A stretch of DNA of 64,000 nucleotides from contig NZ_JACHOU010000013.1 in the NCBI RefSeq assembly GCF_014206975.1, forward strand, positions 62,001-126,000, written 5' to 3'. This document shows, in pieces, positions 1 through 64,000 of the stretch. Every line of letters starts with the position of its first letter. The first letter of the stretch is position 1. The position numbers and the translations under genes were made by a program. The notes beneath the pieces were generated by a model. The model had not been told where the DNA came from and ran no database searches. It worked only from the letters and a program-made list of their open reading frames with translations. Origin of the DNA: Aminobacter aganoensis. GTDB lineage: Bacteria > Pseudomonadota > Alphaproteobacteria > Rhizobiales > Rhizobiaceae.

Positions 1-587
1 CCGGCATTCTCGGCGGCAGCCGTCAGGCACTCGATGAAGTGGAAGATGTAGGCCGGTCCCGAGCCGGAGACGGCGGTCACCGCGTCCATCAGGCCCTCGT
101 CGGCGATGGTGGCGACTTCGCCGCTGGACGACAGCAGGTCGCCGACGAAGTCCCTGGCCTTGTCGGTAACATGGTCGTTGCAATACAGCACCATCATGCC
201 CTTGCCGATGGCGGCGGGCGTGTTGGGCATGCAGCGCGCGATCGGGGTCTGTGCGCCGAGGATTTCGCTGAAGGTGGCGACCGAGGTGCCCGCGGCGACG
301 CTGACGAACGTCGCCCGGCCATTGCCGAAGCGGCGGTAGCCGGAGGTCACCTCGCGAATGACCTGCGGCTTGACCGCGATGACCACGACTTCGGGGTCGG
401 CGTCTGCCGGGATGCCGCCGACTTCCGAGGCGACACGGCTGCCGAGTTCGGCGGCGCGGGCGCGCAGTTCGGCATTGGGTTCGACGACGAACGTCTCCGC
501 GGGCCTGAGCTTGCCCGATTTCAGCCAGCCGGTGAGCATGGCGTAGCCCATGTTGCCGCAGCCGGCGAGGATCAGTCTGATGGTCAT
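1..587 (-). CDS. proC: Pyrroline-5-carboxylate reductase, partial (C-terminus outside window)
   Basis: Last step of proline synthesis: NAD(P)H-dependent reduction of 1-pyrroline-5-carboxylate in the cytoplasm. Reading from the ATG at 587 the protein opens MTIRLILAGCGNMGYAML, a Rossmann GxGxMG dinucleotide-binding loop. It continues with VVVIAVKPQ, CMPNTPAAIGKGM and AVTAVSGSGPAYIFHFIE, all ProC family signatures. About 195 codons are visible and no stop is reached, so the gene runs off the left edge; the family is usually near 270 residues. No frameshift is seen in the visible part. The neighbour at 654 is unrelated and on the same strand. Family assignment is secure. Confidence 0.93.
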   Translation of the reverse strand, partial: MTIRLILAGCGNMGYAMLTGWLKSGKLRPAETFVVEPNAELRARAAELGSRVASEVGGIPADADPEVVVIAVKPQVIREVTSGYRRFGNGRATFVSVAAGTSVATFSEILGAQTPIARCMPNTPAAIGKGMMVLYCNDHVTDKARDFVGDLLSSSGEVATIADEGLMDAVTAVSGSGPAYIFHFIECLTAAAENA

Positions 588-653
588 TCAAAGCCCTCCG
601 AACATCCTGACATAGACCGTCTCGCGGCCATGCGGAAGGGCGGAAACGCCACT

Positions 654-1769
654 TCAGCGTGTGTCGTCCAGCCTCTTGCTGAAGGCGTTGGTGAAGCTGA
701 CGCTGCCATGCGCCCCGGCCTCGGCCAGCGCGACGTCCATGAAGCCGTTTGTGACCCGGACTACGGCAAAGCCGCCCATGTAGCCGGCCTTGGGCTTGAA
801 CAGGTCGAGCCCGTCGCGCCTGTAGACCATCGGCGTCTCGTGCTGGTGGCCGTGGAAGACGCCGATCACGTTCGCCCCGCCGATGACGGCCAGCAGGTCG
901 CGCCGGTCGCCGTCGCTCCACCAGTGCGGCTTGCCGCTCCCGGCGTCATCGAACTGGCGGGCGCTCGGGTCCCATCTCTCGATCGAGAACGGATCCCAGC
1001 CATAGTGCTGGAACAGGATCACCGGCCTGCCGTCGCCGGCAAAGGTCTTGAGGTCCCGCTTCAGCCAGCCGAGCGCGCTCGGGGCATCCTTGGCCGTGTC
1101 GCCGGCGAACCTGTGCGTCTGCACGAGATGCAGCCCGCCCCAGTCCCAGGAATAGCAGTCGGACGGCGCGTCATAGTTGGTAGCGGGCACCGGTGGCTTG
1201 AAGAACACGCTTGGACGGTGGTTGATCTCGACATAGTCGCGCAGCTCGCGCCGGTACCAGTCGACCTGCGGCGGCGGCCCGTCCTGGTCCAGGTCGTGAT
1301 TGCCGAGCCCGACATAGACCGGCACATGCACCCGGTCGGGGCCGCTGCCTTCCTGGTAGCGGTGGCTGAACTGCAGCAATTGGGTGCCTTCATGGGGTTG
1401 GGTCACCTGGCCGCCGCCGTCGTCGGTCATGTCACCGCCGACGACCAGGCCGAGCGGCCGGCCGATGCGCTGGCCGGCGCCTGCAAGGCCCGATTTCGCG
1501 CCGCCGATCTCGCTCGGCCAGTTCAACTCGCCCACCTTGTTCAGGGCAGCGATGTGCCGGCGCAGATTTTCGTCCGTCTTGCCTTCGGCCTGGCAGTTGG
1601 GGCTGAGCCCGCTTGCCATGCGGCAGGCATGGATGTCGGCGGCAAACAGGAATGTCGCGTCGGTCTTCGGCCAGGTGGCACCGCGCGCCGGCAAGCTCCG
1701 CAGCATGGGCAACATGGCCGCTCCGAGCGACCCGGCGAGCAACTGGCGTCTGGAAACGGCGGTGGCCAT
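654..1769 (-). CDS. Tat-exported calcineurin-like metallophosphoesterase
   Basis: A 371-residue protein with a twin-arginine signal (SRRQLLAGSLGAAML, then an ARGA cleavage region near residue 30), so it is probably periplasmic. All blocks of the calcineurin-like phosphoesterase fold are present in order: D-x-H (FAADIHACRM), GDxxD (VVGGDMTDD), GNHD (LGNHDLD), a lone His (LFQHYGWD) and GHxH (FHGHQHE). These residues bind the dinuclear metal centre. The substrate cannot be read from sequence. It sits downstream of the polysaccharide genes on the same strand but is 45 bp away from them, so a role in that locus is only a guess. Confidence 0.85.
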   Translation of the reverse strand: MATAVSRRQLLAGSLGAAMLPMLRSLPARGATWPKTDATFLFAADIHACRMASGLSPNCQAEGKTDENLRRHIAALNKVGELNWPSEIGGAKSGLAGAGQRIGRPLGLVVGGDMTDDGGGQVTQPHEGTQLLQFSHRYQEGSGPDRVHVPVYVGLGNHDLDQDGPPPQVDWYRRELRDYVEINHRPSVFFKPPVPATNYDAPSDCYSWDWGGLHLVQTHRFAGDTAKDAPSALGWLKRDLKTFAGDGRPVILFQHYGWDPFSIERWDPSARQFDDAGSGKPHWWSDGDRRDLLAVIGGANVIGVFHGHQHETPMVYRRDGLDLFKPKAGYMGGFAVVRVTNGFMDVALAEAGAHGSVSFTNAFSKRLDDTR

Positions 1770-1814
1770 GGCGCGAGAATGTCGCGCCCGCCGGCCGGGA
1801 TCAAGGGCCCAGGA

Positions 1815-3122
1815 TCACGCCTTGCGGATCACGACGCGCGACACCAGCCGCAACCCCAGCACGCCGAAGACGAAGAACAGCCAGACCGGGTCGGCGCGGC
1901 GAAAGAAGAAGCTCTCCAGGAAGGCATTAAGCGCGGTGAACAGCACCACCATCATGAACATGTCGCCCAGGAAGACATTTTCCTTGGTCAGCGGAATGCG
2001 CATGTAGTCGCGCAAGGGGGCGATCAGGAAAGCGTAGATCGCCGTGACCAGCGCCGGGATGCCCATCAGCACGGCGAGGTCGAGATAGCCGTTGTGGCCG
2101 TGCACGATGGCACGGATGTCCCAGTCCTGGTCGAAGGCGCGCTCGCTCTCGGTCAGCAGCGGCGTGCCCCAGAAGCTTTCGTAGCCGTAGCCGAACCAGG
2201 GGTGCCGGGCCAGCATCTCGCCGGCATAGGCCCACAGGGTGGTGCGGCCGGTATAGGTGAGGTCGGGGACGAAATAGGCGGCAAGGTCCTTCAGCGGATC
2301 GATGAAGACGATGCCCAGCGTGGCGAGCGCCGTGCCGATGATCGCCGTTGCAAACAGCACCGTTGCGCCCAGTCGCATGCCGATCAGGCCAGGCAGGATG
2401 ACGACCATGATCGACAGCGGCACCAGGCCGGCCGTGGTCTTGGAACCGGTATGGACCATGAAGAACATGGCGGCGGCGAACAGGATGGCGCCTGACCGGT
2501 GCCAGCCGCGCCGGAACAGATAGATGCCGGCGAAGCTGTAGCAGGCCATGACCGGGGCGGCGATGTTCTTGTGCGAGAACGCGCCACGCCACAGCCCGGC
2601 ATGCTGCGGCTCGACGCCGTCGGCGCCGTGGATCGCCACGCTCGGATTGAGCGCCACGCCGGCGTAGCAGAGCCCGACGACGACGAGTCCCGAGACAGCG
2701 AGCACCGTCGAATAGGCATCGCCGTCGCGCGGCAGCGCCAGCACGGTCGCCATGGCCAGGATGCCGATCAGGGTAAACGACGCGGCACGGAAGGCAGAAC
2801 CTGGATCGGTGGCCGTCAGCACCGAAATCATGAAGAAGCAGAGCAGGATCGCCCAGGGCAGGCTTGCCAGCGCGCGCAGCCGGTCAGGAGCGGCCAAGGT
2901 CAGGAGCGCAAGGATCGAAACTCCGCCGAGCGAGCCGAAGCCGAGCTGGTTGACGATGTCGCCGCCGCCGGCGACATCGGCGCCCGCCGGCTGGAATGGG
3001 CGGAACGACACGATCACCACGGTCAGCAGCACCGTCGCGATCGCCGTGGCGACGCCCGAACTGGTGAACGCCGCCGACAGCGGCGCCGCCTCAGTTCTTT
3101 TCAGGCTGCCGATATTGCTCAT
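1815..3122 (-). CDS. O-antigen ligase / polysaccharide polymerase-like membrane protein
   Basis: About 435 residues and strongly hydrophobic, with roughly ten to twelve predicted membrane segments. It resembles the O-antigen ligase/Wzy_C superfamily (WaaL, ExoQ, Wzy), which joins or polymerises lipid-linked glycans on the periplasmic face. The large periplasmic loop holds WFGYGYESFWG and the HGHNGYLDLAVLMG motif typical of the superfamily. I chose the ATG at 3122 (MSNIGSLKRTEAAP); a longer frame to 3164 would run further into the glycosyltransferase. The chosen start overlaps the end of the GT2 gene by 32 bp, so the two are probably translationally coupled. Ligase and polymerase cannot be separated by sequence alone. 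Confidence 0.8.
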   Translation of the reverse strand: MSNIGSLKRTEAAPLSAAFTSSGVATAIATVLLTVVIVSFRPFQPAGADVAGGGDIVNQLGFGSLGGVSILALLTLAAPDRLRALASLPWAILLCFFMISVLTATDPGSAFRAASFTLIGILAMATVLALPRDGDAYSTVLAVSGLVVVGLCYAGVALNPSVAIHGADGVEPQHAGLWRGAFSHKNIAAPVMACYSFAGIYLFRRGWHRSGAILFAAAMFFMVHTGSKTTAGLVPLSIMVVILPGLIGMRLGATVLFATAIIGTALATLGIVFIDPLKDLAAYFVPDLTYTGRTTLWAYAGEMLARHPWFGYGYESFWGTPLLTESERAFDQDWDIRAIVHGHNGYLDLAVLMGIPALVTAIYAFLIAPLRDYMRIPLTKENVFLGDMFMMVVLFTALNAFLESFFFRRADPVWLFFVFGVLGLRLVSRVVIRKA

Positions 3123-4089
3123 TGGCATAACCGAAATCGGCGAGCACGCGGCCCAGCGCCACATGGATCGGGTAGGCGGCGACCGAAGGCGAGCCGGTCC
3201 AGATCAGCCGCAGCAGCGCGCGCAAGGGCGAGAAGATCAGCAGTGTCAGGCTCTTCAGGAACACCCGTGTATTGGCCAGCGGCGCCCCGGAATACCGCTT
3301 CTTGGCGACCAGCGTCGAGATGACGCCGTTGCGCAGGCCGCGTGCCCGGATCCAGTCGGCCTCGACGCGCCGCGCCGGCACGTTCTCGAACAGCTTGGCT
3401 TCGGCGCACCAGGCGAGCCTGAAGCCGCGCCGGGCGGCCCGGCTGAGGAAATCCGAATCGCCGCCGCCCATGAAGTTGAAGCGCAGATCGAGGAAGGGCG
3501 GTCCCATCGCCAGCAGCACGCTTCGGGTGAGCAGCAGGTTGCCCGATGAAAACAGCGCCCGCACCGGGCCTGTGGTCGAGTAGGGCGGTGCAAACACCGG
3601 ATGCGTCGCCCAGGCCTGGTGAGCCGGGTCGGCAAACACCGGGAGCTGCGGCCCCCCCACGATGTCGGCGTCGAGACGCAGTTGCGTGCTGCACATTGTT
3701 TCCAGCCACAAGGGATCGGCCAGTTCGTCGTCGTCGATCACCAGGAGCTGGGTGAAATTCGGAAACTGCAGAAGTGCCGTGTGCCAGCCGGCATTGTAGG
3801 CGCTGCAATTGCCGCGCTCATGGGCGATGATCACCATCCCGGCCATCTTGCCGCTCTCGAACAGGGGCAGCGCCGCGTTCAGGCCCTCGCGACCCTCGTC
3901 GTCGTTTTCCATGACGATGACCGCAAAGCGGCGTGCCGTCTTTTGCCTGGCGAGCGAATCGAGCGTTGCCAGCAATTGCTGTGGCCGGCGGAAGGTCGGC
4001 AGCGTCACCACCACGTCCACGGCGTCATTGGCCAGCGCAGGCGATTGGCCGGCGATGGTCACGGACTTGAGTGGTGGCAGGACGGTCAT
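3091..4089 (-). CDS. Family 2 glycosyltransferase
   Basis: 332 residues. The N-terminal GT-A domain begins VVVTLPTFRRPQQLLATLDS and carries the metal/nucleotide-sugar acidic cluster VIDDDE at residues 117-122. A second region, FNFMGGGDSDFLSRAARRG, is typical of GT2 enzymes acting on surface glycans. No membrane span is obvious apart from a mildly hydrophobic C-terminal stretch (SLTLLIFSPLRALLRLI), which may attach it to the membrane. It is the first gene of a two-gene minus-strand unit with the polymerase-like gene. The divergent GT4 gene starts 171 bp away. The sugar transferred is unknown. Confidence 0.85.
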   Translation of the reverse strand: MTVLPPLKSVTIAGQSPALANDAVDVVVTLPTFRRPQQLLATLDSLARQKTARRFAVIVMENDDEGREGLNAALPLFESGKMAGMVIIAHERGNCSAYNAGWHTALLQFPNFTQLLVIDDDELADPLWLETMCSTQLRLDADIVGGPQLPVFADPAHQAWATHPVFAPPYSTTGPVRALFSSGNLLLTRSVLLAMGPPFLDLRFNFMGGGDSDFLSRAARRGFRLAWCAEAKLFENVPARRVEADWIRARGLRNGVISTLVAKKRYSGAPLANTRVFLKSLTLLIFSPLRALLRLIWTGSPSVAAYPIHVALGRVLADFGYANEQYRQPEKN

Positions 4090-4259
4090 GGAAAAACGCC
4101 GGTTCTTGTGATGCCCTTGCCTAGCATCGGCACGATAACGGTCAGTTAAATAATGGCGCTCCGGAGGCTGTGCGCCAGTGGCGTTTGCAGGACAACGACC
4201 AGATTGCTTAATGAAGACTTCACCGCAGCCTGCTAGCCGTGGGACAGGAATCTATTGTG

Positions 4260-5435
4260 ATGCATGTGCTGTTTGCCACATCTATCGTACCCGATGGAGC
4301 GCTTTCCTCGGGTTACGAGATCGCCAACCAGGCGATCATCGACGCGCTGCGCCGCAACGGCGTGCGCGTGACCGTGCTCGGCTTCGGCTGGCCGGGCAAG
4401 GCGCCATCCGACCCGGAAAACACCATCCTGCTCGGTTCGCTTGACGTGCGCACCGATACCGCGCCCTTGCCGCGCAAGCTTGCATGGCTGGCCAGTGCCG
4501 TTGCCTCCGGCCTGACATTCGCTTCGGCCAAGCTGCGCGTGATCCCCGAGGAAAGGGTGCGCGAGGCGATCGCGGCCGCCGGGCCGTTCGATGGCTACAT
4601 CCTCAATTCGGTTCAAATGGCGGCTGCGTTCGAAGACGCCTTTCGCGACAAGCCCTCGATCTTCGTCGCCCACAATGTCGAGTTCCGATCCGCGACGGAA
4701 AATTCGCAGGCCGCCCGGGGCGCCTTCCAGCGCATCCTGTTCCGCCGAGAGGCGAGGCTGCTCGAGGTCATCGAGAAGCGACTGTGCCGCAATGCGCGTT
4801 TCGTCTTCACGCTGGCCGAGGAGGACCGCGCCGAACTCGGCGTCGCCTCCGAAACACGCTCGGTGGCGCTCCCGCTGGTCACCCGTTCCGATCTGCCGCC
4901 TGCGACCGGCACGCGCCGGATCGAGTGCGACGCGGGGCTTATCGGCACCTGGACCTGGGAGCCAAACCGCATCGGCCTCGACTGGTTCCTGGGCAAGGTG
5001 GTGCCGCATCTGCGTGCCGATTTCCGCATTCACATCGCCGGCAGCGTCCCGGCTGGCGTGTCTTCGCCGCATCCGGGCGTCAGCTTCGTCGGTCGCGTGC
5101 CCGATGCCCAGGCCTTCGTCCGGAGTGCCGCTGTCATCCCGCTGGTCAGCACTTCCGGCAGCGGCGTCCAGCTCAAGACCATCGAGACCTTCGAACTCGG
5201 CCTGCCGTCGGTGGCGACGGCGCATTCGCTGCGCGGCATCGCCCACAAGCCTCGGAACTGCATCATGACCGATGACCCCGCCGCCTTCGCCAGGGCGCTC
5301 CAACAAACTGTCGATCAAGCCGTGGCCGACGTCGACGGCAGCGATTTCCATCGTCGGCAGATCGCGGCCCTCGATCGTGCTGTAGCGCTCGGGCTCGCCA
5401 CGCTTGGCGCCGGCACGCGCGAGGTTGCCGCTTGA
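4260..5435 (+). CDS. Family 4-like glycosyltransferase
   Basis: 391 residues from the ATG at 4260, preceded by GGGACAGGA; an in-frame GTG at 4239 would add seven residues but lies over that Shine-Dalgarno-like sequence. The fold looks GT-B: an N-terminal domain beginning MHVLFATSIVPDGALSSGYE (Gly-rich acceptor loop), then IGTWTWEPNRIGLDWFL, HPGVSFVGRVPD and a C-terminal nucleotide-sugar region with GSGVQLKTIETFELGLPSVAT, which is like the E-x7-E block of retaining GT4 enzymes. It is the first gene of a three-gene unit with the WecG/TagA-type and DUF6492 genes, which follow without gaps. The substrate is not predictable. Confidence 0.82.
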   Translation: MHVLFATSIVPDGALSSGYEIANQAIIDALRRNGVRVTVLGFGWPGKAPSDPENTILLGSLDVRTDTAPLPRKLAWLASAVASGLTFASAKLRVIPEERVREAIAAAGPFDGYILNSVQMAAAFEDAFRDKPSIFVAHNVEFRSATENSQAARGAFQRILFRREARLLEVIEKRLCRNARFVFTLAEEDRAELGVASETRSVALPLVTRSDLPPATGTRRIECDAGLIGTWTWEPNRIGLDWFLGKVVPHLRADFRIHIAGSVPAGVSSPHPGVSFVGRVPDAQAFVRSAAVIPLVSTSGSGVQLKTIETFELGLPSVATAHSLRGIAHKPRNCIMTDDPAAFARALQQTVDQAVADVDGSDFHRRQIAALDRAVALGLATLGAGTREVAA

Positions 5436-5437
5436 GC

Positions 5438-6199
5438 ATGACAATCTCCAAACCGGTTGCAACGTTCCGGCGCATCCTGGGCATCCGCGTCGCCAGCCTG
5501 CGGCGAGATGAGGCCGTCTCGCTGTTGTCCGGGTTCATCCGGGAAAAGACCTTTACCAAGGTCGGATTCCTCAATGCCCACAACGCCAATGTTGCCTGTT
5601 CCGACAAGGAATTTGCCGCAGCACTCGACGACTTTCTGGTCCTGGCCGATGGCATCGGCGTCGACATCGCAGCACGCTGGCTCTACGGCGCGCCGTTTCC
5701 GGCCAACCTCAATGGCACCGATTTCGTGCCTGCCTTGCTCGTGGCGGCCGACAAGCCGCTGACGGTGGCGCTGCTCGGTGCATCGCGCGAGAACGCCGAA
5801 CGGGCCGCTGCGCGCCTCAGCGAGATCGCGCCGCAGCACCGGTTTGTCGTCATCCACGACGGATTTTTCACCGCCCAGGAAGAGCCTGCGATCATCGCCT
5901 CCCTGGCGGCGTTGAGGCCCGACATATTGCTCGTCGCCATGGGCGTGCCGCGCCAGGAATTCTGGATCGCCCGCAACTTGCGGCCGGAGCATTGCACAGT
6001 GCCGATCGCCGTCGGCGCTCTGCTTGATTTCCTCAGCGGGTCGGTGCCGCGCGCGCCGGCGTGGATGCGCCGGCTACGCCTCGAATGGCTGTTCCGGCTG
6101 GTCATCGAGCCCGGGCGGCTGTGGCGGCGCTACATCGTCGGCAATCCGCTTTTCCTGCTTCGCGTGCTGCGTCAGAAACTGGCCGGGGATTGCTCTTGA
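5438..6199 (+). CDS. WecG/TagA/CpsF family glycosyltransferase
   Basis: 253 residues from ATG 5438. A TTG at 5432 overlaps the upstream TGA and would add two residues. Family blocks are all present: LADGIGVDIAARW, NLNGTDFVPALL, LVAMGVPRQEFWI and the basic C-terminal RAPAWMRRLRLEWLFRL followed by EPGRLWRRY. WecG and TagA add N-acetylmannosamine-type sugars to lipid-linked intermediates at the inner membrane, and the basic tail is the membrane-associating element in this family. In exopolysaccharide loci such proteins usually act early in repeat-unit assembly. The gene is tightly coupled to the genes on both sides. Confidence 0.88.
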   Translation: MTISKPVATFRRILGIRVASLRRDEAVSLLSGFIREKTFTKVGFLNAHNANVACSDKEFAAALDDFLVLADGIGVDIAARWLYGAPFPANLNGTDFVPALLVAADKPLTVALLGASRENAERAAARLSEIAPQHRFVVIHDGFFTAQEEPAIIASLAALRPDILLVAMGVPRQEFWIARNLRPEHCTVPIAVGALLDFLSGSVPRAPAWMRRLRLEWLFRLVIEPGRLWRRYIVGNPLFLLRVLRQKLAGDCS

Positions 6200-7086
6200 A
6201 CGCAAGCGGCACGCCTGTTGTCGCCGACGCGGCGCTGGTGACGGCCAGCTACGCTGCCGATTTCGAGCGTTGCCGCCTGTTGTGCGAGACGGTCGACCGC
6301 CATGTCACCGGTGCGTCGCACCACTACCTGCTGGTCGAACACCGCGACGTGGCGCTGTTCCGCCAGTTGGAAAGTCGCCGCCGCACCGTCATCGACGAGC
6401 GCGAGCTGCTGCCGTCCTGGCTGCGGGACTTTCCCGATCCGACGAGCCTGTTCAAGCGCCGCATCTGGCTCAGCCTCAAGGCGCCGCCATTGCGTGGCTG
6501 GCATGTGCAGCAACTGCGCCGCATCGCCATCGCGGAGCGGATCGAGCAGCCGGCGCTCGTCTACGTCGATTCCGACGTCGCCTTCCTCAGGCCGTTCGAC
6601 TGTGCCCGCTTCTGGCGCGACGACAAGGTGCGCCTGTTCCGTCGCGACGACGCATTGCTTCGCCCCGGCCATGAAAACCACCATGTCTGGTCGCGCAACG
6701 CCGCCGCCGTGCTCGGGCTCGAGGCGCCTGAAATCTCATCGCACGACTACATCTCGACCCTGATCGCCTGGCGCCGTTCGAGCGTGCGAGACATGCTTGC
6801 CCGTATCGAACAGGTCAGCGGCCGGCATTGGGTCGAGGCGGTGTCGGCGCGGCGCCGATTTTCCGAATGCATGATCTACGGCCGTTTCGTTGACGAAATC
6901 GCCGGCGGCGCCGGACATTTCCACGGTTCCGAGGAATTCTGCCGCGTCCACTGGACCGGCACTCCGCTGTCGGATGCCCAGTTCGAGGCCTTCGTTGCCG
7001 AGATGTCGCCCGAGCAGGTGGCGATCGGCATGCAGTCCTTCATCGGCACCGATCTCGGCCGGATCAGGAAGCTGGTCGGCGCCTGA
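6196..7086 (+). CDS. DUF6492 family putative glycosyltransferase
   Basis: I place the start at TTG 6196, which overlaps the upstream TGA by four bases, giving 296 residues beginning MNASGTPVVADAALVTASYA. No ATG lies nearby, and an upstream frame to 6061 would sit wholly inside the previous gene. The body has GT-A-like features: VTASYAADFERCRLLCETVD at the N-terminus, FKRRIWLSLKA, and an acidic DxD-type block VYVDSDVAFLRPF. This matches the DUF6492 family found in polysaccharide loci. Function is inferred from family and context only. It is the last gene of the three-gene plus-strand unit. Confidence 0.72.
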   Translation: MNASGTPVVADAALVTASYAADFERCRLLCETVDRHVTGASHHYLLVEHRDVALFRQLESRRRTVIDERELLPSWLRDFPDPTSLFKRRIWLSLKAPPLRGWHVQQLRRIAIAERIEQPALVYVDSDVAFLRPFDCARFWRDDKVRLFRRDDALLRPGHENHHVWSRNAAAVLGLEAPEISSHDYISTLIAWRRSSVRDMLARIEQVSGRHWVEAVSARRRFSECMIYGRFVDEIAGGAGHFHGSEEFCRVHWTGTPLSDAQFEAFVAEMSPEQVAIGMQSFIGTDLGRIRKLVGA

Positions 7087-7087
7087 T

Positions 7088-8383
7088 CTAGATCGCCTTG
7101 GCTGGCCGGCGCAGTGCCGTGTATGTCACCGCCGCTGACGCCAGATAGAGCAGCGCGAACATCCCGTTCAGCGACCACACCAGGGTTTGCGTGTCGGCGA
7201 CCTGCAGCAAAAGGCTCGACAGCAATGCCGCCTTGAGGGCGGCGAGCAGCGCCAGGTTGCCGGCGCGGATCAGCGTCTGCCCGCGCGCGAACAGCAGTTC
7301 GGCGTGATATTCGACGAGGTTGCGCAAGGCCGGCACGAACAGGGCCAGGCCGACGAGCGGCGCTGCCTCGGAAACGTTCCTGCCCAGGAAATTGGGATAG
7401 AAATGCAGCACCACGGCGAGGAACAGCAGCGCCGATGTCGAGACGACCAGAATTCCGGCCTCGATGCCGATCTTGACCTTCAGCCGCTCCAGCATCTGCG
7501 GCGCGCGCATCATCCGCTGCACCAGCATCATCGAGAATGTGCGGATTGGGATGGCGGTGAGGTCGACCAGCCGCATGACGATGGCATAGATGCCGGCGAG
7601 ATGTGGGCCGCCCATAGCCAGCACCAGCAGCTTGTCGAACTCCATCTGCAGGTAGAACAGCACTTCCGCGCTGGCGACATAGATCGAATCGGAAAGCCGC
7701 CGCCAGTAGAGATATGGCGTCAGCCGAAGCTTCTGGCGCGGGTAGAAGACGCCGAAGGCAAGGGCGAGCGAAACGACGTTCGAGGCGACGTAGAACCAGG
7801 CCCAGGCCTCGAGGGTGGGTGTCGGCCAGAAGACGAACAGCGCGGCGGCCGCCGCCTTGATCGCTGCCGTCAGGATCGCCAGCGTCGCCGCGCGGCCGAA
7901 ACGGCCAAGGCCGTTGTTGACGATCATCGCCACCTCGACCGGTCGCCACAACAGCGCTTCGGCGAAGATGACGATGGCAAAGATGCCAGCCGGCAGGGTG
8001 GTGGAAAAGAACAGCAGCCAGGTCAGCGCCGAGGCCGCCACCAGCACCGGCAGCGACAGGAGCGCCAGCATCAGGAAACCGGCGGTATAGCTTCCGATCA
8101 GCCGAGGCCTGATCGTGGCGGTGCGGTAGAGGGCAGAGATGAAGCCGAAGGCGAGGGTGCGCGACAGCATCACGCCGGCAGCGGACGCCGTGGCAAACAG
8201 GCCGAAATCGGCGATGGACAAGGTGTTGGCCAGTGCCACGAAATAGATCAGCGAGAAGATCAGCCGACCCGCCGAGCCGCTGACTGCCGAGAAATAGTCG
8301 CGCAGGAGCGCGCGCCGTTCCGAAAGGAAACTGCCGATACGGTCGCGCAGCGGCACGCGCGGTATGTCGTTGGCCTGGGTCAT
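7088..8383 (-). CDS. Polysaccharide flippase-like membrane protein (MOP superfamily)
   Basis: 431 residues from the ATG at 8383 (MTQANDIPRVPLRDRIGS); a longer frame reaches 8449 but its first 22 residues look non-coding. About twelve hydrophobic segments are visible, beginning with GRLIFSLIYFVALANTLSIADFGLFATASA, which is typical of Wzx/PST polysaccharide flippases. These proteins move undecaprenyl-linked repeat units from the cytoplasmic to the periplasmic face. It converges with the DUF6492 gene (1 bp between them) and diverges from the export-protein gene at 8529, so the locus is complete for assembly, flipping, polymerisation and chain-length control apart from a priming enzyme. Confidence 0.78.
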   Translation of the reverse strand: MTQANDIPRVPLRDRIGSFLSERRALLRDYFSAVSGSAGRLIFSLIYFVALANTLSIADFGLFATASAAGVMLSRTLAFGFISALYRTATIRPRLIGSYTAGFLMLALLSLPVLVAASALTWLLFFSTTLPAGIFAIVIFAEALLWRPVEVAMIVNNGLGRFGRAATLAILTAAIKAAAAALFVFWPTPTLEAWAWFYVASNVVSLALAFGVFYPRQKLRLTPYLYWRRLSDSIYVASAEVLFYLQMEFDKLLVLAMGGPHLAGIYAIVMRLVDLTAIPIRTFSMMLVQRMMRAPQMLERLKVKIGIEAGILVVSTSALLFLAVVLHFYPNFLGRNVSEAAPLVGLALFVPALRNLVEYHAELLFARGQTLIRAGNLALLAALKAALLSSLLLQVADTQTLVWSLNGMFALLYLASAAVTYTALRRPAKAI

Positions 8384-8528
8384 GATCCGGCCGCAGGATA
8401 GGGAGCAAAGCTTAATGTGCGGTTTTGCCAGCGCCCCCCCCCGGGCCATTGAGCGAGAAAATTAACCTTTTGTTTCCCATGCCTGTTTAGCTTGGGTTAA
8501 GAACCGGACGCTTGATCCGTCACAGTGC

Positions 8529-10859
8529 ATGGAAGCAACCCAAGACATGGCCGATTCCGGGAACCGCGACGATGGGAGGCGCAAGGGATCGCTGCTTGCG
8601 CTGGCCCAGGACGATGCGGCTCCCAAGCGCCAGGGCGCCTCGCTGCTGTCGATGAGCACGGACGAGCATCCGGAAGTCGACGCGCAGGACGCGGCGACGC
8701 GCCATCGCATGGCTCGCATCCGCCGGGAGGCGGAGATTGCCGCGCGTCATTCCGAAGCGCAGCGCGCCGCCGAAATGGCTGCCGACACGCACACAGTGCG
8801 AACCCACGCTCCAACCCAGTCTGTCGACGATCCGATCGAGCCTGCCCCGTCTTCGCTGATCGGCGGCTGGCGCGCGAGGCTGCTCGGTCCGTCCCAGCCG
8901 GTCGTGGCGCCGGCAATCGTCGGCGCGGCTGAACCGCCGGTGGATGCCATCCAGTCGTTGGACGAACGGAACGACCCTGACGACATGCGCTGGAAGCCCT
9001 TGATCGACCCGATGAAGGTTATCGGCGGCATCGGCCGCTCCAAGCTGCTGATTGCGTCGACCACGCTTCTCGGCGCGCTTGCCGGCGTTGCGATCGCTCT
9101 GTCCATGCCGAAGATGTATCAGGCCTGGTCCGAGATGATCGTCGATCCGCGCAACCTGAAACTCACCGATCGCGAACTGATCGAGGGCGGCCTGTCGTCG
9201 GAGGCGACGCTGGCCATCGTCGAGAACCAGGTGCGCGTGCTGACCTCGGGCACCGTGCTGACCAAGGTGGTCGACAAGCTCAATCTCGCCGAAGATCCGG
9301 AATTCAACGGCACCGCCGGTGGCAGCGGTATCGATGTCAGGTCCCTGGTGCGCTCGCTGGTATCTTCCGGCGACGCCGGGAGCAGCGCCGTCGACAACAG
9401 GCACACGCTGGCGACCACCCATCTCGCCGAAGCATTGACCGTCGAGCGCGGCGGCAAGACCTTCGTCATCTCGGTCGGCGCCAAGACCGAGAGCGCGGAG
9501 AAATCGGCGCTGATCGCCAACACCATGACCGAGGTCTTCATGCAGACCTACGGCGAGCTGCAGTCCGGCAGCGCCGGACGTGCGACCGACGAACTGAACG
9601 CCCGCCTCGATGAATTGCGCAAGTCGGTCGAGGCCGCCGAGCGCAAGGTCGAGACCTTCAAGGCCGAGAACGATCTCATCGATCCGCAGGGGCGGCTGAT
9701 CACCGACGACGAGATCCAGCGCGTCAACGACCAGCTGACCGCTGCGCGTTCGCGCACCCTGGAACTGAATGCCCGGGCCGCCTCGACCCGCAACCTCGGC
9801 ATCGATTCCGTGCTGAGTGGCGCCTTGCCCGAGGCGATCAATTCGCCGGCGATCACCGAACTTCGCGCGCAGTATGCGGCACTCACCCAGGAGGCCGACC
9901 GGGCCGCGGTCAAGCTCGGCCCGCGTCACCCCGAGCGTCTCGCCGTCGAGGCCCAGCTGAGCGGCGCCCGTGAACGCATCTCAACCGAATTGCGCCGCGT
10001 CGCGGCCTCCATCCAGGTCGAGCTCAAGCGGGCCGTCCAGCTCGAGCAGGAACTCGCAGCCCGGCTGGCCCAGCTCAAGGTACGCCAGGGCGAGGTCGCC
10101 GACGAGCTGGTCACCTTGCGCGAACTCGACCGCGACGTCACCGCCAAGCGTGCCGTCTATGAACAGTACCTGCTCAGGGCACGCGAGACCGGCGAGCAGA
10201 AGGACATCAACTCGGCCAATGTCAGCGTCATCTCGGTTGCCTCGCCGCCGCTGGAATCGACGGGACCGTCGCGCGCCATGATCTCGCTGGCGGGCATGCT
10301 GGCCGGTTTTGCGATTGGCATCGGCCTCGGTGGTCTGCGCGGGGCACTCGAAAGCCTGCGGGAAACAGCCAATCGTCGCGCCCGGACCCGGCCCGCGCCG
10401 CGCCGCGCCGAACAGGACAACGAAAGTCGCCGGCCGTCCGATCCCGCCGAGGCCCCTGCGCCAAGGCTGGATGCTGAGCCGGCATCGCCATCGAAGGCCC
10501 AGGCAGCAGAGCCGTTCGCGGCCGCTGCGGCCGCGCCTGCCGCGCCGTCATTGTCGGCCCAGGTGCCGCCGCCGGCACAGCATGTTGGCTTCGCGCCGGC
10601 CTATCCGCCTTATACGCAACCCGGCTATGGTCCTCCGCCCACGGGTTACGCGGCGCCCTACGCCTACCCGCCGGCTGCCTCCGGATATCATCCCTGGCCG
10701 CCAGCGCCGCCACAGGCTCCCACGGCACCCGCGAGCGACCTGCCGCCAGCCGAGGCCGCGGCGCCGCGCAGCCAGATCGACGAAATCAGCGAAAGCCTGC
10801 GCGAGGTGCGCAAGGAGCTAAACCAGTTGCGCGAGCGCCGTTCGCGCCGCTACTTCTGA
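8529..10859 (+). CDS. Wzz/GumC-type polysaccharide co-polymerase without kinase domain
   Basis: 776 residues. An unusual cytoplasmic extension of about 165 residues precedes transmembrane segment 1 (about 172-192, [20 protein letters not shown]). A long periplasmic Wzz/GumC region with coiled-coil-forming helices (about 200-580) follows, then segment 2 (about 583-604). The C-terminal 170 residues are cytoplasmic, rich in Ala and Pro, with Tyr-Pro-Pro-type repeats ([18 protein letters not shown]) and a final coiled-coil [20 protein letters not shown]. No Walker A motif is present, so unlike Wzc it lacks the BY-kinase. It probably sets chain length and links polymerase to export. The upstream 145 bp, shared with the flippase gene, holds an inverted TTAACC/GGTTAA pair at 8462-8500. 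Confidence 0.85.
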
Positions 10860-10971
10860 AAATTCTGCGCTGCGGTTTCGAGTTTACGGCACCGGACGCC
10901 GCAATGGCGAGGTTGCGGGTCGAAATTTTGATGACAATGCCGCGCCAACAGTGCCTGCATATGGAGTGAAC

Positions 10972-11868
10972 ATGGCTGAGATCATTGACGGAAAGATTGT
11001 CGCGGCAGAGGTTGTCGAAGGCGTCAAGAAATCAGCGGCCGCCCTTGCCGCGCACGGCGTGAAACCCGGCCTGGCCGTGGTCATCGTCGGTGAGGATCCG
11101 GCAAGCCAGGTCTATGTCGCCAACAAGTCGCGCACCGCCAAGGAGTGCGGCTTCCTGTCGGTCCAGCACACGCTCGCCGCCGATACGTCCGAGGCCGACG
11201 TCGTCGCGCTGGTTGAGGCGCTGAACGTCGATCCGTCGATCCACGGCATCCTCGTCCAGCTGCCGCTGCCGGGCCATATCGACGCCGGCAAGATCATCCA
11301 GACCATCGCGCCCGACAAGGATGTCGACGGCTTCCACTTCATCAATGTCGGCAAGCTCGCCACCGGCGAGGTCGACACCGCGCTCGTGCCGTGCACGCCG
11401 TTCGGCTCGATGCTGCTGATCGAGCGCAAGCACGGCAAGGACCTGTCGGGCCTCAGTGCCGTCGTCGTCGGCCGCTCCAACATCGTCGGCAAGCCGATGG
11501 CCCATCTGCTGCTTGCGGCCAACGCCACCGTCACCATCGCCCACAGCCGCACCAGGGACCTGCCGGCGCTCTGCCGCACCGCGGACATCCTGGTGGCGGC
11601 CGTCGGCAGGCCGGAGATGGTCAAGGGCGACTGGGTCAAGCCGGGCGCCACCGTCATCGATGTCGGCATCAACCGGATTCCGGCGCCCGAGAAGGGCGAG
11701 GGCAAGTCGCGGCTGGTCGGCGACGTCGAGTTCGCGTCCGCCGAAAAGAACGCGGGCGCCATAACGCCGGTGCCGGGCGGCGTCGGCCCGATGACCATCG
11801 CCATGCTGATGGCCAACACGCTGGTGTCGGCGCATCGCCACGCCGGCCTCGAATACAAGGGCCTCTGA
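10972..11868 (+). CDS. folD: Bifunctional methylenetetrahydrofolate dehydrogenase / cyclohydrolase
   Basis: 298 residues, the usual FolD size. It interconverts 5,10-methylene-, methenyl- and 10-formyl-tetrahydrofolate in the cytoplasm. Signature blocks: [12 protein letters not shown] (catalytic Lys region), [19 protein letters not shown], the NADP-binding [13 protein letters not shown] and the C-terminal [14 protein letters not shown]. The start is ATG 10972, preceded by GGAG at the right distance; a GTG at 10951 would extend it but has no ribosome-binding site. It stands alone, 112 bp after the polysaccharide gene and 73 bp before the GlxA-type regulator. Confidence 0.97.
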
Positions 11869-11941
11869 GACATGTCGGCGGCGTTGTTGATCGCGGCGCC
11901 GCTTCCTTGCCCACATCGGCATCTTCTGTAGGTTTGGCCGC

Positions 11942-12904
11942 ATGTCAGAACCTCACCCCGAAGGCCGCCAGTTCGCTTTCCTGCTCGTCGACAAGTTCTC
12001 GATGTTCTCGCTGGTCGCGGCGATCGACACCTGTCGCTCGGCCAACAGGCTGCTCGGCCGCGACGTCTACGGCTGGACCACAGTGTCTGCCGATGGCGAG
12101 GCGGTCATCGCCTCCAACGGCCTGCCGCTCAAGGTCGATTATTCGGTCGCCGACGTGCCCGCGGTCGACATCATGTTCGTCTGCGTCGGTGTCACAACCG
12201 AATTCCCCGGCAAGAGCAAGGTGCTCGGTGCGCTGCGTTCATGGGGCCGGCGCGGCGCTGCCCTGGGCGCACTCTCGGTCGGCTCCTACCTTCTTGCCGA
12301 GGCCGGCCAGCTCGACGGCTACCGCTGCACCATCCACTGGGAAAACCGTGCCGGCTTCATGGAAAAATTTCCCGACATCGAGTGCACCAACAACGTCTTC
12401 GAGATCGACCGCAAGCGCTACACCTGCGCCGGCGTCACCACCTCGATCGACCTGATGCTCGAGATCATCAAGCGCGACTTCGGCGCCAACCTCGCCAACG
12501 AGGTCGCCAACCAGTTCCAGCACGAGCGCATCCGCTCCGCCGGCGACCGCCAGCGCGTCGGCCCCGAGCGCGACCTCACCGGCAAGTCGGACAAGCTCAA
12601 GCGCATCGTCGAACTGATGGCCGACCATCTCGACGAGCCCTTGTCGGCGGTGCAACTGGCCAAGACCGCCGGCCTGTCGGTCCGCCAGGTCGAGCGGCTG
12701 TTCCTGCGCCACCTCAACGTCACGCCCGGCCGCTACTACATGCGGCTCCGGTTGGAGCGCGCCCGCGAGTTGCTGCGCCAGACCAACATGCCGATCCTCG
12801 ACGTGGCGATCGCCACCGGCTTCACCTCGCATTCTTATTTCGCCCAGAGCTACCGGTTGCAATTCGGTCGCCCGCCGAGTGAAGAGCGCCGGACGACCTA
12901 TTGA
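11942..12904 (+). CDS. GlxA-type AraC family transcriptional regulator
   Basis: 320 residues in two domains. Residues about 10-190 form a DJ-1/PfpI (class I amidotransferase-like) sensor domain that includes LGALSVGSYLLAEAGQLDGYRCTIHWE, where Ser-Val-Gly replaces the nucleophile Cys, so it is a ligand-binding rather than enzymatic domain. Residues about 215-315 are the AraC double helix-turn-helix (LSAVQLAKTAGLSVRQVERLF and a second helix pair ending GFTSHSYFAQSYRLQFGRPPSE). Family members often sense quaternary amines or arginine-type metabolites; the effector here is unknown. No target is evident from the neighbours. Confidence 0.87.
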   Translation: MSEPHPEGRQFAFLLVDKFSMFSLVAAIDTCRSANRLLGRDVYGWTTVSADGEAVIASNGLPLKVDYSVADVPAVDIMFVCVGVTTEFPGKSKVLGALRSWGRRGAALGALSVGSYLLAEAGQLDGYRCTIHWENRAGFMEKFPDIECTNNVFEIDRKRYTCAGVTTSIDLMLEIIKRDFGANLANEVANQFQHERIRSAGDRQRVGPERDLTGKSDKLKRIVELMADHLDEPLSAVQLAKTAGLSVRQVERLFLRHLNVTPGRYYMRLRLERARELLRQTNMPILDVAIATGFTSHSYFAQSYRLQFGRPPSEERRTTY

Positions 12905-12980
12905 GCGCTGCCAGGGTTGTCAGCGGCGGGCCCCAAGTTTAGCTTCCTCGAACAAACGGGCTGAATCGGCGAGGGGCAGC

Positions 12981-14630
12981 ATGAAGTCGTTTTTGCGTAC
13001 CATCCTGGCGTCTGCACTGGTGCTGGGCGGAGCGATGTCGGCTCAGGCCGCCGACCGCGCCATCATCGTGCTCGACGCCTCGGGTTCGATGTGGGGCCAG
13101 ATCGACGGCAAGCCCAAGCTGGAGATCGCCCGCCAGGCGCTCCGCTCGGTGCTCACCACCATCCCCGCCGACACCGAGCTTGGCCTGATGGCCTATGGCC
13201 ACCGCGAAAAAGGCAGCTGTTCCGACATCGAGCTGGTGGTGCCGCCGGCGTCCGGTTCGGCAAGCGCCATCACCGCTGCCGCCGACAGCATGAAGTTCCT
13301 CGGCAAGACACCGCTTTCCGCCGCCGTCAAGCAGGCCGCCGAGGACCTCAAATACACCGAGGACAAGGCGACCGTCATTCTCATCACCGATGGGCTGGAG
13401 ACCTGCAGCGCCGACCCGTGCGCGCTCGGCAAGGAGCTTGAGCAGTCCGGCGTCGATTTCACCGCCCATGTCGTCGGCTTCGGCCTGACGGCGGAAGAGG
13501 GCAGGCAGGTCGCCTGCCTCGCCGAAAACACCGGCGGCAAGTACATCCAGGCGTCCGATGCGAAAGGCCTGGAGGACGCGCTCGCCCAGACCGTCGCCGA
13601 GCCTGCGCCGGCTCCAGCACCGGCACCCGCCCCCGAGCCGGCAAAGCCCGAATTCAACTTCGTGCCCGAACTGGCGCTGGCCGAGGGCGCAGCAGCCCTC
13701 AAGGACGCCGGCAATGCCTGGGAAATCTACAAGGCCAACGCCGACGGCACCAAGGGCGAACGCCTGACCACCGAATACAACAACTACAAGGGATCGCTCG
13801 AGCCGGGCGACTACGTCATCCGCGCGACGCTCGGCGAGGCAGCCGTCGAACAGCCGTTGAAGGTCGAGGCCGGCCAGGCCTACAAGCCGCTCTTCGTGCT
13901 CAATGCCGGCACGCTGATCGTCAGGCCCCGTCCCAGCGACGGTGGCGACATCAACACCGGTGCGGCCGTCGTTCTCGATTTCCCCGGCGCGTCGCATCCG
14001 GCCACCTATTACGGCGAGACCAAGATCGTGCTGCCCGCCGGCGAGACCAAGGTGAAGGTCACCATCGGTCAGGGCGAGGCCAACGAGACGATCCAGCTCG
14101 CCGCCGGCCAGACCGTCGAGAAGGACATCATCGCCGGCGTCGGCCGCGTGGTGGTCAACGCGCTTTATGCGCAGGGCGGCGACAAGGTCGATGCCGGTGG
14201 CCTCGATGTCAGGGTCTACAAGGCGAAGAAGAAGATCGACGGCACGCGCGAGCAGGTCACCTATGGCTACGGGCCGGACAACAAGTTCGACCTGCCGGCC
14301 GGAGATTATGTCGCCGTAGCGCGCATGGATCAGGCCGAGGCCGAACAGCCCTTCAACGTTCGTGTCGGCGAGGCTGGCGACGTGACCGCCGTGCTCGGTG
14401 CCGGCGTTCTGGCGATCGATGCTCCCGGGGCAAAGGAGATCCGGGTCTACGCCGCCAGGAAGGACATCCAGGGCAACCGCAAGGAATTCGGCTACGCTTA
14501 CGACCAGAAGCACCAGGCGACGCTGCCTGAGGGCGATTATGTCGTCGAGGCCGACCTGGGCGATGCCGGCAAGAAAGAGGGCTCCGCCAGCGTCAAGGCA
14601 GGCGAGCGCACCGAGCTGACCGTGCAGTAG
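12981..14630 (+). CDS. Secreted von Willebrand factor A domain protein with C-terminal beta-repeat modules
   Basis: 549 residues from ATG 12981, with GAGGGG upstream and a Sec signal peptide (MKSFLRTILASALVLGGAMS, cleavage near AQAA). The VWA domain follows directly, with the MIDAS motif DASGS at residues 32-36, so a bound divalent cation and protein-protein contact are likely. An Ala-Pro-Glu linker near residue 205 leads to about 330 residues of repeated modules built on a pattern of VY-x-A(K) x-GxR, LPAGDYV and a beta-rich tail (GDYVIRATLGEAAVEQP, GDYVAVARMDQAEAEQP, GDYVVEADLGDAGKKEG). Probably periplasmic; partners unknown. Confidence 0.85.
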   Translation: MKSFLRTILASALVLGGAMSAQAADRAIIVLDASGSMWGQIDGKPKLEIARQALRSVLTTIPADTELGLMAYGHREKGSCSDIELVVPPASGSASAITAAADSMKFLGKTPLSAAVKQAAEDLKYTEDKATVILITDGLETCSADPCALGKELEQSGVDFTAHVVGFGLTAEEGRQVACLAENTGGKYIQASDAKGLEDALAQTVAEPAPAPAPAPAPEPAKPEFNFVPELALAEGAAALKDAGNAWEIYKANADGTKGERLTTEYNNYKGSLEPGDYVIRATLGEAAVEQPLKVEAGQAYKPLFVLNAGTLIVRPRPSDGGDINTGAAVVLDFPGASHPATYYGETKIVLPAGETKVKVTIGQGEANETIQLAAGQTVEKDIIAGVGRVVVNALYAQGGDKVDAGGLDVRVYKAKKKIDGTREQVTYGYGPDNKFDLPAGDYVAVARMDQAEAEQPFNVRVGEAGDVTAVLGAGVLAIDAPGAKEIRVYAARKDIQGNRKEFGYAYDQKHQATLPEGDYVVEADLGDAGKKEGSASVKAGERTELTVQ

Positions 14631-14694
14631 GATTGTCTCGCGCTGCCTTTGCGGCTATGAAGGCGGCGCAACTCGAACGACAAAGGAGGGCTGC

Positions 14695-14766
14695 GTGATC
14701 GAGCATTTTTATCTCCACCGCCAGCGCGGCCCCGTCCACGCCCTGCAAATGCGTTTGCAGGGCTGA
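14695..14766 (+). CDS. Candidate 23-residue leader peptide upstream of the ABC-F gene
   Basis: A GTG-initiated frame of 23 codons plus TGA, preceded by an excellent Shine-Dalgarno AAAGGAGGG (14682-14690) with five-base spacing. The peptide reads MIEHFYLHRQRG then PVHALQMRLQG and is rich in His and Arg. Its last codons form one arm and loop of a perfect 9-bp hairpin (CCCTGCAAA at 14741-14749, TTTGCAGGG at 14754-14762). This geometry is like upstream ORFs that stall ribosomes to control ABC-F antibiotic-resistance or translation-rescue factors. Whether it is translated is inference from the ribosome-binding site and placement; I do not recognise the peptide. Confidence 0.55.
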   Translation: MIEHFYLHRQRGPVHALQMRLQG

Positions 14767-14935
14767 CCTCGGACGAGACGCCAGTCTTACTGAAGCTGTT
14801 CTCTTTACCGGTCTGCCCTTCGTGGTGATGCAGCGCTGAGCCGTTCGCTCGTGCGTCCGCATCGTGAATTTCCCGCCGGACCCGGTTCCCCATTGATGCA
14901 CCTTGTGAAGGTGCAGGCGACGGTCCGGACAGACC
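14741..14935 (+). promoter_or_regulatory. Structured leader between the small ORF and the ABC-F gene
   Basis: This untranslated stretch holds three nested or adjacent structures. The first is the 9-bp hairpin at 14741-14762 with loop TGCG. The second is an 8-bp hairpin TGCACCTT/AAGGTGCA at 14897-14915 with loop GTG. The third is an outer stem CCGGACC (14876-14882) with GGTCCGG (14922-14928) that encloses the second. GGTCTG at 14810-14815 can also pair with CAGACC at 14930-14935, close to the weak AGAGA ribosome-binding site of the ABC-F gene. Alternative folding governed by leader translation is plausible but unproven. Confidence 0.5.
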
Positions 14936-14946
14936 AGAGAACGAAC

Positions 14947-16476
14947 ATGGCTTTGATCAATCTGAGGTCGCTTGGCGTAACGCTCGGTGCTCCGCTTTTT
15001 TCCAATCTCAATCTTTCCATCGAGCCGGGCGACCGGCTCGGAATCGTCGCTGCCAATGGCCGCGGCAAGTCCACGTTGCTGCGAGCGATATCCGGCGGCT
15101 TCGAGCCCACTGCCGGCGACATCACCCGCTCGCGCGGCCTGCGCGTCGGCTATGTCGAGCAGGACGTCCCGGCGAAGCTTCTGGACGCAACGCTCTACGA
15201 TGCCGTGCTCCAGGCCCTGCCGGCCGACCAGGTCGACAGCGAGAGCTGGCGTGTCGACGTTGTGCTTGGCGAACTCGACGTCCCTGAAGAGCTGCGCGAG
15301 CGCCAACTGTCCAGGCTGAGCGGCGGCTGGCAGCGCCTCGTGCTCCTGGCACGCGTCTGGGTGACCGAGCCGGATGTGCTTTTGCTCGACGAGCCAACCA
15401 ACCATCTCGACCTGGCCCGCATCGGACAGCTGGAAGGCTGGCTCAACGCCCTGCCGCGCGACGTGCCGGTGGTGATCTGCAGCCACGACCGCGCCTTCCT
15501 CGACGCCGTGACCAACAGGACGCTGTTCCTCCGCCCGGAGAATTCACAAGCCTTCTCGCTGCCCTATTCCAGGGCACGCGAAGCGCTCGACGGGATCGAC
15601 GCCTCGGACGCGCGGCGCTTTGAGAAGGACATGAAGACGGCGCAGCAATTGCGTCGCCAGGCAGCCAAGCTCAACAACATCGGCATCAATTCCGGCAGCG
15701 ACCTTCTGGTGGTCAAGACCAAGCAGTTAAAGGAGAGGGCCGAACGCATCGAGGACAGCGCCCGGCCGGCCCATCTGGAGCGTTCGGCCGGCAGCATCAA
15801 GCTCGCCAACCGGGGCACCCACGCCAAGGTGCTGGTGACGCTCGACGACGCCCCTGTCACCACGCCCGACGGCACGCCGCTGTTCCGGACCGGCAAGCTG
15901 TGGGTCCGCCAGGGCGACCGCATCGTCCTGCTCGGCCGCAACGGCACCGGCAAGACGCGGCTGGTCAATATGCTCCGTCGCGCCATAGCCCAGCCCGATG
16001 TCGCGGTCGACGGCATCAAGGCGACGCCGTCGCTTGTTCTGGGCTATGGCGACCAGGGCCTGTCCGACCTTGCCGACAAGGACAGGCCGCTGGAGGTGCT
16101 GACGCGCCGCTTCGAGCTCGGCGAGCAGCGCGCCCGCACTTTGCTTGCCGGCGCAGGCATGACCGTCGACATGCAGTCGAACCCGATTGGCCGCCTGTCG
16201 GGCGGCCAGAAGGCTCGGCTCGGCATGCTGGTGCTCAGGCTCACCAACCCTAACTTCTACCTGCTCGACGAGCCGACCAACCATCTCGACATCGACGGGC
16301 AAGAGACGCTGGAGGCGGAACTGCTGAAGCACGAGGCCAGCTGCCTGCTGGTGTCGCATGACCGCAGCTTCGTCCGCGCTACGGGCAACCGCTTCTGGAA
16401 AATCGAGAAGCGGCGGCTGGTCGAAGTGGAGAGTCCGGAAGGGTTTTTCGCCGACGTGGCCAGGAACGGCGCGTAA
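14947..16476 (+). CDS. ABC-F family ATPase (ribosome-associated translation factor)
   Basis: 509 residues from ATG 14947. Two ABC ATPase domains in tandem without membrane segments define ABC-F. Domain 1 has Walker A AANGRGKST, signature LSGGW and Walker B DVLLLDEPTNHLD. Domain 2 has Walker A GRNGTGKTR, signature LSGGQKARLGML and Walker B NFYLLDEPTNHLDIDG. The inter-domain linker (about 220-260) is charged and helical (RRFEKDMKTAQQLRRQAAKL), as in factors that reach the ribosomal exit site. ABC-F proteins rescue or protect ribosomes, some giving antibiotic resistance. Which subgroup this is cannot be settled here. The gene sits behind a candidate leader peptide and hairpins, suggesting induced expression. 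Confidence 0.88.
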   Translation: MALINLRSLGVTLGAPLFSNLNLSIEPGDRLGIVAANGRGKSTLLRAISGGFEPTAGDITRSRGLRVGYVEQDVPAKLLDATLYDAVLQALPADQVDSESWRVDVVLGELDVPEELRERQLSRLSGGWQRLVLLARVWVTEPDVLLLDEPTNHLDLARIGQLEGWLNALPRDVPVVICSHDRAFLDAVTNRTLFLRPENSQAFSLPYSRAREALDGIDASDARRFEKDMKTAQQLRRQAAKLNNIGINSGSDLLVVKTKQLKERAERIEDSARPAHLERSAGSIKLANRGTHAKVLVTLDDAPVTTPDGTPLFRTGKLWVRQGDRIVLLGRNGTGKTRLVNMLRRAIAQPDVAVDGIKATPSLVLGYGDQGLSDLADKDRPLEVLTRRFELGEQRARTLLAGAGMTVDMQSNPIGRLSGGQKARLGMLVLRLTNPNFYLLDEPTNHLDIDGQETLEAELLKHEASCLLVSHDRSFVRATGNRFWKIEKRRLVEVESPEGFFADVARNGA

Positions 16477-16563
16477 TTCGCACCCAAGCTGCCTGCCGAG
16501 GCTGTGGCTTCGGCAGGCATCGGGCTCATGCTATCGTCTGCCCGCAAGCAACCAGGAGGCCGT

Positions 16564-16914
16564 ATGCGCTCGATCTTCACCGTCATCATGCTTGCTGCTG
16601 CGACCAATGCCGCGATGGCTTCCACCGTCACGCTCGACCTGCCGGGCGATGCCCCGGTCGAACGCAACGTCGTCGGCTACGAATGCGGCGACCAGTCCGT
16701 GAAGGCTGAGTACATCAACGCCGGCGACAACGCGCTCGTCGTGCTGACGCTCGGCGACCGGACGGTCGTCGCCGTCACCGTGTTGAGCGGCAGCGGAGCC
16801 AGATATGCCGGCCAAAACTACGTCTGGTGGACGAAAGGCGACAACGCTGACCTCTACGACCTGACCAAGGGCGAGGATGCACCGGCGGTGTTGTCTTGCG
16901 AGGCGGCGAAGTAG
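16564..16914 (+). CDS. MliC-like periplasmic lysozyme-inhibitor domain protein
   Basis: 116 residues from ATG 16564, preceded by AGGAGG. A short signal peptide (MRSIFTVIMLAAATNAAMA) leads to a mature domain of about 97 residues. The pattern YECGDQSVKAEYINAG, LSGSGARYAGQNYVWWTKGD and a final C-terminal Cys matches the MliC/PliC C-type lysozyme inhibitor fold, with a YxC at one end and SGARY in the inhibitory loop. There is no lipobox Cys, so it would be soluble in the periplasm rather than membrane-bound. It follows the ABC-F gene by 87 bp and probably has its own translation signals. Confidence 0.7.
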   Translation: MRSIFTVIMLAAATNAAMASTVTLDLPGDAPVERNVVGYECGDQSVKAEYINAGDNALVVLTLGDRTVVAVTVLSGSGARYAGQNYVWWTKGDNADLYDLTKGEDAPAVLSCEAAK

Positions 16915-16947
16915 TAAGGACGTTTCGAGGACGTGGCGGCTATTCGG

Positions 16948-17346
16948 TCAGCCCTTCAGCAAGGCCACCGGCCTTCCTTCGGCGGTTAGAAGGCGGGCAG
17001 CCCTCTTGTCGAACGTGGCGAACTGTTCGGCGCCCCCTCTGTAGCCCTCGTGTGCCATCGCCGCATCGGCGAAGTCTCCGCCAGCCCGCATGTGAGCAAG
17101 GCCCGCAGCCACGGCGGCCTGATCGGCGGCGACCTGGCGCGAGTTCAACAGGCTTTCAATGCTTTGGGCAATCGATGAGCGCGCGACGCCCCGGCTCCCC
17201 AGAACCCAGACAAGCTCGCAGAAGATGATCAGGGGAATGACGACCAATTCGGCATCGGCCAGCAGTGCTTGTGCCACACGTGTTTGGCCAGGGTGGTCGG
17301 CGAGCATGGCGCGGGCGAGCACATTGGTGTCGACGGCGACTTTCAC
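16948..17346 (-). CDS. vapC: PIN-domain ribonuclease toxin (VapC type)
   Basis: 132 residues. PIN-domain acidic residues are visible: VDTNVLARAM (Asp near residue 5), FCELVW (Glu near 44), and DFADAAMA near 91, then ATFDKRAARLL near the C-terminus. These coordinate Mg2+ for RNA cleavage; VapC toxins typically cut tRNA or rRNA. The start overlaps the stop of the upstream AbrB-type antitoxin gene by four bases (ATGA), the standard coupling of such pairs. All catalytic positions look intact, so the toxin is probably functional. Target RNA unknown. Confidence 0.9.
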   Translation of the reverse strand: MKVAVDTNVLARAMLADHPGQTRVAQALLADAELVVIPLIIFCELVWVLGSRGVARSSIAQSIESLLNSRQVAADQAAVAAGLAHMRAGGDFADAAMAHEGYRGGAEQFATFDKRAARLLTAEGRPVALLKG

Positions 17347-17597
17347 CGTTTGCCGGCCCAGCCGTCTGCGATGACCCTGTTCATTTCCTCAATGGTCAAA
17401 GGTGCTTGGTTGGGATCGTGAAGAATGCCGAAGATGACCTCGATGCCATGTCGTTTCTGCGGTGCTGCCTTGAGCACGACATTGCCGTCTGGCGCGAGAT
17501 CCAGAAGGATCTTGTCGCCAGGCCTGACGCCGAGGTGCTTCAGCACCTCTTTCCTGACCGTGATCTGGCCTTTCGACGTTACCGTAAGCGTTTGCAT
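17343..17597 (-). CDS. AbrB/SpoVT-fold antitoxin (VapB type)
   Basis: 84 residues. The N-terminal swapped-hairpin DNA-binding domain reads [20 protein letters not shown] then [11 protein letters not shown], the AbrB/MazE consensus. The C-terminal part ([16 protein letters not shown]) is probably the toxin-neutralising tail. It is the first gene of the pair. A perfect inverted repeat at 17616-17639, about 20 bp upstream of the ATG, is the likely site where the antitoxin-toxin complex represses its own promoter. Confidence 0.9.
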
Positions 17598-17615
17598 GGC
17601 GCACCTCTGGCCAAA

Positions 17616-17639
17616 AAGTAAGGCAGAACTGCCTTACTT
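17616..17639 (-). promoter_or_regulatory. Palindromic operator of the toxin-antitoxin operon
   Basis: Perfect inverted repeat with 11-bp arms (AAGTAAGGCAG and CTGCCTTACTT) separated by AA. It lies immediately upstream of the antitoxin gene, where autoregulatory AbrB-type complexes bind. No T-run flanks it in the direction of either gene end, so it does not look like a terminator. Binding is inference. Confidence 0.7.
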
Positions 17640-17649
17640 GCAAGCTGGG

Positions 17650-19473
17650 TCACGCCGTCCCGAAAACGCTCGCGCCGTGGTCGGCGCGGCCAGCCATCTG
17701 GCGGAAGCCGGCGAACAGCTCGCGTCCCATGCCATGTTCGTTGCCCGAGAGGTCGCAGACAGGCGCCGGGCGCAGCGCCAGGTCGCCGGCCGGCACCAGC
17801 ACTTCCAGCGTACCCGCTTCGGCGTCCAGCCGGACGATGTCGCCGTCATGGACACGGCTGATCGGACCGCCCTCGAGCGCTTCCGGCGTGACGTGGATCG
17901 CGGCCGGCACCTTGCCGGAGGCGCCCGACATGCGGCCGTCGGTGACCAGCGCCACCTTGTGCCCGCGGTCCTGCAGGATGCCGAGCACGGTGGTCAGCTT
18001 GTGCAGTTCCGGCATGCCGTTGGCCTTGGGGCCCTGGAAGCGGATGACGGCGACGAAGTCGCGATCGAGCAGCCCGGCCTTGAAGGCGTCGTTGAGGCCC
18101 TGCTGGCTGTCGAACACCAGTGCCGGCGCTTCGATGATGCGACGCTCCGGCTTCACCGCGGACGTCTTGATGATGGCGTGGCCGAGATTGCCGCCCAGCA
18201 CCTTGAGCCCACCGGTCGGCTGGAACGCCTTGGTGGCAGGGGCCAGAACCTTCTCGTCGCCGCTTATCTCGGGGGCGGCCTCGCGCACCACCGAGCCGTC
18301 GGCGCCGAGCTTGGCCTCCACCGCATAGGGACGCAGGCCTTCGCCCCACACTGTCTGCACATCCTCGTGCAGCAGTCCGGCATCGAGCAGTTCGCGGATC
18401 AGGAAGCCCATACCGCCCGCTGCCTGGAAATGGTTCACGTCGGAAAGCCCGTTCGGATAGACGCGTGCCAGCAGCGGCACGGCGTCCGACAGGTCGGAAA
18501 TGTCCTGCCAGGTCAGGCGGATGCCGGCGGCCGCGGCCATCGCGATCAGGTGGATTGTGTGGTTGGTCGACCCGCCCGTGGCATGTAGGCCGACGACGCC
18601 GTTGACCACAGAGCGCTCGTCGATCATGCGGCCGGCGGGGATGTATTCGTTGCCGAGCGCGGTGATCGCCAGCGCCCGCTTGGCAGCCTCGCGCGTCAGC
18701 GCGTCGCGCAGCGGCGTGCCCGGATTGACGAAGGAGGCGCCCGGCGTGTGCAGGCCCATGATCTCCATCAGCATCTGGTTGGAGTTGGCGGTGCCGTAGA
18801 AGGTGCAGGTACCTGGGCCGTGATAGGACTTGGACTCGGCCTCCAGCAGTTCGGCGCGGCCGACCTTGCCCTCGGCATAGAGCTGGCGGATCTTGGCCTT
18901 TTCGTCATTGGGCAGGCCCGAGGTCATCGGCCCGGCCGGCACGAAGATCGCGGGCAGGTGGCCGAAGGTCAGCGCCGCGATCACCAGGCCCGGCACGATC
19001 TTGTCGCAGACGCCGAGATAGACGGCGGCGTCGAACATGTTGTGGCTGAGCCCGATGGCGGCCGACATGGCGATGACGTCGCGCGAAAACAGTGACAGCT
19101 CCATGCCCGGCTGGCCTTGCGTGACGCCGTCGCACATCGCCGGCACGCCGCCCGCCACCTGGGCGATGCCGCCTGCCTCGCGCGCCGCGTCCTTGATCAG
19201 CTGCGGATAGGTCTCGAACGGCTGATGCGCCGACAACATGTCGTTGTAGGAGGTGATGATGCCGATATTGGCGACCTTGTCGCCGCCAAGCGCCACCTTT
19301 TCCGCGGGGCTGCACACGGCGAAGCCATGGGCGAGGTTGCCGCAGGACAGCACGCCTCGGTTGGCCGTCTTGCCGGCGGCGTCATCGACCCGGCCGAGAT
19401 AAATCTCGCGGCTGACCCGCGAGCGCTCGCGGATGCGATCGGTGATGGCTTGGATATCGTTCCTAGCGGTCAT
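17650..19473 (-). CDS. edd: 6-phosphogluconate dehydratase (Entner-Doudoroff)
   Basis: 607 residues from ATG 19473, with AAAGGACT upstream; a longer frame to 19530 has no ribosome-binding site. The enzyme dehydrates 6-phosphogluconate to 2-keto-3-deoxy-6-phosphogluconate and needs an iron-sulfur cluster. IlvD/Edd family features include [45 protein letters not shown] and [19 protein letters not shown]. Length fits Edd rather than the shorter dihydroxy-acid dehydratase. It is the third gene of zwf-pgl-edd, 128 bp after pgl. No KDPG aldolase gene lies in the window. Confidence 0.96.
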
Positions 19474-19601
19474 GACATCAGTCCTTTCAACTCGGGGCCC
19501 GAACCGGGAGGAGCGTCGGGCCTGGGGCATGGCCCTTGAAGGTCATGCCGTGTTCAACGCGTCGCAGCGCCATTCGGACGCCGCTGACGCCGGCGCCCGT
19601 C

Positions 19602-20303
19602 TCAGGGCGCCCAGTAGATCTCGGCGGCGCGGGGCGCCCGGTCGAGCACGGCACGGATCGGCAAGCCCGTCTCCGCCGCCAGCGCCGCCTCGATGACGCT
19701 GCGCTTTTCCGCGCCTTCGATGTGGACGACGACAAGTCCCGCGCCAACCAAGGCGGGCAGCGTCAGCGTCAGCCGCGGCTCACCCGCACTGTCGGCATGG
19801 ACCGGCATGACGATGCGCGTCGACGCCGGGTCGAGCAGGGCGTCGAGCCCGTCCGCATCCGGGAAGAACGAAGCCGTGTGGCCGTCGCCGCCCATGCCCA
19901 GGATCGTCGCATCGAGCGGCCAGGGCAGGGCGCGGATGTCCGTATCGGCAAGATCGGCGCCCTTCTCGACCGTCGCAGCCTCGTGAAACAGCGGCGCGAA
20001 GCGTGCCTCGGATGCCTGGTTCTGCAGCAGCTTGGCCTTGGCCAGTGCCGCATTCGAACGCGGCGAACTCTCCGGCACGAAACGCTCGTCGACCAGCGTC
20101 ACCGTCACCTTGCTCCAGTCGAGCGCCTCTTTCGACAGTGCGGCAAAGAAGCGGCCGGGCGTCGTTCCACCCGAGACGGCGAGGAACGCTTCACCGCGCC
20201 GCCCGATCGCCGCCCGCAGTACCTTGGCCACGGTGCTTGCCAGCGAGGCCGCCAGCTCGTCCCGCGTCGCAAACTCGTTCCAGTGGGGCGAAATGCCAGC
20301 CAT
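19602..20303 (-). CDS. pgl: 6-phosphogluconolactonase
   Basis: 233 residues from ATG 20303, five bases after the zwf stop. It hydrolyses 6-phosphogluconolactone to 6-phosphogluconate. The glucosamine-6-phosphate isomerase/6PGL fold is seen in FLAVSGGTTPGRFFAAL, VTVTLVDERFVPESSPRSNAAL and LGMGGDGHTASFFPD. The upstream in-frame extension to 20450 lies wholly inside zwf and was rejected. Translation is probably coupled to zwf. Middle gene of the Entner-Doudoroff operon. Confidence 0.96.
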   Translation of the reverse strand: MAGISPHWNEFATRDELAASLASTVAKVLRAAIGRRGEAFLAVSGGTTPGRFFAALSKEALDWSKVTVTLVDERFVPESSPRSNAALAKAKLLQNQASEARFAPLFHEAATVEKGADLADTDIRALPWPLDATILGMGGDGHTASFFPDADGLDALLDPASTRIVMPVHADSAGEPRLTLTLPALVGAGLVVVHIEGAEKRSVIEAALAAETGLPIRAVLDRAPRAAEIYWAP

Positions 20304-20308
20304 GGCGC

Positions 20309-21778
20309 TCAATTGCTCTCGTGCCAGGTGCGGCCGTCGCGCTCGATCAGCGCGATCGAGGCCGACGGGCCCCAGGTGCCGGCAGTGTAGCCCTGGGCTT
20401 CCTGGCGGCTGCCTTCCCAGGCATTCTGGATCGGATCGATCCACTTCCACGCCGCCTCGACCTCGTCGCGGCGCATGAACAGCGTCTGGTTGCCGCGCAC
20501 CACGTCCATGATCAGCCGCTCATAGGCATCCGGCGCGCGGCCGTCGAACGACTGGGCGAAGCTCATGTCGAGCGGGATCTGGCGCAGGCGCATGCCGCCC
20601 GGACCCGGATCCTTGATCATGATGAACTGCTTGACGCCTTCGTCTGGCTGCAGGCGGATGACCAACTGGTTGTTGAAGATTGGCCCCGCACTTTCGCCGA
20701 AGATCGAATGCGGGATCGGCTTGAACTCGATGACGATTTCCGAGACGCGCGACGCCAGCCGCTTGCCCGTGCGCAGGTAGAACGGCACGCCGGCCCAGCG
20801 CCAGTTGGCGATCTCGGCCTTGATGGCGACGAAGGTCTCGGTCGTGCTCTCGGCGCCCAGCTCCTCGATGTAACCCTTGACCGGACCGCCGGCGGAGGCG
20901 CCGGCGCGGTACTGGCCGCGCACGGTCTGCTTGGGCGCCTCGTTGCCGTTGACCCGCTTCAGCGCGTTGAGGACCTTCAGCTTTTCGTCGCGCACCGCAT
21001 TGGCGTCCATCGAGGCAGGCGCCTCCATGGCAACGAGGCAGAGCAGTTGCAGGATATGGTTCTGCACCATGTCGCGCAGCGCGCCCGCCTTGTCGTAATA
21101 GGTGACGCGGTCCTCCAGTCCGACGGTCTCGGCCACGGTGATCTGCACGTGGTCGATATGGGCGGAGTTCCACAGCGGCTCGTAGAGCGCGTTGGCAAAG
21201 CGCAGCGCCATCAGGTTCTGCACCGTCTCCTTGCCGAGATAGTGGTCGATGCGGAAAATCTGGTGCTCGCCGAAATCGTCGCCGATGATGTCGTTCAGCG
21301 CCCTGGCGGACTCGAGGTCGCGGCCGATCGGCTTCTCGACGACGATGCGCGAATCCGGGGTCACCAGCTTGTGTGCCTTGAGGTTGTCCGAGATGTCGCC
21401 GAACAGGCTTGGCGCCACCGCGAGATAGAAGACGCGGATGCGCTTGCTGTCGCCGATGGATTTCTTCAACTCGCCAAACCCGTCGCCGGATTTGGCATCG
21501 ACGGTGATGTAGCTCAGCCGGTCGAGAAAGGTCTTGAGCTCGGCTTCCTCGATATATTCCGGCTTCACATGGTCGGAGATCGCCTTCTTGGCAAAGGCGC
21601 GGAATTCCTTGTCGTCCATCTTGGTGCGCGACGCGCCGATGATCCGGGTCGGCTCGGAAAACTGGTGGTCGCGCTGGCGGTGATAGAGCGCCGGCAGCAG
21701 CTTGCGCTCCGACAGATCGCCGGTGCCCCCGAAAATGATGAAGTCGAAAGGATCGACGGGGATGATCTGGCTTGTCAT
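20309..21778 (-). CDS. zwf: Glucose-6-phosphate 1-dehydrogenase
   Basis: 489 residues, full length. First enzyme of the Entner-Doudoroff and oxidative pentose phosphate routes, making NADPH. The N-terminal dinucleotide site reads IIFGGTGDLSERKLLPALY and the active-site signature RIDHYLGKETVQNL is intact. First gene of zwf-pgl-edd. The 257 bp upstream, shared with the divergent SDR gene, contain an AT-rich patch (TTTTTAAATCG on the minus strand near 21840) that may hold the promoter; I see no convincing HexR-type palindrome. Confidence 0.97.
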   Translation of the reverse strand: MTSQIIPVDPFDFIIFGGTGDLSERKLLPALYHRQRDHQFSEPTRIIGASRTKMDDKEFRAFAKKAISDHVKPEYIEEAELKTFLDRLSYITVDAKSGDGFGELKKSIGDSKRIRVFYLAVAPSLFGDISDNLKAHKLVTPDSRIVVEKPIGRDLESARALNDIIGDDFGEHQIFRIDHYLGKETVQNLMALRFANALYEPLWNSAHIDHVQITVAETVGLEDRVTYYDKAGALRDMVQNHILQLLCLVAMEAPASMDANAVRDEKLKVLNALKRVNGNEAPKQTVRGQYRAGASAGGPVKGYIEELGAESTTETFVAIKAEIANWRWAGVPFYLRTGKRLASRVSEIVIEFKPIPHSIFGESAGPIFNNQLVIRLQPDEGVKQFIMIKDPGPGGMRLRQIPLDMSFAQSFDGRAPDAYERLIMDVVRGNQTLFMRRDEVEAAWKWIDPIQNAWEGSRQEAQGYTAGTWGPSASIALIERDGRTWHESN

Positions 21779-22035
21779 GTTCTATCCGTTTCCAGGACGG
21801 TCGTGATGTCGCCGACCGATATATGCTAATCGATTTAAAAACGCCAGTGCCCCGGTGTCACAGTTTCGTTTTCGTCCCGGGATCGCCTCCGCCGAGCATA
21901 AGGCTTCGCCGCTGCCGTTTCCAATGCGAAGCCTCTGGCCCAGTGCATAGGGCGCACGATTTCGTGCCCAGCATTGCGATGAACTGTGACGACCGCTAGA
22001 TCGGACGTGAAGAAAATCGACAGGGCGGCAAGATC

Positions 22036-22782
22036 ATGCGTCTCAAGGACAAGGTTGCGATCATCACCGGCGCGGCGGCCGGCTTCGGCGAGGGCATGGC
22101 GAGGCGTTTTGCCGAGGAAGGTGCCAAGGTCGTCGTCGCCGACCTGAATTCCAGGGAGGCCGAGCGGGTCGCCGCCGAAATCGGCAACGATGCGATTGCG
22201 GTCACCACCGACGTTTCGCAGCGTTCCGAATTCGACGAACTGGTCTATGCCGCCAAGAGCGCCTTCGGCCGCATCGACATCATGGTCAACAATGCCGGCT
22301 ACACCCACCGCAATGGTGATCTCGTCGATGTCGAGGAAGACGTCTTCGACCTCATCACCGCCGTCAACATGAAGGCGATCTATCATTCGGCGCGCGCCAT
22401 CGTGCCGATCATGGAACGCCAGGGCGGCGGCGCGATCCTGACCACGGCCTCGACGGCGGGCCTCAGGCCGCGGCCGGGGCTGACCTGGTACAATGCCTCC
22501 AAGGGCTGGGCGATCACCGCCACCAAGTCGATGGCGGTCGAACTGGCCCCCAAGAACATCCGCGTCAATTGCCTGTGCCCGGTCGCCGGCGAAACCGGCA
22601 TGCTGGAAAAATTCATGGGCAAGGACACGCCCGAGATCCGCGAGAAGTTCAAGGCCTCGATCCCGCTCGGCCGCTTTTCGACGCCGCTCGACATTGCCAA
22701 TGCCGCCTTGTTCCTCGTCTCCGACGAGGCCTCGCTGATCACCGGCGTGGCCATGGAAGTCGATGGCGGGCGCTGCATCTGA
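22036..22782 (+). CDS. Short-chain dehydrogenase/reductase
   Basis: 248 residues, classical SDR. Cofactor loop TGAAAGFGEGMA near the N-terminus, NNAG in IMVNNAGYTHRNG, catalytic Ser in LTTASTAGLRP and the Tyr-x3-Lys pair in WYNASKGWAIT are all present, and the C-terminus ends ITGVAMEVDGGRC as in FabG-like enzymes. It likely reduces or oxidises a carbonyl/hydroxyl with NAD(P)H. The substrate is unknown. The KAS III-like gene follows after 109 bp in the same direction, so the pair may act on a common acyl substrate. Confidence 0.9.
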   Translation: MRLKDKVAIITGAAAGFGEGMARRFAEEGAKVVVADLNSREAERVAAEIGNDAIAVTTDVSQRSEFDELVYAAKSAFGRIDIMVNNAGYTHRNGDLVDVEEDVFDLITAVNMKAIYHSARAIVPIMERQGGGAILTTASTAGLRPRPGLTWYNASKGWAITATKSMAVELAPKNIRVNCLCPVAGETGMLEKFMGKDTPEIREKFKASIPLGRFSTPLDIANAALFLVSDEASLITGVAMEVDGGRCI

Positions 22783-22891
22783 GCGTTTTCTGCCGCGGGG
22801 TAACCGCGTTTCGGCCTGAAATCGGGGCGACAAAGCTTGACCGGCGATGTCGGAGCCCTATTCCAATGGTTGAAAACCAGCAGGAAACGCC

Positions 22892-24016
22892 ATGCACAGG
22901 GTTGCGATCAGCGGTACCGGCATCTTCACGCCGGAGGAAGTCATCACCAACTCCGAGTTGGTGGCCTCCTACAACGAATATGCCCACCGCCAGAACAAGC
23001 TCCATGCCGACGCCATCGAGGCCGGCGAGCGCGAGCCGATGGCGATGTCGTCGGAGGAGTTCATCGTCAAGGCCTCCGGCATCGAGCGCCGTCATGTCAT
23101 GTCGAAGTTCGGTATCCTCGATCCCGGCATCATGCATCCGGTGCTGCCCGAGCGCGCCGAAGACGAGTTGTCGCTGATGGCCGAGATTTCGGTCAAGGCG
23201 GCCGACAAGGCGATGAAGAAGGCGGGCCTGACCGCCGCCGACATCGACGCCGTCATCTGCGCTGCCTCCAACCACGAGCGCGCCTATCCGGCCATCGCCA
23301 TCGAGGTGCAGCAGGCGCTCGGCATCAAGGGTTTTGCCTTCGACATGAACGTCGCCTGTTCCTCGGCGACCTTCGGCATCCAGCTTGCATCGGACATGAT
23401 CCGCACCGGCTCGGCCCGGGCGATCCTGATGGTCAATCCCGAGATCACCTCCGGCCACCAGGAATGGCGCGACCGCGACTGCCACTTCATTTTCGGCGAT
23501 GTCTGCACCGCCGTCGTGCTGCAGCGCGCCGACGGGGTGAAGGCGGGCAACGCCTACGAGGTGCTGGCCACCCGTTGCCTCACCGAATTCTCCAACAACA
23601 TCCGCAACAACAACGGCTTCCTGCGCCGCACCCGCGAAGGCCACATGGCCGATCGCCGCGACATGCAGTTCCACCAGGAGGGCCGCAAGGTCTTCAAGCA
23701 GGTGGTGCCGATGGTGGCGGAACTGATGCTAAGCCATCTCGCCGACCAGGGCATCGAGCCCCAAAACCTGTCGCGGCTGTGGCTGCACCAGGCCAACAAG
23801 GGCATGAACGACCTGATCGGCCAACGGGTGCTCGGCCGCGAGCCGAGCCGCGAGGAGCAGCCCAACGTGCTGCAGGACTACGCCAACACCTCGTCGGCCG
23901 GCTCGATCATCGCGTTCTCGAAATTCTCCGACGATCTGCCGACGGGCAGCCTCGGCGTCATCTGCTCTTTCGGCGCCGGCTATTCCGCCGGCAGCGTCAT
24001 CGTCAGGAAGCTCTAG
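22892..24016 (+). CDS. Beta-ketoacyl-ACP synthase III-like enzyme (FabH family)
   Basis: 374 residues, about 55 longer than typical FabH because of an insertion near residues 25-85 (HRQNKLHADAIEAG onward). The catalytic triad is complete: Cys156 in MNVACSSATFGIQ, His in RLWLHQANKGM and Asn in QDYANTSSAGSII. KAS III enzymes condense an acyl-CoA with malonyl-ACP. The longer form is common in alphaproteobacteria beside the housekeeping FabH and may make a secondary acyl chain; that is inference. Its TAG stop overlaps that of the convergent sigma factor gene within one CTAG. Confidence 0.88.
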   Translation: MHRVAISGTGIFTPEEVITNSELVASYNEYAHRQNKLHADAIEAGEREPMAMSSEEFIVKASGIERRHVMSKFGILDPGIMHPVLPERAEDELSLMAEISVKAADKAMKKAGLTAADIDAVICAASNHERAYPAIAIEVQQALGIKGFAFDMNVACSSATFGIQLASDMIRTGSARAILMVNPEITSGHQEWRDRDCHFIFGDVCTAVVLQRADGVKAGNAYEVLATRCLTEFSNNIRNNNGFLRRTREGHMADRRDMQFHQEGRKVFKQVVPMVAELMLSHLADQGIEPQNLSRLWLHQANKGMNDLIGQRVLGREPSREEQPNVLQDYANTSSAGSIIAFSKFSDDLPTGSLGVICSFGAGYSAGSVIVRKL

Positions 24017-24714
24017 GCTTCTCCGCGCAGCCGCTCGACCACCTGGTCGGCCATGCGTTCGCAGCGCCAGCCATTGAACGGGAACAATTCGGCAAAGCCC
24101 GTCGACAGTCTTCGTTCGATGGCGGTCCGCATCAGCCGGCGCGCCCGAAACAGGCGTGTCTTGACGGTCTCGGGCTTGATCGAGAGCTGTGCCGCCGTCT
24201 CTTCGATGCTCATTTCCTCGACATCGCGCAATATGAAGACGAGGCGGAAGGTCTCCGGCAATTCGTCGATTGCCTGTTCGAGCAGTTCGCGCGCTTGCCC
24301 GCGAGCGAGTTCGGCGTCGGCGCCAGGCGGGGTCAGCGATGTCGGAAACATGATTACCTGGCCTCCGGTGGCTGCGGCAGCGATGTCCAGTTCCTCCAGT
24401 TCGGCGACAGGCCGTCGCTTGCGGATGCGGGTGAGCGCTTCGTTGAGCGCGATCCGGGTGATCCATGTCGAAAACAATGCGTCGCCCTTGAAGCTGTCGA
24501 GCTTGGTAAACGCTTTGACGTAAGTTTCCTGGACCACGTCCTCCGCCTCCGCGTCATCGCGGGTCACCGTGCGGGCGACGCGGAAAAGCCGCTGGTTGTT
24601 GCGCTTGATGAGCACGCGGATGGCGTTCTCGCCCCCTTGGCGCGCCAGCGCCACCAACTCCTCGTCACGAAACCTGTCGAGATCGACCTGCTGTTGCAGC
24701 ATCGCGAGTTGCAT
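24013..24714 (-). CDS. ECF RNA polymerase sigma factor
   Basis: 233 residues from ATG 24714. Region 2 is seen in NQRLFRVARTVTRDDAEAEDVVQETYVKAF with FKGDALFSTWITRIALNEALTRIRKRR. Region 4 is LPETFRLVFILRDVEEMSIEETAAQLSIKPETV, followed by KTRLFRARRLMR. Between them is a longer than usual Gly/Pro/Ala linker (about 115-150). The C-terminal tail after region 4 (GFAELFPFNGWRCERMADQVVERL) is extra and might host regulation. No anti-sigma gene adjoins it, so control may be by the tail or by an unlinked partner. Target promoters unknown. Confidence 0.9.
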   Translation of the reverse strand: MQLAMLQQQVDLDRFRDEELVALARQGGENAIRVLIKRNNQRLFRVARTVTRDDAEAEDVVQETYVKAFTKLDSFKGDALFSTWITRIALNEALTRIRKRRPVAELEELDIAAAATGGQVIMFPTSLTPPGADAELARGQARELLEQAIDELPETFRLVFILRDVEEMSIEETAAQLSIKPETVKTRLFRARRLMRTAIERRLSTGFAELFPFNGWRCERMADQVVERLRGEA

Positions 24715-24947
24715 GTCGTCGCCTCCATCTCTTGGTCCGTCGGGCAAACCCGTCCCTTGTGGACCTATGCTGGCGCCATGCCGATCATGCGGCACATGGT
24801 GCTAGTCATATACCCCGGGGCAGGGCCAACGTCACCGCCAAGGAACGCCAGACGTCGGATAGTCTGGGCGTTGGCAGTTTCATGCCATTGGACGCGGCCT
24901 GCCGGAAAAGGTTCCCGATTGCCGCGAGGGGCGAGCCTGGTGCCTGG

Positions 24948-26234
24948 CTAGATCCGGTCCCTCAGCGCGAACCAGTTGAGCGCCAGGAACAGCAGCGGCG
25001 TCCGGAAACGACGGCCGCCGGGGAAGGGCGGTGTCTTCAACTCCTCGATCAGCTTGAGCCGGTCGCGGTTGCCGGCGATGGTCTCGGCGTAGAGCTTGCC
25101 GAAGAAGTTCGACAGCATCACGCCATGGCCGGAATAGCCGCCGACGGAGATGACGTTCGGCATCACCTCGCGCACGAACGGCTTGCGCGGCACGGTGATG
25201 CCGACATAGCCGCCCCAGCCGTGGGTGATCTCGACGTCCTTCAGCGCGGGATAGATCTCGGCGATCTGCTTGCGGATGTGGATGTGGATGTCCTTGGGGT
25301 CGTTGACGCCGTAGATCTCGCGTCCGCCGAACAGGAGGCGGCCGTCCCTGGACTTGCGGAAATAGCGCACCACGAAGCGCGAATCGTCGACCGACTCGCC
25401 GCCCGGGATCACTTTCGAATCCGTGCCCAGCGGCACCGTCGCACCGATGAACGAGCCGATCGGCATGATGTGCGATGCGCTGATCGGCTCCAGCTTGCCG
25501 CCATAGGCGTTGACCGCGATCAGGCACTTCTGCGCCGTAATGGTGCCGTTGGGCGTCGTCACCCGCACCTTGCCGCCCTGCGAGGTGATCCCGGTCGATT
25601 GCGTGTTTTCAAAGATGTGAGCGCCGGCGGCGGCGGCCACGCGTGCAGTCCCGATCACCAGCTTGAGCGGGTGGATGTGGCCCGTTCCAGTGTCGCGCGT
25701 ACCGCCGTAATAATGCGTCGAGCCGAGCCGCTCCGCCGTCTCCTTCGCGTCCATGAAGGTGATGTGCGGATAGTTGAAGCGGCTGGCCATGATCTCGGCA
25801 TGGGCCTTGTAGTCGTCGACATAGCGCGGCTTGTGCGCCACCGACATCTGTCCGGGCATGTAGTCGATGTCGATGCCGTTGGCCGCCGAGAATTCCAGCA
25901 GATGCGCCTTGGCGTCTTCGGCGAGGTCGAACAGCGCCTTGGCGCGAGTGAAGCCGTATTCGCCCTCGAGCTCTTCCGCCCACGCCCGCTGCCCGGTGCC
26001 GAGCTGGCCGCCATTGCGCCCCGAGGCGCCGTCGCCGAAGCGGTGCGCCTCGATCAGCACGACATTGGTGCCGGCCTTGGCCAGATGCGTCGCCGCCGAA
26101 AGCCCCGTAAAACCGCCGCCGATGATGACGACGTCGGCCTGACGATCGCCGTCGAGCGCCGGGTACTCAGGTCGCGGCCCGGCGGTGTCTTCGTACCAGG
26201 AAAGGCCGGGGGAGATGGGGGAGAGGTAGGGCAT
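24948..26234 (-). CDS. puuB: Gamma-glutamylputrescine oxidoreductase-like FAD enzyme
   Basis: 428 residues of the DAO/glycine-oxidase superfamily. The FAD Rossmann motif VVIIGGGFTGLSAATHLAKAG is near residue 36, followed by GASGRNGGQLGTGQ, which in PuuB-type enzymes surrounds the flavin, and a C-terminal HGWGGYVGITVPRKPFV and GYSGHGVMLSN. PuuB oxidises gamma-glutamylputrescine to gamma-glutamyl-gamma-aminobutyraldehyde. Support for this substrate is the neighbouring gamma-glutamylputrescine-synthetase-like gene upstream on the same strand, and the polyamine importer 12 kb away. The intergenic gap to puuA (138 bp) holds a palindromic repeat. Confidence 0.8.
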   Translation of the reverse strand: MPYLSPISPGLSWYEDTAGPRPEYPALDGDRQADVVIIGGGFTGLSAATHLAKAGTNVVLIEAHRFGDGASGRNGGQLGTGQRAWAEELEGEYGFTRAKALFDLAEDAKAHLLEFSAANGIDIDYMPGQMSVAHKPRYVDDYKAHAEIMASRFNYPHITFMDAKETAERLGSTHYYGGTRDTGTGHIHPLKLVIGTARVAAAAGAHIFENTQSTGITSQGGKVRVTTPNGTITAQKCLIAVNAYGGKLEPISASHIMPIGSFIGATVPLGTDSKVIPGGESVDDSRFVVRYFRKSRDGRLLFGGREIYGVNDPKDIHIHIRKQIAEIYPALKDVEITHGWGGYVGITVPRKPFVREVMPNVISVGGYSGHGVMLSNFFGKLYAETIAGNRDRLKLIEELKTPPFPGGRRFRTPLLFLALNWFALRDRI

Positions 26235-26263
26235 GGTGCGGAGAGAACTCCGGGATTGCGGGG

Positions 26264-26368
26264 AGCGAATAGTGAATAGTGAGTAGTGAGTAGTGAGTAG
26301 TGAATTGGGGAGCGGTGAGTAGTCGGCAGAGCCTTTCTCTATTCGCTACTCACTATTCCCTATTCGCT
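26264..26368. repeat. TAGTGAG-based palindromic repeat, copy 1
   Basis: The left arm contains tandem heptamer units around GAGTAGT (GAATAGTGAGTAGTGAGTAGT) and the right arm the complementary CTACTCACTATTC; both ends carry GCGAATAG/CTATTCGC. The element sits between puuA and puuB, just downstream of the puuA stop. It can fold into a long imperfect hairpin on either strand. A second copy is at 58460-58559. It resembles REP/BIME-type intergenic repeats rather than CRISPR because units are directly tandem with no spacers. Confidence 0.8.
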
Positions 26369-26372
26369 TCCT

Positions 26373-27809
26373 TCACACGTTCAGCAACAAATACTCCCGC
26401 TCCCACGGACTGATCACTTCCATGAAGGTTTCGAACTCGGCGCGCTTGATCGCCGCGTAGGTCGAGGCAAAGGACTTGCCGAGCATCGTTGCCAGTTCGT
26501 CGTCGCTTTCGAACAGGTCGACGGCCTCCAGCAGGCCGCGCGGCAGGTCGATCTCGTCCTCGTTGGCCGTTGTCAGGATGGGCGGCTCGGCCGGCAGCTT
26601 GTTGTTCATGCCGATCAGGCCGCAAGCGAGCGACGCGGCGAGCGCGAGATAGGGATTGGCATCCGACGACGGGATGCGGTTTTCGACACGCCGCCCCGCC
26701 GGGTCGGAGCGCGGCACGCGGAAGGCGGTGGTGCGGTTGTCGTAGCCCCACTTGTTGTTGACGGGAGCCGAGGCAGCCTGCGTCAGGCGACGATAGGAGT
26801 TCACATAGGGCGCCAGCATCACCAGCGCATTCGGCACATGCTTCTGCATGCCGCCGATGAAATGGAAGAACGCATCGGTCTCCGCGCCGTCCGCGGCGGT
26901 GAAGATGTTCTTGCCGGCCTTCTTGTCGACGATCGACTGGTGGATATGCATCGCCGAGCCTGGCTGGCCCTGGATGGGCTTGGCCATGAAGGTGGCATAG
27001 GTATCGTGCTTCAGCGCCGCCTCGCGGATCGTGCGCTTGAACAGGAACACCTGGTCGGCGAGCTCGATCGGGTCGCCGTGGCGCAGGTTGATCTCGAGCT
27101 GGCCGGCGCCCTCCTCGTGGATCAGCGTGTCGATCTCCAGCCCCTGGGCCTCGGAGAAGTGGTAGATGTCGTCGATGAGTTCGTCGAACTCGTTGACGCC
27201 GGCGATCGAATAGCCGGCGCCGCCGCCGATCGGGCGGCCCGAGCGTCCCACGGGCGGGGTCAGCGGATAATCCGGATCGGGGTTCTTGCGGACCAGGTAG
27301 AACTCGATTTCGGGCGCGACGACCGGCCGGAGGCCGAGCTTGTCATAGGCTGCCACCACGCGCTTCAGCACGTTGCGCGGCGTGAACTCGACAGGACGGC
27401 CGTCCTGGTGGACGAGGTCGCAGATCACCTGCGCGGTCGGATCGTCCTCCCACGGCACCACGGACAGCGTCGACAGGTCGGGCACCAGCTTCAGGTCGCC
27501 ATCGTCCTCGGGATAGGCGAAGCCGTTGCCATCCTCGGGGTAGACGCCCGAGATCGTCATCATGAACGGTGCCGACGGCAGCGCCAGCGAGGTGTTGGAG
27601 GTGAATTTGCTTGACGGCATCATCTTGCCGCGGGCAACGCCGGCCTGGTCGGGCGTGATGCACTCTATGTCCTCGATGCCGCGCCATTCGAGCCATTCGG
27701 AGGCTTCCTTCCAGTTCTTCACGCCGCGCTTGTTCTTCACAAATGCGGGCGTGCGGGCGCGAGCCCCCCGAGTGGTCGGACGGACTTCCTTCTTTGCAGG
27801 CGGCATCAT
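26373..27809 (-). CDS. puuA: Glutamine synthetase family protein, gamma-glutamylputrescine synthetase-like
   Basis: 478 residues. Glutamine synthetase fold: ATP/glutamate region PEIEFYLVRKNPDPDYPL, HEEGAGQLEINL, the metal and ammonia-site motif PGSAMHIHQS, and RVPRSDPAGRRVENRIPSSDANPYLALAA. GlnA-type adenylylation residues are absent and the protein opens with a basic tail (KKEVRPTTRGARARTP), as in the GlnA3/PuuA class that ligates glutamate to amines. The direct link to a PuuB-like oxidoreductase supports gamma-glutamylation of putrescine. Substrate not proven. Confidence 0.83.
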   Translation of the reverse strand: MMPPAKKEVRPTTRGARARTPAFVKNKRGVKNWKEASEWLEWRGIEDIECITPDQAGVARGKMMPSSKFTSNTSLALPSAPFMMTISGVYPEDGNGFAYPEDDGDLKLVPDLSTLSVVPWEDDPTAQVICDLVHQDGRPVEFTPRNVLKRVVAAYDKLGLRPVVAPEIEFYLVRKNPDPDYPLTPPVGRSGRPIGGGAGYSIAGVNEFDELIDDIYHFSEAQGLEIDTLIHEEGAGQLEINLRHGDPIELADQVFLFKRTIREAALKHDTYATFMAKPIQGQPGSAMHIHQSIVDKKAGKNIFTAADGAETDAFFHFIGGMQKHVPNALVMLAPYVNSYRRLTQAASAPVNNKWGYDNRTTAFRVPRSDPAGRRVENRIPSSDANPYLALAASLACGLIGMNNKLPAEPPILTTANEDEIDLPRGLLEAVDLFESDDELATMLGKSFASTYAAIKRAEFETFMEVISPWEREYLLLNV

Positions 27810-27946
27810 TCACCAGGTTGTCGTTGCGGATTGCCGAGTATAGCCGGGCCCAACGAAGGAAGAAAAGGGGGGCAAATCAGCGATTCCCGCCTGTTGTGAG
27901 GTTGAGAATGCTGGTTTTCGGGCGGTTCCTGGCCTAGATCATCGCC

Positions 27947-28657
27947 ATGACCTCCATCTCTACCCGCCTCACCACCATCGGATTCGATGCCGACGACACG
28001 CTGTGGCAGAACGAACAGTTCTTCCGCATGACGGAGCGGCATTTTGCCGAGCTTCTCGCCGAGCATGGCGAGCAGGATCAGCTCATGTCGCGCTTGCTGG
28101 AGGCCGAAAAGCGCAACCTCGGCACCTATGGCCTCGGCATCAAGGGCTTCACGCTGTCGATGATCGAGACCGCGATCGAGGTGACGCAAGGCCTCGTGCC
28201 GGCTTCGGTCATCGAGAAGATCCTCGCCGCCGGCCGCGAGATGCTGAGCCACCCGATCGAGACGCTGCCGCATGTCCAGGACACGCTCGAAACGCTTGCC
28301 GGCAGCTACCGCCTGGTGCTGATCACCAAGGGCGACCTGTTCGACCAGGAGCGCAAGCTGGCGCAGTCGGGCCTCGGCGATTTCTTCGACGCCGTCGAGA
28401 TCGTCAGCGACAAGTCGCGCCCCACCTACGAGCGCATCTTCGCGCGCCACGGCGACGGTCCCGACAGGGCGATGATGGTCGGCAATTCGCTGAAATCGGA
28501 CGTCGTGCCGGCGATCGAGGCCGGCAGCTGGGGCGTCTACGTCCCCCACGACCTGACCTGGGTCTACGAACACGTCGACGAGCCGACCGCCGCCGAGCGC
28601 TTCCGCAAGCTGCCGCATCTCGGCGAACTGTCGGAGCTCCTGAAGGGCCTCGCCTAA
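27947..28657 (+). CDS. HAD family hydrolase (YjjG-like)
   Basis: 236 residues. Motif I FDADDTLWQNE, motif II LITKGD, motif III Lys in SDKSRPTYERIF and motif IV MMVGNSLKSDVVPA are all intact, so an Asp-nucleophile phosphatase is expected. The helical cap between motifs I and II (residues about 20-95) is of the type found in YjjG-like nucleotidases. The substrate is likely a small phosphorylated metabolite. Convergent with the receiver gene, with a 2-bp gap. Confidence 0.85.
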   Translation: MTSISTRLTTIGFDADDTLWQNEQFFRMTERHFAELLAEHGEQDQLMSRLLEAEKRNLGTYGLGIKGFTLSMIETAIEVTQGLVPASVIEKILAAGREMLSHPIETLPHVQDTLETLAGSYRLVLITKGDLFDQERKLAQSGLGDFFDAVEIVSDKSRPTYERIFARHGDGPDRAMMVGNSLKSDVVPAIEAGSWGVYVPHDLTWVYEHVDEPTAAERFRKLPHLGELSELLKGLA

Positions 28658-28659
28658 CC

Positions 28660-29106
28660 TCAGCCGCGGCCGATCAGTTTTTCGACGATGGGCTGCAGCC
28701 GCTCCGGGGTGATCGGCTTGGCGACCACGATGTCGACGGCACTCGGCAGCGACAGGCTCTCTGGCGTGCCCGCCCGGTTGGACAGCAGGATCACCGACGG
28801 CAGGTTGCTGCCCGATGCCAGCCGCAGCGACATGATCGAAGGCATCAGCGCATCGCAATCCCTGTTGTCGCTTCCACCGTCCAGGATGATCGTGCCCGGT
28901 GCCAACTTGCGCAACACTGACGCGGCGGTGTCTGGTGCCTCGGAGATCGTCTTGAGGCCCGAGCGTTCGACGATCTTGGCGACGACGACGCGATTGATCG
29001 GCGAGCGGCCGACGACCAGCACCTTCGACAGGTCGGCGATCTGGCAGTCGGCAGTGCGCGCATTCGTGCCCGGGCCATGGCTCGGGCTGAGGTCATTCCG
29101 CTTCAT
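28660..29106 (-). CDS. Receiver-domain protein with degenerate acidic pocket
   Basis: 148 residues: a 25-residue disordered N-terminus then a CheY-like receiver. The phosphoacceptor Asp76 (TIILDGGSD), the conserved Ser109 (VILLSN) and Lys130 (VVAKP) are present, but the usual Asp-Asp pair of strand 1 is replaced by Gly-Arg (KVLVVGRSPINR, residues 33-34). Because those acids bind Mg2+, phosphorylation is probably weak or absent, and the protein may signal by protein contact. No output domain or kinase adjoins it. A promoter could lie in the 233 bp upstream. Confidence 0.8.
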   Translation of the reverse strand: MKRNDLSPSHGPGTNARTADCQIADLSKVLVVGRSPINRVVVAKIVERSGLKTISEAPDTAASVLRKLAPGTIILDGGSDNRDCDALMPSIMSLRLASGSNLPSVILLSNRAGTPESLSLPSAVDIVVAKPITPERLQPIVEKLIGRG

Positions 29107-29285
29107 TGGCTTGGCCGACAGCTGGGGGGCGTTTGTTCAATGCGTGGTTGCGCTCGGTCCCGTAGGTTTCGCGTCATGTATGAGAAGTGTCAAGTATTAC
29201 ACTCAAAATGAGGTGCGACTTTAGTCGTAAATTTCAGCATTCCCGCATGTTGGCTCTAGACCAGGCCGCAGTAGCCTCAAAGCAA

Positions 29286-29316
29286 ATCCCGCCCACGGCA
29301 TGGCCGCGGACGGGAT
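29286..29316 (-). terminator. Hairpin downstream of the 80-residue gene
   Basis: A 14-bp imperfect stem (ATCCCGCCCACGGC with GCCGCGGACGGGAT) lies just after the minus-strand stop at 29340, followed on that strand by TTTGCTTTG. The stem has two mismatches. A factor-independent terminator for the aceA downstream unit is likely, although the T-run is interrupted. Confidence 0.5.
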
Positions 29317-29339
29317 CTGGGGGGCATGGGTAGGCGGCT

Positions 29340-29582
29340 TTAGCCGTGCGGTTGCTGGGTAACGATGACGGGGATCAGCAGATCGCCCCAGTTTCCGTTG
29401 CCGCCATGGTGGCGGGCCGAGCGGACCAGTTCCACCGAAACGCCGGCCTCGACTGCCTTCATGACCGACTGGTTGAGCCGGTGCAGGTCGTTGGCGACGA
29501 TACGGATCACGGCCTGCTGGTCGGCGCTCATCGTGGTCGCCTGTTCTTCGGCTCGTTCCTTGACACGGGTACGCGGTGCCAT
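29340..29582 (-). CDS. Conserved 80-residue cytoplasmic protein downstream of aceA
   Basis: 80 residues from ATG 29582, with GAGGAG seven bases upstream. The N-terminus is very charged (MAPRTRVKERAEEQATTM) and the middle is predicted helical (DQQAVIRIVANDLHRLNQSV). It ends HHGGNGNWGDLLIPVIVTQQPHG, a His/Gly-rich tail. Longer in-frame reading into the aceA antisense was rejected. It follows aceA by 95 bp on the same strand and probably shares its transcript. I do not recognise the family; a role in glyoxylate metabolism would be guilt by association. Confidence 0.7.
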   Translation of the reverse strand: MAPRTRVKERAEEQATTMSADQQAVIRIVANDLHRLNQSVMKAVEAGVSVELVRSARHHGGNGNWGDLLIPVIVTQQPHG

Positions 29583-29635
29583 CGTGGTTCTCCTCGGTGT
29601 TGCCTTTGCCCTGTTGGGCGTTGCCTCTGGCCGGT

Positions 29636-29660
29636 GCCCGGAGGCGGTTGCCTCCGGGGC
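29636..29660 (-). promoter_or_regulatory. Hairpin between aceA and the 80-residue gene
   Basis: GCCCGGAGGC (29636-29645), loop GGTT, GCCTCCGGGGC (29650-29660), a strong stem with one bulge. It directly follows the aceA stop. On the minus strand no T-run follows, so it more likely stabilises or processes aceA mRNA than terminates it. Confidence 0.4.
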
Positions 29661-29677
29661 TTTTGCTGTCGCCAGGC

Positions 29678-30967
<1,290 letters not shown>

Positions 30968-31045
30968 TGTCGACTCCGTCTGGTCACTTGGTTCTAGGGG
31001 CGATCACCGCGTCTTGGGTTTTTGCGGCGATTTCTATGTGACTTG

Positions 31046-31207
31046 TTTTACATTCCAGCGCCAAAGCGGCCAGAAAATTCAACAATTTGCGGCCGACTTT
31101 AGGGAAAACCTGTATTGTGTTTGACAGATGGTCGCTGTAAAATTGTAAAAAATGTAAAAGGATGGGTAGGGCCAAACCCCTACTTTCGTTGTAAAAATAG
31201 TGTAAAA
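31046..31207 (+). promoter_or_regulatory. TGTAAAA box cluster in the aceA-scfR intergenic region
   Basis: Five TGTAAAA heptamers on the plus strand (31136, 31144, 31153, 31190, 31201) and one on the minus strand (TTTTACA at 31046). They sit within 165 bp and overlap a plausible promoter TTGACA (31121) - 17 bp - TGTAAA (31144). The last box ends four bases before the scfR ATG. RamB/ScfR-type regulators bind A-rich sites at glyoxylate genes, so this is a candidate binding array for autoregulation and aceA control. Confidence 0.65.
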
Positions 31208-31211
31208 GCCG

Positions 31212-32654
31212 ATGGCCGAGCAGAAAATCTTCGCCGGACCGCGCATCCGGCGCATCCGCAACCAGAAGGGCCTGACCCAGACGGCGATGGCCGAGGGGCT
31301 GGGTATTTCGCCGTCCTACCTCAACCTCATCGAGCGCAATCAGCGTCCGCTGACCGTCCAGCTCATTCTCAAGCTTGCCTCCGTCTACAAGGTCGATCCC
31401 GACGAGTTGCAGGGCGAGGCGCGGGGCTCGATCGCCGTCCTGCGCGAGGTCTTCGCCGATCCGCTTCTGGCTGGCGAGCTGCCGGGCGACCAGGAGCTTG
31501 TCGAGATCGCCGAGGCCGCGCCCAATGCGGCGGCGGCGGTGATCAAGCTGTTCCGTGCCTATCGCGAGCAGGCCGAGCGCCTGTCCGACCTGACCGAGCT
31601 TCTGGCGCGCGAGGGCCACACCACCGCCCTGTCGGGCGCGCGCCTGCCGATCGACGAAGTTCACGAGGTCTTCGAGCGCCGGCCCAACCATGTCGCCTCG
31701 CTGGAGGAGGAGGCCGAGGCCTTCACCTCGCTGCTCGACCCTGGCGACGACCTGTTCGGCGCCTTGAAGGGCTGGCTTCGGCGCGAGCACGGCATCGTCG
31801 TCAAGGTGCTGCCGGTCGCCACAATGCCCAACTGGCGCCGCCGCTATGACCGCCATTCGCAGCGCCTGTTTCTGTCCGAACGCCTGTCGCCGTTCGACCA
31901 GCTGCGCGAGGTGGCGATGGAGGCCAGCCTGATCCGAATGCAGGTGGCGGTCGCAGCCGAGCTGCAGTCACTGAAGCTCACCTCCGACGAGGCCCGGCGG
32001 CTCGCCCGCTTCGAGCTTGGCCGCTATGCGGCACATGCGTTGATGATGCCCTACCAGGCGTTCCACTCGGCCGCCCAGCGCGCCCGCTACGATGTCGACG
32101 TGCTGCGTTCGCGCTTCGGCGTGTCGTTCGAGCAGGCCGCCAACCGGCTGACCATGCTGCAGCGGCAGGGCGCCTCGTCGGTGCCGTTCTTCATGCTCGA
32201 GGTCGACAACGCCGGCAACCGCTTCCGCAAGGCCGGCGCGCAAGGGTTTCCGCAAAGCCGCTTCGGCGGCGGCTGTCCGAAGCTGCCGGTCCACGCCGCC
32301 TTCACCCAACCCGGCCAGATCTTCGTCGAGGCCGTCGAGATGCCCGACGGCGCCGAGTTTCTGTGCGTCGCCCGCACGCTGGAAGGCCCGCAAGGCGCCT
32401 TCAGCGAACGCCCGCGCCGCACGGCGATCCTGCTAGGCTGCGACATCGCCTTCCGCGACGAGATCGTCTATGGCGCAGCCTTGCCGGCCCAGGCCGTCGG
32501 CGCCAAGCCGGGCGCTGTGGCGGCGACGCCGATCGGGCCTGCGTGCCGGCTTTGCGAACGCTCGGGCTGCCTGTCGCGCGCCGAGCCGCCGATCACCAGG
32601 CCGCTCGGCCTCGACGAGATGGTGACCGGCCTGTCAGCCTTCGATTTTCAATAG
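31212..32654 (+). CDS. scfR: ScfR/RamB-type XRE transcriptional regulator
   Basis: 480 residues. The N-terminal XRE helix-turn-helix (residues about 10-65) contains LTQTAMAEGLGISPSYLNLIE. A long middle region follows, then a degenerate IrrE-like/DUF2083 core: the usual metal-binding HExxH is replaced by FELGRYAAHAL, so protease activity is not expected. Near the C-terminus a Cys cluster CRLCERSGC may bind metal or sense redox. The family senses short-chain acyl-CoA or propionate/acetate status and controls isocitrate lyase and methylcitrate genes. It has no visible Shine-Dalgarno; the nearest upstream sequence is a TGTAAAA box. Confidence 0.88.
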   Translation: MAEQKIFAGPRIRRIRNQKGLTQTAMAEGLGISPSYLNLIERNQRPLTVQLILKLASVYKVDPDELQGEARGSIAVLREVFADPLLAGELPGDQELVEIAEAAPNAAAAVIKLFRAYREQAERLSDLTELLAREGHTTALSGARLPIDEVHEVFERRPNHVASLEEEAEAFTSLLDPGDDLFGALKGWLRREHGIVVKVLPVATMPNWRRRYDRHSQRLFLSERLSPFDQLREVAMEASLIRMQVAVAAELQSLKLTSDEARRLARFELGRYAAHALMMPYQAFHSAAQRARYDVDVLRSRFGVSFEQAANRLTMLQRQGASSVPFFMLEVDNAGNRFRKAGAQGFPQSRFGGGCPKLPVHAAFTQPGQIFVEAVEMPDGAEFLCVARTLEGPQGAFSERPRRTAILLGCDIAFRDEIVYGAALPAQAVGAKPGAVAATPIGPACRLCERSGCLSRAEPPITRPLGLDEMVTGLSAFDFQ

Positions 32655-32665
32655 GCGGCGCGGCG

Positions 32666-34726
32666 TCAGGCCGTCAGCTTGGCAAGCGCCTCGGCGTCGT
32701 CCTCCTGCCAGGTCCCGGACAGGGCGAGGGCGTGGGCAGTGGATGAATCCACAGGGCGTCCGTAGAGGAAGCCCTGCGCTTCGTCGCAGCGGCGGTCCTT
32801 CAGGAACGCCGCCTGGAAATCAGTCTCCACGCCTTCGGCAAGCACCGGGATCGACAGCTTGTGGCCGAGCTCGATCACTGTCTCGATGACGCTCGTCGCC
32901 TGTGCCTGGCGGCCGAGCGCATTGAGGAAGGTGCGGTCGACCTTGATCTTGTCGAAGGGGAACGAAAACAGCGTCGACAGCGACGAATAGCCGGTACCGA
33001 AATCGTCCATGGCGACGCGTACGCCCAGCGCCTTGATCTTGCGCAGCACCAGCAACGCCTGGCCGGGATTTTCGATCAGGATGGTCTCGGTGATCTCGAT
33101 CTCGAGACGGGAGGCCTCGAGGCCGGTCTCGGCAAGGATTTCCGTCAGCCGCTCGGCGAAGTTCGGACGCATCAGCTGTACCGGCGACACGTTGACGGCG
33201 ACGCCTGTCGGTGCCGGCCATTGCGTCGCCTCGCGGCACGCCTGTCGCAGCACCCAGTCGCCGATGTCGACGATGATGCCGGTCTGTTCGGCCACGGGAA
33301 TGAAGTCGGCAGGCGAGACCTCGCCGAGTTGCGGGCTGGTCCAGCGCAGCAGCGCCTCGAAGCCGAGCAGCCGGCGCTGCTTCATCGAGATCTGCGGCTG
33401 GAACACCAGGCGCAGCGCACCCTCGGTGATCGCGCTGCGCAGGCCGATGGCGATCTGCCCGCGGCGGCGGCCGTCTTCGTCGGCGTCCGCGTCGTACCAG
33501 CACCAGCTGCCGTCCTGCAGTTTTTTGGACCGGTACATCGCCAGATCGGCGCGCATGGTCAGCTCGTCGATGCTATCGCCGTCTTTGGGATGGACCGCGA
33601 TGCCGATGCTGGCGCTGGTCGAGAAGCTTGCCTTGCCGAGTTCGTTGGGGCGCGAGAAGGCGTCCGCGATGCGGGCGGCGAACTCCTCGACCTCGTTGTC
33701 CCGGCTGAAGGATTTCACCGCGATGAACTCGTCGCCGCCGATGCGGGCGAAAAACTCGCCCGCGACAAGGGCCGCGCGCATCCGCGCCGTCGTCTGGGTC
33801 AGCACCGCGTCGCCGGCTGCGTGGCCGTAGACGTCGTTGATTTCCTTGAAGCGGTTGAGGTCGACGGCAATGATCGCAAGCGACGTTCCGGCGGCCTTCT
33901 TCAGCCGCAGCGGCAACTCGTCGCGAACCGCGGCCCGGTTGGGCAGGCCTGTCAGCGGGTCGTGCATGGCAAGATGCCTGTAATGCGCGACCGCGTCCTG
34001 TTCGCTCTGCTCCTCAGCTAGGTGGGTGACCGCTCCCAGCACCACCACCAGGATGGTCACGGCGACGACCAGCAGTGCCAGCACACTGTCCGACATCAGC
34101 TGGCCGGGCACGGCGACGCGCGGGTCGGGCGTGATCTGCACGGCGCCCATGGCCGAGAAATGCATCATGCCGATGCCGAGGATCAGCGCCGCAATGCCGG
34201 CAATCTGGCTTCGGCGGGTCTCGCCGCGCGCCACCCGGTTGGTGGCGACCATGCCGAGCAGGGCACCGGCAACGATCGAGAACGTCACCAGGCCGGGATC
34301 GTAGGAGACGGTGCCGGCAACGACGAAGCCGCGCATGCCGGTGAAATGCATGAGCGCTATGCCCATGCCGATCACGCCGCCGCCGAGTTCGATCGACGGG
34401 CCGCGCTCGCCGCTCGCGGCGATCATGAAGCCGGCAAGCGAGGTGACGATGGCCAGGGCCAGCGACAGCACGGTGAAATTGGGTTCGAAGCCGTGCTCCA
34501 CATTGGGGATGAAGCCCAGCATCGCCAGGAAATGGGTCGTCCAGATCGTCATGCCGCCGGCGACGCCGGCCATGAACACGAAGGCTGCGTGCTTGGCGCG
34601 GCTGACGTTGCGGGCACGCGAAAACAGCCGCATCGACACCATGCTGCCGATGGAACAGATGAGCAGCGCCGCACCGACGAAGCGGTAATCGTGTTCGACA
34701 ACGAGGCAGTTGAGTACGGTCAGCAT
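32666..34726 (-). CDS. MHYT-GGDEF-EAL cyclic-di-GMP protein
   Basis: 686 residues. Seven-helix MHYT sensor with three conserved repeats: TTHFLAM (63-69), MHFTGM (126-131) and MHFSAM (188-193); such domains are proposed to bind copper and sense gases like NO or O2. The GGDEF domain has an intact GGDEF (330-334), so cyclase activity is possible. The EAL domain has FEALLRW (456-462), VAMDDFGTGYSS and the catalytic Glu and Asp residues, so phosphodiesterase activity is also possible. Net direction unclear. It could set motility or biofilm in response to an oxidant signal. Confidence 0.93.
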   Translation of the reverse strand: MLTVLNCLVVEHDYRFVGAALLICSIGSMVSMRLFSRARNVSRAKHAAFVFMAGVAGGMTIWTTHFLAMLGFIPNVEHGFEPNFTVLSLALAIVTSLAGFMIAASGERGPSIELGGGVIGMGIALMHFTGMRGFVVAGTVSYDPGLVTFSIVAGALLGMVATNRVARGETRRSQIAGIAALILGIGMMHFSAMGAVQITPDPRVAVPGQLMSDSVLALLVVAVTILVVVLGAVTHLAEEQSEQDAVAHYRHLAMHDPLTGLPNRAAVRDELPLRLKKAAGTSLAIIAVDLNRFKEINDVYGHAAGDAVLTQTTARMRAALVAGEFFARIGGDEFIAVKSFSRDNEVEEFAARIADAFSRPNELGKASFSTSASIGIAVHPKDGDSIDELTMRADLAMYRSKKLQDGSWCWYDADADEDGRRRGQIAIGLRSAITEGALRLVFQPQISMKQRRLLGFEALLRWTSPQLGEVSPADFIPVAEQTGIIVDIGDWVLRQACREATQWPAPTGVAVNVSPVQLMRPNFAERLTEILAETGLEASRLEIEITETILIENPGQALLVLRKIKALGVRVAMDDFGTGYSSLSTLFSFPFDKIKVDRTFLNALGRQAQATSVIETVIELGHKLSIPVLAEGVETDFQAAFLKDRRCDEAQGFLYGRPVDSSTAHALALSGTWQEDDAEALAKLTA

Positions 34727-34869
34727 GAGCGATCCCCGGGCAGGCGGCCGTTATCGGGGCTAATTCTTGCCGATCCGTTTCGCTGCACCGCAGCACGATC
34801 GAATCTGGTGAATTGACCGTGAACAAACACCCGGGCCGAGGACGCGCCTCGGTTCCGAGCCCGGACTGG

Positions 34870-36084
34870 TCAGCCGCGCCGCCCGAGCACCAGCGCGGCG
34901 ATCGCGGCCATGACCGCTATGCCGCCGACGGCGAGCCCGGCATAGACATAAGTGCCGGCAAATCCAAACGCTGCGATCATCGGTTGGCTGACGAAGGGCG
35001 AGATGAACTGGCCGGCAAAGACGCTTGCCGTCATGCCCCCGGCGATGCGGCCGCGCATGTCGGGAGCCGCCGCTGCCATGGCGGCGGCGGCGATGTTGGG
35101 CATCATCATGCCGAGTCCCAGGCCGACCACCCCGGCCGCCGCCAGCACGTGCGCGAGCGTGTCCGCCAACCCAAGGAGGATATATCCAGCGGCCGTCAGG
35201 CCGAAGGCGAGACCGAACACGCCGGTCAGCCGGAGCCTTGCGCGCAACCGGTCATAGGACAGGGCGACGACCGCCCCCACCAGATTGCCGACGCCAATCG
35301 CCAGTCCCGCCACGGCGGGCGATCCGATGCCCATGGCGTTGAGATGGAACGGCAACTGCGTCGGCAGCAGGTAGAAGGCGATGCTGTTGATCGCCGCTGC
35401 GGCGTAGACGGCGATGACGGCCAGCCACAATGTCCCGCCGCCGCCCGGTGCGGATGCCACGGTGGCGGACGGCCTAGCCCGAACCGGCTCGTTGATGAAG
35501 GCCAGCACCGCCGGGATCAGCAGCAGCGACAGACCATAGACGGCAAAGGGCGCGCGCCAGTGCATCTCGGCCAGCAATCCGCCGCCGGTCAGGAACAACA
35601 GTCCGCCAAAGCCGACGAAGGCCGACTGGTAGCCCATGAAGCGATCGCGGGCGGGTCCGCTGAAATAGTCGCCGACAAGCGCGGTTGCGGTGGTCATGAT
35701 GCCGGCCACCGCAACGCCGAGCAGCGCCCTGCCGATCAGCAGCCCCATGAGCGAATCGCTCATCAGGCCCGACATGCCGCTCAGTCCATAGAGCAGCGCG
35801 GTGACGATCAGCAGCGGCCGCCGGCCGAAGCGGTCGGCCAGCCCGCCTGCGAAAGGCGCGCACAGCACGATGAACAGCGCCGGCAGGGTGAGCACGAGCC
35901 GGGTCAGGATCTCGACATTGGCGCTGCCCGCGAAATGGCTTTCGATCGCCGGCAAGGAGGGGGCGATGGTCGCGCCCGACATGATGGTGAGCGAGCTGAC
36001 CAGCAACAGGGTCGCATTGCGGCCCGCATGGCGCTCCGGCACCGGCGTCGTCGTCGCGACCTGGATCTGCTGGGCGATGGTCAT
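34870..36084 (-). CDS. MFS family exporter
   Basis: 404 residues, about twelve membrane spans; the start at 36084 is followed by MTIAQQIQVATTTPVPERHA. MFS loop 2-3 motif GGLADRFGRRPLLIV is present, and the first segments (MSGATIAPSLPAIESHF) resemble drug/H+ antiporters. It overlaps the FMN reductase stop by four bases (ATGA) and is surely co-transcribed with it. A SoxR-type promoter upstream of the reductase suggests the pair responds to redox-cycling compounds. The exported substrate is unknown. Confidence 0.85.
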   Translation of the reverse strand: MTIAQQIQVATTTPVPERHAGRNATLLLVSSLTIMSGATIAPSLPAIESHFAGSANVEILTRLVLTLPALFIVLCAPFAGGLADRFGRRPLLIVTALLYGLSGMSGLMSDSLMGLLIGRALLGVAVAGIMTTATALVGDYFSGPARDRFMGYQSAFVGFGGLLFLTGGGLLAEMHWRAPFAVYGLSLLLIPAVLAFINEPVRARPSATVASAPGGGGTLWLAVIAVYAAAAINSIAFYLLPTQLPFHLNAMGIGSPAVAGLAIGVGNLVGAVVALSYDRLRARLRLTGVFGLAFGLTAAGYILLGLADTLAHVLAAAGVVGLGLGMMMPNIAAAAMAAAAPDMRGRIAGGMTASVFAGQFISPFVSQPMIAAFGFAGTYVYAGLAVGGIAVMAAIAALVLGRRG

Positions 36085-36629
36085 GCTGCTACCTCTATGT
36101 AGGGCGTGTTGGCGCGGGCCTCGCGCAGGTTGATCGCCCACCACTGCAGGCGTGCCAGCAGGACGGCAAGCGCCCGGCGCGGTTCGCCCGGTTCGATCAG
36201 CGCGCCGCTGGCATCGAATTTCTTCGAGGCGAAGGCAAAGCTCACCGTGTCGCGTATTGCCACGACGTGGAGTTCGGCGAAGACCAGCCGCAACTGCTCG
36301 ATGGCGCGCAGGCCACCTGAGATGCCGCCATAAGAGACGAAGGCAAGCGGCTTGGCCTGCCATTGGACGCTGTGGGCGTCGATCAGCGCTTTGAGGTCGG
36401 CGGTGTAGCCGTGATTGTATTCGGGCGTCACGATGATGAAGGCATCCGCATCGCCGAGACGTTCGGCGATATCGTGGCGGTTGTGGCCGAGATCGCGGGG
36501 ATCGACAAGCTCGAGCGCGAAGTGGTCGTGCCGGCGGATCTCGGATGCGACCCATTTGGCCACGACGTCGCAGAAGCGGCCCTGGCGGGCGCTGCCATAG
36601 ATCACGGCGAGCTTGGTCTTCGGGGGCAT
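36081..36629 (-). CDS. NADPH-dependent FMN reductase / flavodoxin-fold quinone reductase
   Basis: 182 residues from ATG 36629. The FMN-binding P-loop AVIYGSARQGRFCDVV is near the N-terminus and PEYNHGYTADLKALID forms the flavin-stacking loop, both hallmarks of the NADPH-dependent FMN reductase family (ArsH, ChrR, WrbA-like). It likely detoxifies quinones or metal by two-electron reduction. First gene of the operon with the MFS exporter, behind the SoxR-type promoter. Confidence 0.88.
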   Translation of the reverse strand: MPPKTKLAVIYGSARQGRFCDVVAKWVASEIRRHDHFALELVDPRDLGHNRHDIAERLGDADAFIIVTPEYNHGYTADLKALIDAHSVQWQAKPLAFVSYGGISGGLRAIEQLRLVFAELHVVAIRDTVSFAFASKKFDASGALIEPGEPRRALAVLLARLQWWAINLREARANTPYIEVAA

Positions 36630-36672
36630 TTCAGCGTGGCTCCATGTTTCAATGCGGGCGTCGGAGCGCTGT

Positions 36673-36703
36673 CTGTAAAACCTCAAGCTTAGTTGAGGTC
36701 AAG
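36673..36703 (-). promoter_or_regulatory. SoxR-type promoter with 18-bp palindromic box
   Basis: CCTCAAGCTTAGTTGAGG at 36681-36698 differs from the enterobacterial SoxR box (CCTCAAGTTAACTTGAGG) at only three central positions. On the minus strand it lies between a -35 TTGACC and a -10 TACAGA with a 19-bp spacer, the over-long spacing typical of MerR-family activated promoters. It drives the FMN reductase-MFS operon. The soxR gene itself is not in the window. Confidence 0.85.
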
Positions 36704-36856
36704 CGCTTAATTGCCAAGCCGGGGGCTTTCTCGGATGCTCATGCGAGTGCCCTAATGAGACAGGGGCTCTGGACCTCGCCAAGCCATCGCCGCTCGGCTA
36801 TCGGTGGCCAGGCGTGTGCGGTCCAATCACGCCCAGGGGAGGCGACGGACGCACGC

Positions 36857-37807
36857 ATGAGCGAACAGGCAACGACATCGCGACCGGGCTCGACCGGCAG
36901 CTCGGGCGAGCAGCGCATTGGCGTGTTGCTCGTCTTCCTGTCGGCGCTGATGTGGAGCCTGGGCGGCGCCATTGCCCGCTTCATCGAGGCTTCCGACAGC
37001 TGGACCGTGGTGTTCTGGCGCTCGTTCTGGGCGGCTGCTTTCCTGCTGGCCTTCATGGCCTGGCGCGACGGCCTGCGCGGCACGCTGCGATTGTTCCGCG
37101 AAATGGGTATTCCCGGCCTGCTCGTGGCGATCTGCTTTGCCACCGCCTCGACCTCGTTCGTCGTGGCGCTGAGCTACACCACCGTCGCCAACATCCTTCT
37201 GATGCAGGCCGGTGTACCGCTGCTGGCGGCGCTGTTTGCCTGGATATTGTTTCGCGAACGCGTGGCCGCCGCGACATGGGTGGCGATCTTCGCGGTTATC
37301 TCGGGCGTCGCCATCATGGTCTCCGAATCGCTCGACGGCGCCGTGTCGCCCATTGGCGACGGCCTCGCCTTGCTGATCGCCGTGGCGTTCTCCATTGCCA
37401 CCGTCATCACCCGCCGTTTCGCCCATGTCAGGATGACCCCCGCCACCTGCCTCGGCACCCTGATCGCCGCGATCTTTGCCGCCTCGCAGGCGTCGATGTT
37501 TGTGGTGACGCCGCGCGACATGGGTTTCCTGTTCGCTTTCGGCGCGCTCAATCTCGGCCTCGGCCTCGCCTGCTTTGCCACCGGCGCAAGGCTCATCCCG
37601 GCGGCCATTGCCGCGCTGATCGGAACGTTCGAGACGCTGCTCGGCCCGATCTGGGTCTGGCTCGTCCACGCCGAGGTGCCGTCGACCCGCACCATCGTCG
37701 GCGGCGCCGTCATCTTCTCCGCCCTGCTCGTGCATCTGACCTTGGAATTCAGGCGCCAGGCACGGCCCCAAAGGCCGGGCGTCACGGGCGTCCCCATGCC
37801 TGACTGA
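36857..37807 (+). CDS. EamA/DMT superfamily transporter
   Basis: 316 residues from ATG 36857, divergent from the reductase operon. Ten hydrophobic segments in two EamA halves: the first starts GVLLVFLSALMWSLGGAIAR and the second SPIGDGLALLIAVAFSIATV. EamA proteins (RhtA, YdcZ-like) mostly export amino acids or other metabolites. Hydrophilic ends are short. The N-terminal start was chosen because upstream in-frame sequence lacks membrane character. Substrate unknown; the intervening SoxR promoter does not point towards it. Confidence 0.85.
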   Translation: MSEQATTSRPGSTGSSGEQRIGVLLVFLSALMWSLGGAIARFIEASDSWTVVFWRSFWAAAFLLAFMAWRDGLRGTLRLFREMGIPGLLVAICFATASTSFVVALSYTTVANILLMQAGVPLLAALFAWILFRERVAAATWVAIFAVISGVAIMVSESLDGAVSPIGDGLALLIAVAFSIATVITRRFAHVRMTPATCLGTLIAAIFAASQASMFVVTPRDMGFLFAFGALNLGLGLACFATGARLIPAAIAALIGTFETLLGPIWVWLVHAEVPSTRTIVGGAVIFSALLVHLTLEFRRQARPQRPGVTGVPMPD

Positions 37808-38046
37808 GCGATGGCTTGTTTGCCATTGACAATGCTACCGTCCGGCGGGCAGGCTGAGCCCCGAGGGTAACAACAACACAGGCGTATCTTGCCAGGTTCC
37901 ACTGCCGGGGCTTCGGTGTCCGCAGCTGTAAATCGCCATAACGTTTGCGCCGAGCTGCGAGCCGGCGGGAGCGCGCTACCTTCATCACTCGATTTTTGTA
38001 GGATCAGGATGTGCCGGGACGGGCGCGTCCGTGAAAGGAGACTGCC

Positions 38047-39153
38047 ATGAACCGTAGAGCGCTTTGGCTGACCGCCGCGTCAGCCTTGATCGCTGTTGTA
38101 TCGACCGCATCCGCATCCAACGCCCAGGAGCGGGTCGTCAACGTCTACAACTGGTCCGATTACATCGATTCCTCGATCATCGAGGACTTCACCAAGGAGA
38201 CCGGCATCAAGGTCGTCTACGACGTCTATGATTCCAACGAGATTCTCGAGACCAAGCTGCTCGCCGGCGGCAGCGGCTACGACGTGGTTGTCCCGACGGC
38301 CAGCCCGTTCATGGCGCGCCAGATCCAGGCCGGCGTCTACCAGAAGCTCGACAAGTCCAAGCTGCCGAACCTCGCCAACATGTGGGACGTCGTCAGCCAG
38401 CGCACCGCCGCCTACGATCCGGGCAACGAATACTCGGTCAACTACATGTGGGGCACGGTCGGCATCGGCTACAACGAAAAGAAGGTCAAGGAAGCGCTCG
38501 GCATCGACAAGATCGACAGCTGGGACGTGGTCTTCAATCCCGAGCAACTGGCCAAGCTCGCCGATTGCGGCGTCTACGTCCTCGATTCGCCGACCGACAT
38601 CTTCCCGACGACGATGAACTATCTCGGCCTCAATCCGCAGTCGACGGCGCTCGATGACCTGAACAAGGCGGAAGAAGCCCTGCTCAAGATCAGGCCGTCG
38701 ATCCGCAAGTTCCACTCGTCGGAATACATCAACGCGCTCGCCAACGGCGACATCTGCCTGGCTGTCGGCTGGTCGGGCGACGTGTTCCAGGCGCGTGACC
38801 GCGCCGCCGAGGCGGACCAGGGTGTCGTCGTCGATTACGTCGTGCCCAAGGAAGGTGCCGAGATGTGGTTCGACCAGATGGCGATTCCGGCCGACGCACA
38901 GCACGTCGCCGAAGCGCACGAGTTCATCAACTACATGATGAAGCCCGAGGTCGCGGCCAAGGCGTCCAACTATGTCTACTACGCCAACGGCAACAAGGCG
39001 GCACAGCCTCTGCTCGAAAAGGACATCATCGAGGATCCGGCGATCTATCCGGACGATGCCATGCTGGCGAAGCTGTTCACCGTCGCGCCCTACGATCCCA
39101 AGACCCAGCGCACGGTCACCCGCAGCTGGACCAAGATCGTCACGGGACAATAA
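38047..39153 (+). CDS. potF: Putrescine/polyamine ABC transporter substrate-binding protein
   Basis: 368 residues with a signal peptide (MNRRALWLTAASALIAVVST, cleaving near NAQ). PotF/PotD-type periplasmic binding protein: VNVYNWSDYIDSSI, YDVYDSNEILETKLL, DVVVPTASPFMARQIQ and the C-terminal block EFINYMMKPEVAAKA. The Trp/Ser/Asp-rich sites fit polyamine carboxylate-like contacts of PotF. First gene of potFGHI, with a strong hairpin after it. The link to puuA/puuB supports putrescine as a main substrate. Confidence 0.92.
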   Translation: MNRRALWLTAASALIAVVSTASASNAQERVVNVYNWSDYIDSSIIEDFTKETGIKVVYDVYDSNEILETKLLAGGSGYDVVVPTASPFMARQIQAGVYQKLDKSKLPNLANMWDVVSQRTAAYDPGNEYSVNYMWGTVGIGYNEKKVKEALGIDKIDSWDVVFNPEQLAKLADCGVYVLDSPTDIFPTTMNYLGLNPQSTALDDLNKAEEALLKIRPSIRKFHSSEYINALANGDICLAVGWSGDVFQARDRAAEADQGVVVDYVVPKEGAEMWFDQMAIPADAQHVAEAHEFINYMMKPEVAAKASNYVYYANGNKAAQPLLEKDIIEDPAIYPDDAMLAKLFTVAPYDPKTQRTVTRSWTKIVTGQ

Positions 39154-39165
39154 CGGTCCACGGCT

Positions 39166-39190
39166 ATCCCGGCGCCTCTGGCGCCGGGAT
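39166..39190 (+). promoter_or_regulatory. Intercistronic hairpin between potF and potG
   Basis: A perfect 11-bp stem ATCCCGGCGCC/GGCGCCGGGAT with loop TCT, 12 bp after the potF stop. No uninterrupted T-run follows (TTGG), so readthrough into potG is expected. Position and shape fit an element that stabilises the binding-protein mRNA and lowers downstream expression. Confidence 0.65.
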
Positions 39191-39221
39191 TTGGCTTCGG
39201 GGCAAGGGGACGGAGGGGACC

Positions 39222-40361
39222 ATGAAATCGCTCGGCAACATCCGCAGGGAGTTTGCGCCCTGGAACCAGCCTGACGCCAAGCCCTACATCCAGTTCAAGA
39301 ACGTCACCAAGCGTTTCGGCGACTTCACGGCCGTCAACAACCTGTCGCTGTCGATCTATGAGCGCGAGTTCTTCGCGCTGCTCGGCGCTTCGGGCTGTGG
39401 CAAGTCGACCTTGCTGCGCATGCTCGCCGGCTTCGAGGAGCCGACGTCGGGCCAGATCCTGCTCGACGGCCAGGACCTGCGCGGCATTCCGCCCTACCGG
39501 CGACCGGTCAACATGATGTTCCAGTCCTATGCGCTATTCCCGCACATGACGGTCGAGCAGAACATCGGCTTCGGTCTCAAGCAGGACGGCATGGCCAAGG
39601 CCGATATCGACACGCGCGTCGCCGAGATGCTCAAGCTGGTCAAGCTCAGCCAGTTCGCCAAGCGCAAGCCGCACCAGCTTTCGGGTGGCCAGCGCCAGCG
39701 CGTAGCGCTCGCCCGCGCCGTCGCCAAGCGGCCCAAGGTGCTGCTGCTCGACGAGCCGCTCGGCGCGCTCGACAAGAAGCTGCGCGAGGAAACCCAGTTC
39801 GAGCTGATGGACCTGCAGCAAACGCTCGGCCTGACCTTCGTCGTTGTCACCCACGACCAGGAAGAGGCCATGACCATGGCCGACCGCATCGCCATCCTCG
39901 ACAAGGGCGAGGTGATGCAGGTGGCGACGCCAGCCGAGGTCTATGAGGCGCCGGGCTCGCGCTTCGTTGCCGACTTCGTCGGCAACATCAACATGTTCGA
40001 GGGCAAGGTCGCCGAGCGTGACGGCGCCGGCGCCACCATCGCCAGCGCCAATGGCGTCACGATCCGTACCGCCAATGCCGGCGACGCGCCGGCGGGAACC
40101 GAGGTGACCTTCGCCATCCGGCCAGAGAAGATCAAGGTCTCGTCGAAGAAGCCCGAGGGCGGCGACAATGTCCTGGAAGGCGAGGTCTACGACATCGCCT
40201 ATCTCGGCGACATGACCATCTTCCACGTCCAGCTCGGCAATGGCCAGGTGGTCAAGGCAAGCTCGCTCAATGCGACGCGCGGCACCGAGGATCCGCTGAG
40301 CTGGGACGACAAGGCGTGGATTTCCTTCCGCAACGACGCCGGCGTCGTTCTGACGCGATAG
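39222..40361 (+). CDS. potG: Polyamine ABC transporter ATP-binding protein
   Basis: 379 residues from ATG 39222, preceded by GGAGGGG. Walker A GASGCGKST, Q-loop FQSYALFPHM, signature LSGGQRQRVALARA, Walker B VLLLDEPLGALD and H-loop VVTHDQEEAM are intact. A C-terminal TOBE domain (about 290-370; FAIRPEKIKVS) is typical of PotG/PotA. It energises putrescine import with the two downstream permeases. The annotated start avoids upstream reading into the potF 3' region. Confidence 0.95.
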   Translation: MKSLGNIRREFAPWNQPDAKPYIQFKNVTKRFGDFTAVNNLSLSIYEREFFALLGASGCGKSTLLRMLAGFEEPTSGQILLDGQDLRGIPPYRRPVNMMFQSYALFPHMTVEQNIGFGLKQDGMAKADIDTRVAEMLKLVKLSQFAKRKPHQLSGGQRQRVALARAVAKRPKVLLLDEPLGALDKKLREETQFELMDLQQTLGLTFVVVTHDQEEAMTMADRIAILDKGEVMQVATPAEVYEAPGSRFVADFVGNINMFEGKVAERDGAGATIASANGVTIRTANAGDAPAGTEVTFAIRPEKIKVSSKKPEGGDNVLEGEVYDIAYLGDMTIFHVQLGNGQVVKASSLNATRGTEDPLSWDDKAWISFRNDAGVVLTR

Positions 40362-40369
40362 GTGGAGAT

Positions 40370-41281
40370 ATGACGCGCGCCCTGTCCGCCATCACCAACC
40401 GCCTCGTCATCCTCGTTCCCTATCTCTGGCTGCTGTTCTTCTTCCTCATTCCGTTCGTCATCGTCTTCAAGATATCGCTGTCGACGACGGCGATCGCCAT
40501 GCCGCCCTACACCCCGGTCCTTGGCCTCGCCGACGGCTTTTCGGGGCTGATGTCGCAGATCGGCGAGTTCAGCTTCGACAATTACCTGTGGCTGACCCAG
40601 GACGCGCTCTACTTCAACGCCTACGTATCGAGCGTGGTCATCGCAGCCATCTCGACGTTCCTCGCGCTGCTGGTCGGCTATCCCATCGCCTATGGCATGG
40701 CCCGCGCCCCGGCGACGATCCGGCCGACGCTTTTGATGCTGGTGATCCTGCCGTTCTGGACCAGTTTCCTGATCCGAGTCTACGCCTGGATCGGCATCCT
40801 CAAGCCCGAGGGGCTGCTCAACCAGATGCTGCTCGGCACCGGCATCATCGACCAGCCGCTGGTCATCCTCAACACCCATACGGCGATCTTCATCGGCATC
40901 GTCTACTCCTACCTGCCGTTCATGATCCTGCCGCTCTATTCGGCGCTGGAGAAGATGGACTATTCGCTGATCGAGGCGGCGCAGGACCTCGGCTGTCCGC
41001 CGATTTCGGCCTTCTGGAAGATCACGTTCCCGCTGTCGCTGCCCGGCGTCATCGCCGGATGCCTGCTGGTCTTCATCCCGGCGGTCGGCGAGTTCGTCAT
41101 CCCCGACCTGCTCGGCGGCTCGCAGACGCTCATGATCGGCAAGACGTTGTGGAACGAGTTCTTCGCCAATCGCGACTGGCCGGTTTCGTCCGCGGTGGCC
41201 GTCATCCTGCTGCTTTTGCTGGTCGTGCCGATCATGTTCTTCCAGCAGGCGCAGGCGCGCGCCCAGGAAGAGGGGCGCTGA
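40370..41281 (+). CDS. potH: Polyamine ABC transporter permease
   Basis: 303 residues from ATG 40370, eight bases after potG, with GGTGGAG upstream. Six membrane segments; the conserved EAA loop for ATPase contact reads LIEAAQDLGCPPISAFWKIT. The first segment (RLVILVPYLWLLFFFLIPFV) and periplasmic loop fit PotB/PotH. It forms a heterodimer with PotI. Confidence 0.94.
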   Translation: MTRALSAITNRLVILVPYLWLLFFFLIPFVIVFKISLSTTAIAMPPYTPVLGLADGFSGLMSQIGEFSFDNYLWLTQDALYFNAYVSSVVIAAISTFLALLVGYPIAYGMARAPATIRPTLLMLVILPFWTSFLIRVYAWIGILKPEGLLNQMLLGTGIIDQPLVILNTHTAIFIGIVYSYLPFMILPLYSALEKMDYSLIEAAQDLGCPPISAFWKITFPLSLPGVIAGCLLVFIPAVGEFVIPDLLGGSQTLMIGKTLWNEFFANRDWPVSSAVAVILLLLLVVPIMFFQQAQARAQEEGR

Positions 41282-41282
41282 C

Positions 41283-42101
41283 ATGAACGCGAGCTGGAGC
41301 CGTTTCAACATCACCGCCATCGTGCTGGGATTTGCCTTCCTTTATCTGCCGATCGTGCTGCTGGTCATCTTCTCCTTCAACGAATCGAAGCTGGTCACCG
41401 TCTGGGGCGGGTTCTCGACCAAGTGGTATGTCTCGCTGTTCAACAATCAGGGCCTGATGGACGCCGCCTGGGTCACCATCCGCGTCGGCCTGGTCTCGGC
41501 GACCCTGGCGACCGTGCTCGGCACGCTCGCGGCCCTGGCGCTCACCCGCTACACACGCTTCCGCGGCAGGGTGCTGTTCTCGGGCATGGTGTTCGCCCCG
41601 CTGGTCATGCCCGAGGTCATCACCGGCCTGTCGCTGCTTTTGCTGTTCGTCGCCGTCGGCCTCGACCGCGGCTTCTTCACGCTCACGCTCGCCCACATCA
41701 CCTTTTCGATGTGTTTCGTGGCCGTGGTGGTGCAGTCGCGGCTGGTCACCTTCGACCGCTCGCTCGAAGAGGCGGCGATGGATCTCGGCGCCCCGCCGGT
41801 CAAGACCTTCTTCCAGATCACGCTGCCGGTCATCCTGCCGGCAATCATTTCCGGCTGGATGCTGGCCTTCACGCTCTCCATCGACGATCTGGTGATCTCG
41901 AGCTTCACCTCGGGGCCGGGCGCGACCACGCTGCCGATGAAGATCTACAGCCAGGTCCGGCTCGGAGTGACGCCTGAGATCAACGCCGCCTGCACCATCC
42001 TGATCGGCATCGTCGCCATTGGCGTCATCGCCGCCTCGCTGGTCAACAAGCGTCGCGAAGTCCAGCGCCTGCGCGACGAGCAGGCCGCGCAGCGGGGGTA
42101 G
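41283..42101 (+). CDS. potI: Polyamine ABC transporter permease
   Basis: 272 residues, one base after potH. Six membrane segments with EAA loop SLEEAAMDLGAPPVKTFFQIT. PotC/PotI-type N-terminus (ITAIVLGFAFLYLPIVLLVI). It closes the potFGHI operon; no strong terminator follows before the convergent small gene at 42144. Confidence 0.94.
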   Translation: MNASWSRFNITAIVLGFAFLYLPIVLLVIFSFNESKLVTVWGGFSTKWYVSLFNNQGLMDAAWVTIRVGLVSATLATVLGTLAALALTRYTRFRGRVLFSGMVFAPLVMPEVITGLSLLLLFVAVGLDRGFFTLTLAHITFSMCFVAVVVQSRLVTFDRSLEEAAMDLGAPPVKTFFQITLPVILPAIISGWMLAFTLSIDDLVISSFTSGPGATTLPMKIYSQVRLGVTPEINAACTILIGIVAIGVIAASLVNKRREVQRLRDEQAAQRG

Positions 42102-42143
42102 GCAACGCTGTTCCCGGCGGCCCCGCGGCGGTCCTCTCCTCGC

Positions 42144-42518
42144 TCAGGGATTGGGGGCGGTGACGGCTCTCGGCTTGGCCACCATCTGCACCTGGCCGCT
42201 GACGGTCACGGACATGTCGCGGTCGTTTCGGTTGCTCATGTTGACGCTGCTGCTGACGCCCGTGATTTCACAGCTCTCGGCAAATGCCTCGACGACGAGT
42301 TCGCAACTGTTCTTGATCATCCGGTAGACGGACTCTACCGCCGCCTTTTGCTGCGCTTCGATGTCCTGCGACTTGTCGAACGGCATGGAAATCGTGATGT
42401 TCGATGACAAGGCGATGTACCCGTCGGGCGCGCGACCGCCTCTCATTGGCATCGTCTGCGCCCATGAAACTGCGTTCGATGCGATCAACATGGCGGCTGC
42501 GAGGTAAAATATTCTCAT
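42144..42518 (-). CDS. Small secreted protein of unknown function
   Basis: 124 residues from ATG 42518 with a signal peptide (MRIFYLAAAMLIASNAVSWA, cleavage near AQ). The mature part resembles one lobe of a SIMPL-like periplasmic domain (SNITISMPFDKSQDIEAQQKA, MSNRNDRDMSVTVSGQVQMV), but too little is present for assignment. Two cysteines (NSCELVV, AESCEIT) could form a disulfide. Convergent with potI. I do not recognise a specific family. Confidence 0.6.
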   Translation of the reverse strand: MRIFYLAAAMLIASNAVSWAQTMPMRGGRAPDGYIALSSNITISMPFDKSQDIEAQQKAAVESVYRMIKNSCELVVEAFAESCEITGVSSSVNMSNRNDRDMSVTVSGQVQMVAKPRAVTAPNP

Positions 42519-42853
42519 TTCTATCTCCAATCGAAGTCACCATAAGATGACGTGATGATCGAACGAAGGATAAAGTCCATGCTGAAGATTTTATGCATCC
42601 GGTAGATTTGGATTTGTCTTGAGTATCGATGGCAAGACGGAATTGTCGGTTGGCGGCACGGCCAACAGATCCGGACTCTTTCAGGTGAAGATGGACTCGG
42701 AACATGCGGCGGTCGCAGTCGACCGGCCGGTCCGCAAGCATCTGCTGATCTTTGGGAGAACCCGAAAAGGGTAACCTTTCCAAGGGTGTGTCGCTGGATA
42801 AGCCAAAGTCGCCGTGATAGCGTCATGGCGATCAACTTTGAGGAGTAGGGGTA
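42519..42853. other. 335-bp gap between small envelope genes
   Basis: No gene is supported. A TTG frame at 42619-42774 (51 codons) contains no recognisable motif and lacks a ribosome-binding site, so I do not call it. The right part (42760-42850) should hold the promoter of the glycine-zipper lipoprotein gene. The left end should hold that of the minus-strand secreted protein gene. Confidence 0.5.
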
Positions 42854-43165
42854 ATGACGCGTTTTCTCGCTACGGCTGCAGTTTTGTCTTTCGTCGCATT
42901 GGCCGCTACGGCCTGTAACACCCCGCAAGAACGTGCCGTTGGCGGCGGTGCGGTGGGTGCGGTCGGCGGCGCCCTGGTCGGCCAGGCCATCGGCGGCAAC
43001 ACCGGCGCAACCGTGGCGGGCGCGGTCATCGGCGGTCTCGCCGGCGCCATGATCGGCGCGGGCACCGCTCCCGGCGAATGCCGCTACCACCAGTACGACA
43101 ACCGTGGCCGCCCGATGTACGACCGCAACGGCAGGCCGGTGACCTACCTGGCCCCCTGCCAGTAA
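42854..43165 (+). CDS. Glycine-zipper outer-membrane lipoprotein
   Basis: 103 residues. Signal peptide with lipobox LAATAC (Cys21). Next comes a glycine-zipper two-helix segment (VGGGAVGAVGGALVGQAIGG, ATVAGAVIGGLAGAMIGAG), as in 17 kDa antigen/OmpA-associated lipoproteins. The C-terminal tail ECRYHQYDNRGRPMYDRNGRP resembles the YMGG-like tail of rhizobial surface lipoproteins. Likely outer membrane, periplasm-facing. A terminator follows at 43203. Confidence 0.85.
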   Translation: MTRFLATAAVLSFVALAATACNTPQERAVGGGAVGAVGGALVGQAIGGNTGATVAGAVIGGLAGAMIGAGTAPGECRYHQYDNRGRPMYDRNGRPVTYLAPCQ

Positions 43166-43202
43166 CAATCGCCGCGACGATACATTCGTCCTCGGAAACA
43201 AA

Positions 43203-43236
43203 AAAACGGCACGCTTCGACCGAGGCGCGCCGTTTT
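43203..43236 (+). terminator. Factor-independent terminator of the lipoprotein gene
   Basis: AAAACGGCACGC and GCGCGCCGTTTT form a stem with one mismatch, followed by CTGTTTC. It lies 38 bp after the lipoprotein stop; A-rich upstream and T-rich downstream flanks make it possibly bidirectional. Confidence 0.7.
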
Positions 43237-43402
43237 CTGTTTCGTGCGTTGCTGCCGGCTGCCCGGCGGCGATTCGTGGAAAGGGTGCGCGGTCCGAATC
43301 GTGCTGCCGGAGGGACGAGCCATTGCGAGGAAGATCGGCTGACGCGCAACGCCGGCAGGAAAACCTGGCCTGGCCGCTCGCGATGATGTCGGGAAAGGAG
43401 AA

Positions 43403-43479
43403 TGGTACGGTTGGGTGGGCTCGAACCACCGACCTCCGGATCCACAATCCGGCGCTCTAACCAACTGAGCTACAACCGC
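43403..43479 (-). tRNA. tRNA-His (GTG)
   Basis: 77 bases including an encoded CCA. Acceptor GCGGTTG pairs with CAACCGT (G1-T72 wobble), D-arm GCTCAGTTGGTTAGAGC, anticodon stem CCGGA/TCCGG with loop TTGTGGA (anticodon GTG), T-arm GGTGGTTCGAGCCCACC. The discriminator is A73 and the base before G1 is C, so no G-1 is encoded. Canonical bacterial tRNA-His has G-1 and C73; this derived form is known in Alphaproteobacteria and fits the genome assignment. Confidence 0.95.
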
Positions 43480-43615
43480 GTGCCTTGCTCTGGCGCAGCG
43501 TCCTTACGGACAATTCCAACACATTTCAAGAGCTTTGCGAACCATCCACTGCGGCGATTTGTGCCCGCGGCGCGAAGTCGCTGAATTCAGCGGGATATCG
43601 ACCCCGCAAAAAAGA

Positions 43616-43647
43616 AAAAGGCCGGCGGGAGGAGGTGCCGGCCTTTT
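43616..43647 (-). terminator. Factor-independent terminator of the phasin gene
   Basis: Perfect 11-bp stem AAAAGGCCGGC/GCCGGCCTTTT with a ten-base loop; on the minus strand it is followed by a near-continuous T-run (TTTTTCTTTTTTG). It lies about 95 bp after the phasin stop. The loop sequence GGAGGAGGT is repeated once more at about 43665. Confidence 0.85.
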
Positions 43648-43739
43648 CCTTTGGTGACCAGCGGGAGGAGGTGCTGGCCGCTTCGCCCGGCAGGCAGAGG
43701 GAGGAGGAACCGCCCGCCGGGTATCTTGTTCGGTCGCGA

Positions 43740-44198
43740 TCAAGCGGCCTTGAGGTCTTTCAGCGCCTTTTCGAAGGCGGTCTTGACCGGCTTCGAGACG
43801 TCTTCGGCGGCCTTCGAGGCAACGGCCTGGAATTCCTTGGCCTGCTCGACGGTCTGCTCGACGCGGCTGCGCAGATAGGAGGTCTGCAGTTCGACGACTT
43901 CCGACAGCGACTTGGCGCCGGCGAGGGCCTCGAGGTGCGAGAAGCCGGCCTCGGCATTGCTGCGCAGGGCGGCGATCGCCTTGAGCGACAGCTCGCTGGT
44001 CACGCTGCGGGCGTTCTCATAGCTGGTCTCGATGGTCTTCTGGGCCTCTTCGGCGCCGGTCTTGAGCTTGGTGTAGGCTTCCTTGGACTGCTCGACGCCC
44101 TTTTCGGCGAAGACGCGGAACTGGTCGGTGGCCTTGGAAACGTCGAAGCTCGGCATTTCGATGGTGTCTGCGAATTCTGCGGTTTTGGTCTTGGACAT
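43740..44198 (-). CDS. Phasin (polyhydroxyalkanoate granule-associated protein)
   Basis: 152 residues. Amphipathic helical protein with the phasin_2 pattern: FRVFAEKGVEQSKEAYTKLK, AQKTIETSYENARSVTSEL, KAIAALRSNAEAGFSHLEAL, LSEVVELQTSYLRSRVEQTV. It coats PHB granules and controls their size. Its own terminator and a near-perfect inverted repeat upstream (44271-44306) fit a tightly controlled monocistronic gene. Phasin synthesis is usually governed by PhaR, which responds to free PHB surface. Confidence 0.9.
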   Translation of the reverse strand: MSKTKTAEFADTIEMPSFDVSKATDQFRVFAEKGVEQSKEAYTKLKTGAEEAQKTIETSYENARSVTSELSLKAIAALRSNAEAGFSHLEALAGAKSLSEVVELQTSYLRSRVEQTVEQAKEFQAVASKAAEDVSKPVKTAFEKALKDLKAA

Positions 44199-44270
44199 TG
44201 TCTCACCCTGTGACTGGACGGGGTGGCGTCACCCGTCTCGTTTATTCGCATGTCTCATATAGGGCATTTC

Positions 44271-44306
44271 ATTGTGCATTGCAATAAGAATGTTGCAGTG
44301 CACAAT
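44271..44306 (-). promoter_or_regulatory. Inverted repeat upstream of the phasin gene
   Basis: ATTGTGCATTGCAA (44271-44284) and TTGCAGTGCACAAT (44293-44306) match as an inverted repeat at 13 of 14 positions, with an eight-base spacer. The TGCA-containing core is like sites bound by PhaR/AniA-type repressors at phasin promoters. Position about 75-110 bp before the phasin ATG fits an operator. Confidence 0.6.
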
Positions 44307-44440
44307 TTGCGGCCGCTGCGAGGTTAACCACGTGGCGAGAATAATCTCGCTCCATGACACCTGTTTGCTAGACCTTGGCGATGACGGCTTTTATTAACAA
44401 AGCGTTAATTACGAGAATGCGTGCCTTGCGGGTTATGTGA

Positions 44441-47400
44441 ATGCCGTCAGCAGCCTATTCCTTCATCGACGTCGCGGTGGTCGATCGTGTCAGGCAGCGT
44501 TTCGCTGCCGGCGACGCCATTGTCGTGCTGACTGCCGACCTCGAGGACGTGGTCTGGGCCAATGGTCCGGGTGCCGCCGTGCTCGGCTATGACGACATCG
44601 ATGCGGTCATCGGCGCGCCCGCGCGCCTGGGACTGGCGGCCCGCCGCCAGATCGCGGCGACCTCGGGCTTTCCTGAAATCGGCAGCGACCGCGCCATCAT
44701 GGTGCGGGTGGCGTCGGGCCTGACCAGCCGCGCCGTTGCCTTCATGGCCAGTTCGGTCCGGCTGCCGGATGGCGAAACCGCGATCATGCTTGCGGTGCCG
44801 GCAGGCAAGCCTGCGAAGGACGTTGCCGCCAGCGCCATTAGCGGCTTCACCGAGCCGGGGCATTTCCTCGCCTTTGTCGACGGCCGTGGCGAAATTGAAG
44901 CGGCGACCGAAGGATTTGCCGAGCTTGGCATCGCCACCTCGACGCTTGCCGGCCTGGTCTCTGCCGTCAGCCGCGAACGCGACCGCATGATCAAGCGGGC
45001 CATTCCCGCCGCCGGCGGCTATCTGCCCGCCGGCATGGCGCGGCTTGCCGACGATCCGGCGCGGCATCTGCTTGTCGTCATCGACGAACGCGTCGAGGTC
45101 AGTGAAGACGGCCCCGTCGAGCAGACCCCGCTCGCGCCTGTGCCGGAACCTGTCCGCAGCGCCGATGCCCAGCCGATGCAGGCGACCGCCCCGGTACAGC
45201 CGCCGGCCGCCGCGCATGCCGACCACGATCATTGGTATTTCAGCCCGGAGGAACGCGAAAGCCGGGCAGGGGCCGTGGTCCGCGAAATGGCCGCGGCGCA
45301 ACAGCCGCCCAAGGTTGCCGAGCCGGGCTCTGTCGCCGAACTCGTGGACAGGTCGCCGGTGGAGGCTGCCGAGGTCGCCGCACCGCCGGCGAAGCGCGCC
45401 GAGCCGCTGGCGGACCGATCGGCGGCACCGGTCCGCTTCGTCTGGCGCACCGATGCCGAGGGCCGTTTCAGCGCGATTTCGCCCGAATTCGCCGCCGTCG
45501 TCGGCGAGCATGCCGCCGATGTCATCGGCCGGCGCTTCCAGGACGTGTCGAACACCTTCGAGCTCGATCCATCGGGCGAAATCGCCGGCCTCTTGCAGCG
45601 CCGCGACACCTGGTCGGGCCGTTCGGTGCTGTGGCCCGTCGCCGGTTCCGAACAGCGAATCCCGGTCGATCTGGCAGCTTTGCCGGTCTATGGCCGCGAC
45701 CGCAGTTTCGAGGGTTTCCGAGGGTTCGGCGTCGCACGCCCGGCCGAAGCCGTGATCGACCACGAGCGCATCGGCCTGGCGCTGGTGCCCAACGGCGCGC
45801 CGCTGGACGCTGCAACCGAGGCCGCGCCCGAAGCGGAAGCTCCATCATCGGCCACCGAACCGCCGGCCGTCGAGCCTGCCGGGCAATCGCAAGCCGAGGC
45901 TGGTCCATCCAACGAGCCCGCGGCAGAGGCACCGGCTCCCGCCGACCCCTTCTCCGGCGAGGTGCCGGCGCTGGAAATCGAACCGTCGCATGATCGCCGC
46001 TATACCGACAAGGTGATCCGGCTTGCCGAGCACCGGCCGGCCGCGCCGGAGGAGCCTGCCAACGGCAAGGGCCTGTCCTCCGTCGAGCGCAACGCCTTCC
46101 GCGAGATCGGCGAAAAGCTCAAGCGGGCAAGCGAGATCGTCGCTGCGCGGCAGCAGCCGACGTCCTCGGCACCGGAAGCCGAAGTGCCCGCAGCCGGCAA
46201 TGGCGAAGCGGCGTCGGCGGAAATCGCCGGCTATTCCGAAGCGGCCGCCGCCGAACTTGCCGAGCATGCTGCCCCTGAAACCGCCCAGCCCGAAGAGCCG
46301 GCATCGGCCGAGGTCGTGGCGCTGTCGTCCATGAGGGCAAGCGAACCGGAGGTGCCGGGCGAACCTGCGGTCGACCGCGAGACAACCGTAAAGCCCGCGC
46401 TGCGCACCGAGGACGTCATTCCGTCATTCTCGGGCGGCCGCGACACGCCCGTCGATGCGCCGATCCTCGAGGAATTGCCGGTGCCGGTGCTCATCCATGC
46501 CGGTGATGTGCTGCACTACGCCAATGCCGAGTTTCTCGACCTGACCGGTTACGGTTCGGTCGACGAACTGGCCCGGGCCGGTGGCCTCGACGCGCTGTTC
46601 GCCGAAAGCTACGGCAATGAGCCGGGCTCGGACCATGATCTGAAGCTGAAGACCCGGGGCGGCGAGGAATTCCCGATCGAAGCCGTGCTGCGCTCGGTGC
46701 CTTGGCAGGATGGCAAGGCGCTGATGCTCGTCGTGCGCCGCATCAGCGATGATGACGACCTCGACGCCTCAGACCAGATCGCCGAGCTCGAAGAGCGCCT
46801 CGCCGAGATGCGCACCATCATCGACACCGCCACCGATGGCGTCGTGCTCATCGACCGCGATGGCGCCATCCGCTCGATCAGCCGCCCGGCCGAGGCCCTG
46901 TTCGGTTTCGATAGCGACGAGGTCACCGGCAAGCAGTTCCACTCGCTGTTCGCCATCGAGAGCCAGCGCGCCGCGCGCGACTATCTCGTCGGCCTGTCCG
47001 AGCATGGCGTGGCAAGCGTGCTCAACGACGGCCGCGAGGTCATCGGCCGCGAATCGCAGGGGCGCTTCATCCCGCTGTTCATGACCATCGGCCGGCTGCC
47101 CAACGACAGCGGCTTCTGTGCCGTCGTCCGCGACATCACCCAATGGAAGCGTGCCGAGGAGGAACTGACCCAGGCGCGCGCCCAGGCCGAGCGCTCGTCG
47201 TCGCAGAAGACCGACTTCCTCGCCCGCATCAGCCACGAGATCCGCACGCCGCTCAACGCCATCATCGGCTTCTCCGAACTGATGGTAGACGAGAAGTTCG
47301 GCCCCGTCGCCAACGACCGCTACCGCGACTATCTCCGCGACATCAACCGCTCCGGCAACCATGTGCTCGACCTGGTCAACGACCTGCTCGACATCTCCAA

Positions 47401-47905
47401 GATCGAGGCCGGTCAGCAGGAGATGGACTACGAGGCGGTGTCGCTCAACGATGCGCTCGCCGAGACCGTCGCCATGATGCAGCCCCAGGCCAACCGCGAG
47501 CGCGTCATCATCCGCTCCAGCTTCGCCTCGCGGCTGCCGGAAATCGTCGCCGACCGGCGCTCGATCCGCCAGATCGCGCTCAACGTCCTGTCCAATGCCG
47601 TGCGCTACACCCAGGCCGGCGGCCAGGTGATCGTTTCCACCGCCTACGAGACGTCGGGCGACATCGTCATGCGGGTACGCGACACCGGCATCGGCATGAG
47701 CCAGGCCGAGATCGAACAGGCGCTGAAACCGTTCAAGCAGATCAACTCGCTGAAGCGCGGCCGCGGCGACGGAACCGGCCTCGGCCTGCCGCTGACCAAG
47801 GCGATGGTCGAGGCCAATCGTGCCCGATTCACCATTGCCTCGACCCCGGGCGAGGGCACTCTGATCGAGGTCACCTTCCCCTCGACGAGGGTTCTTGCGG
47901 AGTAG
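44441..47905 (+). CDS. PAS-domain sensor histidine kinase (PdhS/PleC/DivJ class)
   Basis: 1154 residues with no clear membrane segment, so probably cytoplasmic. An N-terminal PAS-like region, two further PAS regions (residues about 330-430 and 670-770) and a PAS at about 785-900 surround a long Ala/Glu/Pro-rich linker (about 450-660). The kinase core has H-box RISHEIRTPLNAIIGFSELM with His932, N-box VLSNAVRYTQ, and G1/G2 boxes RDTGIGMS and GDGTGLGLPL. The H-box context SELMVDEKFGPV is characteristic of DivJ/PleC/PdhS kinases acting on DivK, so cell-cycle control is likely. That DivK link is family inference. Monocistronic. Confidence 0.88.
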   Translation: MPSAAYSFIDVAVVDRVRQRFAAGDAIVVLTADLEDVVWANGPGAAVLGYDDIDAVIGAPARLGLAARRQIAATSGFPEIGSDRAIMVRVASGLTSRAVAFMASSVRLPDGETAIMLAVPAGKPAKDVAASAISGFTEPGHFLAFVDGRGEIEAATEGFAELGIATSTLAGLVSAVSRERDRMIKRAIPAAGGYLPAGMARLADDPARHLLVVIDERVEVSEDGPVEQTPLAPVPEPVRSADAQPMQATAPVQPPAAAHADHDHWYFSPEERESRAGAVVREMAAAQQPPKVAEPGSVAELVDRSPVEAAEVAAPPAKRAEPLADRSAAPVRFVWRTDAEGRFSAISPEFAAVVGEHAADVIGRRFQDVSNTFELDPSGEIAGLLQRRDTWSGRSVLWPVAGSEQRIPVDLAALPVYGRDRSFEGFRGFGVARPAEAVIDHERIGLALVPNGAPLDAATEAAPEAEAPSSATEPPAVEPAGQSQAEAGPSNEPAAEAPAPADPFSGEVPALEIEPSHDRRYTDKVIRLAEHRPAAPEEPANGKGLSSVERNAFREIGEKLKRASEIVAARQQPTSSAPEAEVPAAGNGEAASAEIAGYSEAAAAELAEHAAPETAQPEEPASAEVVALSSMRASEPEVPGEPAVDRETTVKPALRTEDVIPSFSGGRDTPVDAPILEELPVPVLIHAGDVLHYANAEFLDLTGYGSVDELARAGGLDALFAESYGNEPGSDHDLKLKTRGGEEFPIEAVLRSVPWQDGKALMLVVRRISDDDDLDASDQIAELEERLAEMRTIIDTATDGVVLIDRDGAIRSISRPAEALFGFDSDEVTGKQFHSLFAIESQRAARDYLVGLSEHGVASVLNDGREVIGRESQGRFIPLFMTIGRLPNDSGFCAVVRDITQWKRAEEELTQARAQAERSSSQKTDFLARISHEIRTPLNAIIGFSELMVDEKFGPVANDRYRDYLRDINRSGNHVLDLVNDLLDISKIEAGQQEMDYEAVSLNDALAETVAMMQPQANRERVIIRSSFASRLPEIVADRRSIRQIALNVLSNAVRYTQAGGQVIVSTAYETSGDIVMRVRDTGIGMSQAEIEQALKPFKQINSLKRGRGDGTGLGLPLTKAMVEANRARFTIASTPGEGTLIEVTFPSTRVLAE

Positions 47906-48010
47906 CCTGGGCCGGGCAGGGTGCGACATTTTGTGCACATCTGCGTGATGTCGGCTGGCCGTTGTTAGAATTTGTCGAACAAGCCATTGAATCCGGTGCA
48001 AAACAGTCCA

Positions 48011-48031
48011 GTTTAGAACATTTCTAAACTA
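48011..48031 (+). promoter_or_regulatory. Irr-type iron control element upstream of the iron transporter
   Basis: AGTTTAGAA-CAT-TTCTAAACT, a perfect 9-bp inverted repeat containing the ICE consensus TTTAGAA-N3-TTCTAAA. It is about 125 bp before the ATG of the iron-binding protein. Irr binds this motif in Hyphomicrobiales, repressing or activating iron genes under low iron. No irr gene is in the window. Confidence 0.85.
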
Positions 48032-48155
48032 TTGAATTTGCTGGCCTTTAAACTTGACCGCAAGTGTCACAATGGCCATAGGGAAGGGGGCCTCGCAAGC
48101 GAGGCTGCCATTTGTTCCTCGAGGGACTTTGCCCCCTTTGGCCAGGAGAGAAAAA

Positions 48156-49202
48156 ATGAAATTTGGAAACGCCAGGTCGGCACTTGCCGGCGGCGCCCTT
48201 GCGATTGCGGCGCTCTTCACCACCTCGGCGCTCGCCGACGGCGTGGTCAACATCTACACCTATCGCCAGCCCGATCTGATCAAGCCCGTTCTCGATGCCT
48301 TCACGGCCGAGACCGGCATCAAGACCGAAGTGCTGTTCCTCGACAAGGGTCTTGAGGAGCGCATCCAGGCGGAAGGCCAGAATTCGCCTGCCGACGTCAT
48401 CATGACCGTCGACATCGCCCGTCTCACTTCGGCCAAGGAAAAGGGCGTCACCCAGCCTCTGGTCGACGACGAAATCAACAAGCTGCTGCCGGCCGAGTAT
48501 CGCGATCCGGAAGGCAACTGGTTCGGCGTCACCAAGCGCGCCCGCGTGATCTACGCCTCCAAGGAGCGCGTCAAGGACACGGCGATCACCTATGCCGAGC
48601 TCGCCGATCCCAAGTGGAAGGGCAAGATCTGCATGCGTTCGGGCCAGCATGACTACAACCTGGCCCTGTTCTCGGCGGCGATCGCCCATTGGGGTCCTGA
48701 GAAGACCGAAGAGTGGATGAAGGGCCTCAAGGCCAATCTCGCCAAGAAGCCCGACGGCGGCGACCGTCCGCAGGCTGGCGCCATCGCTGCCGGCGAGTGC
48801 GACATCGCCATCGGCAACACCTACTATGTCGGCCTGATGCGCAACAACGAGAAGGACCCGAAGGAAAAGGAATGGGGTAACGCCATCAACGTGCTCTTCC
48901 CGACCTTCGAGAACGGCCTGACCCACGTCAACATCTCGGGTGCAGCGCTCGCCAAGAACGCGCCGAACCGTGACAACGCCGTCAAGCTGATCCGCTTCCT
49001 GGCCAGCCACGAGGCCCAGCAGGTCTACGCCGAGAAGAACTACGAATATCCGGTCGAGCCGGGCCTCGAGCCGTCCGAGACGGTCAAGGCCTTCGGCGAG
49101 CTCAAGGCCGACACGCTGCCGCTGGTCGACATCGCCAAGGGCCGCAAGGCTGCCTCCGAAATGGTCGACCGCGTCGGCCTCGACGACGGCCCGAGCAGCT
49201 GA
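48156..49202 (+). CDS. Fe(3+) ABC transporter substrate-binding protein
   Basis: 348 residues from ATG 48156, preceded by AGGAGAG. Signal peptide through residue about 27 (LAIAALFTTSALAD). FbpA/FutA-type features: VNIYTYRQPDLIKPVLDAF, then SPADVIMTVDIARL, and the adjacent Tyr pair in IGNTYYVGLM that coordinates Fe3+ in this class. It supplies ferric iron to the permease downstream. Transcribed from a region with a perfect Irr box. A hairpin follows 26 bp after its stop. Confidence 0.9.
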   Translation: MKFGNARSALAGGALAIAALFTTSALADGVVNIYTYRQPDLIKPVLDAFTAETGIKTEVLFLDKGLEERIQAEGQNSPADVIMTVDIARLTSAKEKGVTQPLVDDEINKLLPAEYRDPEGNWFGVTKRARVIYASKERVKDTAITYAELADPKWKGKICMRSGQHDYNLALFSAAIAHWGPEKTEEWMKGLKANLAKKPDGGDRPQAGAIAAGECDIAIGNTYYVGLMRNNEKDPKEKEWGNAINVLFPTFENGLTHVNISGAALAKNAPNRDNAVKLIRFLASHEAQQVYAEKNYEYPVEPGLEPSETVKAFGELKADTLPLVDIAKGRKAASEMVDRVGLDDGPSS

Positions 49203-49228
49203 TAGGCGGGTACATGAACTGAAGAAGA

Positions 49229-49254
49229 GCCGGGCCGGGCAATCGGTCCGGCTT
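49229..49254 (+). promoter_or_regulatory. Intercistronic hairpin between iron-binding protein and permease
   Basis: AGCCGGGCC/GGTCCGGCT, a 9-bp stem with one wobble pair and an eight-base loop, followed by TTTTC. It may act as partial terminator or mRNA stabiliser, as at the potF-potG gap. Confidence 0.65.
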
Positions 49255-49277
49255 TTCTGCATTGCTGGGGAGCGGCC

Positions 49278-50999
49278 TTGCCGACGACAAGCGGAACAGG
49301 TCAGGGGACTTCGGGCGGGGCGTTTGCCGCGGACGCCCGAGCCTTGCCCGTCAGGCGCCCGCGCCATCCGCTGCTCGGCACGCTGGCGCTCGCCATCGGT
49401 ATCGTCGTCATCCTGCCGGTGCTGTCGCTCCTCTTCGTCGCCCTCTCCGGCACCGGCGAGGATTGGCCGCATCTGATCGAAAACGTCTTGCCCGGCGCAA
49501 CCCGCACCACGCTTGCGCTGCTGGTCATGGTGGCGGTGCTGACCTCGGTTGCCGGCGTCGCCTGCGCCTGGGCGGTCGTCGCCTATGATTTTCCGTTCCG
49601 CCGCATGCTGTCCTGGGCGCTGGTCCTGCCGCTCGCCGTGCCGCCCTATCTCGCCGCCTATGCCTTCGGCGAGTTCTTCCACTACCAGGGCCCGGTGCAG
49701 AGCATGGTCCGCGCCATCTTCGGCTTCCAGACCATCCGCGACTACTGGTTCCCCGACATACGCTCCACCTGGGGCACCGCCTTCGTGCTTGCCTCGGTGC
49801 TTTATCCCTACGTCTATCTGACCACCCGCATCGTCTTCCTCATGCAGGGACGCAACATCGCCGATGTCGCGCGCACGCTCGGTGCCTCGCCGGCGCGGGT
49901 GTTCTGGCGCGTGCTTCTGCCCGTGGCGCGGCCGGCCATCGTTGCCGGCGTGGCACTGGTGCTGATGGAGAGCATCAACGACATCGGTGCCGCCGAATAT
50001 TTCGGCGTCCGCACGCTGACGGTCGCCGTCTACACCACCTGGCTCAACCGCGGCAGCCTCGAAGGCGGCGCCCAGATCGCCATCCTGATGCTGGTGCTGG
50101 TCGTCCTGCTCCTCGTTGCCGAGCAATGGGCGCGCCGCCGCCAGCGCTTCCATGCCGGCCGCGGCACCCACCTCAAGGTCCACCCGCCGCGCATCGCACT
50201 CAAGGGCTGGACGCGGTTCGCCATGCCCGTCGCCGTGCTCTTGCCCATCCTCAGCGGCTTCGGCGTGCCGATCACCATCTTCGGCCAGTATGCCTCGCGC
50301 CGCCTCGAACAGTTTGCCTCGCCCGACGTCGCGCGCGCTTTCGTCAACAGCTTGATGACAGCCTCGATCACGGCCGTCGTCACCGTCGCCATCGCGCTGT
50401 TCCTGCTCAATGCCCAGCGCCTGTCGAAGACGCGCAGCATGGCGGCGATGGTGCGGCTGGCCTCTGTCGGCTATGCGCTTCCGGGCGGCATCCTCGGCCT
50501 CGGCCTGCTTTTCGTGCTCGCCCGCTTCGACAATTCGGTCGACGCCTTCGCCCGCGCCTGGCTCGGCGTCTCCACCGGCCTGCTGCTCACCGGCTCGGCT
50601 GCCGCCGTCATCCTCGCCTGCACCATCCGCTTCATCGCTCTCGCCGAGGGTGCCATCCGATCCGGCATGGAAAAGCTCCCGGGCAGCCTCGACGAGGCCG
50701 CCCGCAGTCTCGGCAAGACGCCGGCGCAGAGTGCCACCAGCGTGCTCCTGCCGCTGCTCAAGCCGGCGATCCTGACAGCCGCCGTCCTGGTGTTCGTCGA
50801 CACCGTCAAGGAGCTGTCGGCGACCATCCTGCTGCGCCCCTTCGGCTTCAGCACGCTCGCCACCCATGTCTATGAAAACGCCTCGCGCGGCGTGCCGGAG
50901 GAAGGTGCCGTCGCGGCGATCGTCATCATCATCACCGCCATGGTGCCGGTGGTGCTGCTTTCCGGTGCCCTGGTGCGCGACGCCGAGGCATCGCTCTAG
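49278..50999 (+). CDS. Fe(3+) ABC transporter permease (fused two-domain)
   Basis: 573 residues from TTG 49278, preceded by GGGGAG. It is the FbpB class: two permease domains fused, about twelve membrane spans, each with its own EAA-type loop (VARTLGASPARVFWRVLL and EAARSLGKTPAQSATSVLL). The N-terminus is a 30-residue Pro/Arg-rich tail before LLGTLALAIGIVVILPVLSL. No ATPase gene (FbpC) is found in the window, so the ATPase must be encoded elsewhere or shared. Confidence 0.88.
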   Translation: MPTTSGTGQGTSGGAFAADARALPVRRPRHPLLGTLALAIGIVVILPVLSLLFVALSGTGEDWPHLIENVLPGATRTTLALLVMVAVLTSVAGVACAWAVVAYDFPFRRMLSWALVLPLAVPPYLAAYAFGEFFHYQGPVQSMVRAIFGFQTIRDYWFPDIRSTWGTAFVLASVLYPYVYLTTRIVFLMQGRNIADVARTLGASPARVFWRVLLPVARPAIVAGVALVLMESINDIGAAEYFGVRTLTVAVYTTWLNRGSLEGGAQIAILMLVLVVLLLVAEQWARRRQRFHAGRGTHLKVHPPRIALKGWTRFAMPVAVLLPILSGFGVPITIFGQYASRRLEQFASPDVARAFVNSLMTASITAVVTVAIALFLLNAQRLSKTRSMAAMVRLASVGYALPGGILGLGLLFVLARFDNSVDAFARAWLGVSTGLLLTGSAAAVILACTIRFIALAEGAIRSGMEKLPGSLDEAARSLGKTPAQSATSVLLPLLKPAILTAAVLVFVDTVKELSATILLRPFGFSTLATHVYENASRGVPEEGAVAAIVIIITAMVPVVLLSGALVRDAEASL

Positions 51000-51018
51000 C
51001 TTCTCCCAGAAACGGCAA

Positions 51019-51168
51019 AGAAAAAGGCGCCAGATGGCGCCTTGAAAGGAGATGCTGTTTACAACGGGGACTTGAGCTAACGTGCCATCCTCGAAGACGA
51101 GGAAAGGGATTTCTCCCTTCAAGTTAGGTCCGACTATCGGGGTCGAACCTTAACAGCTCCTTACCGCG
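51019..51168 (-). ncRNA. Candidate structured small RNA between the iron permease and acetoacetyl-CoA synthetase genes
   Basis: On the minus strand this gap folds into four strong stems: a 12-bp stem with one bulge and one wobble (51123-51154), a 6-bp hairpin with GAAA loop (51104-51119), an abutting 6-bp hairpin with TCTT loop (51088-51103), and a 9-bp terminator hairpin AAGGCGCCA/TGGCGCCTT (51024-51043) whose minus-strand tail is TTTTTCTTT. The unpaired stretch CATCTCCTTTC before the terminator is anti-Shine-Dalgarno-like. Size (about 150 nt) and setting recall the alphaproteobacterial αr45 sRNA, but that link is from memory. The 5' end is estimated. Confidence 0.6.
51024..51043 (-). terminator. 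Terminator of the candidate small RNA
   Basis: Perfect 9-bp stem, loop of two bases on the DNA, then TTTTTCTTTG on the minus strand. On the plus strand only TT follows, so it serves minus-strand transcription; it cannot be the normal terminator of the plus-strand permease gene. Confidence 0.75.
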
Positions 51169-51258
51169 ATGATGATAAGTTTACGAAAGTGTACCACTCC
51201 TGAAGTTGAGGTAAATTTGGCCTTCATCTTTCGTTAGGCATATCTCGGCCGCGCGCGC

Positions 51259-53217
<1,959 letters not shown>

Positions 53218-53400
53218 CGGCATCTCTCCCAGGAAGGCATCTGGTTATGCATGTCGCACTGCAGCAGATCAAGGAAATGTCGAATAGCGCCATTGCGCTG
53301 TGCGCAAACGTCATCCGATGGCCACAAAGACTTGAAATGCCGCGTTACTCGGTTACACCCGGTTCCCACAACCGCGCAGCACGGGCAGCACAAGGGCAAC

Positions 53401-55263
53401 ATGCCATCACCACTGTTCAGGCGCAGCATTTGGGCGATCGTCGGCATTGCCGTCCTGGTCGCTGTGGCTGTTGCGGCCGTGCCTTTCATCGCCTCCACCC
53501 AGATCGTCAAGGACCGCATCGCCTTCGAGATGAGCGCGTGGAGCGGCTTCCGCGTCTCGATCAACGGCACGCCCGACATCGAGATCTGGCCGGTCTTCCG
53601 CGCCACGCTTACCGACGTGACGCTCACCGATTGGGAAGATGAGCAGGGATCGCCGGTCATCGAGGCCGAACGCGTCGAGATCGAGCTGTCGGCATTCTCC
53701 GCCCTCAGTGGCAATGTCGACTTTTCCGACGCCCATTTCCTGAGGCCGACGGTGCGCCTGCGGCGCCTGGCCGACGGCGGTCTGGAAATGCCCCGGTCGC
53801 GCGGCGGCAGGCTGACGCGTGCGATCGAGCTTGCGCGCGCCACGGTCTCCGCCAGTCCCGCCGAGCCGGACCTAGGCAAGATGCCTTCGGATGAGTTCGG
53901 CTCCGTCGAATTTGTCGATGGCCGCGTCGTCGCCGTTTCGGACGAAGGCGAGGACGAGCTTTTGACCGACCTCACCGGCAAGGCCAGCCTGCCGGCGCTC
54001 AACAAGGCCGGAAGCCTGACCGCCACCGCCATCTGGCGTGGCGAGCAGGCGGCACTCGAACTGTCGTCGCCTCGCCCGCTGGTGCTCTTTGCCGGCGGCG
54101 CCGCGCCCATCGTCGCGTCGCTGAAGTCGGCGCCGGTGGAAGCGTCCTTTGACGGCACCGCCAGCCTGGCCGGCGATGTCCATGTCGACGGCCAGGTCAA
54201 GTTCGCGGCAACTTCGCTCAGGCGGGTGCTCGAATGGTCGCGCCCCGGCGTCATGCCCACCAGTCCGGTCGGCTCGATCTCCATCGCATCCGGCGTCAGC
54301 GGCGATCTCGATCGCCTCAAGCTCGACAATGCCAAGGTGACGATCGATGGCAATCCGGGCATGGGCATCCTCGATCTGGCGCTGAACGGGCCGCTGCCGT
54401 CGCTCTCCGGCACGCTTGCATTCGATTCGCTCGACCTGATGACCTTTGCCTCGGCCTTCGCGCCGATGGCATCGCCCAACGGCAATGCCGCCGAGATCGA
54501 CACCAGCTTCGCCGACCGCATCAATCTCGACCTCAGGCTGTCGACCAGCAAGGCGACGGCCGGCTCGATCGCGCTGTCCGAGGTCGCCGCCACGGCTCAG
54601 GTCAAGGGTGGCCTCGTGGCCTTCGACATCTCCGACGCCGAGGCCTTTGGCGGCAATGTCCAGGCCGGCATCCGTTTCGACCGCAAGCCGGGCGGCAGCC
54701 AGGCCGAACTGCGGCTTCTGGCATCGGACATCGATGGCGGCGCATTCGGCACCGCCGCCGGCATGAGCCGCATCGTGCCGATCGGCCGGGGCACCGTGTC
54801 AGTCATCCTCAAGGGGCCTGGCTTGAGCTGGAGCACGCTTCTGCAGAATGCCAACGGCTCGATTGCCGCCACGTTCGGCGCGGGTGCCATCATCGGGCTC
54901 GATCTGCAGGCATTCCTCAAGCGTTCGTCCGAGCGCGGCTTCTTCTCGCTGGACGAAGTCTCGGGCGGCACGCTGCCGGTGGATGGCGTCGAGTTGAAGG
55001 CGACGGTCGCCAACGGTGTCGCCAGGATCGACAAGGCCGAGGCGCGCACCGCGACCAACCGCATCTGGCTGACGGGGATCGTGCCCTATGTCGGCCGTGG
55101 CCTCGCCTTGTCCGGGGCGATCGAAGCCAAGGATGCCACCGCCGCGACCCCGCCGGCCATTCCGCCCGCGGCCTTCTTCGTCGGCGGATCGTGGAGCGCG
55201 CCGTTCATTTCCCCGCTCGTGGCTCCGGTACTTGCGGCTCCGTCAGGAACGACTTCGGACTAA
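53401..55263 (+). CDS. AsmA family envelope protein
   Basis: 620 residues from ATG 53401. An N-terminal membrane anchor (residues about 8-30, IWAIVGIAVLVAVAVAAVPF) leads to a large periplasmic beta-taco region typical of AsmA/TamB-like phospholipid-transport proteins: SGFRVSINGTPDIEIWPVFRA at the N-terminal domain and a C-terminal repeat region ending VDGVELKATVANGVARIDKA, as in AsmA_2. Such proteins move or order outer-membrane lipids. It diverges from the acetoacetyl-CoA synthetase gene and converges with xseA. Confidence 0.85.
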   Translation: MPSPLFRRSIWAIVGIAVLVAVAVAAVPFIASTQIVKDRIAFEMSAWSGFRVSINGTPDIEIWPVFRATLTDVTLTDWEDEQGSPVIEAERVEIELSAFSALSGNVDFSDAHFLRPTVRLRRLADGGLEMPRSRGGRLTRAIELARATVSASPAEPDLGKMPSDEFGSVEFVDGRVVAVSDEGEDELLTDLTGKASLPALNKAGSLTATAIWRGEQAALELSSPRPLVLFAGGAAPIVASLKSAPVEASFDGTASLAGDVHVDGQVKFAATSLRRVLEWSRPGVMPTSPVGSISIASGVSGDLDRLKLDNAKVTIDGNPGMGILDLALNGPLPSLSGTLAFDSLDLMTFASAFAPMASPNGNAAEIDTSFADRINLDLRLSTSKATAGSIALSEVAATAQVKGGLVAFDISDAEAFGGNVQAGIRFDRKPGGSQAELRLLASDIDGGAFGTAAGMSRIVPIGRGTVSVILKGPGLSWSTLLQNANGSIAATFGAGAIIGLDLQAFLKRSSERGFFSLDEVSGGTLPVDGVELKATVANGVARIDKAEARTATNRIWLTGIVPYVGRGLALSGAIEAKDATAATPPAIPPAAFFVGGSWSAPFISPLVAPVLAAPSGTTSD

Positions 55264-55308
55264 GTCATGCGCCGGGTCTGTTCCACGCCGCTTGGCACGG
55301 AACAGCCT

Positions 55309-56874
55309 CTAGAACAGGCTGCCCTGGTTGCCGGGTTCCTTGACCTTGCTCACCGGCTTGGTAACCGGCCGCGGCTTGGCGTCGCCGCTGGTGGCGACGG
55401 CGTTGGCCGTGCCGTCGGCAAATTCGATCGACAGCGCCGATCCCGCCGAAATCTCGGCTGCGCGCTTCAGCACCGCGCCGTCGGCGTCGCGCACAAGTGC
55501 AAAGCCGCGCGCCAGCACCGCCTTGTGCGACAGCGTCGCCATCAGCCGGTCTGCTTGCGACAGCTGCGTCCGCGCCCGTTCGAGCGCACGACCGACGGCC
55601 AGTGTGCCGCGCCGTTCCAGGCTGGTGAGCTGAAGGCGGCAGGCCTCTTGCCGCCTCGCCAGCGGCTCGGGCGACAGCCGAGCCTTGGTGCGGTCGAAGC
55701 GCACGTGTTTCTCGCGTACCAGCGCCCGCAGCGCCGCATTCGCCCGCAGCATGTCGCGGTCCAGGTGCCGGCGCGTCTCGGCGATGCGCCGCGACAGGGT
55801 CGCCGGCGACAGCCGCACCGCGGACAGCCGCGCGCGCTTGCGTTCGGTGGTGACCGTCAGCGCGCGGCCTAGCCGGCTGGTGGCCTCGTCGAAACGCCGG
55901 CGCGGCAGCGCCAGCAACTGGTCGGGTGTGGGCAGCGCCCGGGCCGCGGCGCGCACGGCCTGGCTGCGCCTGTCGATCATGCGCGAGACCGCGCCGCGCA
56001 GTCGCGCGCCGAGATTGGCCAGCGTCGCCTCGAGCTCGGCCTTCACCGGCACCGCAAGCTCGGCCGCGCCCGTCGGCGTCGGTGCCCGCCGGTCGGCGGC
56101 AAGGTCGATCAGCGTCCAGTCGGTCTCGTGGCCGACAGCCGAAATGACCGGAATATGCGAGGCGGCCACGGCGCGGACCAGCGCCTCGTCGTTGAAGCCC
56201 CAGAGATCTTCGAGGCTGCCGCCGCCACGCGCCACGATCAGAAGGTCGGGGCGACGGAAACCGCCTTCTTCCGGCAGTTCGTTGAAGCCGTTGACGGCTG
56301 CCGCCACCTCGGCACCCGAGGTCTCGCCCTGGACGCGCACCGGCCAGACCAGCACATGCAGCGGAAAGCGGTCCTTGATGCGGTGGATGATGTCGCGGAT
56401 GACGGCGCCTGTCGGCGAAGTGACCACGCCGATGACCAGCGGCATGAACGGCAGCAATTGCTTGCGCCGGTCGTCGAACAGCCCTTCGGCGGCAAGCCTG
56501 CGCTTGCGTTCCTCGAGCAAGGCCATCAGCGCGCCGGCGCCCGCCGGTTCCAGGCTGTCGATGACGATCTGGTATTTCGACGAGCCGGGATAGGTGGTCA
56601 GCTTGCCGGTGGCGATCACCTCCATCCCTTCCTCGGGACGGAATTTCAGCCGGCTCATCGTGCCTTTCCAGACCACCGCCTCGATGCGGGCACGGTCGTC
56701 CTTCAGCGAGAAATAGGCATGCCCCGACGAATGCGGCCCGCGATAGCCGGAGATTTCGCCGCGAACGCGCACATTGCCGAAAGCGTCCTCGACAGTGCGC
56801 TTCAGCGCGCCGGAGATTTCGCTGACGGTATATTCCGCAGCGTTGGTTCGTGATTCGGTGGCAACTTCGCTCAT
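55309..56874 (-). CDS. xseA: Exodeoxyribonuclease VII large subunit
   Basis: 521 residues from ATG 56874 (MSEVATES). N-terminal OB-fold [20 protein letters not shown] and [10 protein letters not shown]; catalytic core [18 protein letters not shown]; metal motif [20 protein letters not shown] followed by TGAAELAVP; then a long coiled-coil and C-terminal domain. The nuclease degrades single-stranded DNA with XseB. An upstream ATG at 56913 was not preferred since it adds only unlikely residues. XseB is not in the window. Convergent with the AsmA gene, with a CTGTTCC/GGAACAG hairpin (55278-55305) between stops. Confidence 0.95.
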
Positions 56875-56930
56875 GGCGCGATTGAGGGCCGGCAAGGCCC
56901 CCTCGTCAAGCACGCCGGCTCAGCCTTTGC

Positions 56931-57902
56931 CTACCATCCCGGCATGATTTGGTTCGGCTTCAGCCGCCGGCTGCGTGTCGCCATCAGCGTGGCGAAGTCG
57001 AACGAACCCGTTTCTTCCGGCGTCGGGATCGAGATGTTGTCGAGGCTTTCCGAGATGTGGCGGGCAAGCGCGTCGATGATCTGCGGCCGGCTGGAATGCC
57101 CGCGCAGGATGCCGATCTTGCAGTCGGGCAGGGAGCCGAACCCGTCGGCCTCGCCCAGTACGCGCATGCCGGGCCGCAGCGCGCATTCGGGCAGCACCGA
57201 CACGGCCAGCCCGGCCAGCACCGCAGCCGTGATCACCGTCGCCGACCAGCTGGTGAACAGGATGCGATACCGACGGTCGCGCGCATCCAGCATCTCGCAG
57301 GCGGTGCGCCGCCACTGGCAGTTCGGCCGGCCGAAGGCCATCGGCAGGGTCTCTTCCTCATGCGCCATGTGGCTGGCAGAGGAGACCCACAGCAGCGGCT
57401 CGTTGCGGACGATCTCGGTCGGATTGGTGTCTTCGCACTGCGTCACCAGGGCGATGTCGAGGTTGCCGCGGCGGATCATGTCGGCGAGGTTTACCGTCGG
57501 CTCGCAGATCACCGACAGCTCGACGCGCGGGTTGGAGCGCGAGAACCGCGCCATGATCTCGGGCAGGAAGCGGTCGGCATAATCGTCGGGCACGCCGATG
57601 CGGATCGTGCCTTCGAGCGCGCGGTCGTCGAACGCCGCCAGCGTTTCGCGGTTCAGGTGCAGCAGCCGCCGGGCATAGGAAAGCAGGCGCTCGCCTTCCT
57701 CGGTCAGCTTGTTCATGCGCCCTTCCTTTTCGAACAGCGCCTTGCCGATGCGGTCTTCGAGACGGCGCATCTGCATTGACACTGCCGATTGGGTGCGGTG
57801 GACCTCGTCGGCGGCGCGGGTGAAGCTGCCGGTGTCGACGATGGTGACGAAGGTCTGGAGCTGGTCAAGATCGAGCGGAGCGGCCATCGACGTTTCCATC
57901 AT
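56931..57902 (-). CDS. LysR family transcriptional regulator
   Basis: 323 residues. The N-terminal winged helix-turn-helix reads DLDQLQTFVTIVDTGSFTRA then ADEVHRTQSAVSMQMRRLED. The remainder is a periplasmic-binding-fold effector domain starting IRIGVPDDYADRFLPEIMARF. It is divergent from the DUF1127 gene and a palindromic site TGGATT-AATC-AATCCA lies between them (57935-57950). It probably controls that gene and/or itself. Effector unknown. Confidence 0.9.
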   Translation of the reverse strand: MMETSMAAPLDLDQLQTFVTIVDTGSFTRAADEVHRTQSAVSMQMRRLEDRIGKALFEKEGRMNKLTEEGERLLSYARRLLHLNRETLAAFDDRALEGTIRIGVPDDYADRFLPEIMARFSRSNPRVELSVICEPTVNLADMIRRGNLDIALVTQCEDTNPTEIVRNEPLLWVSSASHMAHEEETLPMAFGRPNCQWRRTACEMLDARDRRYRILFTSWSATVITAAVLAGLAVSVLPECALRPGMRVLGEADGFGSLPDCKIGILRGHSSRPQIIDALARHISESLDNISIPTPEETGSFDFATLMATRSRRLKPNQIMPGW

Positions 57903-57934
57903 GAACTTTGATGATAAAGATTAGAAACATTCGT

Positions 57935-57950
57935 TGGATTAATCAATCCA
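57935..57950. promoter_or_regulatory. Candidate LysR-type binding site
   Basis: Perfect inverted repeat TGGATT/AATCCA separated by AATC, 33 bp upstream of the LysR-type ATG and about 107 bp before the DUF1127 start, within an AT-rich stretch. The position fits autoregulation. Confidence 0.5.
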
Positions 57951-58056
57951 CCGATGGCAATGTTTGATCGTCCACATGAGGCATGTGTATCGGAACCGGT
58001 TTGGCGGCAAGGAGCGCCGGCCGGAAGGGACCCGTTTGTCCTGAAGGGAGATGACA

Positions 58057-58347
58057 ATGACCACGCTCGACCATTGCACTGAGACGACGCATTCCGCGGT
58101 TCGGCCGGTGAATGCGATGCGTATCGTCACCTACACCGCCGATCTCTTCCGCGCCTGGAAAAACCGGCGCGCCTTTTATCGCCTGGGTGAAATGACCGAC
58201 ACCGAACTCGCCGATGTCGGGCTCACCCGTGGCGACCTGCATGTCGCCGTCGACCTGCCGTTTGCTTCCGATCCGACCGCCCGTCTGCGGACGATCCGGC
58301 AAACCCGCGCCGACAATCTCGAGGCGATGGCCCGTCGCGTCGCCTGA
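58057..58347 (+). CDS. DUF1127 domain protein
   Basis: 96 residues from ATG 58057, chosen because GGGAG lies six bases upstream; ATG 58051 is too near. The DUF1127 signature is FRAWKNRRAFYRLGEMTDTE then LADVGLTRGDLH. Alphaproteobacterial DUF1127 proteins are small basic and often tune phosphate or carbon metabolism by binding RNA. N- and C-terminal extensions here are unusually long for the family. A strong terminator follows at 58414. Confidence 0.85.
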   Translation: MTTLDHCTETTHSAVRPVNAMRIVTYTADLFRAWKNRRAFYRLGEMTDTELADVGLTRGDLHVAVDLPFASDPTARLRTIRQTRADNLEAMARRVA

Positions 58348-58413
58348 GATGTAATCGAGGGTTTCGCAGGCTCCCCACTCCCAGCCGGTCCCCGCCGGCC
58401 CAGCCTGCACGTT

Positions 58414-58443
58414 GCCCGGTCCTCCCAAGGACCGGGCTTTTTT
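58414..58443 (+). terminator. Factor-independent terminator of the DUF1127 gene
   Basis: Perfect 10-bp stem GCCCGGTCCT/AGGACCGGGC, loop CCCA, followed by six T's. The best terminator in the window. Confidence 0.9.
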
Positions 58444-58459
58444 CGTAGCGGGCAGGAAA

Positions 58460-58559
58460 TAGTGAGGTAGTGAGTAGTGAGTAGTGAGTAGTGAGTAGTG
58501 AGTAGTGGAAGGGAGACTACTCACTACTCACTACTCACTATTCGCCATTTCCCTATTCG
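58460..58559. repeat. TAGTGAG-based palindromic repeat, copy 2
   Basis: Left arm of seven tandem TAGTGAG-type units (58460-58507), short spacer GAAGGGAG, right arm of complementary ACTCACT units (58516-58546) ending GCCATTTCCCTATTCGC. The arms match over about 25 bp, so a near-perfect hairpin can form. It abuts the DUF937 stop at 58561. Compared with copy 1 (26264), its core is more regular, but the CTATTCGC end is shared. Confidence 0.85.
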
Positions 58560-58560
58560 C

Positions 58561-59460
58561 TCACCTGTACCTGTCCATCCCGCGCGAAAACTGCTCGAAG
58601 ATCGACTCGACGCCCTTCTGGTAGTCGTCGCGCTGTTGGCTGCCGGTTTCGAACATCTTGCCGAACAGGTCGTCATAGGGGTTGCGTGGCCGGCCGCTCG
58701 GGTTGGCCTGCTCCTGCGGCCGTTGCCTTGGCTGCGGCGCCGGTTGTGCGGACTGGCCGCCTCCCAGCATTTCTTCGAAGATCTTGCCCAGCGGATTGTC
58801 GCCATAGGGGCTCTGCTGCGGTGCCTGCTGGCGGGGAGCCGATTGCGGCTGCGCCTGGCCGCCGCCGAACATGTCCTTCAGCACCTTGCCGAACGGGTTG
58901 TCGAACGGGTCTGGCGCCTGCGTCTGCTGCGGCGCCTGCTGCTGGCCGCCGCCCATCATTCCGCCACCCTGCCGCATCATCTGCTCGATGATGTCGCCCA
59001 GCGGGTTGTTGCCGCCCATGCCGCTGGCCGCCTGCATCTGCCCGGTCGACTGCTTGAACAGCCCGCCCATGATCATCGAGGCGATCACCGGCAGCATCTG
59101 CTTGAGCACGTCCTGGCCGATACCGGTCGCCTGCGCTGCCTGCCCGGCGACGGCCCGCGACAGGTCCTTGGAGCCGAACAGGTGGCCGAGGATGCCGTTG
59201 CCTTCCTGCACCCCCTGGGGCGAGAAGGCGCGGGTGGCGTCCTCGAAATATTTGGCGTGCTGGCCGCTCGCCATGGCCTGCAGGAAGGAGCCGACGCCAT
59301 AGGGATCGGACGCATTGCGTTTCAGCCCCTGGCTGAAGGCGGGCATCAGCGCCTCGAGCGCCGATTGCGTCTGTTGCTGGCTTAGCCCGAATTGGCGCGC
59401 CAGTGCCTCCATGCCGTTGCCGTTCTGGGCATTGGCCAGCATCTCGAACAGTGGCAGCAT
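58561..59460 (-). CDS. DUF937 domain protein
   Basis: 299 residues from ATG 59460 (MLPLFEMLANAQNG). The DUF937 domain (residues about 1-150) shows GLSQQQTQSALEALMPAFSQ and VLKQMLPVIASMIMGGLFKQS. The C-terminal half is low-complexity, Gln/Pro/Gly-rich, with NPLG/NPFG units repeated (NPLGDIIEQMM, NPFGKVLKDMF, NPLGKIFEEML, NPYDDLFGKMF), four near-copies of a short helix. Function unknown; no partner evident. Confidence 0.8.
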   Translation of the reverse strand: MLPLFEMLANAQNGNGMEALARQFGLSQQQTQSALEALMPAFSQGLKRNASDPYGVGSFLQAMASGQHAKYFEDATRAFSPQGVQEGNGILGHLFGSKDLSRAVAGQAAQATGIGQDVLKQMLPVIASMIMGGLFKQSTGQMQAASGMGGNNPLGDIIEQMMRQGGGMMGGGQQQAPQQTQAPDPFDNPFGKVLKDMFGGGQAQPQSAPRQQAPQQSPYGDNPLGKIFEEMLGGGQSAQPAPQPRQRPQEQANPSGRPRNPYDDLFGKMFETGSQQRDDYQKGVESIFEQFSRGMDRYR

Positions 59461-59537
59461 TTTTTTCCTCCTCGGGTCATTCGCCGGAGGAGGAGCGTAG
59501 TGCCTTTTAGCGGGACGTTGAAGGGGCTTTCGCAACC

Positions 59538-60911
59538 CTAATACGCATACTCCAGGAACGCCGGTTCGATCGATCCGCCCCAGCGCGTGTTGTAGGCGTT
59601 GAGCATTTCCTCGGCGCTTGTCGTGCCGCGCGCGACCACTTCGTCGAGCGTGTTGAGGAAGCCGGCCTCGTCGAAACCGTCATGGTTTTTCCGGCCGCGG
59701 TTGACCAGCCCCTGGCGCGACAGCGCAAGCACGTCGCGGCCGACGTCGCGCAGCGTGGTGTTGCGGAACGCCGCCGAAATGCCCTGCTCGGGCACCGCAT
59801 CGCGCATCGCCCGCACGTCCTGGTAGCTCCAGTCGCGGGTGAATTCTTCCACCGCATCGAGCGTCGCCGCATCGTAGAGCAAGCCGACCCAGAAAGCCGG
59901 CAGCGCGCAGATGCGCCGCCACGGGCCGCCGTCGGCGCCGCGCATTTCGAGGAATCGCTTGAGGCGCACGTCGGGGAACAGCGTCGACAGGTGGTTGGCC
60001 CAGTCGCCCATGGTCGGCATGCCGTCGGTGATGTCGTTGCGTGCGTCGCCGGCCATGAACTGGCGGAACGTCATGTGCGTCATGTCGTGGTAGCGGCCGT
60101 CGCGGATGACGAAATACATCGGCACGTCGAGCGCCCACTCGGCATAGTCGGCAAAGCCGAACTCCGGCGAGAAGCAGAATTCCAGCAGGCCCGAGCGCTG
60201 GTTGTCGGTGTCGCGCCAGATGTCGCCGCGCCAGCTTTGCATGCCGTTGGGCTTGCCGTCGGTGAAGGGCGAGTTGGCGAACAGCGCGGTCGACAGCGGC
60301 TGCAGCTTGAGCGACACCTGCATCTTGCGGCGCATGTCGGCTTCGCTCTCGAAATCGAGATTCACTTGGATGGTGCAGGTCCGGTACATCATGTCGAGGC
60401 CCTTGGTGCCGACCTTCGGCATGTAGGCGGTCATGATGTCGTAGCGCGATTTCGGCATGCGCGGCGTATCGGCCAGCGTCCATTTCGGGCTGCCGCCGAG
60501 GCCGAGGAAGCGGATGCCCATAGGCTCGGCGATCTCGCGGACCTGCGCCAGATGCGCGTTGCCCTCGCGGCAGGTCTGGTGGATCGTCTCCAGCGGTGCG
60601 CCCGACAGCTCGAACTGCCCGCCCGGCTCCAGTGAAATCGCGCCCTGGCCGGTCGGCTCGACCAGGCCGATGATGCGGCCGGCGTCGATGATCGGGTCCC
60701 AGCCGAGTTTTTGCTGCATGCCTTCGAGGATGGCGCGGATGCCGCGGTCGCCGCCATAGGGAACCGGCGCATTGCCGTCGACATAGAAGGGGAATTTCTC
60801 GTGTTCGGTGCCGATCCGCCATTTGTCGCGCGGCTTGTTGCCGGCTGCGAGATAGTCGACGAGTTCGTCCATCCCTTCGATAGGCCGGAAATCAGTGGTG
60901 TCGCGCGCCAT
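59538..60911 (-). CDS. gshA: Glutamate-cysteine ligase, plant type
   Basis: 457 residues from ATG 60911 (MARDTTDFRPIEGM). It makes gamma-glutamylcysteine, the first step of glutathione synthesis. The GCS2 pattern typical of Alphaproteobacteria and plants is seen: DKWRIGTEHEKFPF, EPTGQGAISLEPGGQFELSG, RTCTIQVNLDFESE, SWRGDIWRDTDNQRSG, and RDGRYHDMTHMTFRQF. In plants the enzyme is regulated by disulfide; the relevant Cys cannot be judged here. RsmE is usual upstream in rhizobia; here a TetR regulator and hydrolase separate them. Confidence 0.95.
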   Translation of the reverse strand: MARDTTDFRPIEGMDELVDYLAAGNKPRDKWRIGTEHEKFPFYVDGNAPVPYGGDRGIRAILEGMQQKLGWDPIIDAGRIIGLVEPTGQGAISLEPGGQFELSGAPLETIHQTCREGNAHLAQVREIAEPMGIRFLGLGGSPKWTLADTPRMPKSRYDIMTAYMPKVGTKGLDMMYRTCTIQVNLDFESEADMRRKMQVSLKLQPLSTALFANSPFTDGKPNGMQSWRGDIWRDTDNQRSGLLEFCFSPEFGFADYAEWALDVPMYFVIRDGRYHDMTHMTFRQFMAGDARNDITDGMPTMGDWANHLSTLFPDVRLKRFLEMRGADGGPWRRICALPAFWVGLLYDAATLDAVEEFTRDWSYQDVRAMRDAVPEQGISAAFRNTTLRDVGRDVLALSRQGLVNRGRKNHDGFDEAGFLNTLDEVVARGTTSAEEMLNAYNTRWGGSIEPAFLEYAY

Positions 60912-61056
60912 GTATGCTTCTCCTGAAGGCGGAAGGACCGCGGGCGCTTGATGGACGATCGAGCGCTCGCCGATCAAGCGAAAAATCCTGAGCCTTCGTC
61001 AATAGATATTGAATGATTTCGCTGCATCCGCTGCGTCAGGCAAGTCCTTGCCTTGA

Positions 61057-61638
61057 CTATCGCGCCGAAAGTGCCGCCTTGACCAGCGTCGATGCCGCTT
61101 CGCCCGCCGTTTCCATGTAGCTCGCGTCGCGATTGAGCAGCACCACCGCAAAGGCGCCGTCGAGCAGGAGCACAATCTGGCGGGAAAGCGTCTCCGGCGC
61201 CGCCGCACCTGCCTCCGCCAGCACGTCGTGCAGCCAGCCTTCGACGCGCTTCTTGTGGGCGATGCCGGTCTTGATCGCCGGATGCCCGGGCATGTCGGCC
61301 AGTTCGGCGGCGGTCCGCAGGAAGCCGCAGCCCTTCCATTTCGGCTGCCGTGCGGCCTTGGCAAGGTTGCCGAACAGGGCCATCACCTTCTCCGCCGGCC
61401 CTCCTTGTGCCTCTGCGAACCAGCGCTGGTAAAGCGCAAGGTTGGGCTGGTCGCGACCGTCGAGATAGGCGGCGATCAACTCGTCCTTGCTGGCGAAATG
61501 GTAGTAGAGCGTGCGCTTGGTCAGGCTTGCCTTTTCGGCCACCGCATCGACGCTGACGGCCCTGATGCCCGCGCTGTAGAACAGTTTGGAGGCGGCGTTG
61601 ACGATGCGCTCGCGCGTCGGAATGTCGGATGGCTTCAT
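61057..61638 (-). CDS. TetR/AcrR family transcriptional regulator
   Basis: 193 residues. N-terminal helix-turn-helix IVNAASKLFYSAGIRAVSVD and AVAEKASLTKRTLYYHFASK; the C-terminal part (FLRTAAELADMPGHPAIKTG) is like TetR_C effector domains. It is divergent from the alpha/beta hydrolase, which it likely regulates; the 84-bp gap holds ACCGACTAG and ACCGATAGG half-sites in direct orientation about 17 bp apart. Confidence 0.88.
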   Translation of the reverse strand: MKPSDIPTRERIVNAASKLFYSAGIRAVSVDAVAEKASLTKRTLYYHFASKDELIAAYLDGRDQPNLALYQRWFAEAQGGPAEKVMALFGNLAKAARQPKWKGCGFLRTAAELADMPGHPAIKTGIAHKKRVEGWLHDVLAEAGAAAPETLSRQIVLLLDGAFAVVLLNRDASYMETAGEAASTLVKAALSAR

Positions 61639-61722
61639 CGCCTGTGTATACCGACTAGTGAATGTAACCGATAGGAATTTTCGCTTATCCGTGCAGCAGC
61701 TTGCATGTATGCGAGGTTTGCC

Positions 61723-62634
61723 ATGTCCATCGCTGTCTCAGTGGTCGAGCCCAAATCTGTCGAGATCGTTTGTGACGATGGCGTCGCGTTGCGCGGCCAT
61801 GTCTGGCCACGGCCCGGTGGCACCGGCCTTGGCACGGTCGTCGTCAATCCCGCCACCGGCGTGCTGGCCCGGTATTATCACCGCTACGCCGCCTTTCTGG
61901 CCGGGCACGGTTTCGATGTCCTGACCTACGATTATCGCGGCATCGGTGCCTCGCGCCCGGTCGATTTGCGCCGCTGCGGCCATCGCTGGCGCGACTGGGG
62001 CGAACTGGATTTCGACGCCGTGCTGCGCTTCGCTGGCGCGCGTGATTCCGGCGCGCCGATCATGGTTGTCGGCCACAGCATCGGCGGTTTCCTGCCCGGC
62101 CTTGCCGAATCCGCCCCGGCCATCGCCCGCATGCTCACCATCGGCGCCCAATATGCCTGGTGGCGCGACTATGCCGCCGATCGCCGCCTGCGCCTGCTCC
62201 TGAAATGGCATGTCGCCATGCCTGCGCTCACCGCCCTGCTGGGCTATTTCCCCGGCAAGCGCCTTGGCTGGCTCGAGGACCTTCCCGCGGGCGTCGCCAA
62301 CGAATGGAGTTTTCGCCGCGCCCGGATGGAGCAGAGCCACCCGGAGGACGAGCGCAGCGCTGTCCTGCGTCGCCTGGCCGCCGTGTCCGCGCCCATCCTC
62401 GCCGTCGGCGTTTGCGATGACGAACTCGGCACGCCGCAGGCCATCAGGCGGGCGCTGGCCTACTACTCCGGCGCAAACGCGACCCAGATCCTGCTGTCGC
62501 CTGATGATTTCGACCGGCGCGAGATCGGCCATTTCGGCCTGTTCCACAGCGCTCACGCCGCAGATTTCTGGCTCGACACGCTGCTTTGGCTGCGCGACGG
62601 CATCAACCCGTGGCCCGGCAAGGTGCTTGGCTGA
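61723..62634 (+). CDS. Alpha/beta hydrolase
   Basis: 303 residues from ATG 61723, with GAGG upstream; an ATG at 61705 is possible. Nucleophile elbow VVGHSIGGFLPG, oxyanion region YDYRGIGASRP, acid Asp in VGVCDDELGTPQ and catalytic His in REIGHFGLFHS are all present. Serine esterase or similar with an unknown ester/amide substrate. It is adjacent and divergent to a TetR regulator, so probably inducible. Confidence 0.85.
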   Translation: MSIAVSVVEPKSVEIVCDDGVALRGHVWPRPGGTGLGTVVVNPATGVLARYYHRYAAFLAGHGFDVLTYDYRGIGASRPVDLRRCGHRWRDWGELDFDAVLRFAGARDSGAPIMVVGHSIGGFLPGLAESAPAIARMLTIGAQYAWWRDYAADRRLRLLLKWHVAMPALTALLGYFPGKRLGWLEDLPAGVANEWSFRRARMEQSHPEDERSAVLRRLAAVSAPILAVGVCDDELGTPQAIRRALAYYSGANATQILLSPDDFDRREIGHFGLFHSAHAADFWLDTLLWLRDGINPWPGKVLG

Positions 62635-63369
62635 CTACCAGTCGCCGATGGTCGCCTGGATGACGGCGAGGGCTGCCACTGCAGCAGTGTCGGCGCGCAG
62701 GATGCGCGGTCCCAGCGGAATGGCCGTCACTTGGGGCAGGGCGCGCAGCATGCGCCGCTCGTCGTCGGAAAAGCCGCCCTCCGGTCCGACCAGCAGCGCG
62801 AGTTTGCGCTCCTTGATGCCCTGCAGCGCTGCCATCGGATTGTTGGTCGATGCATCCTCATCGCAGAAGATCAGCCGCCGGTCCTTGTCCCAGGTGCCAA
62901 GCAACTGCTCCAGCTTCACCGCCTCGCGCACGTCGGGAATGGCCAGGATGCCGCACTGCTCGGCGGCCTCCACCGCATTGGCGCGCAGCCGGTCGATGCT
63001 GGGTTTTGTCAATTGCGTGTGCTGCGTGATGACGGGCACGAGCGTGCCAGCCCCCATCTCCACCGCCTTCTGCACGAGATAGTCGAGCCGGCCCACCTTC
63101 AGCGGGGCAAAGCAGTAGACGAGATCGGGATGGTCGGGTTGCGGCCGCTGCTGCTCCAGCACCTCGAGCCGCACCGCCCTTTTTGTCCGGCCGGCAATCC
63201 TTGCCGTCCATTCGCCGTGGCGGCCGTTGAACAGCAGCACTTCCGCGCCTTCGCCGAGGCGCAGCACATGGGCGAGGTAGTGGCTCTGCTGCGGATCGGC
63301 GTCGAGCGCCGTCCTGGCCGAGAGGTCATCGGGCACGAACAGCCGTTGCATCTTGTAGTTTGCGCGCAT
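62635..63369 (-). CDS. rsmE: 16S rRNA (uracil1498-N3)-methyltransferase
   Basis: 244 residues from ATG 63369 ([17 protein letters not shown]). SPOUT methyltransferase with N-terminal PUA-like domain. The SAM-binding knot is seen in [15 protein letters not shown] and [12 protein letters not shown]. It methylates U1498 at the decoding centre. Its stop abuts that of the hydrolase directly. Confidence 0.94.
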
Positions 63370-63474
63370 GGCCGAGCAATGCGGCAGGCCGTGCCGGTGG
63401 TCAAGGGGCAACTGCGTGGCCTCTGGATGTCTAAGTTTGTTCATGTTATGTTCATTCTTTGCCGGGGGGCGGAG

Positions 63475-64000
63475 ATGGCGATCTTTCGTGTCGTTGCTGC
63501 ATGCCTGTTGTTGGCGGGTTGCGGTGCGCAGCTCGCCGCCGCCTACGGCATTCCCATCGTGCCAGCAGCGCAGAAGGAGCAGGTGTCCAGGAACATTTCG
63601 GTTGGACACGATCCGCACACGGGCTTGATCAAAGTCTCGGGGCCGCTGATTTTTCATGACCGGAACCTGCTTGGAAACACCTACCTGATCCGCAGCTGGA
63701 TCGATCCGAAGGGGCAGTCCGCAAACGGCGACTTCCAGATCCTTGTCACCGGTCGATATCCGAAGCGCGTCTATCTCAAGCAGGCCTATGCCGATGGCGA
63801 AAAGGTAAGCACGACAGTAATCGATCGCGAGCGCGTCAGTTGCGCCGACTTCTGCATCATCAAGGAAGCAATCGGCCTCAACCTCACAGAAGAGGAGATG
63901 GCGCGTCGAGCTGAAACCGGCATGTCGTTCAAGGTGCTGGGGCGCCGTGCATCTTTGGTCATGACCATCCCGCCTGCCTATTTCGCGGCGCTGCTCGATG
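63475..64000 (+). CDS. Putative lipoprotein, partial
   Basis: Starts at ATG 63475, preceded by GGGCGGAG, with lipobox LLAGC (Cys16). About 175 residues are visible before the right edge. The mature part includes a Cys pair in [18 protein letters not shown], probably a disulfide, and a beta-rich region [14 protein letters not shown] do not recognise the family. Divergent from rsmE. Confidence 0.7.

Follow-up and report, generated by a model that had tools for sequence, protein, structure and literature searches.

A short open reading frame precedes an ABC-F gene of Aminobacter aganoensis, and its arrangement raises the question of whether a ribosome stalled on the frame controls translation of the gene downstream. 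We analyzed this locus in the window, by which we mean the whole 64,000-nucleotide stretch of DNA, and compared it with related loci. The 23-codon frame with an excellent ribosome-binding site that had been described in an earlier note on this DNA was borne out, and the features of the locus are collected in Table 1. A purine-rich GGAGG-like site also precedes the leader in relatives (among the loci listed), where the leader has roughly 15 to 28 codons, with the core motif and an in-frame hairpin.

Table 1. Features of the leader and ABC-F region, with positions in the window
Feature	Position	Strand	Details
Candidate promoter TTGTCT-N17-TATGAA	14633..14661	+	Between the upstream gene and the leader
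Leader ribosome-binding site AAAGGAGG	14682..14689	+	Five bases 5' of the GTG; strong
Leader open reading frame	14695..14766	+	23 codons; GTG start at 14695, TGA stop at 14764-14766; translation VIEHFYLHRQRGPVHALQMRLQG*
Leader core motif H-R-Q-R-G-P-V-x-A-L			Based on conservation among loci and pN/pS
Gly12-Pro13 codons, proposed stall site	14728..14733	+	In 78/78 loci; the full modeled switching window begins here
Segment 1, 5' arm of hairpin A, GCCCTGCAAA	14740..14749	+	Pairs 1 to 8 standard; compensatory changes
Segment 2, 3' arm of hairpin A plus tail, TTTGCAGGGCTGACC	14754..14768	+	Includes the leader stop codon
Segment 3, putative switch element GGTCTGCCC	14810..14818	+	Conserved motif; complementary to both segment 4 and the tail of segment 2
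Segment 4, CAGACC and the ABC-F gene's weak Shine-Dalgarno (AGAGAA)	14930..14941	+	Matched 3:4 duplexes beat species-swapped ones
ABC-F gene, putatively regulated	14947..16476	+	509 aa; ATG at 14947; weak site AGAGAAC

Against the NCBIfam resistance models, the ABC-F protein scored 292 bits with NF000355, below the cut-off of 380, and it fell far below the cut-offs of the Sal, Vga, Lsa, Msr, and OptrA models. Its predicted structure (pLDDT of 87.8) has two long linker helices. The top five matches among PDB folds are resistance ABC-Fs with EttA and human ABCF1 close behind, a ranking that does not separate ARE from housekeeping proteins. Upstream, the TTG-N17-TAT pattern of the candidate promoter is kept in 10 genus loci, as judged by eye from an alignment, and a sigma-70 promoter scan gave nothing above threshold at the leader region; we regard the candidate as weak evidence because it lies below that threshold. 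Directly downstream of the ABC-F gene is a gene for an MliC-type lysozyme inhibitor (Pfam PF09864; window positions 16504 to 16914), and the minus strand at 16948 to 17597 carries two small genes that by eye resemble a VapC-type PIN toxin and an AbrB-like antitoxin. Elsewhere in the window, positions 43611 to 43726 match the alphaproteobacterial small RNA ar14 (Rfam RF02344; 70.2 bits), near a tRNA at 43406 to 43479.

The leader was found in 10/10 genus genomes searched, the window's own included, and the ABC-F gene follows in nine of them; the contig of the other (G007) ends first. When 151 genomes of the family were searched with a leader pattern that allowed one mismatch, 16 matches appeared in 15 genomes, comprising 13 leaders before an ABC-F gene and 3 chance matches. 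For the order, the leader profile and the ABC-F protein were each run on 397 genomes. An ABC-F orthologue was present at an E value of ≤1e-120 in 62 genomes, and the profile located a leader before it in 54 of these. Seven genomes missed by the profile have a diverged leader that could be read by eye (for example, MRITRLLQYGPRYAL and VLHQHFHHRTRGPVFAPRLISRG), and the 62nd orthologue (G269) starts at a contig edge, which leaves the leader upstream of 61/61 assessable orthologues. Given this count and its presence throughout the genus genomes, the layout is more than a chance arrangement. Among 53 leader-profile matches with E values below 1e-3 in the order, 51 stand directly before the ABC-F gene, one (G309) is separated from it by an insert, and one (L081, in G286) is a chance match in a long frame. 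The insert (L100; G309 contig 1, 1475500 to 1479200) places about 1.3 kb, transposase-like by eye, between the ABC-F gene and an uninterrupted leader frame. One further genome (L052; G457) has the leader and no ABC-F gene among matches at E values of ≤1e-120.

Beyond the order, a survey of 385 genomes of the class yielded 21 ABC-F matches, including that of the window itself. The leader stands before 11 of the 12 orthologues from outside the order that have 53% identity or more, and we saw it before none of the eight class homologues of about 43% identity or less; therefore, the leader belongs to this ABC-F subfamily. At L207 (G799), an orthologue of 65% identity lies behind an AT-rich upstream region in which we saw no recognizable leader, which may mean that the leader was lost naturally or has diverged strongly. 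A scan of named genomes gave, among the 80 matches listed, at least four close orthologues (61 to 75% identity) with the leader present, in Rhizobium mongolense, R. ruizarguesonis, Brucella pseudintermedia, and a Rhodospirillales MAG. Among 12 plasmid records that gave a match, four carry both leader and ABC-F gene, belonging to Sinorhizobium meliloti, Pararhizobium qamdonense, and the Rhodobacterales Ketogulonicigenium vulgare and Gemmobacter fulvus. These copies are on large plasmids (NZ_CP021819.1 [L226], NZ_CP119567.1 [L228], NZ_CP016593.1 [L227], and NZ_CP076363.1 [L229]), two of the four being predicted to be conjugative, so the unit can sit on mobile replicons.

The counts that follow refer to 78 loci. 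Left out were chance matches (L029, L081, L084 to L088, and L091), repeats (L011, L014, L015, L016, L030, and L035), a locus whose contig ends before the ABC-F gene (L004), a locus with a stretch inserted between leader and ABC-F gene (L058), and loci without a leader (L012, L013, L019, and L024). L019, L024, and L029 were chance matches to the pattern, and the other chance matches were to the profile. Over codons 8 to 14, upstream of the hairpin, pN/pS is 0.29, the two other frames giving 1.23 and 1.53, and it is 0.22 over codons 6 to 15 in nine genus loci. The earlier note had proposed alignment across the order as a check on peptide conservation and had named evolution at a neutral rate as the outcome that would speak against the frame. 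When aligned, the peptide proved conserved, with a leader before every assessable orthologue of the order, and the pN/pS values do not describe neutral change. By these measures, the leader is under purifying selection as a coding frame, with mostly synonymous changes.

Gly12 and Pro13 are kept in 78/78 loci, encoded by all of GGC, GGT, GGA, and GGG and of CCC, CCT, CCG, and CCA. As the locus finder demanded GG.CC followed by seven bases and GC, the Gly-Pro pair and its spacing to the hairpin hold partly by construction, and the fact that none of the 78 failed is a no-failure check, not a blind test. Exceptions occur beyond the 78 loci, at L211 and L216, with Gly-Ser and Gln-Pro. Elsewhere in the core, R9 is found in 69/78 loci and R11 in 64/78, and position 14 is V in 65, I in 8, and another residue in 5. 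The RQR motif is replaced in some loci by RTY, LTY, RQC, RQF, or LSH while Gly-Pro stays. The conserved Arg/Lys-X-Arg/Lys of a macrolide +X+ motif is therefore not a constant of the leader, and the fourth place, which is Pro or Gly in RAPP/RGPP arrest peptides, is mostly V or I here.

The earlier note had the frame ending inside a perfect 9-bp hairpin. A perfect hairpin does stand at the end of the frame, but it has 10 bp, and the stop codon lies directly 3' of it. This hairpin A (GCCCTGCAAA, 14740 to 14749, with TTTGCAGGGC, 14754 to 14763; loop TGCG) corresponds to leader codons 16 to 23. It is 24 nucleotides long in 74 of the 78 loci and longer in the remaining 4. Pairs 1 to 8 are standard in 74/74 loci with the 24-nucleotide form, with several pair types at pairs 4, 5, 7, and 8 and exchanges of T-A to C-G and C-G to T-A. 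Other clades have different arms, such as GCCCCGCG/CGCGGGGC or GCCCCACGA/TCGTGGGGC. Ala16, which marks the start of the hairpin, is GCC in 78/78 loci, and this invariant codon behaves like RNA rather than like a codon. In six loci (L095, L206, L126, L093, L070, and L208), the leader stops early within the hairpin and the pairing is still kept, so that selection on the RNA is separable from selection on the peptide. The C terminus of the leader is dispensable where the RNA hairpin is not. That the small frame encodes a trans-acting peptide unrelated to the ABC-F gene, as its strong amino acid conservation might suggest, is hardly credible when set against this dispensable C terminus and against the order survey, in which 52 of 53 profile matches precede the ABC-F gene and the other is due to chance.

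Downstream of hairpin A, two alternative pairings share one strand. The sequence (CT)GGTCTGCCC can pair with the leader tail GGGCUGACC(AG) to form helix B (2:3) or, alternatively, with (GG)CAGACC(AG) beside the ABC-F start to form helix C (3:4). The long-range pairing joins GGTCTG (14810 to 14815) to CAGACC (14930 to 14935), just 5' of the ABC-F ATG. Helix B was counted in 74 of the 78 loci, leaving aside L096 to L099, whose motif score of under 7 indicates that segment 3 was misplaced. It contains a U-U mismatch in 67/74, and pairs 1 to 4 and 6 to 9 are otherwise standard in 72 to 74 of the 74; exchanges include GGGCTGATC/GATCTGCCC in L064 and GGCTGAC/GTCAGCC in L094 and L096 to L099. In species-swap duplex tests, matched strands of helix C were stronger, with 0/2,000 permutations as good. 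The test for helix B was not significant (p of 0.07), owing to both strands hardly varying. The mutually exclusive pairings, 1:2 with 3:4 on one side and 2:3 on the other, are conserved across relatives (78 loci, of which 18 are without a switch by the energy criterion below). Folding of the 281-base region was matched by 2/200 dinucleotide shuffles (z of -2.69).

A second hairpin had been reported near the weak ABC-F ribosome-binding site. It is present (GCACCTT/AAGGTGC, 14898 to 14914) and could be traced within the genus, some relatives having GCATC/GATGC by eye. The long-range 3:4 pairing matters more than this hairpin. The earlier picture of a two-hairpin attenuator stands as far as the attenuation layout is concerned, but the decisive structure is the switch between 2:3 and 3:4.

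To follow this switch, we modeled a ribosome footprint from P-14 to P+16 as a folding constraint and took means over the 78 loci for the probabilities of 1:2 (pA), 2:3 (pB), and 3:4 (pC) and for the energy of opening the ABC-F start region. The free RNA has a pA of 0.975, a pB of 0.095, a pC of 0.70, and an opening energy of 10.6 kcal/mol. With the P site at codons 12 to 15, pB is 0.64 to 0.66, pC is 0.30 to 0.33, and the opening energy is 7.9 to 8.2 kcal/mol, easier by 2.5 to 2.8 kcal/mol. Without L096 to L099, pB goes from 0.10 in the free RNA to 0.69 at codon 12 and pC goes from 0.69 to 0.28. At the window's own locus, the opening energy falls from 15.9 to 6.0 kcal/mol at codon 12, with a pB of 0.47 and a pC of 0.34. 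At codon 14, the mean change is -2.63 kcal/mol (standard deviation, 2.75), compared with +0.08 (standard deviation, 1.58) in 234 controls whose downstream part had been shuffled; drops of more than 1 kcal/mol occur in 58/78 loci versus 43/234 controls, and helix B exceeds helix C in 53 loci. No such drop was seen at any of codons 12 to 15 in 18/78 loci.

The position of the footprint matters in this model. Stalling at the start codon, where lincosamides, streptogramin A, and pleuromutilins act on known upstream open reading frames (uORFs) according to the passages available from PMC12421871, does not switch the model: footprints at codons 1 and 2 leave pB at 0.09, pC at 0.69 to 0.70, and the opening energy at 10.8 to 10.9 kcal/mol, and those at codons 3 to 6 are likewise without a switch. 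Termination footprints (codons 22 and 23; pB of 0.00, pC of about 0.75, and opening energy of 11.6 to 11.7 kcal/mol) do not switch it either, and codon 20 gives a pB of 0.01, a pC of 0.76, and 11.3 kcal/mol. Counted by codon, drops of more than 1 kcal/mol occur in 43 of the 78 loci at codon 10, 55 at codon 11, 53 to 59 at codons 12 to 17, 34 at codon 18, and 9 at codon 20, so the modeled switching window is not sharp and its edge is gradual. Beyond the 78, the opening energy falls by more than 1 kcal/mol in 14 of 19 further loci when the best of codons 12 to 15 is taken, a best-of-four count that favors the model relative to single-position comparisons; 8 loci respond as early as codon 10, 2 respond at codon 20, and the 5 that do not switch include the S. 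meliloti and B. pseudintermedia copies.

A gradual edge leaves room to ask whether the leader senses macrolides or ketolides through its RQR (+X+) motif, with Gln10 in the P site and Arg11 in the A site. ErmDL provides a precedent, its Arg-Leu-Arg stall having Leu in the P site (PMC8298421, in part), both arginines are frequent here, and 43/78 loci still respond at codon 10. We nevertheless consider such a sensor unlikely and set RQR aside as the stall determinant, since some loci that keep Gly-Pro lack the motif and a ribosome at codon 10 leaves hairpin A intact (pA of 0.99, pB of 0.20, pC of 0.56, and opening energy of 9.2 kcal/mol), two codons short of the full switch. Gly12-Pro13 is the invariant and best-placed candidate stall site; the footprint of a ribosome stalled there would start to extend over segment 1.

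Peptide and pairing conservation and a switch under the footprint constraint were established in silico. From these, it is very probable that the leader is a stall-dependent translational attenuator with an ErmC-like four-segment architecture that controls an ABC-F protein putatively of the ribosome protection type. In the ErmC scheme, 1:2 together with 3:4 is the off state and 2:3 is the on state. By default, ribosomes would traverse the leader, hairpin A would form, and segment 3 would pair with segment 4 next to the weak ribosome-binding site of the ABC-F gene, giving poor ABC-F translation. Under induction, a ribosome would stall with Gly12 or Pro13 in the P site, and its leading edge would cover segment 1; segment 2, once freed, would capture segment 3, segment 4 would be released, and the ABC-F gene would be translated. 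We infer the stall itself, the need for an elongation-inhibiting drug on the ribosome, and relief by the ABC-F protein. Segment pairing and footprint-constrained folding agree with attenuation of this kind and support the resemblance, noted earlier, to ABC-F resistance genes controlled by ribosome stalling.

Control looks translational because no terminator-like site was found at positions 14560 to 15000. A transcriptional mechanism like that of vmlR or msrD, in which a terminator precedes the gene, is accordingly very unlikely; no T-run was seen after 3:4 among the loci listed, and segment 4 abuts the ABC-F start codon. A Rho-dependent layer may exist beside translational control.

What would trigger the switch is a separate matter. 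Our first guess is an elongation inhibitor acting in the Gly-Pro context, and our second is an intrinsic arrest relieved by the ABC-F protein. In the latter case, nascent RxRGP would stall the ribosome without any drug and the ABC-F protein would resolve the stall, so that low ABC-F activity would raise its own translation; this is the logic of SecM and SecA applied to a translation factor, with the RNA mechanics described above. Such autogenous feedback is possible, though we think it less than probable. It fits the invariant Gly-Pro, the frequent R11, the likeness of the R-G-P core to the RAPP/RGPP arrest family (PMC12992588), and the suppression by MsrD of its own leader-driven expression (PMC10314930), as far as the portions available from both sources go. 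However, the fourth residue of the leader is V or I in 73/78 loci where the RAPP-like family has Pro or Gly, R11 is absent in 14/78 where that family needs its first Arg (PMC12992588, in part), and the chain at the stall would be only about 10 to 16 residues long by eye. A still more speculative reading goes further: the leader could represent an undescribed, ancient class of regulatory arrest peptide with the core R-[QT]-x-G-P-x-x-A, stalling at Gly-Pro across alphaproteobacterial orders and both sensed through and relieved by its own ABC-F protein. If so, a translation factor would be gauging its own workload on the ribosome.

For the attenuator that we favor, a leader that is conserved in rhizobia and other Alphaproteobacteria and carries an invariant Gly-Pro would provide a new arrest motif. 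It would also point to the conditions in which this ABC-F protein is needed, and the protective target of the protein would be within reach of a simple reporter screen. The peptide had been said to match none of those known, and this agrees with our searches: we found no description of the leader in the literature searched, peptide strings included (subscription papers are mostly outside that search), and no Rfam 15 family reaches the gathering threshold over it, the snoR35 match having an E value of 4.1.

Attenuated ABC-F genes include vmlR (PMC9226507, PMC10117765, and others), cplR, msrD, and tiaA. In the parts of the literature covered, these are genes of Gram-positive bacteria, with msrD also in some Gram-negative bacteria, and several of the uORFs have only a few codons. 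The locus resembles cplR, vmlR, vmlR2, and lsaA in placing an ABC-F gene under uORF control, which is putative here, and for cplR, induction requires uORF stalling and not premature termination (PMC10201436, in part). However, the uORF consensuses of these genes have three to four residues (MR[I/M], MIN, MK[L/Q], and MAGN), far from the length of the leader described here. With msrDL and msrD, it shares a leader peptide before an ABC-F gene; there, the stall is drug dependent and MsrD exerts negative feedback (PMC10314930, in part), whereas here the stall is putative. That system also differs in its leader, MYLIFM, its transcription terminator, and its streptococcal gene.

Among other arrest peptides, SecM, ApdA, ApdP, and ApcA of the RAPP/RGPP family share R-G-P at the proposed stall point with most loci here. 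They differ in that the fourth residue of our leader is V or I rather than P or G and in that its chain is short; in the part of PMC12992588 available, AAPP is arrest defective. The toiL leader of topAI is likewise a Gram-negative uORF on which drug stalls open a ribosome-binding site, but gene, peptide, and RNA are all different, and toiL senses stalls at several positions (PMC12121999, in part). Translational attenuation as such is already known for ermC and toiL (PMC10219788 and PMC12121999, in part). The closest parallel in architecture is ErmC with ErmCL, where stalling of a ribosome on a leader frame changes how the mRNA folds and uncovers the ribosome-binding site farther downstream (PMC10219788, in part). 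Here, an ABC-F protein rather than a methyltransferase would be controlled, the peptide is another one, and the implied stall site is Gly-Pro. ErmC is carried on mobile resistance elements, and the leader described here is spread across alphaproteobacterial orders.
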